From positions 137,721 to 179,813 of the forward strand of contig JAQTMH010000001.1 of NCBI GenBank assembly GCA_028714495.1: a stretch of 42,093 nucleotides of DNA. The letters are read 5' to 3'. This stretch comes from Patescibacteria group bacterium (GTDB taxonomy: Bacteria > Patescibacteriota > Patescibacteriia > JAHIZJ01). Positions 1 to 42,093 of this stretch are shown here, one piece after another (position 1 is the first letter of the stretch; each line of letters begins with the position of its first letter). The position numbers and the translations under genes were made by a program. The notes beneath the pieces are model-generated. The model saw nothing but the letters and a program-made list of their open reading frames with translations. It was not told the origin of the DNA and did not search any database.

Positions 1-362
1 CTATCGAGGCTCCTGCTCTCAAGGTGAAAAATCTGAATATCGAGGTAAATGGTTCGGGCAAGGTAAACATGCACCTTGAGGCCGAAGAAGTTATCTCAAA
101 AATATCTGGTTCAGGCAATTTCTTGCTGACCGGCACAACCACTAAGCAAGAACTCGACATCAGCGGCTCGGGAAGTTATCTGGCTCGGGACTTGAAAAGC
201 AAACAAGCCAAAGTGGAAATCAGCGGCTCGGGCAAAGCCGAGCTTAATGTCGAGGAGGCTCTCAATATCAAAATCAGCGGTAGCGGTACGGTTAGATATC
301 TGGGAACTCCGAAAATCGATCAGGAAATTTCCGGCTCGGGAAAGATTGAGCGGTTGGAGTAA
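1..362 (+). CDS. DUF2807 / GIN-type head domain protein, 5' truncated by window start
   Basis: Frame is open upstream of the tracked GTG at 24; repeated ISGSG motifs every ~20 aa typical of DUF2807. Confidence 0.8.
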   Translation, partial: IEAPALKVKNLNIEVNGSGKVNMHLEAEEVISKISGSGNFLLTGTTTKQELDISGSGSYLARDLKSKQAKVEISGSGKAELNVEEALNIKISGSGTVRYLGTPKIDQEISGSGKIERLE

Positions 363-377
363 AGTAAATTATTAACA

Positions 378-410
378 AAAAGTCCGGTTTATCCACCGGG
401 CTTTTTATGT
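378..410 (+). terminator. Rho-independent terminator
   Basis: AGTCCGGT-TTATCC-ACCGGGC then TTTTT. Confidence 0.65.
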
Positions 411-451
411 TACAAGTAACCGAGATACGTGTTTTTGCCAATAATCTGGTC

Positions 452-480
452 TTGACAGACTTATATCCTGTTTATATTAT
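452..480 (+). promoter_or_regulatory. sigma70-like promoter
   Basis: TTGACA (452-457), 17-bp spacer, TATTAT (475-480). Confidence 0.6.
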
Positions 481-484
481 TAAT

Positions 485-797
485 ATTATTGGGGGAGGAC
501 TGCGCTGTGAGTGGTCTGCGGGCGGCCACTTCCAAAGAGAAAGCGGCACCTTAAGGGCGTCGCTGACCTAAAAATCGCAACCGCTGACCGGTTGCCCGAG
601 AAGGGGCAGCCATTGATGACCGCGGCCCTCGTCTGCAAGGACCGCATCCGTGAGGTAAGCGATATCGTTCGTCGAACGAGCCGCCCGCAGACCTGCGCAC
701 TTATCCATCCAACACTAATCAGCACCTTCATCCTGCACAGCGGATTCACCGCTGTCACGGAAGCCTGTGTACTCACACTAGGCTTCTCTTTTTATAC
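485..797 (+). ncRNA. Candidate structured RNA of unknown family
   Basis: Promoter just upstream; 14-bp perfect long-range stem 513-526/680-693 plus TGCGC/GCGCA outer helix; local hairpins at 590-609, 665-679, 738-754; terminator at 760-796. Confidence 0.5.
760..797 (+). terminator. Rho-independent terminator
   Basis: GAAGCCTgtGTactcACactAGGCTTC followed by TCTTTTTAT. Confidence 0.65.
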
Positions 798-804
798 AGG
801 ACAA

Positions 805-977
805 ACCAACAAAAGTGATGAGTGGAAGTTTATAATTATTGTCAGCTTAATGTCGAAGCCACTGCAAATAATCCACCAAAGGCCTCTTATATTACCTAAC
901 TTTACGTCCCCGCAAATTCAATTTGCGGGGACGTTTAGATAACCTCGGCACTTAGGGCCGGGGAAGGCGGATAAACG
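805..977 (+). repeat. Interspersed non-coding repeat, copy 1
   Basis: Shares ACCAACAAAAGT.ATGAG.GGAAG, TCGAAGCCACTGCAAATAA and AGGCGGATAAACG blocks with 14663-14828 (inverted); contains hairpin CGTCCCCGCAAATT-C-AATTTGCGGGGACG. Confidence 0.6.
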
Positions 978-1046
978 ATGACTTGCCATAATACATTTTA
1001 CTATGTTTGGTCAACCGTAGGCGGGTATGTTTATACGAGGAGCCAA

Positions 1047-1286
1047 ATGCCGAAACCCATGGCAAAATTTACCCTCGACCTGATCGAAGATAACCCGTAG
1101 CCACCTTTACCATACGCTATTGACATAAAAACGATTTCAGATAATATGCAGGCAGATGCTTTCGTGGCAGCGAAAGCCGATAACCCTGAAGACGCGCGAA
1201 TTGCTTTCATGCATACGCGCCCGTCAGACGCACCTTCCACTCAAAACCGCGCCAATAGCTCTCATGCCTTGGCGAGGAGGTTATGA
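1047..1286 (+). pseudogene. 80-codon ORF interrupted by one in-frame TAG (1098-1100)
   Basis: GAGGAG SD, ATG 1047; MPKPMAKFTLDLIEDNP*PPLPYAIDIKTISDNMQADAFVAAKADNPEDARIAFMHTRPSDAPSTQNRANSSHALARRL*; stop overlaps next ATG as ATGA. Confidence 0.4.
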
Positions 1287-1861
1287 TGCTCCCTGATTTC
1301 CAAACCCCTTCATTCGCTGACTCCTGCATCAGTTTCCTCAGTCTGATCCAGCGTGGCTTGGTCATCCGGTATGTTGAAAAGCTGCATGTTCAGCGACTCC
1401 TCTCAGGCCCCGAATATGTGCAGTACCGGATTGATCTTGTCACAACCAATGGCGGAGAACAATTTCCGGATCGGTACCTCTGGTTGTCCTATGTAGGAGT
1501 TCAGCACATTCAGGATGGAGTTCGCGGAGTGTTTGACCGTATGAGCTTCGAGCGCAATGAATCCGGCGCGTTTCAAAAAGGCACTTGCCCCACACTCGTT
1601 GAAAATTGGCAGGCGTGGACGCCGCACTTCCTCCGGACCTGGCCATTTGTTGGCATCACATCGCTCGAACGCAAGGAACGCTTTGTGGGCTCGGACCTTC
1701 TCTGTCCCCAGGATGCGTGGGTCCAGCGGCAGCTCGCGATCATCCTCGGCATGCTCTATCAGAGCGGCAAGCTCGCGTTCGAACTCGGCATCGCCGATGA
1801 ACTTGGCCGCTTCATGAAAGATGCCAACCGGAAAGCCGCCCAAGTCGGCATCCGCCAATAA
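1283..1861 (+). CDS. Hypothetical protein
   Basis: 192-aa ORF with GAGGAGG SD and terminator just downstream. Confidence 0.7.
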   Translation: MMLPDFQTPSFADSCISFLSLIQRGLVIRYVEKLHVQRLLSGPEYVQYRIDLVTTNGGEQFPDRYLWLSYVGVQHIQDGVRGVFDRMSFERNESGAFQKGTCPTLVENWQAWTPHFLRTWPFVGITSLERKERFVGSDLLCPQDAWVQRQLAIILGMLYQSGKLAFELGIADELGRFMKDANRKAAQVGIRQ

Positions 1862-1872
1862 CGCTCTCCCAC

Positions 1873-1897
1873 CCACCGCTGCCACGGTGGTTTTTTA
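1873..1897 (+). terminator. Rho-independent terminator
   Basis: CCACCG-CTGCCA-CGGTGG then TTTTTT. Confidence 0.7.
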
Positions 1898-1969
1898 TAT
1901 TATCGGTAAATTAATTACTAACTGAATTACGATTACTGTAATCCGACCGACACGGTTTCGTAATAATGA

Positions 1970-1999
1970 AAGCAGGCGAGCGTTAACGCTCGCCTGCTT
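1970..1999. repeat. 30-bp perfect palindrome
   Basis: AAGCAGGCGAGCGTTAACGCTCGCCTGCTT; its core recurs with one change at 41442-41461. Confidence 0.7.
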
Positions 2000-2032
2000 A
2001 GCTTATTGTTCTTAGACTTTTAACCTATTACT

Positions 2033-2284
2033 CTAATCTCTCTTCTCCACTACAATCGTGCATTTAGTTAATAACGCGGCCATGGCTCCGAGAGCCGCGA
2101 ACACAGGAAGAACAACCGCGCCCACAGCCGCGAAGGTGACTGGAATTTCCAGGAGCGACTTGCCTTCTTCGTTCTTAATGATAATCCGGCGAATATTACC
2201 CTGGTGAATCAGCTCTTTGACTTTGTTCACCAGCTCTTCGCCGTTGATCTTGAATTCTTCGGTCTTTGGGTTATTTTTGATCAT
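2033..2284 (-). CDS. DUF4342 domain-containing protein
   Basis: EELVNKVKELIHQGNIRRIIIKNEEGKSLLEIPVT...LAALLTKCTIVVE pattern of DUF4342. Confidence 0.85.
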   Translation of the reverse strand: MIKNNPKTEEFKINGEELVNKVKELIHQGNIRRIIIKNEEGKSLLEIPVTFAAVGAVVLPVFAALGAMAALLTKCTIVVEKRD

Positions 2285-2402
2285 AGTTTTTTATTTAATT
2301 ATTAGCTAATTAATATTGTACATCAATCGCATCAGATAGTCATCCACTCCGAATAAAGTCTTCTGATTTGTCTTAATTGAATTTTAAGATTATTATGCAA
2401 AC

Positions 2403-3227
2403 ATGACAAATACGAAAAGAAAGGCAATTATCTGGGCGATCATCGTTGTTGTTATTGGCGTTGGCTTATCTCTAGGCTACCAAAAACGCGCTGCCCTGAG
2501 CGAATGGTGGGATAGCCTCACAAAACCGGACATCCCCGCGGCCCAACCAAGCACCAGCTTTACTAATGCCAATGCCAATTCCCTGGCAAATGTGAATACA
2601 AACACGAACATCAATAATAACGCCGCCCCAGAACAAAAATCCCTTCCGGTAGAAATAAATCTGAAGGTCCCCTTCACCTCCCAGGCGCCGTTTGCTAATT
2701 GGGATCTGCCATATCAGGAGGCCTGCGAAGAAACAGCCAGCCTAATGGTTCATCATTACTTGCAGGATAAACCCTTTGCCTCAAAAGATGAAGCGGATAA
2801 AGAAATACTTGAGCTGGTGGATTTTGAAAATGAAAAATACGGCGCTTATGAACACACGACAGCCAAACAAACAGTCCAGCTGATCAAAGACAAATGGGGC
2901 TATAAACAAGTCGATTTATTGCTTGGAAGCGAGGTAACTATTGAACGGATTAAGCAAGAGGTGGCTAACGGCTACCCGGTTATTGTCTTGGCCGCGGGCC
3001 GAGAACTGGGCAACCCGAATTACAAACAACCCGGACCGCTTTACCACGCCTTAGTAATCAAAGGCTACCTCAAAGACGGCACGATAATTACAAATGATCC
3101 GGGCACGCGCAAAGGCGCTGATTATCTCTACGCACCTAATACACTGCTTGAGGCCATTCATGACTGGAACAACGGTGATGTGCCAAATGGTCAGAGAAAT
3201 ATGATTATCGTCAGGCCAAATGATTGA
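2403..3227 (+). CDS. C39-like (papain-fold) peptidase, membrane anchored
   Basis: N-terminal TM; VPFTSQAPFANWDLPYQEACEETASLMVHHYL and YHALVIKGY motifs. Confidence 0.8.
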   Translation: MTNTKRKAIIWAIIVVVIGVGLSLGYQKRAALSEWWDSLTKPDIPAAQPSTSFTNANANSLANVNTNTNINNNAAPEQKSLPVEINLKVPFTSQAPFANWDLPYQEACEETASLMVHHYLQDKPFASKDEADKEILELVDFENEKYGAYEHTTAKQTVQLIKDKWGYKQVDLLLGSEVTIERIKQEVANGYPVIVLAAGRELGNPNYKQPGPLYHALVIKGYLKDGTIITNDPGTRKGADYLYAPNTLLEAIHDWNNGDVPNGQRNMIIVRPND

Positions 3228-3278
3228 CAAATATTAGCTGGCTGGTAAAATCAAATCACAATTATTAATTTATATTTT

Positions 3279-3623
3279 ATGCCAAGCTTAGAACAAGGCG
3301 GTGTTCCTGGACCAGAACAACTGGATCAAAAACCAACATTTGAAGGACTTCTTCAGGAAGCCGGAACTGGCCTCGAAAAAATTGATCCTGAAGAAAAGCC
3401 ATTTCCCGGCGCCAGTATTTTTAACGCCTTACAACAGGCTGAATCTTTCACAGCCGACGCTGGCCGAATCGAGGAAATCACTAGCCGCAAAGCCGCGCTG
3501 ACTGGACAATTCGAGCAATTAACCGACTCTACGGCCAGAGAACAAATAGCAGCCGAGGTAAAGACCGAGCTAACTGACTGGCACGCCCGATTACAAAATC
3601 CGACTGAAAGCGAAGTAAAATAG
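3279..3623 (+). CDS. Hypothetical protein
   Basis: 114-aa ORF; promoter TTGACA-16-TAAAAT upstream; no SD. Confidence 0.6.
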   Translation: MPSLEQGGVPGPEQLDQKPTFEGLLQEAGTGLEKIDPEEKPFPGASIFNALQQAESFTADAGRIEEITSRKAALTGQFEQLTDSTAREQIAAEVKTELTDWHARLQNPTESEVK

Positions 3624-3707
3624 TTATTCTGCGAAACCCAGCAAAGTGCCGTTTGTCTAGCGGCATTTTGTGTTTTTATTAATATTTGTTCCCCTTTTCG
3701 TCTTAAT

Positions 3708-3871
3708 TAGGACTTACGCGTTTGAGCCAAGTTCAAGGAAAAATGCGAGGATTTTGCGAGGCGTAGTCAAACTACGACGAGCAAAAACGAAGCATTTTGA
3801 CGAAGAAATTGGCCAAAGCCGCTTACTGACCCGGCTTCGCCGGGCCGAAAGCGGCAAGCGCGTAAGTCCTA
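3708..3871. mobile_element. MITE-like non-autonomous element, 164 bp
   Basis: TIRs TAGGACTTACGCG (3708-3720) and CGCGTAAGTCCTA (3859-3871), flanked by TTAAT duplications (3703-3707 and 3872-3876); interior strongly self-complementary. Confidence 0.8.
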
Positions 3872-4034
3872 TTAATTATCAACATACCTCATTGACAAAT
3901 TCTTATTATATAATATTATTGTAGCGCTCTTTCACAACCAGTTTGCCGAAAATGTCAGCGATTGTTGCTGCTTTTCGCCGACTAGCAATGAGCTTAACTG
4001 TCTTTCGGGTTAACCACAGACACGGGAGGGAGTG

Positions 4035-4370
4035 ATGAGAACCCAGGCGGCGGCACAGGAAATAGGGGCAAGGGTTGATAGCCTTATGCCTATGCCCATT
4101 GGTTCAGTTATCACCTATTACTCTTCGGTCAAGGTTGTCGGTGTTGCCTTTACGCCTGGCTGTCGTCAGGTGGTTCGTGTCGGTGATCAACTGCAATTCG
4201 GTCCCCACCCCAAATCGGCCCACGGACGGGCCAAGCGGCTGACGGTCAGCTCCATGGAGAGATGGCACGAATCGATCGAAGAGGCCAGTGGCCCTGAAGC
4301 GGTCGCTATCTTCACAGGTTTTCATGTTCGTCGCGGCACCCCGGTCTTTCTCTTGGTCAAACCTGTCTGA
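4035..4370 (+). CDS. Hypothetical protein
   Basis: GGGAGGG SD before ATG 4035; TTGACA promoter at about 3893. Confidence 0.65.
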   Translation: MRTQAAAQEIGARVDSLMPMPIGSVITYYSSVKVVGVAFTPGCRQVVRVGDQLQFGPHPKSAHGRAKRLTVSSMERWHESIEEASGPEAVAIFTGFHVRRGTPVFLLVKPV

Positions 4371-4449
4371 AAGCAACCAGTTGGAATTTCCTGTAGGTAC
4401 ACCAGTCTGATGCGTGGGATCCTAACTCCAAGGAAGGAGGACTGGCTTC

Positions 4450-4815
4450 ATGTCTAGAAACTCGGCTGGCCCCTCGGGTACTAACCGCCAAACTGGAAGA
4501 CTCGCCGCCTTGACCCCAAGAATAATCGGCACCATCTCCAACCACCACTCTGACGGCAGGCAACATTTCATCGACGTCGCCCTGGATGATGGACACACTC
4601 TATGCAAGGGTGATGTCGTATGTATCGGCATACCCGCGCCTGAAAGCCGCGAGCCGCCCCTTTTCACCATTAATAGACTCCAGCACAGAGGCCGGATAAT
4701 TCCAAGCGTCGCTGGACCCGCTGCTATCTGCTTTTCAACCAGGAACAACCGCCGGATGATTCTAGGCGAACCGATCATTCTGATTGTATCCTCTCCGGCG
4801 AGAAGCCGGGGTTGA
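4450..4815 (+). CDS. Hypothetical protein
   Basis: GGAAGGAGG SD; terminator at 4829-4868. Confidence 0.65.
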   Translation: MSRNSAGPSGTNRQTGRLAALTPRIIGTISNHHSDGRQHFIDVALDDGHTLCKGDVVCIGIPAPESREPPLFTINRLQHRGRIIPSVAGPAAICFSTRNNRRMILGEPIILIVSSPARSRG

Positions 4816-4828
4816 GGAAACACTTCAG

Positions 4829-4868
4829 ACCCGTGGATGAAGATACGTCTTCGTCTGCGGGATTTTTT
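4829..4868 (+). terminator. Rho-independent terminator
   Basis: CCCGTGGATGAAGA-TACG-TCTTCGTCTGCGGG then TTTTTTT. Confidence 0.65.
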
Positions 4869-4946
4869 TATACCTCATCTTGATTGTGGTATAATAACTT
4901 ATATTGGATTATTAACCCTCCTAAAGGGAGGAAAAGGAGGCTAATT

Positions 4947-6002
4947 ATGAGGAAAAAAATCGTTTCAGTCTGCCTAGTAGTCGCCATAGCCACATTGGCT
5001 TGCGTAACCGTCGCGTCGGCTGCTACCCGACACAATATTACGGGTACGCTCGGCGGCGTAGTTGACGACTACTTTGACCTCGATGGCACGTTGACTGTTC
5101 ACTCGATCAAAGTCGGCGAGCAGGGAGTCGGCGGTGTGACCTTTTTTAACGGCACCATCGTTAATAGCACGACTGGAACAGGCGGAACTGACAAACCGGT
5201 CACCTTCGGCGACAACGTCAGAATCGACGGAACAATTTTCCGTGGCGCCACCGAGGGTCCGGGCGATGTCTATCCCCTCAAGCTCAATGATGATGTAAGT
5301 GTTTACGGCACCTTAAATGTTTCTGGAGCAACTACTTTAACCGGCGCCACCACTTTCAATGGCAATGTCACGGTTGGCACTGGCAAAACCCTAACCCTGA
5401 CCGGCGCCACCACTACCGGCCTCTTCGATGCTGCCCAAACGATTACCGCCGACTGGGTCAATACTGCCCACCCCTGGACTTCGTCCGAGATTGCCAATAT
5501 CACCCGGAAAGTGGATGTCCCATTTGGTTCAATCTATGGCCTAAATGGCGCCACAACCATTAGCCCGCTTACCTCCGCTACAACTCCAAACCTCACCTAT
5601 ACAGCTATTCAAGGCGCTCACCTGGTTTATTCGGAAGATGACACTGATAGCCTTGTCGCTTCAATTGTAGTGCCGGTAGATTATTCAAGCGGCGGAGCAT
5701 TCAAAATGATTACTGACACCAGCGCGGCTATCGTAACTGATTGGAATTTTGATTATGAAGTTGCCATCAGTAAAACCAGTGGGACCGCGGCCTGGGATGT
5801 CGCTGTGGATGATGAAACCCCAGTTGATGTCCCTGACAGCCCGGGTGAGCCAAGCACCATTACCTTCACCCCGACTGATCAGGCGGATATTTCGGCCGGC
5901 GACATTGTGAATATCAAAATCACTCCCGACTCAAATACCGCTACCGGCGAACCCGATGTTGAAATCTATGGCCTCTGGTTCGAATACACAGCCACGCAAT
6001 AA
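4947..6002 (+). CDS. Secreted surface protein with Gly/Thr-rich beta-repeat region
   Basis: SD GGAGG before ATG 4947; signal peptide MRKKIVSVCLVVAIATLACVTVASAA; repeated GTLxVxGATTLTGATTFNGNV motifs. Confidence 0.75.
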   Translation: MRKKIVSVCLVVAIATLACVTVASAATRHNITGTLGGVVDDYFDLDGTLTVHSIKVGEQGVGGVTFFNGTIVNSTTGTGGTDKPVTFGDNVRIDGTIFRGATEGPGDVYPLKLNDDVSVYGTLNVSGATTLTGATTFNGNVTVGTGKTLTLTGATTTGLFDAAQTITADWVNTAHPWTSSEIANITRKVDVPFGSIYGLNGATTISPLTSATTPNLTYTAIQGAHLVYSEDDTDSLVASIVVPVDYSSGGAFKMITDTSAAIVTDWNFDYEVAISKTSGTAAWDVAVDDETPVDVPDSPGEPSTITFTPTDQADISAGDIVNIKITPDSNTATGEPDVEIYGLWFEYTATQ

Positions 6003-6022
6003 AAATCGATAAAATACAAAAA

Positions 6023-6054
6023 ACCAAACCCCCGCTTAAAAAACGGGGGTTTTG
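6023..6054 (+). terminator. Rho-independent terminator
   Basis: AAACCCCCG-CTTAAAAAA-CGGGGGTTTT. Confidence 0.8.
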
Positions 6055-6062
6055 GCATAAAA

Positions 6063-6093
6063 AAAGGGGTTTGCGTTAAAACACAAACCCCGA
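6063..6093 (-). terminator. Rho-independent terminator of the HD gene
   Basis: Minus strand GGGGTTTGTG-TTTTAA-CGCAAACCCC then T-run. Confidence 0.75.
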
Positions 6094-6102
6094 GGCTAGC
6101 CT

Positions 6103-6789
6103 CTAGCCATCTCCAGCCTTACCCAGCCGTGGCATTCGGCTGATTGTTTTCAGTTCTGGCCGGCTGAAAAAAGCAGCTAGACTCCCTGATTCATCCTGAT
6201 AATCGTCGCCCGCCAAACGCTGGAGCTCCTCAATCCAGGACCGAACCGGCTCAAGACCGCCATACATCGATCCACAAATCCAGCCGGCCATGGGCAGAAG
6301 CACATCAATTGTTTCCTGGGCGTGGCGCTGACGGCTGTTTTTGGACATTGCCCTCCTGGTTCGGAAATAATGGAGCCGGTCAAACAGCTTGATCAGAAGA
6401 ATCCGGGGATCCGCCCGAGCATAGTACCAAAGCTTGAAGAAGTGCCAGAACGACTGCTCCTCCCAGTCTGATTCACCAAAGTCCGGCTCATGGGTCAAGC
6501 CATCAACCAAAAAGGCGACTGTCGGGCCAAACTGTTTTTCGATCGCCGAGATTAGCAAACCAGTATCTTCGGGCAGGTCGTGAAGCACCCCGGCAATAAC
6601 GACTTCATCACATTGGCAAATCTGGAGCAGCATTGACGCGATTTCATAGGAATGTTCCACGGCTGGTTCACCTGAGCAGCGGTTGCGCCCCCTAAGCCTG
6701 GTGTCAGCCAACTCAATCGCCTCTCTTAAGTCTGCGTGATTTCCTGAACCGCGCGATGACAGAAGCCGGATCAAACCTTCCTTGGTCAT
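6103..6789 (-). CDS. HD-domain protein, RelA/SpoT hydrolase-like, no synthetase domain
   Basis: EHSYEIASMLL, VLHDLPEDTG, KLFDRLHYFRT resemble RelA/SpoT HD motifs; SD GGAAGGGGG fits ATG at 6789. Confidence 0.75.
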   Translation of the reverse strand: MTKEGLIRLLSSRGSGNHADLREAIELADTRLRGRNRCSGEPAVEHSYEIASMLLQICQCDEVVIAGVLHDLPEDTGLLISAIEKQFGPTVAFLVDGLTHEPDFGESDWEEQSFWHFFKLWYYARADPRILLIKLFDRLHYFRTRRAMSKNSRQRHAQETIDVLLPMAGWICGSMYGGLEPVRSWIEELQRLAGDDYQDESGSLAAFFSRPELKTISRMPRLGKAGDG

Positions 6790-7106
6790 GTCAGACCACC
6801 CCCTTCCTTTTATAAAGATCTTATTGCCTTGTCTAAACAAAAAATCGCCTGGTTCAGGCGATCGTTTATTGGCACACACCTTCTCCCTGGGGAATGACGA
6901 GTCTGTTCAAATGGCTCCGGTCTCTTCCCCGCATCTGACTGATGTTAGGGAATGTTTCTGCCTTCATGGCTTTGTATTTACTTTGCCGACAGCATAACAC
7001 AGGTCAATCTCCTGTCAAGTGAATTTCTGGTATGACATAATAGGTCATTTGATTTATACCTAGGGGCGTGGTAAAGTAGTGGCAGATTTGGCCTTAATTA
7101 AATAAT

Positions 7107-7886
7107 ATGAATCGAAAAACTTTTACTTCAATTATCACTATTTCAGTCATTTTGGTGGTCAGTTTCGGCGCTTTAACCGCGCTCGTCTATCTGCCCCAAC
7201 GGAAGACCAAAGATGACGCTCAAATCAAGGGCGCAAAAACTACAAATGTTTTAGAAGCTTCTATCGATTACCTGGCAAATCAAGTAGTGGGATTGAAAGA
7301 TGTCGAGAGAAATTTGCTCCGCGCCAAGTCTGTCCTGGCGGCCGATTCTTCGCAAATAGAAAATCAGCTTACTTGGTCAACCAATTCCCGGCTCGAATTT
7401 CTCAGCCTCAAAGCCAAATCCCAGAGCTGGGATATTCCTGATGGCGCGTCGGATGCTCAAGCGCTCTATCAGCAAATGCTCGATCAATACATTCTTATGT
7501 ATCAATCTTATATCAACGCCTTCAATCAACAGGCTGGTCAAGACACGCAAGCCCAATTTTCTCTGGTTGAAGCCGAGCGCGCTGACGCCCGAGGCGACGA
7601 GCTGCTAAACCAATTAAAGACGGCTAATGGCGAGATTCTTCAAAACGCGGGCTCAACCTTTACCGATACTGACGGGGATAAATTACCAGACGTCTGGGAA
7701 CAGGTGGCTGGCACCGACTTTACTCTGGTTGATACTGACGAGGATGGGATAACTGACGCCGAGGAATTTAATCTTTATCTGACCAAGCCAACGGTTCCGG
7801 ACACTGATTCGGACGGTTTTATTGACGGCGTTGAAGTGGCAAACGGATTTAATCCCCTGGGCGAAGGGCTGTTAATCATCCATTAA
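7107..7886 (+). CDS. Membrane-anchored protein with C-terminal thrombospondin type 3-like Ca-binding repeats
   Basis: N-terminal TM; DTDGDKLPDVWE, DTDEDGITDAEE, DTDSDGFIDGVE. Confidence 0.75.
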   Translation: MNRKTFTSIITISVILVVSFGALTALVYLPQRKTKDDAQIKGAKTTNVLEASIDYLANQVVGLKDVERNLLRAKSVLAADSSQIENQLTWSTNSRLEFLSLKAKSQSWDIPDGASDAQALYQQMLDQYILMYQSYINAFNQQAGQDTQAQFSLVEAERADARGDELLNQLKTANGEILQNAGSTFTDTDGDKLPDVWEQVAGTDFTLVDTDEDGITDAEEFNLYLTKPTVPDTDSDGFIDGVEVANGFNPLGEGLLIIH

Positions 7887-7914
7887 ACCATTCGACATTG
7901 ACATAATGCTGCAG

Positions 7915-7975
7915 GCGAGGATAGTTTCCGTATCAAGTGCGGGATGAGCCGTCCTCGCCTTTTGCTTTCTTTATG
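7915..7975 (+). terminator. Putative terminator
   Basis: GGCGAGGA ... TCCTCGCC then TTTTGCTTTCTTT. Confidence 0.5.
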
Positions 7976-8072
7976 GTGAGAAGGGGTCAATTAAGGTATA
8001 ATAAAAAGGGTTTAATAAATTACCTTAAGGGGGCTTGATTATTCTCAATCGGTTTGCTATAATTCACAATTC

Positions 8073-8111
8073 CCCGCCCGACTGCCCTAAAGCAGGTCGG
8101 ATGCGGGCGGG
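8073..8111. repeat. GC-rich palindromic element in 5' leader
   Basis: CCCGCCCGACTGC-cctaaa-GCAGGTCGGatGCGGGCGGG. Confidence 0.6.
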
Positions 8112-8144
8112 TCGAATTTTGCCCGAGAATGCCATATTATTGCC

Positions 8145-9731
8145 ATGAGCCAAGAAGAACAACTTACTCCGATCCAAAAATTAATCCGCGCTTATCAGCA
8201 GCCAAATTTTGATTTTGCCACCTCTCCCGGTGAACCGTCTATCCAGGTCAGCCGGATGGCTAGTCGGATGGCTTTTGTTTATGAAAGGGTCCGTAACGCA
8301 CTCGAATATCAGGAAGTCCATCTGATCAGAAAAAACGCCATCGAGCGCATTATGAAACGCCGCTTGATCACTCGGATCAAGCCCTCCGCCCTAGCCCAGG
8401 ATTTGCTTTATGAGCTTATCCGCGGGCGCTATCTGCCAAATGGCCAAGTGCCTGAGCATAAAATTTCCGAGGTAGCCGCGATATTGAATAAATATTTTTA
8501 TCTTTTCAACCGGCTGCCGCTCTATTTGTCAGGCAAAGAAAAGCGTAAAACCTACAAATGGCTTTTGGGGATCGCGGCGGTTGAAATTGACCATTGCCTT
8601 GTCTCACCTCACCAAATTCAGGCTCTGGTTGATTTCATGTACAATACCATCCAACAAAATGTTCTCTTAGACAAAAAAATTCCGGAGCTTGATAGAAAAA
8701 TTCAAATCTACCTGGCGGTCCAGCGGGCGCTCCTTCGCTCCGACCAGCCAATTTTGCGTTATCACCTTTTCCGCTATTACAACCAGGGTTGGTTTACGGC
8801 TGACCGGGAGCTGGTGGATAATGTCGCCAAAAACATTCGAGCCATCAAAGACCAGGTTGAACATCAAGTTAGCCATCCGATCGGCGACAGCCTTTTTCGC
8901 TATTTAAAAAAATACACCATTTACTTTCATGTGATAAAGGACGTAGTGGCTGAAGATCCAATGACCGCTGAACGGCGTTTGAAAGATCAAACCGCCCTTG
9001 AGGCCAGCAGCATTGAGGCCTGCACCAAAAGATACAAGCTGGCCAGAGATAAATTGCGCCGCGGAGCGATCAGAGCGATTATCTACATCTTCCTTACAAA
9101 AATGATGCTCGCCCTAATTCTCGAAGTGCCGTACGATCTTTATCTATACAGCAAACTCAATCTCTACGGCCTGGGCGTTAATGTCATTTTTCACCCATTT
9201 TTGCTTTTCTTAATCGCTTTGACGGTCCGCATCCCGGCCAAGGAAAATACTGAGCAGGTTTTCAAGGGAATTGTCAGTATTTTAACCAACGGCGACGCCC
9301 GGGAGGTTCTAATCCGACGGGTGTTCAAAAGGCGCAAGATCCTTACCTCGATCTTCAGTTTTATCTACTCAATAACCTTCATAGTTTCTTTTAGCGCCCT
9401 TATCTATATTCTTAACCGCTTCAATTTCAACCCGCTAAGCATCGCCCTGTTTATCCTTTTCTTAACCCTGGTCAGCTTCTTCGGCATTAGAACCCGCGAA
9501 GAAGCCAAAGAATACATTGTCGTGGCTAGGAAAGAGAGCCTCTTCGGTTTCCTCATAGATTTATTCTCTATGCCGATTGTCCGGGCTGGCCGGTGGCTAA
9601 GTATCAAGGCACCAAAGATCAATGTCATTATATTTGTCTTCGACTTCATCATCGAAGCGCCGTATAAAACCATAGTAAATATTTTTGACGAACTGACAAA
9701 GTTTATCCGCGAGAAAAAAGAGGAGCTGTAA
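8145..9731 (+). CDS. Hypothetical multi-pass membrane protein
   Basis: 528-aa ORF with several C-terminal hydrophobic segments; TTGATT-17-TATAAT upstream. Confidence 0.7.
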   Translation: MSQEEQLTPIQKLIRAYQQPNFDFATSPGEPSIQVSRMASRMAFVYERVRNALEYQEVHLIRKNAIERIMKRRLITRIKPSALAQDLLYELIRGRYLPNGQVPEHKISEVAAILNKYFYLFNRLPLYLSGKEKRKTYKWLLGIAAVEIDHCLVSPHQIQALVDFMYNTIQQNVLLDKKIPELDRKIQIYLAVQRALLRSDQPILRYHLFRYYNQGWFTADRELVDNVAKNIRAIKDQVEHQVSHPIGDSLFRYLKKYTIYFHVIKDVVAEDPMTAERRLKDQTALEASSIEACTKRYKLARDKLRRGAIRAIIYIFLTKMMLALILEVPYDLYLYSKLNLYGLGVNVIFHPFLLFLIALTVRIPAKENTEQVFKGIVSILTNGDAREVLIRRVFKRRKILTSIFSFIYSITFIVSFSALIYILNRFNFNPLSIALFILFLTLVSFFGIRTREEAKEYIVVARKESLFGFLIDLFSMPIVRAGRWLSIKAPKINVIIFVFDFIIEAPYKTIVNIFDELTKFIREKKEEL

Positions 9732-9850
9732 ATAATTAATTTAGATTTAAAATTCAAAAGGTAAAATGAAGGTAGACCGCCTTGGGCGGGCACAATTATT
9801 TTGAATTTTAATTATTAATTTTGTCCCCGATTTAATCGGGGATTGAATTA

Positions 9851-9880
9851 AAAAAGGGGTTCCAGACGGAATCCCCTTTG
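9851..9880 (-). terminator. Rho-independent terminator
   Basis: Minus strand AAAGGGGATTCCGTCTGGAACCCCTTTTTT. Confidence 0.75.
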
Positions 9881-9904
9881 TGGTACAAACGGTGCGAAAG
9901 AGCC

Positions 9905-12900
9905 TCAAACGACTTCGGAGACAGTTTGAGTCAAAGAACCTCGCGGCAGGGAATTGATCCCGCCCTGGCCGCGACTTTCATGAAGGACCCAGGCATAACC
10001 GGCCAGCTGATCACGGTCAATCGGATCGCCGTCGACATAGAGCGTCTTGACGACGTCGCTCGACGAACAATGATGCAGCTGCGCTTCAGCGTATTTGGAC
10101 ACCATACAGCCCTGTGGACCAACCGCGATTCCCCCGTCTAAGAGTTCAGCGATGGTTAGCGCGGCTTCGCCTTCGGGCGCGTCAGTGAAGTAGGGTCTAG
10201 CCTTCTCAATCAGTGGTTCGATCCTGGTGTGTGTCTCCCGATTCAAGGCCTCGGCAACCGGCTTGTCCAAACTCCAGAATATCCACCACTGCAGAAAAGC
10301 CTTGATCCTGACTTTCCAGGGATTGAACTGCTTCCGTTTGTGGCCATGTCCCTGGGTCCAGGTAAGATACTGGATCCAAGTACTGACCCTGGAGCGATGA
10401 ACACGTACGTTATGATCCGCTAGAATCCTGACTACGCCGCCGTTAACATAGGAGTCCCGTACCACATAGATTTCCCCGGCTAGGTTTGTGGCTACGACAG
10501 TGCGGCTCCGTTCCGGGTCTAGCTTGATCTTCTGAAATTCCTGGATTGCGCGCCGAATGAACTTCTCCAGACCCCAAACCTGGAAAAAGTCCCAAGCTTG
10601 CGCCCACGAAGTTTTGGCCGGTGACCGGCGCAGATATTCCACTGCCCAGCCCATGACTCGCTGATGGATTCTATCAACCTGATCAGGATCACGAGCGATA
10701 GGCAAAAAGTAGCACCACAATTCATCCAGCAGATCAGCCAGCATTACTCCGGCACAACCCTTCAACCGCAGGTGGCTTCCGAAGACGCCGTCATAGCCGC
10801 TGTCCGAAGACGTAGCAAACATATGAACGGTTCTCTTAGGATCCAGCGCCTCAAGGATGATACCGTGCTGGGTGCGATAAGACCCGAATCGACAAGGACC
10901 AGTAGTCCCCGGCATGAACCAGTAAATGTGCTCCAGTTCCGGATGCCGAGGAACAAGGTTTTTCAGCACATACTCCATGGCTCCGGTAACACTGATGTAC
11001 GGTACGCACTCTTTTCCGGTAGCATACTGGCGGCCCAAACGCAGGATTTCCTCGTTCGTAACCGGACCGGGTATCGACCTGATGCCGGCTGACTCGAAAA
11101 TACTGGCCAGGATCGGCTCAAGATTGCCAAACTGACACAGTACTATGGCTGATTTTTCATCACCCGGTTTGAAGACCGGGCCGGCGTCATGCATCTGCAA
11201 GGCTTTCAGATTCTGGATCGGCTCGCGCCTGTCTCCATCCCTGAGATGCCTCTGCATGGCATAAACGCTTGACTGGATGCGCGTGGTAAATCCGCCCATG
11301 CCCGTATGCCCATCAGTTTCGATGATACAGTAGGGCACATCGGCCAGATATTTCAGCCAATGCTCAGTGAAGCTGTCCGGTCCGCACGAATAGCAGGTGA
11401 GCATCAGGGGATATACGCCAGGCCGATTATGGAGATCAACCACCGCCCGTAGAATCCTCTGAACTTCACCCCAGTATACCAGATCAAGGAAAGCGGTATC
11501 GTCCTGGGTCGGATAGCAATCAACTGGAATAGCCACTACTCCGCAACTCTGGATGATCTGGGGGATCTGCCCGTTGATCGCCGGGGAATGAATGGCATAG
11601 AGACGGCCAAGTACTACAACAGCTGGGATCTTTTGTTCTGCCGCGTAGCGCAGAGCGCGTTCTCCAATCGCTAGACATTCTCGCTGGAAATCAAGCTGGG
11701 CTTGGATGGCAGATCTAAAGGCTGCTTGGCATTCTCCCTTGGTCTTGCCGACCTTCCGGCCCATTCTGATAAAAGCCTGTTCCAGTTGTCTGTCTTCAGT
11801 CCAGTTCAGACCGAATTTCAGGACTGGAGCCAAAACCTTTATCTTCTCGGGCCCATGTTGATTCACTCCGTTAATGGCGGCGTCAACCATTTGAGGCGTT
11901 CCCTGAACCAGCGGGCAGGTGCTGCCGATGTCTCTTTGATTCAGTCTGGGAAGGATAACCAGCTTGGGAAAACAGAGAAAATCGATCCTCTGCTCGACAG
12001 CTTCAGCCGCCAAACCATGGGCTAGCTTAACCGGCGCGCAGAGATCTTTACCAGTGCAGGTGTCCTCCCCTCTCAAAAGCGTACCAGCGCCAGCTTCGAT
12101 CACTCTCACGTTCAAGCCGAGCGAGGACCAGTAAAACGTGAGCAATGGTCCGAACCTGACATCGCCTAACGCCATCGGGACAGCCACAGTCGGCTGGCCC
12201 TGTATTCTCGTTGGCAATTGACTCGCCAGCCTCCGCCAAAGAGCTTGACGCTCATGGAAAGGCTTGGGCGCGTCTGTCGGCAGTTTGTCTCCGGCGGCGG
12301 CGCCTTCATGCAACGGGCACATCCCGCCGGACTTAACTCGAACAATCTCATGGCCAACCCGGATCTGGGCAGTTTCAATCTTGCAGCCCGCGCCACAATC
12401 TCGGCTTCCGCAGGCAAAGTGCGCGCGCTCGACCACTTCAACTTCAAGAAACCGCCGAAGATCAAAAGACTGATCCAAGACGATTCCCTCTCGACAGGCT
12501 TGGTCTCGCTCCAGCAAGGCAATACCGACAGCACCAGTCGCTCCAGGCCGCGGAGGCACAATTACTTCCCGGCCCGTGACAGCGGCGATAGCCAAAGGTA
12601 AAGCGATATTGTTGGCTGGCATGCCCAGGACAAAGATCTTGCGTTCCAAACCCATCTGCCCAACCAGACGATTGAGCCAGTTGAGCGCGATAAACCAGTA
12701 TCGGCCGGCCGCGGCGTCACACACGGTCCATCCTTCACTCAGCGCGCGATCGATTGTGTCGGTCGAGAAAACCGTACAAGTCTGGCCAATGTCAACCGGA
12801 TGAGTGGATCGAAGCGCCCACCGACCGAATTCCTGAACATTCGTGCCGAATCTCAACGCGTCATATCCTGCTTCAGCACCAGTGCCGGCGGAACATGCCC

Positions 12901-14260
12901 TGTTCATGTCTGCTGCGATTATCCGGCCACGGCGCAGCTTGATCACTTTGGCATCTTGTCCCCCCAGTTCGCAGACCGTCAGAGAGTCAGCTTCATCCGG
13001 GTCATAGTGACGAGCCCCCTCGGCATGAGCGATGATCTCAGTCTGAACCAGCATACGATCAAGCTGATCTCCAAAACACGCCCGGGCCACGCTGTAAACC
13101 GCCTGCCTGCCTGAACCCGTAAACCCCAGACCAACTATCACAGCCCGGCTACCTACGACCTCAAGCATGCGTCTGACAATCTCCTGAGCCGCCGCAACCG
13201 GATTGCTGTTTGTCGGGATATAGTCGTCCCATACCCGGCAACCCGTTGTCACGTCAACTAAGGCGCCTTTGGTTCCAGTCGAGCCGGAATCAATACCCAA
13301 GACAACCCGTCCTCCCGGCCAAGAAGCAAGAGCAAACTCCGGTTCCGTCATCTGATGCACCAGGTGACGGAAATCATTCAGCGGCGGGAAAGTATTGATT
13401 GTCCGCTCACGTTGGCTGATAACCTGATCTGGATCAGCGGAATAGGCCAGCGATAGGCCGCGCGATTCTGCAATGTCACTCGCGATCAAAGCCGCGCCAT
13501 GGGCTTCGAAATAGTCGGAATCCGGACGAATCTCAAGTTCGCGGCCGATCAGATTCTGTAGAGAATCCATGACCAGCCGGTTTTTGCTGACTCCTCCGAT
13601 CACGACGACTCGTCCATCCACGCAGTGCTTGCGAAAAAGCGCATAAATCAATCCGGCAATTCCGGATAGATAACCTCGCAGAACCCAGTCCTTCGGTTTG
13701 CCTTCATTGACCAAATGCGTGACTTCAGTCTGCGCGAACGCGGAACACCGGGAATGGACTGGAATCTCTCCGTCCGCCAGCTCAGCCGCCGCAAGCGCGG
13801 ATTCCAAATCCGCATATCCGGCGCGGGCGCACAGTTTTGTGATCGCGTCGCCAGTTCCGGCCGAACACCTTTCCGTAGGCGAATGTCGATACCGCCCCTC
13901 CTTATCACGAGCCATCACGGCATAACCACCGGCGCTGATTCGGATGACGTTCAGGGAACTCGGGTCCTGGTAGAAATGTCCACAGGCTCTTTCCAAGGCA
14001 GCATTTCTGGGAATATCCGACAAAGCCGGTTTTCCCATAACATGTCTGAGGCTTCCGGTCACTACTACCATGCCCAGACGCGGGTGATCCAACCGAGACC
14101 AAATTCGACTGACTGCTTCTCTCGGGTTCCGCTGGTGGGACTCGAATAGTTTCATCACTAACGACCAGCCCGAACCATTGGATTCCAAGACAATTGCGGC
14201 CACGGTGGTCTTACCCACCTTAAGGCCGACCACTTGATCGCCGTGGGTAAGACTCTTCAT
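9905..14260 (-). CDS. BcrAD/BadF/BadG-type acyl-CoA dehydratase activase, two ATPase modules plus DUF2229-like and dehydratase-like region
   Basis: Second module VVLGIDSGSTGTKGALV, CELGGQDAKVI, NRACSAGTG, CTVFS; first module ERCSAGTG and RCSAFAQTEV; DUF2229-like TCTGKDLCAPVKLAHG; SD GGAGGT supports ATG at 14260. Confidence 0.85.
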   Translation of the reverse strand: MKSLTHGDQVVGLKVGKTTVAAIVLESNGSGWSLVMKLFESHQRNPREAVSRIWSRLDHPRLGMVVVTGSLRHVMGKPALSDIPRNAALERACGHFYQDPSSLNVIRISAGGYAVMARDKEGRYRHSPTERCSAGTGDAITKLCARAGYADLESALAAAELADGEIPVHSRCSAFAQTEVTHLVNEGKPKDWVLRGYLSGIAGLIYALFRKHCVDGRVVVIGGVSKNRLVMDSLQNLIGRELEIRPDSDYFEAHGAALIASDIAESRGLSLAYSADPDQVISQRERTINTFPPLNDFRHLVHQMTEPEFALASWPGGRVVLGIDSGSTGTKGALVDVTTGCRVWDDYIPTNSNPVAAAQEIVRRMLEVVGSRAVIVGLGFTGSGRQAVYSVARACFGDQLDRMLVQTEIIAHAEGARHYDPDEADSLTVCELGGQDAKVIKLRRGRIIAADMNRACSAGTGAEAGYDALRFGTNVQEFGRWALRSTHPVDIGQTCTVFSTDTIDRALSEGWTVCDAAAGRYWFIALNWLNRLVGQMGLERKIFVLGMPANNIALPLAIAAVTGREVIVPPRPGATGAVGIALLERDQACREGIVLDQSFDLRRFLEVEVVERAHFACGSRDCGAGCKIETAQIRVGHEIVRVKSGGMCPLHEGAAAGDKLPTDAPKPFHERQALWRRLASQLPTRIQGQPTVAVPMALGDVRFGPLLTFYWSSLGLNVRVIEAGAGTLLRGEDTCTGKDLCAPVKLAHGLAAEAVEQRIDFLCFPKLVILPRLNQRDIGSTCPLVQGTPQMVDAAINGVNQHGPEKIKVLAPVLKFGLNWTEDRQLEQAFIRMGRKVGKTKGECQAAFRSAIQAQLDFQRECLAIGERALRYAAEQKIPAVVVLGRLYAIHSPAINGQIPQIIQSCGVVAIPVDCYPTQDDTAFLDLVYWGEVQRILRAVVDLHNRPGVYPLMLTCYSCGPDSFTEHWLKYLADVPYCIIETDGHTGMGGFTTRIQSSVYAMQRHLRDGDRREPIQNLKALQMHDAGPVFKPGDEKSAIVLCQFGNLEPILASIFESAGIRSIPGPVTNEEILRLGRQYATGKECVPYISVTGAMEYVLKNLVPRHPELEHIYWFMPGTTGPCRFGSYRTQHGIILEALDPKRTVHMFATSSDSGYDGVFGSHLRLKGCAGVMLADLLDELWCYFLPIARDPDQVDRIHQRVMGWAVEYLRRSPAKTSWAQAWDFFQVWGLEKFIRRAIQEFQKIKLDPERSRTVVATNLAGEIYVVRDSYVNGGVVRILADHNVRVHRSRVSTWIQYLTWTQGHGHKRKQFNPWKVRIKAFLQWWIFWSLDKPVAEALNRETHTRIEPLIEKARPYFTDAPEGEAALTIAELLDGGIAVGPQGCMVSKYAEAQLHHCSSSDVVKTLYVDGDPIDRDQLAGYAWVLHESRGQGGINSLPRGSLTQTVSEVV

Positions 14261-14475
14261 CACATACCTCCGCATTTATTGGTTTTTTCGACTTATTGAC
14301 TGATGTCAATGAACAACAAGCTCCGGTTTGGAGCTATCTAACTTTTTACCAGTATTTCATCGCCTTGTCAAAAGTAAAAAGTGCTTAAACGGTTAAGGAA
14401 TATAAAATACTCCGTAGCCCGAAATCTTTGTTTTGGGCGAACATTAAAATGCCAACGGTGGGTATAAATACGATA

Positions 14476-14584
14476 CCCCGCCCCTATCCCAGTAATGCCC
14501 CAGGTATTTCATGGACGTAAGGCAAAGCCGCCTAGCGGCTATGCTTTTATTATTACGACAGACATCATTAGGATAGGGGCGGGG
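14476..14584. repeat. Long inverted repeat
   Basis: CCCCGCCCCTATCC (14476-14489) and GGATAGGGGCGGGG (14571-14584), with internal AGCCGC-CTA-GCGGCT hairpin. Confidence 0.75.
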
Positions 14585-14603
14585 TTATTTGCAGTGGCTT
14601 CGA
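14585..14603 (-). repeat. Interspersed repeat core, copy 2
   Basis: Reverse complement is TCGAAGCCACTGCAAATAA, identical to 853-871. Confidence 0.6.
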
Positions 14604-14662
14604 TAAAAAAACTCCTTAAACCACCATATACAAGAAATCAATATACTTGAGTGGTTAATTAG

Positions 14663-14828
14663 CGTTTATCCGCCTACGGCCGTTGTCTAATATCTCTTTC
14701 TCTATTTCATAATCCAAACATTTCTATTTCCAGATAGGTTATCCAGGTGGTCCTTCGGCGGATTATTTGCTTTGGCTTCGACGATGTAGTTACTGAAGAA
14801 TCATCTTCCGCTCATTACTTTTGTTGGT
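14663..14828 (-). repeat. Interspersed non-coding repeat, copy 3 (inverted)
   Basis: Reverse complement starts ACCAACAAAAGTAATGAGCGGAAG, contains TCGAAGCCAAAGCAAATAATCCGCCGAAGG, ends AGGCGGATAAACG. Confidence 0.6.
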
Positions 14829-14837
14829 TCTACGCAA

Positions 14838-14873
14838 ATAAAAAAACGGCTTGAGCGCATGGCCCAAGCCGGA
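14838..14873 (-). terminator. Rho-independent terminator
   Basis: Minus strand CCGGCTTGGGCCATGCGCTCAAGCCGTTTTTTT. Confidence 0.75.
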
Positions 14874-14898
14874 AAGGTTCTATCCGGAACATCTGTGT

Positions 14899-16002
14899 CT
14901 AGACAGGATCGCCGAAGTGGTATCGATCCACCAGCGAACTCATCCGCTGCTTCCAGTCCTCAGGATTGAGGAACCGAGCAGTAGCCGCCACTGAAGTCAG
15001 CAGGGAATTTCCGTCCTGCGGAGTGAAGCAGAAGCCAACGATGTGGTTGCCCACGACTGAGATGGTCTTGACCGCGACCACAGTCTGGTCGAGAATCCGG
15101 CCATTGAATCCGCAGTCACGCGCTTCGGAGAAGATCTGTTCCGCAGTCATGCGCTGGGTGATCGCCACATACGGCCGGCTGGCGAAGGCGTCGACGACCT
15201 GCTGGGCCGTCGGCGGATTGTCAACCCGGATGTTGAACCGAATCACGTGCATGTACTGGGTCGGGACCTGGAGCGACGAAGAGAAGAGCGGCAAATCAAG
15301 GCCAAGCGTCTGATAGACCCGCCAGGCATCCTTGGCGTGGTGCGTGCCGAAACGCTCATCCTTGTGACCGTCCACCTTCGGTGAGGCAATCATCTCAGCC
15401 TGGCTGATGTCCGTGCACCGGCGGATCGCCACGAAGTCGCCGTCCAAGATCTTGAGGCCCATCCCCTTGATGACATCCACGATGACCGAAAGGTTGTGGG
15501 TGTTGCAGGAGACGATCTGAAGCTTCTGGACTCCGTTGGTCGGCTCTTCATTGATGCCCAGGGCAAACGGCATACCGAAGCCCTCTTCCGAACCTTGGGC
15601 GAAGAAACCGCGCACACGGTCTTGAACCGGTTCGTACCATGCCTCGCCTTCCGTCACAACCTTCCTGCCCGTTGCCTTGTCCTTCCTGACATACTTGCCG
15701 TTCATGTGACCCAGTCCAGCTGGCGTGCAGTCTGCCACCACGTCAGCCCACTGGAGGGCTTCGGGTCGAGTCATGCTCGGATTCAATCCCCAGCCCCTGA
15801 ACGCATCGACGGTTGACTCCTCGGTCACCAACTGAACTGCCCCGCGGGAAAGCATCCGTTTGACAGCGCCGACAGTCGTCTCCTGCGGACTGTTCTTGTG
15901 CACTGCCAAACCAGTGATGCCCAGCGGTTCACTCCACTTCTCGAGCAATCCCAGAAGCGGTCGGCCGATCGTACCAGTACCTACGACGAGGACATTTCCC
16001 AT
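14899..16002 (-). CDS. Type II (archaeal-type) glyceraldehyde-3-phosphate dehydrogenase-like protein
   Basis: VVGTGTIGRPL, DCTPAGLGHMN, VSCNTHNL, RRCTDISQ, HHAKDAWRV, PTQYMHV match archaeal GAPDH motif order; SD AAGGAGG supports ATG at 16002. Confidence 0.8.
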   Translation of the reverse strand: MGNVLVVGTGTIGRPLLGLLEKWSEPLGITGLAVHKNSPQETTVGAVKRMLSRGAVQLVTEESTVDAFRGWGLNPSMTRPEALQWADVVADCTPAGLGHMNGKYVRKDKATGRKVVTEGEAWYEPVQDRVRGFFAQGSEEGFGMPFALGINEEPTNGVQKLQIVSCNTHNLSVIVDVIKGMGLKILDGDFVAIRRCTDISQAEMIASPKVDGHKDERFGTHHAKDAWRVYQTLGLDLPLFSSSLQVPTQYMHVIRFNIRVDNPPTAQQVVDAFASRPYVAITQRMTAEQIFSEARDCGFNGRILDQTVVAVKTISVVGNHIVGFCFTPQDGNSLLTSVAATARFLNPEDWKQRMSSLVDRYHFGDPV

Positions 16003-16262
16003 ACTCCTGACCTCCTTGTTGCGTTGTGTATCAACGCGATTTCTGGACCCCGAACCCATGCCTTCATATTGAAAAGAACGAAAGAAAGGCAGAGATTAGA
16101 TATCCTGCGCTTTCTGAACATATCCTACAACGTAAGACATAGTATGACAAGTCTATTTTTCCACAGTTGCTTGACCAGCGCTATTTTCACGCGGTATATT
16201 ATTTGCTAAGATAAAGCTCGTGCCAAAAACGCTTTTATTTTTTTATTCTTTTTTTCAACAAA

Positions 16263-16577
16263 ATGATTTTCGAAATACTCTGGTATGACCAGCAAACAAG
16301 CTCCTCTTTTCAGCCTACCAGTTTTGATCTGCCTAAAATTGATTTTTCTAATGTTTTAGTCCCGGGCGCGATGACGATTATCTCAGCCGTGATCTTTATC
16401 ATGCTTACTGTTCTGATGTACAACTTATTTAGATTGTTAAAAATATCGGGAGGCGATGAAGAAATAACCGCGAAAGCAAAAGTAAATATAAAAAACTCTC
16501 TGATATTTATTTTTATTTCCTCCCTTTCCTGGGTTGCCCTTTCAGTTATTCTCCACAGATTCTTGGTTGAAAATTAA
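16263..16577 (+). CDS. Small two-TM membrane protein
   Basis: 104-aa ORF, two hydrophobic segments. Confidence 0.6.
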   Translation: MIFEILWYDQQTSSSFQPTSFDLPKIDFSNVLVPGAMTIISAVIFIMLTVLMYNLFRLLKISGGDEEITAKAKVNIKNSLIFIFISSLSWVALSVILHRFLVEN

Positions 16578-16947
16578 TAATAAAAAGTCGTCGCCATTTT
16601 TTGGCTAATATTATTTTATTAGCTTTTTTCTTTATTTAAACAATCCTCCTGGCTAGCTAACCCACGAGAACGCGTCTTCCGGGTTACCAATGACTAGCTG
16701 AGTGAAAAATTCATTGCGGTATAACGCGTGAACTGGGCAAGAATCAAACGTTTTATATTATTCAATAATTAATTTGGCTAATATTAGCATAATAAATATA
16801 ATTAGTTAGTATTTCCATTTACTTTCTTTTTTCTTGATGGATTACAGAATACTAATATGCTTCTGAGAAAACCCCGCTGCTGATAATAATTTGTCAAATT
16901 ATTAAAAACTCATTATAATTAATACGAAGATAAACTCCCTTTATTAT

Positions 16948-17415
16948 ATGGATAACAATAAATTCGCTACCAGGTTAGATGAGCTGAGTGATCCGGTTGA
17001 TGAGGATAGTAATTCGAACCAGCCAAAAATTTTCGTTACTGATTCATCCCTAGCTAATGAAGAGATGCTTGGGGATGATTATTCGGGTCAATTGGCTGTT
17101 GACGTCTATCAGACACCGAAGGAAATAATTATAAAATCGACCATCGCCGGTGTTCAGCCCGAAGACCTCGATATTTCAATTAATAACGACATGGTGATAA
17201 TCAAGGGCTACCGCCGTCAGGAAGAGACTGTTTCAGAAGATAATTATATATACAAGGAATGTCATTGGGGAGGTTTTTCTCGTTCAATTATTTTACCAGT
17301 AGACATAAAGGAGGATAAGGTTAAGGCAAGTTTAAAAAACGGCGTCTTAACAATCATCCTGCCGAAATCGGGTAAATCAAAAGTCCGGGTAGTCGAGGTT
17401 CAAGATGAGGCCTAA
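16948..17415 (+). CDS. Hsp20/alpha-crystallin small heat shock protein
   Basis: LAVDVYQTPKEIIIKSTIAGVQPEDLDISINNDMVIIKGYRRQ ... GGFSRSIILPVDIKEDKVKASLKNGVLTIILPK. Confidence 0.93.
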   Translation: MDNNKFATRLDELSDPVDEDSNSNQPKIFVTDSSLANEEMLGDDYSGQLAVDVYQTPKEIIIKSTIAGVQPEDLDISINNDMVIIKGYRRQEETVSEDNYIYKECHWGGFSRSIILPVDIKEDKVKASLKNGVLTIILPKSGKSKVRVVEVQDEA

Positions 17416-17436
17416 AAATATATATTATCAAATAGC

Positions 17437-18657
17437 ATGAAATCAAAAAAAATAGTTTTTGTATTCGGCCTTATTTTTGCCTGGCTGATCCTAGCGAATG
17501 GCGTTGTCGCCGATACTATCACCGACGATCCGGAAAAGGATTTGGCCCTCAATAAAGACCTGAAAGCGGCCAAAACTGAATTACAAAGCGGTAAACAGTT
17601 TTTGAGAGACTCTCGGATAAACTGGGAAAAAAATCGCGACGCCTATTTTCAAGATGGCTCGGAAGCAAATTTGGCCAACGCCAAAAAATACGCCAAGCAG
17701 TTGATAAATCAATCAATCGACCTGCTCGATCAGTATTATGATCTCTTGACCGTCGAGATAAATAATTTGACTGGGATTGAAGTCAGCGATAAAAATTCCA
17801 TGATCAGCGATTTAAAAAATGAAAAAGCCTGGCTTCAAACTCAGCGCGTGGCCATTACCGAATCTAATGACGCGTTAAAAATTACCGGAGTGGCCGATAC
17901 CCTTGACGCCTACCGGCAGAACAAACAGCCTTTATTCTACCGGATCATCGGCATTATCGCGGCTTCTCGCGTGAATAAAACGATAACGATTAACACTGAC
18001 GCGCTAGACCGTTTTGAGGCTGGTCTGGGTATCCTGACCGATCTAAACAGAACAGTCGGCACGCCCCAAAATCTGTTCAATCAATTAAGCGACCAGGTAG
18101 CTCAAGCTAAGGAAAAATACACCGCGGCGCTTAACGGTTTCCGATCGCTAAACTCAGTCACCACCGCCCAGACAGATTTTGAATCCGAGCGCTCAAGCCT
18201 CAACCAATCCCGCGATCTTCTGACTGAAGCTCAAACCTCCCGGCAAAACCTGATAACTGAACTAAAAAAGATAAAAGGCTCAAAAATCGGCGGGAGCGGT
18301 GAACTGGCGGCTCAAGGAAACGGTTCGTTTGTGATTTCGAATAACGGATCGGTTTCTCTTAAAGCCGACGGCGAGGTTACACTCCAGCTCTACGACTGGG
18401 CTGGCGACGCAGAAGTGACGACAACCGGCAATGCTTCAATTGAATCAGCCGATAAAAAAACAACCTACCGGGGTTTTACCGAGGCCACGATTACCGGTAA
18501 AGAATACCTCATCCTAGTAAAAGGCTCGGTCACGGAATTGTCTGCCGAAGGTGGCGGTCGAGCTTTCTTGTCCGGTACCGGCACCTATCAAATCGAGGGC
18601 GGCACCGCTCAAAGTTTTGAGGGGGCTAACGGGGTTATCTTCACTATCTCATCTTAG
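17437..18657 (+). CDS. Secreted protein, coiled-coil region plus C-terminal beta-rich domain
   Basis: Signal peptide; Gly/Thr-rich C-terminus. Confidence 0.65.
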   Translation: MKSKKIVFVFGLIFAWLILANGVVADTITDDPEKDLALNKDLKAAKTELQSGKQFLRDSRINWEKNRDAYFQDGSEANLANAKKYAKQLINQSIDLLDQYYDLLTVEINNLTGIEVSDKNSMISDLKNEKAWLQTQRVAITESNDALKITGVADTLDAYRQNKQPLFYRIIGIIAASRVNKTITINTDALDRFEAGLGILTDLNRTVGTPQNLFNQLSDQVAQAKEKYTAALNGFRSLNSVTTAQTDFESERSSLNQSRDLLTEAQTSRQNLITELKKIKGSKIGGSGELAAQGNGSFVISNNGSVSLKADGEVTLQLYDWAGDAEVTTTGNASIESADKKTTYRGFTEATITGKEYLILVKGSVTELSAEGGGRAFLSGTGTYQIEGGTAQSFEGANGVIFTISS

Positions 18658-18680
18658 ACTAACGGCTAATCAATATATTT

Positions 18681-18950
18681 ATGAAAAAAGGGGCTAGCGC
18701 AACTCTGATAATCATCATAATTCTAATCGTGGCTGCGGTTGGCTGGTATTTTTTCTTCCGAGGCGACAAAACTAAGGGTAAAGCCGACACCAACCAAACT
18801 AACCAAACCGAGGACCTGGGTTTAGATAGCGTCATTGATACTACGACCCTAGGCGAGATTGACACTGAATCAGATCTCGAAGATGTTGACAACTATATTG
18901 AAGACTTGACTCCGCCCGACACTAATCTCGACATAAAATTTACTCAATGA
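18681..18950 (+). CDS. Small single-TM hypothetical protein
   Basis: N-terminal TM ATLIIIIILIVAAVGWYFFF; stop overlaps next start. Confidence 0.6.
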   Translation: MKKGASATLIIIIILIVAAVGWYFFFRGDKTKGKADTNQTNQTEDLGLDSVIDTTTLGEIDTESDLEDVDNYIEDLTPPDTNLDIKFTQ

Positions 18951-19171
18951 ACCAACAACCCTTGATCGAAGCAGTAGTCGAGAGCTTGGATAAATCTTCC
19001 GCGACTCTCCAGATTTTTGATCAAAAAATAAATTGGCCGATCGATAAGCTTCCAGCCGGGGTAAAGGCGGGCGATCGAATCTGTTTTTACCTAAGTAAGA
19101 CTGGGCCGATCGAACAAGAAAAGCTAGCCAAATCAATCCTGAATGAAATTCTCAAAGACGAGGAGGCTTAA
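18947..19171 (+). CDS. DUF3006-like small protein
   Basis: IEAVVESLDKSSATLQIFDQKINWPIDKLPAGVKAGDRICF; ATGA overlap. Confidence 0.55.
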   Translation: MNQQPLIEAVVESLDKSSATLQIFDQKINWPIDKLPAGVKAGDRICFYLSKTGPIEQEKLAKSILNEILKDEEA

Positions 19172-19192
19172 ATAAAGACCCAAAAAAAAGTT

Positions 19193-21049
19193 ATGGCCAA
19201 AAAAAAGCCACAATCCAAAGCAAGTGGACATTGGCTTGCTCCAGTTTTGACCATTTTTTTTATAATAATACTAGTTCTGGGAGCCGGCGCTGGCTATTTA
19301 TTGTACCGCTATCGCGCCCGGGTAATTCCAAATGTCGAATTGGCTGGCCGAACCGTCGAGAGGCTGTCCCGAGAAGAAATTTCCGACTTAGTTGAAACCT
19401 ACGCGCAACAGATTGAAACAGATGGCCTGATATTCGCTTATCAGGATAAAACTGTCTCAATCAATCCAACCATCCTTTCGGCAACTGACCCGGATTTAAC
19501 TTATAAAATTCTCTCTTTTGAGCCGGCCAAAACGGCTGAGGCGGTATTTCAGTATGGCCACCGGAAAAACTATTTCCGGAGCCTGGCTGATTTTATCCTA
19601 GCCTTTGTTCGGGGAATTAAGGTTGCCCCAAGTTACAGCCTTGACCGTGTCGAGCTGAATAAAATTCTTCGCGATAATTTTTCCGAATTGGAATCCCCGG
19701 CCAAAAACCCAAAAATTGTTTTGTCTGAAAATGGAAATATTACCGTATCGCCAGAACGCGACGGCGAGATCTTAGATTACGCCTCGGGAATCGAAGAGCT
19801 GACAAATTTGATTAGCACTCTTGAAGCGAAAGTCATCGAATTGAATAAAATTCCTGATTTGCCCTCAGTCACCGTCGGAGAAACCAACACTGCCCAAACA
19901 CAGCTCAAACAAATATTAACAAATCGCCTACCCTGGATTCTCGTCTCGGGGGAAAGCCGCTGGGCCGTGGGACAAGCTGAAATTACCAACTGGTTTACTT
20001 TTTCAAGAAATAGCGACGATCAGGTCAAACTCGATTTCGACGAACCCGAAATTATCAAATACCTCCAGGCTACGCCCGGCCAAACACTGAATCTCGAACC
20101 AAAAGAAGGTAAATTTAAAATGGAAAACAATCGGGTGACTGAATTTCAAATGAGCCAAAAAGGGGCAAAGATCAACTACGCCCGGACGCTGGAACAAATG
20201 CGCCTTGATCTATTAGACGCCACCGGCTCTGAAACACGAATTATTGTCGATCCGCTTGAACCAACTAGCTTCACCCGCGACGTCAACGAACTGGGAATTA
20301 TTGAGCTGGTGGCTGTCGGAAAAACCAATTTTAAAGGCAGCCCAAAAAACCGCGTCTACAATATTACCGTAGGCGCTAATAAGCTGAATGGCCTTTTAAT
20401 CAAGCCGGGCGAAGAATTCTCATTGGTTAAGGCGATCGGCGAGGTTGACGCCTCGACCGGCTTCTTGCCTGAGCTGGTTATTAAGGGCAACCGAACTATC
20501 CCCGAATACGGCGGGGGTTTGTGCCAGATCGGAACAACTGCCTTTCGGGTGGTTCTCAATGCTGGCTTGCCAATTCTCGAGCGGCAAAACCATTCATACC
20601 GGGTTTCGTATTACGAGCCGCCGGTTGGCATGGACGCCACTATCTACAGCCCAAAGCCTGACTTCCGGTTTGTCAATGATTTTAATAAAACCTTGCTCCT
20701 GCAAACCCGGATTGAAAAAACTGAACTAATTTTCGAATTCTACGGCACCAAGGATGGCCGCGAAATAACCTTGAGCGACCCAAAAGTCACAAACTACGTG
20801 AAGCCTGGACCAACCAAGTATGTGGAAACTGAAGATTTGGCCCCTGGTCAGACCAAATGCACCGAAAAGGCGCACACCGGCGCTGACGCTGAATTTACCT
20901 ACACCGTCAAATATCCAGATGACCAAACTAAAAGCGTGGTATTCGAGTCCCACTACAAAGCCTGGCCTGAAGTTTGTCTGGTGGGCAAACAACCTGTGGT
21001 TGAAGCACCGGCTGAAACTCCGCCCGTCGAAGAAAATACTACACCCTAA
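19193..21049 (+). CDS. VanW family protein, membrane anchored
   Basis: FSLVKAIGEVDASTGFLPELVIKGNRTIPEYGGGLCQIGTTAFRVVLNAGLPILERQNHSYRVSYY. Confidence 0.9.
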   Translation: MAKKKPQSKASGHWLAPVLTIFFIIILVLGAGAGYLLYRYRARVIPNVELAGRTVERLSREEISDLVETYAQQIETDGLIFAYQDKTVSINPTILSATDPDLTYKILSFEPAKTAEAVFQYGHRKNYFRSLADFILAFVRGIKVAPSYSLDRVELNKILRDNFSELESPAKNPKIVLSENGNITVSPERDGEILDYASGIEELTNLISTLEAKVIELNKIPDLPSVTVGETNTAQTQLKQILTNRLPWILVSGESRWAVGQAEITNWFTFSRNSDDQVKLDFDEPEIIKYLQATPGQTLNLEPKEGKFKMENNRVTEFQMSQKGAKINYARTLEQMRLDLLDATGSETRIIVDPLEPTSFTRDVNELGIIELVAVGKTNFKGSPKNRVYNITVGANKLNGLLIKPGEEFSLVKAIGEVDASTGFLPELVIKGNRTIPEYGGGLCQIGTTAFRVVLNAGLPILERQNHSYRVSYYEPPVGMDATIYSPKPDFRFVNDFNKTLLLQTRIEKTELIFEFYGTKDGREITLSDPKVTNYVKPGPTKYVETEDLAPGQTKCTEKAHTGADAEFTYTVKYPDDQTKSVVFESHYKAWPEVCLVGKQPVVEAPAETPPVEENTTP

Positions 21050-21069
21050 GCCATGGGCTCCTAATGTTA

Positions 21070-21165
21070 TTTAACTTTACGTCCTCGCAAATTCAATTTG
21101 CGGAGACGTTTAGACAATCCCAGACGCCGAGCCCCGGGTCTCTGTGCCGGGGGAGGCGGGTAAAT
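21070..21165 (+). repeat. Interspersed repeat, partial copy 4
   Basis: AACTTTACGTCC-hairpin-GTTTAGA...GGCGGGTAAA block shared with 898-977. Confidence 0.55.
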
Positions 21166-21260
21166 AAGGACAAGGAATTCCCATCCAGGCTAAAGCCTTT
21201 TCAACCCGAACTTAAGTTCGGTCTTTAGAAGAAATCCAAAATTAACAATTTATAATGGAA

Positions 21261-21301
21261 CCGGCTCTGCCGGGCCGAAAGCAGCAAGCGCGTAAGTCCT
21301 A
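21261..21301. mobile_element. Truncated right end of the MITE at 3708-3871
   Basis: GCCGGGCCGAAAGCAGCAAGCGCGTAAGTCCTA vs GCCGGGCCGAAAGCGGCAAGCGCGTAAGTCCTA. Confidence 0.75.
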
Positions 21302-21303
21302 AT

Positions 21304-21482
21304 AAAAACAGCCGGTCGGGTATCTGCAGTCAAGAAGGTCTTACTAAGGAGAAAGAAAAGGGCTATTGCCCTGTTCGATCCTCGGAAAAACCCCCATGCT
21401 TTTCGTGACTGCAGATACCTAGCCAGCTGTAACAGATTAAACAATTCCACCCAGTCAAATGATTGCTCGGATTCTTCAATAA
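21304..21482 (-). ncRNA. Candidate structured RNA (~180 nt) of unknown family
   Basis: Minus-strand TTGACA-17-TAAGAT promoter; 14-bp perfect inverted repeat 21319-21332/21406-21419 extended by an imperfect outer helix and followed by TTTTTATT. Confidence 0.55.
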
Positions 21483-21488
21483 CTGGCC

Positions 21489-21517
21489 ATCTTAGCATAC
21501 CCAGTAAACCTTGTCAA
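21489..21517 (-). promoter_or_regulatory. sigma70-like promoter
   Basis: TTGACA (21517-21512), 17-bp spacer, TAAGAT (21494-21489). Confidence 0.65.
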
Positions 21518-21570
21518 GACCCGCGAAAATGTGCTAGACTAAGGTGACAAAATTAATTCCGACAAACAAT

Positions 21571-22551
21571 ATGACTATCGGACAAATCTACAATCTGGCG
21601 ATTAAAATGGGCATTGCCAGCGACCTGCGCGGGCGACCAGCCGTGATAAAAAAATTACGAAAAGAGAAGGCGAAATACGAATCACTTCGGGGAGAAGAAC
21701 GCGCAGAATTCGATACCGAGAGATTGATCAATCCCTATTCTGACACCCGCATCTATTACGGCAATCCCGATCAGCCGGTGAAGCGCGTTCTGGCCGGGAT
21801 TGACATCGAGTCTGCGGAAATTCTCATGGCTAAAGAGCTCGGCCAGAAAAAGCCGATCGATCTTATTATTTCTCATCATCCGATCGGCGTCGGCCTGGCT
21901 GGCCTGGACGAGGTGATGCAAATGCAGGCCGAGATCTACGCGCTCTATGGCGTGCCGATCAATATTGGCGAATCGCTGCAGCTCAAGCGGATAAGTGAAG
22001 TCGCCCGGTCCCTCTCCGCGGAAAATCACAACAAAACTGTTGATACGGCCCGCTTGATGGATATGCCGCTCATGTCCATGCACACGGCCACCGACAATCT
22101 CGTGGCCAAATATCTTGACAACCTCTTCAAACGCCAGCGCGCCTCCCTCGATACCGTTGAAGATCTGATGAAGCTTTTAAAAACTATTCCGGAATATCGC
22201 ATCGCCACGCAGCTCAAAGCCGGACCGAAGCTTTTTGCCGGACATCTGGATCATTCACTGGGTAAAATCGCCCTGTCAGAAGTTACCGGTGGCACGTCCG
22301 GAGCCAAGGAAATTTTCGCCGAGCTGTCCCGGGCCGGCATCGGCACGATTGTCGGCATGCACATGTCCGAAAAACACAAAGAGGAGGCGGAAAAAAATCA
22401 TATCAACGCGGTTATCGCCGGTCACATTTCTTCAGACTCGATTGGGATGAATATATTCCTGGATGAGCTTGAAAAAAGAGGTATCGAAATTATCCCCTGC
22501 TCGGGTCTGATCCGTTATAAACGATATAAAAAGCCAGCCAAACGAAAATAG
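21571..22551 (+). CDS. NIF3-like dinuclear metal protein
   Basis: DLIISHHPIG, NIGESLQLKR, AGHISSDSIGMN; ATG 21571 preferred over track start. Confidence 0.8.
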   Translation: MTIGQIYNLAIKMGIASDLRGRPAVIKKLRKEKAKYESLRGEERAEFDTERLINPYSDTRIYYGNPDQPVKRVLAGIDIESAEILMAKELGQKKPIDLIISHHPIGVGLAGLDEVMQMQAEIYALYGVPINIGESLQLKRISEVARSLSAENHNKTVDTARLMDMPLMSMHTATDNLVAKYLDNLFKRQRASLDTVEDLMKLLKTIPEYRIATQLKAGPKLFAGHLDHSLGKIALSEVTGGTSGAKEIFAELSRAGIGTIVGMHMSEKHKEEAEKNHINAVIAGHISSDSIGMNIFLDELEKRGIEIIPCSGLIRYKRYKKPAKRK

Positions 22552-22554
22552 CCT

Positions 22555-23577
22555 ATGCCACCAGAGCGCGTTGTCTCGGCCAAGGAAAAACAGGAAGACG
22601 CCAAACTCGATCAAACTCTGAGACCCCGGAATTTGAAGGATTATGTTGGCCAAAATAAAATCAAAGAAAATCTTCATATCTTCATGTCCGCGGCTAAGCA
22701 GCGCCGCGAGCCGATTGAGCATGTCTTGCTTCACGGCTCACCCGGCTTGGGCAAAACCACCCTGGCCCATATTATCGCCCGCGAAATGGGCGTCAACATC
22801 CGGGTTACCTCCGGGCCGGCCATCGAACGGGCTGGCGATCTGGGCTCGATCTTGACCAATCTCGAAGACCACGACATTATCTTTATCGATGAAATCCATC
22901 GTTTGAACCGGACAGTCGAAGAAACTCTCTACCCAGCCATGGAAGAATACGTAATCGATGTGATTCTGGGGAAGGGCCTGGGCGCTCGGACTATGCGACT
23001 TGATTTGCCGAAATTCACCCTCATCGGCGCGACCACCCAAATCAGTAAACTTTCTTCGCCCTTGCGCGACCGCTTCGGCAATACTTTCAGGCTGGAATAT
23101 TACCTGGATGAAGACATCGAGAAAATTATCAACCGTTCAGCCAAAATTCTCAAAATACCAATTGAAGGCGACGCCACCAAGGCCATTGCCAAACGCAGCC
23201 GGAAAACCCCCCGGATCGCCAATCGTCTGCTCAAGCGGGTTCGCGACTATGCCCAGATGAAAAATCACGGCCGGATCACAGTTGAATCAGCCGAAAAAGC
23301 GCTCGACCTGCTGGGAATAGATCACTATGGCCTGGACAATACTGACCGTCTGATTTTAGAAACAATCATCGATAAATTCAGCGGCGGACCGGTTGGCTTG
23401 AATACCGTCGCCGCCTCAACTTCCGAAGAAATGGATACGATTGTCGAAGTCTATGAGCCTTTCTTGCTCCAGATCGGCTTCCTCGCCCGCACGCCTCGCG
23501 GCCGCGTGGTCACCAAACACGCCTATGACCACTTGGGACGCAAAGCACCAAAAAATCTTCAGGATAAGCTGATTTAA
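22555..23577 (+). CDS. ruvB: Holliday junction branch migration DNA helicase RuvB
   Basis: [65 protein letters not shown]. Confidence 0.96.
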
Positions 23578-23766
23578 ATAACTTGACGTCAAACCGATGA
23601 CGTGGTAAGAAACAAGCGTCCATTTGGACGCCTTCTTTCATAACCGCTGATGTCGGATGATCCTGGAAAATCTTCAGGATGAACCGCGCCAGCATCGATG
23701 CTTGTCAGTCAGTGCATTGTCGGGAAACCGCGATTGCCAGTACTGCGAGCATAGGAGGATGGTTGT

Positions 23767-24699
23767 ATGTCGGTGAAAAGAGGGGGCACAGAGCAAAGTG
23801 AGCCCACTTTCTGCCAAAAGCTCAGCCAGAAAAGAGCAGGGCGCTGGGCGGAAACTGCGGAATGGCTGGGAGCGATCGTGGCGTTGCTTGGTGGCCTATT
23901 ACTCATCTTTACCGCGTCCAGCTGGCAGGTTGGCGTCATTGTGATCGCTGCAACCTTGGTCTTTACGATGATTAGGCGTCGGACATTCTACTGGAATGCC
24001 CCATACGTCACTAAGTGGCGTAATCTGGAGACCGGTAACACAACAGTCCACATCCACGAGGAGAATCCTCGTTGGGGTGATCCGCAATGCCCCTGGTATC
24101 CATATCATCCCCCGGATCGAGAAGAGTGCCTTCTGCAACTTGGCATGGAGAGAACGGTTGTCATCGAGGGTCCCATTCTCAGGGCATATCTGAATGGCAT
24201 CTTCTGCCCCCGGAGAACGGTCCTCATGCCGCCGCCCGGTGATTGGTCGCAACGCTGTGGACGCATTCGTCGTGACGGCAAGATCGTGCTACACGACAAT
24301 CTTGGTGGTTTGACTGAGCCGCTTACACTGGAAGAAGCGTTCGAAGTCCTTAAATTAACCTGGGACGTCAGGCATCGCACAATGGCTCTGCAGGCTGCAC
24401 TAGACGACTTCCCGGGTATACGCGTGTGGGTGCTGGCGGTCAAGTGGTTTCTTGGCGATATGGCCAGTCAGCACAACTCACGCATCGCCTTTCGCGCTGC
24501 CGACATGCTCCATCATATCCTTCATGTGGAGGACAAACTCGGGAGCGCCATCGGTTACAATGTGACCGCCGATGAATTGCGTGCCAAGCGTGCCGACATC
24601 GAACGCCAGTGCCCTATCGCTCCCGCCATCGGCCGATGGATTAAAGGAGACGAATCAGAAGGGTTGGCGCAGGATACCGCTCCAACGCCCACATCCTGA
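23767..24699 (+). CDS. Hypothetical protein with N-terminal TM segments
   Basis: 310-aa ORF with AGGAGG upstream; terminator downstream. Confidence 0.65.
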   Translation: MSVKRGGTEQSEPTFCQKLSQKRAGRWAETAEWLGAIVALLGGLLLIFTASSWQVGVIVIAATLVFTMIRRRTFYWNAPYVTKWRNLETGNTTVHIHEENPRWGDPQCPWYPYHPPDREECLLQLGMERTVVIEGPILRAYLNGIFCPRRTVLMPPPGDWSQRCGRIRRDGKIVLHDNLGGLTEPLTLEEAFEVLKLTWDVRHRTMALQAALDDFPGIRVWVLAVKWFLGDMASQHNSRIAFRAADMLHHILHVEDKLGSAIGYNVTADELRAKRADIERQCPIAPAIGRWIKGDESEGLAQDTAPTPTS

Positions 24700-24715
24700 T
24701 TGAAGAGATCAGACG

Positions 24716-24753
24716 TGAGCGCGTGAATGGTTTAGCCATTTGCGCGCTTTTTT
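24716..24753 (+). terminator. Rho-independent terminator
   Basis: GAGCGCGTGAATGGTTTAGCCATTTGCGCGC then TTTTTT. Confidence 0.7.
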
Positions 24754-24853
24754 ACGCTCTATTGACTTTTTCTCCCAGTCCTGTAAAAAGACCCTGTAGG
24801 AGGGGTCGGAGATGCCGATCCTTGACAATAGAATCAACGACGGAGGTCGAAAG

Positions 24854-25300
24854 ATGACCAGGGGAACTCGACCGAGCGGGAGTGTAAACACCCCACGTGT
24901 ATCGAGAACAAAGGGAAAGCGTCCATCCGGCAAAGAGGCGCTGCTGGATTCGAAGGCGCTGGGTCTTCTGGTTTTGCTCGATGCCCGCCTCACCGAACTT
25001 AGCGGCAAGGGCATTGTCGAAGCATTCCAAGAAGAAGGGGTCTTCCATGATCTCACCATGATCATGACAAAGGCGAAAGAGGCGCCACCGCCTGGGAGAT
25101 TGACGTTTAAAGAGAGACGCATCCTGGCATTTGTGGCACTCATACGGGCGCACTTCAATGCCACATGGGTACCCAAAATCGACGAGGCGATGAGAGCTGC
25201 CGAAAAGGAAGCGTCTGAAGGCCTCGACGAGATCATCGAAGAGGTGAGAAGAACGCATCCGAGGGGAGAGCGGCCTAGACGAAAAGCTCAAGAACTCTAA
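24854..25300 (+). CDS. Hypothetical protein
   Basis: SD GGAGGT favours ATG 24854 over track start 24812. Confidence 0.6.
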   Translation: MTRGTRPSGSVNTPRVSRTKGKRPSGKEALLDSKALGLLVLLDARLTELSGKGIVEAFQEEGVFHDLTMIMTKAKEAPPPGRLTFKERRILAFVALIRAHFNATWVPKIDEAMRAAEKEASEGLDEIIEEVRRTHPRGERPRRKAQEL

Positions 25301-25329
25301 CCGGGTCAATAAGTGAGGAGGGATGGACA

Positions 25330-25884
25330 ATGCGAAGTTTCGCTGTGGCTCTCGTCTGGATACTTGGTTTGGCCAGTTCGGTTTCCGCAGACCAGCGGAT
25401 TTTCTTCAAAGATGGCGTGGATACTGATCTGTATTCCGCCACTAACTGTGTTTACATCCACCTCGGATTTGGACCTCTGGCTCTGACCCAATACGACTCA
25501 AGCTATGTGCTCAACGAACACTGTGTCGCGGTGTCGGTCCGTATCGATGATTCGAACTGCGCCTGGGAGATCATCCACACAATCAACGCGAAGACGGACG
25601 ATGATGATCAGCCCTACTCCTCGTTCTTTGTCCGGTTCATCAGTGGGACTGAGCCGGTCTGCCGGAGCGTGACCCGCGCCTTGGTGGATTGGTGGCTGCC
25701 AGACACTTCGGATAGTCTGTTCGAATCCCGCCTGACGCTGGCCGGGGTGACCGAGTATTTTGCCGACATCGGCCCAATCTACGATGCGGATTTCACTGAC
25801 GTGGAGCGGGCGATCCATGAGTTCTATCGACCGTCATACAGCGTCAAGGGAGTCAATGTCACCCTGCAGGACTGGACACCTTGA
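25330..25884 (+). CDS. Secreted hypothetical protein
   Basis: Signal peptide MRSFAVALVWILGLASSVSA; GAGGAGGG SD. Confidence 0.65.
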   Translation: MRSFAVALVWILGLASSVSADQRIFFKDGVDTDLYSATNCVYIHLGFGPLALTQYDSSYVLNEHCVAVSVRIDDSNCAWEIIHTINAKTDDDDQPYSSFFVRFISGTEPVCRSVTRALVDWWLPDTSDSLFESRLTLAGVTEYFADIGPIYDADFTDVERAIHEFYRPSYSVKGVNVTLQDWTP

Positions 25885-25918
25885 AACGATCAGAAACGCC
25901 GATTGTTCTTGCCAAGGC

Positions 25919-25960
25919 ATCCCCTAAGCTTATCCTTTGAAAGCTGGGGGATTTTTTTAT
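25919..25960 (+). terminator. Rho-independent terminator
   Basis: CCCCTAAGCTT...AAAGCTGGGGG then TTTTTTT. Confidence 0.7.
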
Positions 25961-26045
25961 TTAAATAATTCACCTTTTAGTTAAAAGGTGTTTTTGGAAA
26001 AAATACATTCTTGCTTAGTTAAAATAAATTACCTATAATTCTTCT

Positions 26046-26639
26046 ATGACCAAGCCAAGGCTTTTCCTTCACGCCTGCTGCGCGCCCTGCGCCTGCTACC
26101 CAGTTGAATTGCTTAGAGGTGAATACGACATCACCCTGTTTTTTTATAATCCTAACATTTATCCTGAAGAGGAATTCAATAAACGCTTAGAGGAAATCAA
26201 GCTTTTCTGCAGGCGAACTTGGCCAAGTTCGCCTACGAATCATTTGATTGTCGGTGAATACGACAGCCGACACTGGTTTGAGCTTGTAAAAGGACTCGAA
26301 AATGAACCCGAGCGCGGCCGGCGGTGTGACATCTGCTATGAAATGCGCCTGCGGAAAACCGCCCAGCAGGCTAAAGCCGAAAGTTATGATTATTTTGGAA
26401 CTGATCTAAGCATCAGCCCGCACAAAAAAGCTGATAAAATCAATGAGCTTGGCCGACAGCTTGAAAAAGAGTTTAGTATCAAATACTTCGAAGCTGATTT
26501 TAAAAAGAAAGACGGATTCAAAAAGAGTCTGGAAATCAGCCACCAACATAATTTCTACCGTCAGAATTACTGCGGCTGCGTGTTCTCGAGAGCGGGGCGG
26601 GAGGTAAAGAAGTGTCAGCACACCACGACTATTTCTTGA
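26046..26639 (+). CDS. queH: Epoxyqueuosine reductase QueH
   Basis: LHACCAPCACYPVELL, FYNPNIYPEEEF, ERGRRCDICYEMRL, SISPHKKA, YRQNYCGCVFS. Confidence 0.92.
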   Translation: MTKPRLFLHACCAPCACYPVELLRGEYDITLFFYNPNIYPEEEFNKRLEEIKLFCRRTWPSSPTNHLIVGEYDSRHWFELVKGLENEPERGRRCDICYEMRLRKTAQQAKAESYDYFGTDLSISPHKKADKINELGRQLEKEFSIKYFEADFKKKDGFKKSLEISHQHNFYRQNYCGCVFSRAGREVKKCQHTTTIS

Positions 26640-26739
26640 CAAAACTGGCCGCAATGCTAGTATTAGAATGTTCTTGAGAAGAACGAACGGGGGTCGAATG
26701 ACGCTCGTTTATTTGGTAACTCGAGCAGAGGAGGTCTGG

Positions 26740-27354
26740 ATGTCGAAACCATGGCCGATGCATATTTCGCTTGTCGGTGGAGAGTACCTTGAGGGCATGG
26801 AGGAGATCGTCAGCGGGATTATTACCGCCTGTGGCAGAAGAAACAACTCGGTCATCTTCCATTACTACTCCGGCAGAAACGAACGAAGACTAGGGGAAGC
26901 AGTAGAGCAGATTGATCCGCATGATCTAGAAAGGCTTCACCTCCTGGTTCGTGAGCAACTGCCGGAAGGCCTTCACCGTGGAGCTGGTCCGGAAGACTGG
27001 GGGAATCTATTCGGCCGGCTGGCATATACACACGGAATCATCATTTTAGCCGGAATGAGCTGTGAGTTACTGAGTCTTTTCTTCTTTGCGCTCTCGACGC
27101 ACGCGAACAATGACCTGCTTCCGGGAAACCGGCTGCCGCTCCGAATCGCCTATCTGGTTCCGGAAGGATGCGACCCGACGATCTTGTCGAGTTGGGATGG
27201 ATTCCTTCTGAAATTCCTGGCCATAGAAAACAAACCGTTCTGTTTCCGCCCTTTCCTCCTGAAGGTCACCAATGCCGAAGATGCTGTTAACTGGGCACTG
27301 GAAGGAAGACGCCCGGCTGTACCAACCAAGGAAGTATCAGCCGCCTGCCATTGA
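26740..27354 (+). CDS. Hypothetical protein
   Basis: SD GAGGAGG favours ATG 26740; TTGACA promoter inside the queH 3' end. Confidence 0.65.
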   Translation: MSKPWPMHISLVGGEYLEGMEEIVSGIITACGRRNNSVIFHYYSGRNERRLGEAVEQIDPHDLERLHLLVREQLPEGLHRGAGPEDWGNLFGRLAYTHGIIILAGMSCELLSLFFFALSTHANNDLLPGNRLPLRIAYLVPEGCDPTILSSWDGFLLKFLAIENKPFCFRPFLLKVTNAEDAVNWALEGRRPAVPTKEVSAACH

Positions 27355-27365
27355 ACCTCATCCTT

Positions 27366-27423
27366 GCTCCCGCGGACCATCATTACTCTGGTTATGGCGT
27401 CCTCGGGAGCATCTTTTTTTATA
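27366..27423 (+). terminator. Rho-independent terminator
   Basis: GCTCCCG ... CGGGAGC then TTTTTTT. Confidence 0.6.
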
Positions 27424-27471
27424 TTGACAACAACCAGAAAAACTTAAGTTAGTATATGGTACAATATAATT

Positions 27472-28557
27472 ATGAAATTATCCCTGTTTAATTATTACCT
27501 ACCTAAAGATTTCATTGCCCAGAAACCTGTCCGGCCGCGCGACCATTCGCGGCTTTTGGTATTAAACCGCCAAACCGGGAAAATCGAGCATCGCCATTTT
27601 TACAATATCGCGGAATATTTAAAACCCGGCGACGTGCTTGTTCTCAATAATTCAAAGGTGTTTCCGGCCCGGTTAATCGGCCGAAAACCAACCGGTGGGA
27701 AAATCGAAGTGTTTTTGTTGCACCAAGAGAATTCAAACACATGGTCGTGCCTCCTGGGCGGAAAAGGCCGGCGGGTGGGGTTACATATTACCGTAGGCGA
27801 AAATGGCCATTCTCGCCTCCAAGAAAATTTCGAAAGCGGGCAAACGTTTGCCCGCCTGCGTGGTACGATAACCAAACATCTTCCCGACGGCACTTGGCAC
27901 ATTCGTTTCAACCACTCCGGCCAAAAACTCCAATCTCTAATTAACCGACTTGGCCAGGCCCCCACCCCGCCTTATATCAAACGCGCCTCAAATTTAACCG
28001 AGTACCAGACAGTCTACGCCCAAAAAACTGGGTCTGTCGCCGCTCCGACCGCCGGTTTTCATTTTACGAAAAACCTTCTTAACCTTTTAGTTAAAAGGTT
28101 AACGATTGAATATATCACCCTCCATGTCGGCTACGGAACGTTTCAACCGGTAAAATCGACCGAAATTGAAAAACACAAAATGCACCCGGAATTTATTGAA
28201 GTGGACAAGGCAACTCATCAACGGCTGCTTCAAGCTAAAAAATCTGGCCGGCGGATTATCGCGGTCGGCACCACCAGTGTGCGAGCACTGGAAAGTCTAT
28301 CTCAAATCCCCCAATCAACAAACAAACCTCAGCCAAAGACTGATCCGCCTCGGGCGGAAATCAACCTTTTTATTTATCCCGGTTACAAATTCAAAATGGT
28401 TGATGCGATGATAACTAACTTTCACCTGCCCAAATCAACTCTCTTGATGCTTGTCTCGGCTTTTGCCGGCCGTACAAAAATTCTAAAGGCATATAAAACA
28501 GCGATAAGAAATAAATACCGGTTTTACTCTTTTGGGGATTCGATGTTGATATCATGA
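27472..28557 (+). CDS. queA: S-adenosylmethionine:tRNA ribosyltransferase-isomerase QueA
   Basis: FNYYLPKDFIAQKPVRPRDHSRLLVL, PTPPYIKR, TVYAQKTGSVAAPTAGFHFT, LFIYPGYKFKMVDAMITNFHLPKSTLLMLVSAF. Confidence 0.95.
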   Translation: MKLSLFNYYLPKDFIAQKPVRPRDHSRLLVLNRQTGKIEHRHFYNIAEYLKPGDVLVLNNSKVFPARLIGRKPTGGKIEVFLLHQENSNTWSCLLGGKGRRVGLHITVGENGHSRLQENFESGQTFARLRGTITKHLPDGTWHIRFNHSGQKLQSLINRLGQAPTPPYIKRASNLTEYQTVYAQKTGSVAAPTAGFHFTKNLLNLLVKRLTIEYITLHVGYGTFQPVKSTEIEKHKMHPEFIEVDKATHQRLLQAKKSGRRIIAVGTTSVRALESLSQIPQSTNKPQPKTDPPRAEINLFIYPGYKFKMVDAMITNFHLPKSTLLMLVSAFAGRTKILKAYKTAIRNKYRFYSFGDSMLIS

Positions 28558-28966
28558 TTAAAGTTGAAAAATCATGCCAAGCGGACCGGGGTCTGGGGGA
28601 AATCTTGAGCGTCATCGTAAACTGTACAACATGGCTATGCTAATGAGAGCGAATATTTCCCCCAGCAGTTCTTTCCCCGCCCGACTCGCTAGCGCTCGCA
28701 AGCGGGGCGAGTCTGCCATCTTTTCTTGCTTGTCCCGCACCTAACATGGTGCGGGGCTGTCAAGAAAAGTGGCAAGCTTATCGTTTTTGCTCGTTGGTGA
28801 TGCGATGTTGATTAAATAAAAAAATGCAACCGGTCATCGTTGACGGCTATAACAAATAGTGATTAACTGTTCTTGCTCGAAGGGAGGGCCGGAAATTCCG
28901 ATCTTTCCCAATTAATGGCGCTTATCCTGCGAACCCGCAATAGGGATCGCGAAAAGGAGGCGTTTC

Positions 28967-29785
28967 ATGGAACCTACGGTTATCACACAAAGGCCGAGTG
29001 ATTCTTTTGAGGCGCTCTGCCGAGATTATTTCACCATGTCAGAGGTACGCGCGCCGGGGTTACTCCACGCTATAGCCCGATTCCCTGGCGACCCGACTGT
29101 CTTTGCCAAAGCTGCCGCTTTTCTCGCCAAGGTCGGAAATGAACAGGAAATCTTCGAACCGAACGAGGATTTGCGAAGCCAAGCTGTCCACTTGATGGTT
29201 CGTTTCCCGATGAAGCGGTGGCTGGATTCCGATCCAGAATGTCTTCTGCTCATCGTGACCATGGTGCGATTCTTCGCTGTCCACCCCCGACACTTCTATC
29301 GCTGTCGCTGCTATCAGGGAGACGCCGAGGTCGTCCAGCAGTTTCTCACGACCTGCTGGAATTCGTTCGTCGCACGCCAAGACCCGAGCGTTAAGCACTC
29401 ATGGATGGTTCCGGACGCGGTGTTGGTGGACGCCTTGATTAACTGCCAGGTTGCGCGACCACTCTGCGCTATGTCAGCTAGCATCCCGCGGCTATACGAT
29501 CGCGTGGTGACCGGCGTTCTCACGGGTAGTATCGAACGGCTAGGCCAAAAAGGTTGGGAATGGCGCGATGCGTTTACCGATGATCAATTCGGCATAGGCC
29601 CAAAAAGCTCCGCCCCCCAAGCAATCGCCTCACGCTTTTTCACGCTAGGTCAACTCTGCGCGCTAGCCAAAAGAGTTGGTGACGATCAATTACGCTGGGA
29701 AGCGAAGACTCTAATCGACGCAGTCCAGCACTTCATCGACAGGAGCCTGGAGTCAGGTCCTCCTACTGTGAAAGTGAGGTCCTGA
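28967..29785 (+). CDS. Hypothetical protein
   Basis: AAGGAGG SD; TTGACG-17-TTAACT upstream; terminator downstream. Confidence 0.65.
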   Translation: MEPTVITQRPSDSFEALCRDYFTMSEVRAPGLLHAIARFPGDPTVFAKAAAFLAKVGNEQEIFEPNEDLRSQAVHLMVRFPMKRWLDSDPECLLLIVTMVRFFAVHPRHFYRCRCYQGDAEVVQQFLTTCWNSFVARQDPSVKHSWMVPDAVLVDALINCQVARPLCAMSASIPRLYDRVVTGVLTGSIERLGQKGWEWRDAFTDDQFGIGPKSSAPQAIASRFFTLGQLCALAKRVGDDQLRWEAKTLIDAVQHFIDRSLESGPPTVKVRS

Positions 29786-29805
29786 CCGCTCCAAGTAACG
29801 CACAA

Positions 29806-29838
29806 GACCAATCCCGCGGGATTGGTCTCTTTTTTATT
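29806..29838 (+). terminator. Rho-independent terminator
   Basis: GACCAATCCCGCGGGATTGGTC then TCTTTTTT. Confidence 0.75.
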
Positions 29839-29913
29839 CTGGTTAATGTGTTGATTGTATAAAAAAACCACAAGTCAATAACGCTTCTGGTCGTTTATGT
29901 TTTTAGAATGGAT

Positions 29914-30225
29914 CTAAACTCTTTCGGCTAAAAGTTCGGCAAAGTTAGTAATGGCCTTTTTCTGGGGCTCATCCAAATCCGTGAAAGACCGGTGGAGAAT
30001 GCAAAACGCGATTGCTTCCAAATATAATATCGGATTTCGACCATGATTGAGCCGTTTGTCGCGTAAATAGTGCCGGGCGCAAGAAAATAGATCACCCATC
30101 TGGGGAGAGTGTTCGGTTGGAACCTTTACCTCATCGCGAAAAAAACCCTGTTGAATGAGATAATTTTCCATCTCGTCGTGTTTTAGTTCGCTCGGGTGCA
30201 ATGGCGTGTCTTTTTGGTTGTCCAT
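29914..30225 (-). CDS. Hypothetical protein
   Basis: 103-aa ORF with GAGGAGGG SD upstream. Confidence 0.6.
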   Translation of the reverse strand: MDNQKDTPLHPSELKHDEMENYLIQQGFFRDEVKVPTEHSPQMGDLFSCARHYLRDKRLNHGRNPILYLEAIAFCILHRSFTDLDEPQKKAITNFAELLAERV

Positions 30226-30240
30226 TTTACCCTCCTCTTG

Positions 30241-32301
30241 TTAATAAATTTTCTTTACACTGGTGCCGGTATAAAAATAGGCTAATATCTCCGTAAAGGT
30301 GCGTTCTTCCTCGGCCTGTTGTCGGGCTCCCAGGGCGCTTAAACCGACGCCGTGGCCGAGCATGGCCAGGCCGGCACTGGCTGGATCAGGGACTGAAATC
30401 AGCCAAGGATAGGGACCGCCAGACCAGACCTCTTCCCAAGCTCTGGTCCGACCGTCGCTGTGTGAAAAGTACGGGGTAACGACTATCTCATCGTTATACA
30501 CAACCATTGTCCCGGCTGTTTCGGCTACGTATTTACTGATATTTGGGGAACGTAATTCGAAATTGTAGCCGCGGTATACCTGATCATAGGTCGCGTCAAT
30601 TGTATAATTTTCTGTCACGTGCTTTGTCCCGGTATTAATGTGGTACTGGGCATAAGTTCTTTCAGCGATAATCAGAGCCTTGAGATATTCCGGCTGATCA
30701 TCATTCGAAGCTTCGGCCACGCCCCGAAGGTACTGTTCGAGCGGCAGCTCATTGATGACCCAGAGTTTTTGCGTGGCCGGGGCATAGTGAATTTCTATTT
30801 CTCCGCGAAACCGATTGTCGTTGAGCTGGGTATTCCACTCCGGCCGGTTGGAATAATTTTTCACTTCGAAAACCGCGGTTCTTTCCTGGGGGACAAACCG
30901 AACATAGCTTTCGCTGATCAATGTTTGAGTCGGAAATTGAAGAGTGTATTTTCCTTCAGCGTAAGTCGTCGCCACCACTTCGCCTGCCTGCAGATTGCCG
31001 ATCAGATTAGCCTTTCCATCAACCACCTTAAACGGCGCGTCAGCGGTTATTTGAACCGGCTCGCTGGCCGCGAAAAGGCCCACCCTGATCTCCGGCTCAT
31101 TCGGTTGTTCATCGACTATCGGCTTGGTAACAGTAATCGGCAGAACAAACCGACCGCCTTCAATCCAGGTTTTATTCTCAACCACTAGAGCGAAGCTTTC
31201 GGTATATTCACCGGGCTCGAGCGGCGCCTTTAAAGTAAAGCTGAAGCGGCCGATCCAATTTGGCGGCACCTCGGCCACTGCCAAACGGGTTGGCCGGTAA
31301 TAGAACTCCGTCCAGCTTTCGTGGATAAAAGGCGAGTGCCGGCCAGCCGGATCGGTCACATTGAGCGCTACATAATTCTGGCCGGTATTTGTCCAGGCGT
31401 TCGCGCCCGTATTTTTAAAATCAGCCCAAACTGAAAATATTTCGCCGGGCGAGACGCTTATTTTCTCGTGGCTTTGCCCGACCAATTCAGTTCGATAGGC
31501 CGGCGGCTGCAAAACAACCTTGATCGGCAAAGTAACATGACCACCCTGAATCCAAGTCAGATTTTCCGCCACCAGTCCAAAATTTTCCGTATACTGGCCG
31601 GCTTGCGCTGGAGCTTGCAGAGCGAATCGAAAAGTGCCGGTTTCTCCAGGTTTTACCACGGCTTCTTTCAGCCGAGCTGGCCGGTAATAATATTCTTTCC
31701 AGGTTGCGTGCTGAAAAGATGAGTGTCGGCCAGCCGGATCAGTGACATTAAAAGCTACAAAATGCTTACCATTATTAGTCCAGGTGGCGTTTCCGGTGTT
31801 TTTAAAGCGAACTTCGAAAGTAAAGGCCCGGCCAGCCAAAATGGTCATGTTCGGATAGTTTTGAGAAACCAGTTCGGCTTTATACTGGCTTGGCTGTTCT
31901 GTTTTTGGGTGAGCCAGGACTGATTCAGCAGCGCTATTTCGGTAAGTGCGGGCAGCTAAAACCCTGGCCACATTTTCTTCTATCGGAGCGGCGGCTAAAC
32001 TGTCTATCCCACTAGGCAAGGGCTGCCCCAGGTAATTACCCACGTATCCCTGGCTAATTGTTTCACGCACCAGGTTATTGCTAAATATGACCACCTGGTT
32101 ATCGGACGTGAAATAATTAGTTTGGATAAAATTCAGAAGTTGAGCGGCCGTTAATACCCCGATCATGAAAATGGTTAAGCGGAGGACTTTCTCGGCTACA
32201 GTTGAACCGGAGTTTTTCTTACTAAAAAAGGGACCCTTAGAATTATCTAAAATTCCCTTACTATAACAAGTATGCCAAATAGTGTTTTGTTTTTGTTTCA
32301 T
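30241..32301 (-). CDS. SpoIID/LytB domain protein with two NBR1-type Ig-like (FW) domains
   Basis: ELPLEQYLRGVAE, GHGVGLSALGARQQAEE (SpoIID); tandem FKNTGNATWTNNGKHFVAFNVTDPAGRHS / FKNTGANAWTNTGQNYVALNVTDPAGRHS. Confidence 0.85.
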   Translation of the reverse strand: MKQKQNTIWHTCYSKGILDNSKGPFFSKKNSGSTVAEKVLRLTIFMIGVLTAAQLLNFIQTNYFTSDNQVVIFSNNLVRETISQGYVGNYLGQPLPSGIDSLAAAPIEENVARVLAARTYRNSAAESVLAHPKTEQPSQYKAELVSQNYPNMTILAGRAFTFEVRFKNTGNATWTNNGKHFVAFNVTDPAGRHSSFQHATWKEYYYRPARLKEAVVKPGETGTFRFALQAPAQAGQYTENFGLVAENLTWIQGGHVTLPIKVVLQPPAYRTELVGQSHEKISVSPGEIFSVWADFKNTGANAWTNTGQNYVALNVTDPAGRHSPFIHESWTEFYYRPTRLAVAEVPPNWIGRFSFTLKAPLEPGEYTESFALVVENKTWIEGGRFVLPITVTKPIVDEQPNEPEIRVGLFAASEPVQITADAPFKVVDGKANLIGNLQAGEVVATTYAEGKYTLQFPTQTLISESYVRFVPQERTAVFEVKNYSNRPEWNTQLNDNRFRGEIEIHYAPATQKLWVINELPLEQYLRGVAEASNDDQPEYLKALIIAERTYAQYHINTGTKHVTENYTIDATYDQVYRGYNFELRSPNISKYVAETAGTMVVYNDEIVVTPYFSHSDGRTRAWEEVWSGGPYPWLISVPDPASAGLAMLGHGVGLSALGARQQAEEERTFTEILAYFYTGTSVKKIY

Positions 32302-32559
32302 TTTTTGGTTTTTCTTTTTGTTTTACTGTTTTAATCTTATCATATTTTTTGGTTTTTGTCAACGGTTGGAGCCTTTATTCCTCAGGGCAACTTACTTTTA
32401 TTTGATCAAACAAAACAATCAAAATACAAAAAAACACATTTTCATCATACGAAATGGGGCTATTTATCAGATGAACAACTCTATTGTTCATTGACCTGAC
32501 GAAGCTTGGTTTGCCAAAAGCGTTTGACGATGGTATGATTTTAAATGAAATAAACGTCC

Positions 32560-33981
32560 ATGAGCCTAACCCGGCAAATCGCCCACAATACTATTTTCCA
32601 GCTCGTCGGGAAAATTATCTCTACCTTTCTCGGAATTATTGTAATTGGGCTGCTGACGCGTTATCTTGGCGCTGAAAAATACGGATACTATTCTACCGTG
32701 ATAGCCTTCCTCCAAATTTTTGCCGTCTTGCTCGATCTGGGGCTCTATATCATCTTGATCAAAAAAATTTCCGAGCCAAACGCCCAGACTGATCATCTGG
32801 TCAATAATATTTTTACCCTGAGATTTTTTTCAGCCATTATCTTTCTGGGTTTAGCCCCGCTGGCTTCCCTGGCCTTCCCTTATCCGACAATCGTTAAAAT
32901 CGGCATTGCCCTAGCTTCGCTGTCCTATCTTTTTGTTTCGTTAAACCAGGTTTTAACCGGCTTGTTTCAGAAAAATTTAAAAATGAATAAAGTCGCCCTG
33001 GCTGAAGTTCTGGGTCGAATCGTACTGCTTGGAGCGACGGCTTTGGTGCTTTTTTTCAAACTTGGGCTGCTGTCAGTGCTGGTGGCTGTGATTCTGGGAA
33101 GTTTTGTCAATTTTCTTTATGTCTTTATGGCGGCCCGGCGTTTTGTCAAAATCCGCTTTGTCTTTCATATGCCAACCTGGCGGAATATTCTAGCCGAAGC
33201 CTGGCCGATTGGCCTTTCCGTGGCCTTTAATCTGATCTATTTCAAAGGCGATACGGTCATCCTTTCGCTGTACCAGCCAGCCGCGGATGTCGGTATTTAT
33301 GGAGCGACTTATAAGGTTTTGGAGATACTGATTACTCTGCCGGCCATGTTTGCCGGCCTGGTTATGCCCTTATTAACCACGGCCTTTGCTCTGGGTGACA
33401 CGCTTCGCTTTCAAAAGCTCATTCAAAGAAGCGTCAACTTCCTTATCTTAATGTCTCTACCGCTGATTGTGGGCGTTCAATTCGTGGCCAAGCCCCTGAT
33501 GCTTCTAATCGCCGGCAATGAGTTTGCCGCCGCCGGCAATGTTTTAAGAATACTGGTGGTGGCCACCGGAATTATTTTTGTCGGAAGCCTTTTTGGAAAC
33601 GCCGTCGTTTCAGTTAATAAGCAAAAGTCGATGATCTGGGTCTATTTCTTGGTCGCCGCCATTTCGTTAACCGGCTATTTAATTCTGATTCCGCGATACA
33701 GTTATTATGGAGCGGCCGCCATCACCGTTTTATCAGAATTCCTGATCATGCTGGGAAGCGCCTTGATGGTTCGCCAGGCCATACGCTTCCGTTTCGAACT
33801 TACCGGACCGATTCGAATTCTCCTGGCCACTCTAGCCATGGCTTCCTGCCTCTGGTTATTCAGAGAATTCCACTGGCTGGTGCTCATCCTAGTCGGATTT
33901 ATCAGCTACTCTTTGTTCCTGGTGCTTTTCAAGGGAATAAGCAGGGCTGAGATAAAAGAAATTTTGAGTTTGCGCGGATGA
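32560..33981 (+). CDS. Polysaccharide flippase (Wzx/MOP family)
   Basis: IAHNTIFQLVGKIISTFLGIIVIGLLTRYLGAEKYGYYSTVIAF; multi-pass. Confidence 0.88.
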   Translation: MSLTRQIAHNTIFQLVGKIISTFLGIIVIGLLTRYLGAEKYGYYSTVIAFLQIFAVLLDLGLYIILIKKISEPNAQTDHLVNNIFTLRFFSAIIFLGLAPLASLAFPYPTIVKIGIALASLSYLFVSLNQVLTGLFQKNLKMNKVALAEVLGRIVLLGATALVLFFKLGLLSVLVAVILGSFVNFLYVFMAARRFVKIRFVFHMPTWRNILAEAWPIGLSVAFNLIYFKGDTVILSLYQPAADVGIYGATYKVLEILITLPAMFAGLVMPLLTTAFALGDTLRFQKLIQRSVNFLILMSLPLIVGVQFVAKPLMLLIAGNEFAAAGNVLRILVVATGIIFVGSLFGNAVVSVNKQKSMIWVYFLVAAISLTGYLILIPRYSYYGAAAITVLSEFLIMLGSALMVRQAIRFRFELTGPIRILLATLAMASCLWLFREFHWLVLILVGFISYSLFLVLFKGISRAEIKEILSLRG

Positions 33982-35105
33982 AAAAAATCCTGATTTTAAA
34001 ATTTCCCTACCGATCAAGCTTCGGCGGCGGCGAAAGCCACACCCTGACGCTGGTGGAAGAATTATCCAAAATGGGATATCAATTCCGGCTGATTTCCTCA
34101 TGCCGCGTGCTCCTCGCCGAGTTCAAAAAACGCGACTGGCCAGCCAAGAAAATCTGGGCTTTGCCCGAACCGGTCGCCAAATGGTCGCTGCTCGTATTTC
34201 CTTTTTTAGCCATACCTATGTTTCTGTATCTTTCTCTGATTCTTTTAATCCAGAGGTTCAGAGGCGTGCGGGCAATCTACTGCCTGTCTTTGACGGAAAA
34301 AATACTGGCCACGTTGCCGGCTCGACTTTTTGGCCTGAAAGTTTTCTGGATGGAACACGTGGGCTTCCGGCGCTGGCTGACTTTAAACCCGCTTCGTATT
34401 TTTTACCGACTTTTTTCCAGGCTGGCCACCGTGGTTGTAATCTCCCAGGCGCTACAGCAGCAACTCCGCTGGCTGGGATTGAAGGAAAAAAATATCAAGG
34501 TGATTTACAATGGTTTTGACTTTTTACGCTTCCAGAAATTGAGGCTGGCCGAACGAATCCAGGATGAGAATCACTTCATCGTCGGCACAGTCTGCCGCTT
34601 GGAAAAGGAAAAGGGATTGGAATTTCTGCTGCTGGCCGCTCAAAAAGCCAAAACCATAATCCCAAATCTGAAGCTGATCATCGTGGGCGACGGCCGGGAG
34701 CGAAAACGCCTCGAGTGGCTGGCCCGCAATCTTGAAATAACCAATTGGACACAGTTTGTCGGCTGGCAGAAAGACGCGGCCCAATGGATTAAGGATTTCG
34801 ATATCTTCGTTCTGCCGTCGGTTGGCCGGGAATCGTTCGGCAATGTCCTGGTCGAAGCCCTGGCGCTAGAGCGGCCGATAATTACTTCCGCCCTCGAGGG
34901 CACTCCGGAAATTGTCCAATCAATGCAAACCGGGATCCTGGTCGAACCGGGAAAATCGGAAGAATTGGCCCAGGCGATAATCTATCTGGCGCAAAACCCG
35001 GCCCTGGCCAGGCAACTGGCCGAAAACGGCCGCGTCTTTGTGGAAAAAAACTTTCCCAAGGAAAAAATGATCCACGATTTCTTTCAACTTTTTGCCACTA
35101 TCTAG
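33978..35105 (+). CDS. Glycosyltransferase family 4-like
   Basis: GGGESHTLTLVEEL, VGTVCRLEKEKGLEFLLLAA, FDIFVLPSVGRESFGNVLVEALALERPII; ATGA overlap with flippase. Confidence 0.9.
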   Translation: MKKILILKFPYRSSFGGGESHTLTLVEELSKMGYQFRLISSCRVLLAEFKKRDWPAKKIWALPEPVAKWSLLVFPFLAIPMFLYLSLILLIQRFRGVRAIYCLSLTEKILATLPARLFGLKVFWMEHVGFRRWLTLNPLRIFYRLFSRLATVVVISQALQQQLRWLGLKEKNIKVIYNGFDFLRFQKLRLAERIQDENHFIVGTVCRLEKEKGLEFLLLAAQKAKTIIPNLKLIIVGDGRERKRLEWLARNLEITNWTQFVGWQKDAAQWIKDFDIFVLPSVGRESFGNVLVEALALERPIITSALEGTPEIVQSMQTGILVEPGKSEELAQAIIYLAQNPALARQLAENGRVFVEKNFPKEKMIHDFFQLFATI

Positions 35106-36536
35106 ATGGATTTGATTCTCAAACAACTGAATCGCAAAACCCTGGTCTGGCTCAGCCTATTGTTCTTGATATTGGCTGTCGGCCTGGGCTTTTTTACCAG
35201 CCGGTTTGATTTGGTAATGGTCCTGGGCTTGCTTGTTACCGTTATAATTTTCCTCGTGGTTTACCGCTCGCCGTTTTTTGGTTTGCTGGCTGTCACTTTC
35301 TTTTTGCCGTTTGAACGGATCGGCTCATACGACATATCCAGCATAACCATCAGGGCCAGCCAGCTTGTCACCTTGGTCTTGATTATAGCTTGGCTGATAA
35401 AGGGGATCATCAACCGCGATTTGAAATTTACGAAAAATCCCCTGCTTTGGCCTTCGCTCGCCTTTCTCTCAGTCAATCTCATGGCCATCACCAACGCGCT
35501 TAACCTCGAACGATCAATCCTGGTTCTCGCTTTTACTATCTTTACCATGGCCTTTGGCTATATTATCCCGCAAATAGTCACCGACGAAAAAAAACTGAGG
35601 AAATTGATCTCCATATTATTGGTAACGACATCGCTTGTCTGTCTTTTCGGCCTCTGGCAATTTTTCGGCGACATGATCGGCCTGCCCGCAACTTTGACTG
35701 GTCTGCGCGAACATTACACCAAGAGTGTTTTCGGCTTCCCGCGAATTCAATCCACCGCTCTTGAGCCTCTCTATTTTGCCAATTTTCTGCTCTTGCCCCT
35801 GGCCCTGGTCTACGCTTTTTTAGTCAGCCGTTCAAGCAGCCTGAAACTTGTCCGCCTCATGCCTCTTTTTATCCTCATTGGTTTAAACATGGTCTTGACC
35901 GTGTCGCGCGGCGGCTATCTCGGCACTTTGGTAATCATCTTAGCTTTAAGCCTTTTCTACTTTAAAAAAGTCTTTCGTTGGAAATTTATTGTTCCCGTGG
36001 TCATCGGCCTGGTCGTGGTCGGATTTCTTGCTGCCTGGGCTCTGGGTTTCGGCGATATTTTCCAATTGAACGTTGACACCTTTGTCACTCACGTAAGCGA
36101 AGCCTTTTCCGGACCAGCCTATTTCGAGCGGATTGAAACCTTTGAGTGGGCTAAGCAGGCCTGGCTGGATTCGCCCTGGATCGGCATCGGTCCAGGCCAA
36201 TACGGCCCTTATGTCGCGGCCCACCCCTTCCTGGAACCGACCGAAGGCTGGAAAATCGTCAATAACGAATTCATCGAGCTCCTGGCCGAAACCGGAATTC
36301 TGGGCCTGGCCGCCTTTTTGCTGATTTTAATACTCCTGGTTGTCCGCTCGATTAAAGCCTTGGTCCGCGCTTCGAATTCCTATTTGAAAGCCGTAATGGC
36401 CGCGCTCCTGGCTGCCTTGTTCGGCGTGATCGCCCAATACCAGACCTTTTCCATCCTCTATATCATGCACGTCTGGTTTTTAATCGGCCTGATCCTGGCC
36501 GTGCAAAATCTAATTCTTGTCCCCAGAAAACCATGA
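35106..36536 (+). CDS. O-antigen ligase family protein
   Basis: Multi-pass; NMVLTVSRGGYLG; WLDSPWIGIGPGQYG; NEFIELLAETGILGL. Confidence 0.85.
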   Translation: MDLILKQLNRKTLVWLSLLFLILAVGLGFFTSRFDLVMVLGLLVTVIIFLVVYRSPFFGLLAVTFFLPFERIGSYDISSITIRASQLVTLVLIIAWLIKGIINRDLKFTKNPLLWPSLAFLSVNLMAITNALNLERSILVLAFTIFTMAFGYIIPQIVTDEKKLRKLISILLVTTSLVCLFGLWQFFGDMIGLPATLTGLREHYTKSVFGFPRIQSTALEPLYFANFLLLPLALVYAFLVSRSSSLKLVRLMPLFILIGLNMVLTVSRGGYLGTLVIILALSLFYFKKVFRWKFIVPVVIGLVVVGFLAAWALGFGDIFQLNVDTFVTHVSEAFSGPAYFERIETFEWAKQAWLDSPWIGIGPGQYGPYVAAHPFLEPTEGWKIVNNEFIELLAETGILGLAAFLLILILLVVRSIKALVRASNSYLKAVMAALLAALFGVIAQYQTFSILYIMHVWFLIGLILAVQNLILVPRKP

Positions 36537-37813
36537 TTTGGTATATTTTATCCCTTTGCCTTTTCTTTCTGCTCGCCTTGCTGAAAACTAAAATGGCGGC
36601 CTATTTGCTGGCCCTGCTACTGCCCACCTACCTCCTTCGTTTTTCCATCGCCGGATATCCCACAACAATTCTCGAAGGAATGATTCTGGTTTTAGTCGGA
36701 GTATTTCTGGTAAAAAGCCTGGCCCTGGGAAATTTTCGGAAAATCAAAATACCCTGGAAATGGCTTTTGCTTCTTTTGCTGGCCGCGGCCACTACCTCAA
36801 TCTTCGTTTCTTCTGAAACCCGCTCAGCCCTCGGCCTCTGGAAAGCCTATTTTATCGAACCGATCCTGCTTTTCATCGTCTTGGTAAATCTCTTGGAGAC
36901 ACCCCGAGACCGTCGCCGGCTGGTTTATAGCCTGGGGCTTTCGGCAATAATTATTTCGTTGGTCAGCCTGGCTCAATATTTCGGATTTTTATCCAGTCCC
37001 GAACCCTGGATAAAAGAAACACCCAAGCGGGTTACTTCGGTCTTCGATTATCCGAACGCGGTCGGGCTGTTCCTGACCCCGATCATCGGGCTGTTCCTCG
37101 GCTTCCTGACTCTGCGCAACCATAAATTCAATCATCTTTTTTCAGCCCTGGTCATTGTCACCGGTCTGGCCGCCCTCTTCTTTTCCTACACCCGGGGCGC
37201 CGCCCTGGGCTTGGCCGCGGCTTTGGTTTTTCTGGCTTTCTTCAGCCAGAGGAAAAATTGGGTTTGGCTGGCGCTTGTCCTATTCGCCGCCACCCTGATA
37301 ATTCTGCCAGCTGGCCGTCATTTGGTCAGCTCGGTTTTAACTGTCTCTGATGTTTCAACCGATGTCCGAGTGGTTTTGTGGCAAGGCACCTGGAATCTTT
37401 TGAAAGCCCATCCGATTTTAGGCGCTGGTTTGGCTGGTTTTCCCGCGCTTTATGACCAGTACCGCCTGATTAAACATACCGAGCTGGTGCTCTATCCCCA
37501 CAATATCTTCCTGAATTTCTGGGTGGAAATCGGTCTGGCCGGTCTAATCGCAATTTTAATTATTCTAGCCGCGTATTATTGGACTGGTTTTCGCAACCGA
37601 GCCAGGAATATAAATCCGGTCTTATCAATCGGCCTGCTTTCAGCCATGACTGCTTTAATCGTCTATGGCCTGGTCGAAGCTCCCTATTTCAAAAACGACC
37701 TCGCCACCCAATTCTGGATCCTCTGCGCTTTGCTGGTCGGCGCAAAAGCCAACCGACTGGAAAATACCGTCAGCCCCGAGACCGCGGCCAGGCTGAAGAA
37801 GTCGAGGGTGTAA
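36533..37813 (+). CDS. O-antigen ligase family protein
   Basis: FFSYTRGAALGLAAAL; LLKAHPILGAGLAGFPALYDQYR; PHNIFLNFWVEIGLAGL; ATGA overlap. Confidence 0.87.
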   Translation: MIWYILSLCLFFLLALLKTKMAAYLLALLLPTYLLRFSIAGYPTTILEGMILVLVGVFLVKSLALGNFRKIKIPWKWLLLLLLAAATTSIFVSSETRSALGLWKAYFIEPILLFIVLVNLLETPRDRRRLVYSLGLSAIIISLVSLAQYFGFLSSPEPWIKETPKRVTSVFDYPNAVGLFLTPIIGLFLGFLTLRNHKFNHLFSALVIVTGLAALFFSYTRGAALGLAAALVFLAFFSQRKNWVWLALVLFAATLIILPAGRHLVSSVLTVSDVSTDVRVVLWQGTWNLLKAHPILGAGLAGFPALYDQYRLIKHTELVLYPHNIFLNFWVEIGLAGLIAILIILAAYYWTGFRNRARNINPVLSIGLLSAMTALIVYGLVEAPYFKNDLATQFWILCALLVGAKANRLENTVSPETAARLKKSRV

Positions 37814-37835
37814 GGTTGAAATAATGGTAAGCCGA

Positions 37836-37863
37836 TAAAAAAAGAGAGCCGGTTAAGCTCTCT
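37836..37863 (-). terminator. Rho-independent terminator
   Basis: Minus strand AGAGAGCTTAACCGGCTCTCTTTTTTT. Confidence 0.7.
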
Positions 37864-37886
37864 AGCCAAGGAACGATCTCGCGGCC

Positions 37887-38075
37887 CTACCCCTGCGGCC
37901 GGGTCCCAAGCGCCTCTTCACGAGACAAGCCGCAGCCAATACACTCGAGAAAGCCCGGCATGATCTCTTCTCCGCAGTTATGGCAGGTGGGCACGGCCTC
38001 CATCTTGCCCCCGCAGGTCGAACAGGTTTCCGCGTCTTCCTCTGAAGCAAGCCTGCATTTCGAACAATAAGTCAT
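37887..38075 (-). CDS. Double zinc-ribbon protein
   Basis: CSKCRLASEEDAETCSTCGG / CHNCGEEIMPGFLECIGCG; minus promoter TTGACA-17-TATTAT. Confidence 0.75.
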   Translation of the reverse strand: MTYCSKCRLASEEDAETCSTCGGKMEAVPTCHNCGEEIMPGFLECIGCGLSREEALGTRPQG

Positions 38076-38254
38076 GTCAGTCCCCTCCCTGGTATCAGCT
38101 GACCCGAGTATCAGCCCATGACTAAACGACTTAACATAATATATGAATTATCCAAATTTGTCAAGCATTTGGCAATTATTATCCTCCGCGCTCGTGCCTG
38201 AGATATTGAGAGGTTAAGGGAGTATACGATAAAGTAACTACACCGAAACCAGCC

Positions 38255-38914
38255 ATGACACGAACGCTCACAAATATTATGAACAATCTCCCACATATTA
38301 AAAAACCTGGCCTAGCCATCGATATCGATGAGACGCTTTCCTGGACCATCGGCTATTGGGTCGCAAAGATGCAGGAGAAATTCGGCAATCCTGAAAACCT
38401 TACAATCAAGGAAATAATCGAGAAGTACCGCTATACCCAGAACGTCCCCTACTGGCAGTCGGACGAAGCCAAACAATGGATCCAGGACAAAATCCATTCC
38501 GACGATCTGCAAAAGGAACTGCCGCTGATCGAGGGCGCCAACGCGTATCTGAACAAGATTAACGAAATAATTCCCATCGCAGCCTATATTACCGTCCGAC
38601 CGGAAAAGGTAATAAACGGCACCCAGGACTGGCTTGATAAACACGGTTTTCCAAAAGCTCCAATCATCTGCAAACCAATGGAAGTCAGCCATCAAAATGG
38701 CAATCAATGGAAAGCCGAAGTCCTGCAAAAACTCTATCCTGACATCCTAGGAATGATCGACGACAACGCCAAATTGCTAGAATATTTGGCTGAGGATTAC
38801 AAAGGAATTATCTTTTTATACGATCATACAAATATCGATAGCAAATTCAATGTCATCGCCTGTAAAAACTGGTTAAATGTTTATGTGGAGATGAAGAAAT
38901 ATTTTAAAAAATAG
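38255..38914 (+). CDS. HAD-superfamily hydrolase-like protein
   Basis: LAIDIDETL motif I, late GMIDDNAKLL motif; exact start uncertain (ATG 38279 also possible). Confidence 0.7.
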   Translation: MTRTLTNIMNNLPHIKKPGLAIDIDETLSWTIGYWVAKMQEKFGNPENLTIKEIIEKYRYTQNVPYWQSDEAKQWIQDKIHSDDLQKELPLIEGANAYLNKINEIIPIAAYITVRPEKVINGTQDWLDKHGFPKAPIICKPMEVSHQNGNQWKAEVLQKLYPDILGMIDDNAKLLEYLAEDYKGIIFLYDHTNIDSKFNVIACKNWLNVYVEMKKYFKK

Positions 38915-39003
38915 TTTTCCGCGGCGAGTGGCTGAAGAAGTTGAGGGGGTAGGTTAAGAAAAAAATATCTCTCGACTTCGTTCGAGAAATATTTTTTATT
39001 AAA

Positions 39004-39037
39004 TTAAAAAGACCCTTATTTATACTCCTTGGGTCTC
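39004..39037 (-). terminator. Rho-independent terminator
   Basis: Minus strand AGACCC...GGGTCT then TTTT. Confidence 0.6.
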
Positions 39038-39056
39038 GATAGGAGTGAACCGGCCT

Positions 39057-39332
39057 TCAAACGCCGGTCGACAGGTACTGTACCACCGCCTGCTTCCAGT
39101 CGGCGCTGGCCGGATCTCCCAGCACTGCACCGCAGGCCTGGCAGATGGCTGTGACGCGTTGGCGATCCACCTCCGTGAACTGCTCCGGCGTCGTGTAGGG
39201 CAGACTGCCCTGAGGAATGGGGGAAGCCTCCAATATCGCATTGAAGCGCCTCTTTAATTCCTCCTTCTCCGGAGCCGTATCGGGGACGCGCGCAAGCACG
39301 CCATCGACGATCTCACGCGGTGAACGGTTCAT
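39057..39332 (-). CDS. Hypothetical protein
   Basis: GGAAGGAGG SD supports ATG 39332 (MNRSPREIVDG...). Confidence 0.6.
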   Translation of the reverse strand: MNRSPREIVDGVLARVPDTAPEKEELKRRFNAILEASPIPQGSLPYTTPEQFTEVDRQRVTAICQACGAVLGDPASADWKQAVVQYLSTGV

Positions 39333-39483
39333 GACTGCCTCCTTCCGTGAAGATGGTAGTGACGGGACAGACCAAGACAGCGGCATTTATGAACCGGATA
39401 ACTTATAATATTTTTCAGAAAATGTCAAGAGCTTAAGGTGATGCCACCTTGCGTATCTATTCATCCTGAATTACGATAAGAAT

Positions 39484-40104
39484 ATGAAAAGCCGAAAAAC
39501 CCAAATATTCTTCGTAAACGGCGGTTCAACCCATCATAATAACCGCGCCTATCAGCGCTTCCTGAAGACCCGGCCGATAACCATCGAGAAAAAGATCTCC
39601 TGGAACGACGCCTATCTTGACCAGGCGCTAGGCCCGACTTTTCACATCATCCGGCCCCGGATGCCGCTCCAAGACAACGCGAAATACCAGGACTGGGCTA
39701 TCCATTTCGAACGCTTTTTCCCGAAGCTGAAAAATAATCTCATTCTCATTGGCCAGTCGCTCGGCGGCGGCTTCCTGGCTAAATACCTCTCGGAGAATAA
39801 ATTCCCCAGGAAAATCCTGTCGGTTTACCTGGTCTGTCCGCCGTTTGACGATACCCTGCCGAGCGAGCATCTGGCCGGCGGATTCAAGCTGAAGTCAGAT
39901 TTGTCGCTGATGGAAAAGAACGCGAAAAAACTGTATCTGCTTTTTTCGAAAAATGACGATGTTATCCCGGTGGTCCACGCCGCCAAGTACGCGAAAAAAC
40001 TGCCGAACGCGAAAGTCATTGTTTATAAGCACATCAAAGGGCATTTCCGCGTAGCCAAGTTTCCCGAAATCGTCAGGATGATAAAAAGGGACGCGAGGCG
40101 TTAA
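39484..40104 (+). CDS. Alpha/beta hydrolase
   Basis: LIGQSLGGGFLAKYL nucleophile elbow; LFSKNDDVIPVVHA; IKGHFR. Confidence 0.8.
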   Translation: MKSRKTQIFFVNGGSTHHNNRAYQRFLKTRPITIEKKISWNDAYLDQALGPTFHIIRPRMPLQDNAKYQDWAIHFERFFPKLKNNLILIGQSLGGGFLAKYLSENKFPRKILSVYLVCPPFDDTLPSEHLAGGFKLKSDLSLMEKNAKKLYLLFSKNDDVIPVVHAAKYAKKLPNAKVIVYKHIKGHFRVAKFPEIVRMIKRDARR

Positions 40105-40358
40105 ATGAGGGTGATTCTAAGTGGAAATATAAGCAATAATATTTGTCCGATTGAGACGCGAGCAATCCATGACTAAACGTAAGTGAGGTTGGCTAACCTC
40201 GCCTGCTGATTTGTAATGTCAAATACTCAAAATACGATCGCATTGATCCTATAAAATATACTATTCTTGACAAAAAACATCATATTTATTAAGATGCTCC
40301 CATCGTGTTCTTTGAAGTAGTTAGTGGCAATATGGTCTTTTCACGAAAGGAGTCGAGA

Positions 40359-40880
40359 ATGTCCTATCAGGCCGTGGTGGCGCGCGTGTTTCTGTCTCTC
40401 TTTTTCCTCCTGCCAATGGTGGGGTGCGGCGGGAATGATCGGAATGAAGTCCAGAAGGATCCGAGCAACGAGACCGCCGGTGCCCAAGCAACGGCCGGTG
40501 ACAGCCTCGTCATGTTCGATGTCAGCGTCGAAGGCTGCATGTGCACTGACTACGACTATTTCTTGGTCCGGTGGAGTGGGGGCGACAATGCCTTCGTGAA
40601 TGTCGCTGGGCTGGAATCCGTCCTGCGCTACGGCGATGCGAACGGCCTGCTCCTCTGCGACTGCCACGAAGGTGATGGCGCCGGGCTCAAGTCCATGATC
40701 AAAGAAATCGTGGCGCTGGAAGACGGACCGGGTCTCAGAATCAACCTGGTCCAGAAGGTCTATCTTGACGGCGACCAAGTCATCCCCAAAGTAAGCAAGC
40801 TCTTTCAGCAATACCAGTACTATTTCGTCATTGGGTCGAAGGTCCCATTCGTTCGGATCGCCGGCGCCCGGAAAATTTAA
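40359..40880 (+). CDS. Putative lipoprotein
   Basis: SD AAAGGAG before ATG 40359; lipobox-like LLPMVGC; TTGACA-17-TAAGAT upstream. Confidence 0.65.
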   Translation: MSYQAVVARVFLSLFFLLPMVGCGGNDRNEVQKDPSNETAGAQATAGDSLVMFDVSVEGCMCTDYDYFLVRWSGGDNAFVNVAGLESVLRYGDANGLLLCDCHEGDGAGLKSMIKEIVALEDGPGLRINLVQKVYLDGDQVIPKVSKLFQQYQYYFVIGSKVPFVRIAGARKI

Positions 40881-41173
40881 TCCGGGCCCTTTTTATTTGG
40901 GCCAGGGAAGAAATTCAGAATTTATCCCCGACTAGATCGGGGATCAGAAGGAATAATTATTGAAGTCCCGCAACGGGACAGCCGACATTCTTACTTCTAC
41001 ATTCTGAATTCTGCATTGCCCGATGATACCCACATTCTACTTTCTGTCTTCTGAATTATTAATTAGCAAATGGCGGGGTTACGATTATAGATCTCACATT
41101 TGACGGTTTGCATCAGCCAGTATAAGATGCTATCAGCTTTTGACCCAAAACCAGTTCACGAGGAGGAGGGAAG

Positions 41174-41377
41174 ATGCGGAACATTGAATTGGAGAGGTGG
41201 TACAATGATGACGTCATCGTCACGGCCAATGCAGGAGGGCTGAAGCCGGGCGATGTGGTCATGCTGCCCTTTGTCGTGAAGGCCGCCTGTCCTGCTCTCG
41301 GCGAAAACTATTTTGAGGTCATGCGCCTGGGCCAGGTTTTCCAGGCAGTCGTTCCCGAAGCCAGAACCTCTTCCTAA
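41174..41377 (+). CDS. Small hypothetical protein
   Basis: GAGGAGGAGGG SD; TTGACG-17-TAAGAT upstream; terminator downstream. Confidence 0.6.
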   Translation: MRNIELERWYNDDVIVTANAGGLKPGDVVMLPFVVKAACPALGENYFEVMRLGQVFQAVVPEARTSS

Positions 41378-41394
41378 CCGAAGAGGTTTTTTAT
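41366..41394 (+). terminator. Rho-independent terminator
   Basis: AACCTCTTCCTAACCGAAGAGGTT then TTTT. Confidence 0.7.
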
Positions 41395-41609
41395 TCCCAG
41401 CAAATCACGCAAGCGCGCCTTCAGGCGCGCATTTAAATAACGGCGAGCGTCAACGCTCGCCTGCGTGAATTTACGGCTTACCCCCTGCCTTGACATCTGA
41501 TAACCTTTTTGATACATTAGTCAGCCAACTAATAGCAACGCACCTTGTTAAATATAGGCATTGCCGTGAGGTTGCTAGGGCAGATAAACAGAATAAGGGG
41601 GAGCTAGCC

Positions 41610-42093
41610 ATGGATTTCTCGATTCCGTCAAACGCCCACAGTGTTACTCTGCTTGTGCGCCGGAGCAAGGCACACAATGACGTGCCAGCCGAAAGCCGCA
41701 GTCTCACGGACGCGGGCATCTCACTCTGTGAAGACGTTCAACCGTACTTGGAAGATGTGGTCGGTTCTCTGGGCGCCCGTTTCGGCGTGCCGCACTACTA
41801 CTGCGGCCCTTCGCCAGCCATGTTGATCACTTGTTTCATCCTCTTCGAGCCGAAGCAGATGACTGTCCACCCGCACCTGACCGTCACGGCCAGCGTGAAG
41901 CATCTACAGGGCGGCCGCTGGTTCGCGGAGATGCTGGCGGCCAAACAGAGTCGGGTTCAGATCATGCGAACGGCTCTGAAGGACATTACTCTCTGGGGCG
42001 GAGAGCCATTCGGACAAGAGAGCGGTCGGCTTTACCAGTTCCTCACGGAGGAAGGCAATGAGTCATTCCGGATTGCCGTCGCTGATGAACCGG
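41610..42093 (+). CDS. Histidine-phosphatase-like protein with degenerate RHG motif, 3' truncated by window end
   Basis: GGGGGAG SD, TTGACA-17-TACATT promoter; open frame to window end, absent from ORF track; VTLLVRRSKAHNDVPAESRSLTDAG...YYCGPSPAMLITCFIL. Confidence 0.55.
   Translation, partial: MDFSIPSNAHSVTLLVRRSKAHNDVPAESRSLTDAGISLCEDVQPYLEDVVGSLGARFGVPHYYCGPSPAMLITCFILFEPKQMTVHPHLTVTASVKHLQGGRWFAEMLAAKQSRVQIMRTALKDITLWGGEPFGQESGRLYQFLTEEGNESFRIAVADEP

Follow-up and report, generated by a model that had tools for sequence, protein, structure and literature searches.

A perfect palindrome in frame within queH of a Patescibacteria group bacterium is very probably a copy of a GTAG-footed REP element

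How does a long, perfect palindrome come to lie in the middle of an intact enzyme gene? The question is raised by queH (epoxyqueuosine reductase) of a Patescibacteria group bacterium, which occupies positions 26046-26639 on the plus strand of the window, that is, the whole stretch of 42,093 nucleotides analysed here (C1:137721-179813 of a draft genome of 1,165,373 bp in 6 contigs). The 197-aa product of this intact open reading frame matches PF02677 (E 3.7e-66) and has the solved QueH 7lc5 as a homologue (E 1.7e-31). Within the frame, AGGCGAACTTGGCCAAGTTCGCCT constitutes a perfect zero-loop palindrome of 24 bp (26211-26234), as the initial annotation had pointed out; of the peptide RRTWPSSPT that it assigned to the palindrome, RRTWPSSP is indeed encoded there, while the final T lies one residue beyond. 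As RNA, the stretch is predicted to form a 10-bp hairpin (-16.3 kcal/mol, z -3.5).

We asked whether the palindrome coincides with additional protein sequence. From R47 up to Y72, the QueH of the window counts 25 residues versus 20 or 21 in 83 of the 88 other aligned QueH proteins; compared with its nearest homologues (L034, L035, and L042, at about 49-55% identity), it has four extra residues at the palindrome site. The initial annotation had put this interval at about 5 residues shorter in most of the family, and the alignment bears this out: relatives are shorter by 4-5 residues exactly at the palindrome, whose residues they do not share. Likewise, the gaps in the alignment with 7lc5 coincide with the palindrome site. 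In an AlphaFold2 model of QueH (mean pLDDT 89; 96 for residues 51-60 and 94 for residues 61-70), residues 56-63 end the helix spanning 41-58 and form the following turn, before the next strand, and they are distant in sequence from the invariant cysteines. Two clostridial (Oscillospiraceae) QueH proteins reach 24 residues over the same interval in the absence of the AGGCGAACTTGGCCAAGTTCGCCT palindrome, which indicates that the turn tolerates changes in length by itself.

The net gain at the QueH site amounts to 12-15 bp, less than the 24-30 bp of the hairpin, suggesting that host sequence was partly lost or recruited. The gene is thus longer, as one would expect of an insertion, but the difference does not correspond to 24 bp being added neatly to a gene that otherwise stayed the same. 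Searches for a nearer comparison covered several levels: the genus of this genome contains no second genome, queH is absent from both further genomes of the family, a scan of genome contigs for a nearer queH returned nothing above 51% identity, and the empty-site orthologues that were found all had about 55% protein identity or less. Because both same-family genomes are devoid of queH, the insertion in this gene is deduced from distant homologues.

Chance is readily dismissed as the origin of the palindrome. The genome contains 27 zero-loop perfect palindromes of at least 24 bp versus 0.07 expected by calculation for 1,165,373 bp, and three third-order Markov genomes yielded no perfect palindrome longer than 20 bp. 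The queH sequence AGGCGAACTTGGCCAAGTTCGCCT itself occurs exactly once in the whole genome, where no other match with up to 3 mismatches was found either, and an exact search of viral contigs gave no match. Many of the long palindromes, though, share a common arm, AGGCGA...TCGCCT, and a genome-wide search for related palindromes returned about 30 copies of a GTAG-footed hairpin, several of them in frame within other genes. The consensus of this family reads 5'-CGTAGGCGARNWTGNNCAWNYTCGCCT(A/G)C-3', also written (C)GTAGGCGARNWTGNNCAWNYTCGCCT(AC or GC) from the permissive scan, whose list of 39 entries includes some chance matches, such that about 30 were taken as members. Arms and centre vary among the copies, with changes compensated across both arms.

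The GTAG foot is common to the family and present in most copies, several of which lack one foot; many combine a GTAG end with a CTAC end (e.g., C3:55484 and C2:205853). On the minus strand, the queH copy likewise ends in GTAG (26236-26233, CTAC on the plus strand), as seen in the sequence and the family alignment, whereas its opposite foot (26209-26212) reads GCAG. With a core of 24 bp, compared with 28-30 bp for other copies with their feet, it falls within the size of the hairpin-forming GTAG REPs (20-40 bp). Family copies occur singly or in clusters (C2:200316-200494 and C2:205853-205959), and some intergenic ones lie near gene ends. The window itself harbours two intergenic relatives, the palindrome AAGCAGGCGAGCGTTAACGCTCGCCTGCTT of a close sub-family (1970-1999), identified by palindrome scans and family alignment, and a degenerate copy, (cgt)AAGTGAGGTTGGCTAACCTCGCCT, at 40181-40204 on the plus strand, identified by family alignment.

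These dispersed copies bear directly on a local explanation, in which a polymerase switched templates within queH and copied 12 bases in reverse, with no mobile element involved. Such an event would account for the perfect symmetry around a zero-length loop and for the 12 bp (4 residues) gained over L034, L035, and L042, which is exactly one arm. The arm and the GTAG/CTAC foot, however, are common to about 30 genomic sites and recur in other bacterial families, a pattern beyond the reach of any local event. Since the arm is a dispersed repeat, we strongly disfavour local inverted duplication and consider it very unlikely; at most, such a duplication might have perfected the symmetry of a copy that had already been inserted.

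To see how far the family extends, we ran its pattern against 381 genomes of the class, a large one whose genomes span 0.5-1.7 Mb, using the reversed pattern as a control. Fourteen matches were obtained in the genome under study, 8 and 4 in its two relatives from the same family, and 8 and 11 (one family), 10, 5, and 3 in four other families; elsewhere there was at most one match per genome, and the reversed control gave 0 in all genomes bearing the family. The repeat is hence present in this genome and seven sampled relatives, from five families in all, with a patchy distribution. Arm sequences differ between genomes; in one of them (G199), each listed copy is AGGCGACATTGGCCAATGTCGCCT.

This recurrence speaks to two further alternatives. 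A draft genome in 6 contigs might well contain assembly errors, for which palindromes are typical sites, but the family recurs in frame in genes of other genomes from several families, and we give an assembly artefact next to no credence. A regulatory alternative, in which selection at each locus conserved a double-stranded binding site or an RNA control element that overlaps the queH codons by chance, would fit a dispersed family with a strong RNA hairpin and some intergenic copies by gene ends, possibly terminators. It fits poorly with arms and centre that are free to vary as long as pairing is maintained, with copies deep inside unrelated housekeeping genes and inside the transposase genes described below, and with the patchy distribution among related genomes. 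We therefore regard such an element as very unlikely, and there is no need to invoke a regulatory role of the mRNA hairpin to explain the queH sequence.

Some family hairpins extend their symmetry 6 to 21 bp past the 24-bp core into flanks that differ between loci, far above chance (L203 1991-2056 and L201 2000-2043). Others of this kind are found at L198 2014-2051, L199 2057-2094, L194 2024-2059, and L191 1966-2001. In G114, a family copy with symmetric flanks far beyond the feet forms a palindrome of 66 bp. Such symmetry might stem from insertion at a pre-existing (terminator) hairpin or from flanks being copied in mirror image.

Copies also lie inside other genes. One example is found close by in the window, in queA (27472-28557, plus strand; 361 aa, TIGR00113), where the family scan and QueA comparison revealed a copy, (CCGT)AGGCGAAAATGGCCATTCTCGCCT, at 27795-27818 (plus strand) encoding VGENGHSRL. 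Together with the variant copy AAGCGGGCAAACGTTTGCCCGCCT (27834-27857, perfect at 27836-27855), it forms a dimer whose members are 15 bp apart, and both fall within an insertion of roughly 20 residues relative to most QueA proteins. The queA of the related genome G001 has a single family member at the same place; that of G002 has no palindrome there, yet equals G001 in length. Another example is Elp3 (TIGR01211), which in the genome under study contains an in-frame member at a site that is empty and about 6 residues shorter in both G001 and G002. Among the relatives, the QueH of G326 bears two palindromic inserts of +7 and +13 residues, and that of G304 contains two hairpins within an insert of 20 residues, in each case at sites different from that in the QueH of the window. 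In-frame copies were also seen in SecA (three), LigA, MurE, AlaS, and ComEC of G326 and in QueG of G014. For two seemingly intragenic candidates, C1:326097 (TsaD) and L190, the likely true start codon is further downstream, and they were excluded from the insertions.

The reading frames of about 20 copies in convincing genes are far from evenly used: about 16 are read as xGE-x-x-x-x-RL and 4, including queH, as RRxWPxSP, with none in the third frame. Under equal frames, the probability of 16 in 20 is about 2.5e-5, a value that ignores relatedness among the copies in transposase genes. The third frame is presumably counterselected because the GTAG foot there reads as a TAG stop, along with a hydrophobic peptide.

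As a side observation, intragenic copies appear frequent in genes of tRNA wobble modification (queH, queA, and elp3 in the genome under study, queA in G001, queG in G014, and queH in G326 and G304), in a sample that is small and partly biased by the choice of searches. The genome under study additionally contains a degraded, partial second elp3 with stop codons near the intact gene (C4:67395-67772, minus strand).

If the queH palindrome belongs to a REP-type family, a REP-associated tyrosine transposase (RAYT) would be expected in the genome. What is known of the recognition comes from TnpA_REP of other bacteria, by which REP hairpins are recognised and cut as single strands, aided by GTAG (PMC8266576). 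The genome does encode Y1/HuH proteins. Three of these were scanned against NF047646, the REP-associated tyrosine transposase model, two scoring above its equivalog cut-off and one just below, and a genome-wide scan gave four matches above the cut-off. Across the class, RAYT matches were obtained in 206 of 381 genomes (85 over the cut-off), and RAYTs are thus far commoner than this repeat family. In the genome under study (G000) as well as in G001, G002, G055, G199, and G326, RAYTs carry the hairpin in frame between the HuH and W/Tyr motifs. Among 30 RAYT loci that were fetched, 11 had an internal hairpin in the HuH-Tyr linker and 2 had one elsewhere. The presence of a hairpin within a RAYT gene was dropped as a novelty, having already been reported (PMC6006769). 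An independent system in G307 has a different arm sequence inside its own RAYT, near the RAYT, and in 16 dispersed copies; its repeat was found in neither of two genomes of the same family.

The foot and the transposase also separate the queH element from the Rickettsia palindromic elements to which the initial annotation had likened it. A true Rickettsia element, or a direct relative that arrived by horizontal transfer, would behave much as seen here, as a short in-frame palindrome in functional genes. Its foot, though, should be CGTC rather than GTAG; moreover, the RAYTs carry the hairpin, and the arms are peculiar to this group (judging the Rickettsia elements by their published description). 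We hold such an origin to be extremely unlikely. The analogy thus stands for behaviour and fails for membership: the queH element acts like a Rickettsia palindromic element but by its foot is not one.

Collectively, the dispersed family, the hairpin in the RAYT genes, and a QueH that is longer exactly at the palindrome support the insertion proposed in the initial annotation, as do the family copies in other genes. We consider it very probable that the queH palindrome is a copy of this genome's GTAG-footed REP which entered queH and was kept since it left the frame open at a tolerant site. We class the element provisionally among the 'double-foot' GTAG REPs associated with RAYT subclass 2.4 (PMC6006769; PMC3733652), the subclass being judged by motifs and anatomy rather than by a tree. 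Points that count against such a REP having entered queH are the net gain of 12-15 bp, the GCAG foot, and the equal QueA length of G001 with and G002 without the palindrome.

With regard to mechanism, a RAYT (HuH/Y1) may move or copy the element as folded single-stranded DNA, upon which selection would remove those insertions that break genes or bring in an in-frame stop. About 9-15 bp of the target would have been lost at or after insertion, and in QueH the insert would probably be neutral. A more far-reaching proposal, which we regard as unlikely, holds that genes rather than intergenic space are a main REP habitat in these streamlined bacteria, and that the elements serve as protein modules, selected for frame and used recurrently (xGE-x-x-x-x-RL or RRxWPxSP), which repeatedly enter one functional class, notably the tRNA wobble-modification enzymes QueH, QueA, QueG, and Elp3. 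Alternatively, or in addition, insertion in this proposal replaces or mirrors the target, so that the symmetry of the flanks is extended by up to 21 bp.

Known systems offer close parallels to the GTAG REP that we propose for queH. REPs of RAYT subclass 2.4 can be double-footed (GTAG...CTAC) and occur in frame within the RAYT gene, generally between the HuH and Tyr motifs (PMC6006769). The family described here agrees in the 5' GTAG and 3' CTAC feet of many copies, in G-C pairing at the stem base, and in the in-frame location within the RAYT, with the motifs of the G001 protein (NHIH, WQ, and YIKNNP) matching as well. It differs in its hosts, small genomes of a different, Patescibacteria-like class as opposed to mainly Cyanobacteria and Bacteroidetes, and in that several copies are one-footed. 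GTAG and CGTC REPs have both been defined and both found inside genes (PMC3733652). Intragenic GTAG REPs such as those of Opitutus terrae resemble ours in location and translation: single elements or dimers form part of the reading frame of housekeeping genes, at times with two per gene, and often in enzymes related to DNA or tRNA. The hosts are different, however, and the net gain in queH is smaller than the element; 24 GTAG families have been published.

The Rickettsia elements RPE-4, RPE-6, and RPE-1 share the in-frame palindromic insertion in functional genes that is also seen in queH. RPE-4 and RPE-6, however, are CGTC elements, a class of repeats that lacks linked transposase genes, as opposed to the GTAG foot of queH, and RPE-1 is longer (PMC3733652). 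Classical REPs and REPINs of E. coli and Pseudomonas have the GTAG foot, hairpin, dimers, and linked RAYT in common with the present family; in contrast, they are much more abundant and mostly intergenic. Our literature search on the Patescibacteria and the candidate phyla radiation yielded no relevant paper dealing with REPs or RAYTs; the phenomenon is known in other bacteria, with no description of it in this group in the literature searched.

What these copies illustrate is a REP/RAYT system that spreads into coding sequence even though genomes of such small size would be expected to purge repeats of this kind. The essential proteins SecA, AlaS, LigA, and MurE evidently tolerate inserts, and QueH has been struck independently at different sites in several lineages. 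The set of copies therefore offers a natural means of testing at which positions proteins put up with a short foreign peptide. For annotation, it serves as a warning that, in genomes like these, an insert of 5-20 residues confined to one lineage may represent mobile-type DNA.

Other palindromes accompany the GTAG-footed family. A second family is represented in the window by ACCTTTTAGTTAAAAGGT, once just upstream of queH (25972-25989) and once inside queA (28082-28099), where palindrome scans and QueA comparison revealed no net lengthening. Exact copies of ACCTTTTANNTAAAAGGT number 10 in the genome under study, with a control of 0, and the genome copies outside the window lie at C1:6162, C1:30001, C2:13527, C2:31727, C2:41887, C2:42256, C3:72212, and C3:95422. 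A third family in the same genome, GCTATCATGCTATATAGCATGATAGC, maps to C1:47286, C1:49547, C2:218086, and C3:14890, and its copies flank another RAYT gene (C1:47448-47849) on both sides; this arrangement looks like a classical REPtron.

Other palindromes also occur in queuosine genes of the sample. The queA of G070 (L217) contains, at nt 262 of the match, an in-frame perfect palindrome of 40 bp with an unrelated arm sequence, CAGACATCCGATGTCGGGAGCTCCCGACATCGGATGTCTG. Two genomes of family f91 have other palindromes in QueH, one with the palindrome CGGGACGCT.AGCGTCCCG (L173 1410-1428) and the other with the hairpins GGCAAGGTC and GGTCAGGTC (L174 1414-1473), which suggests that this family has more REP families.
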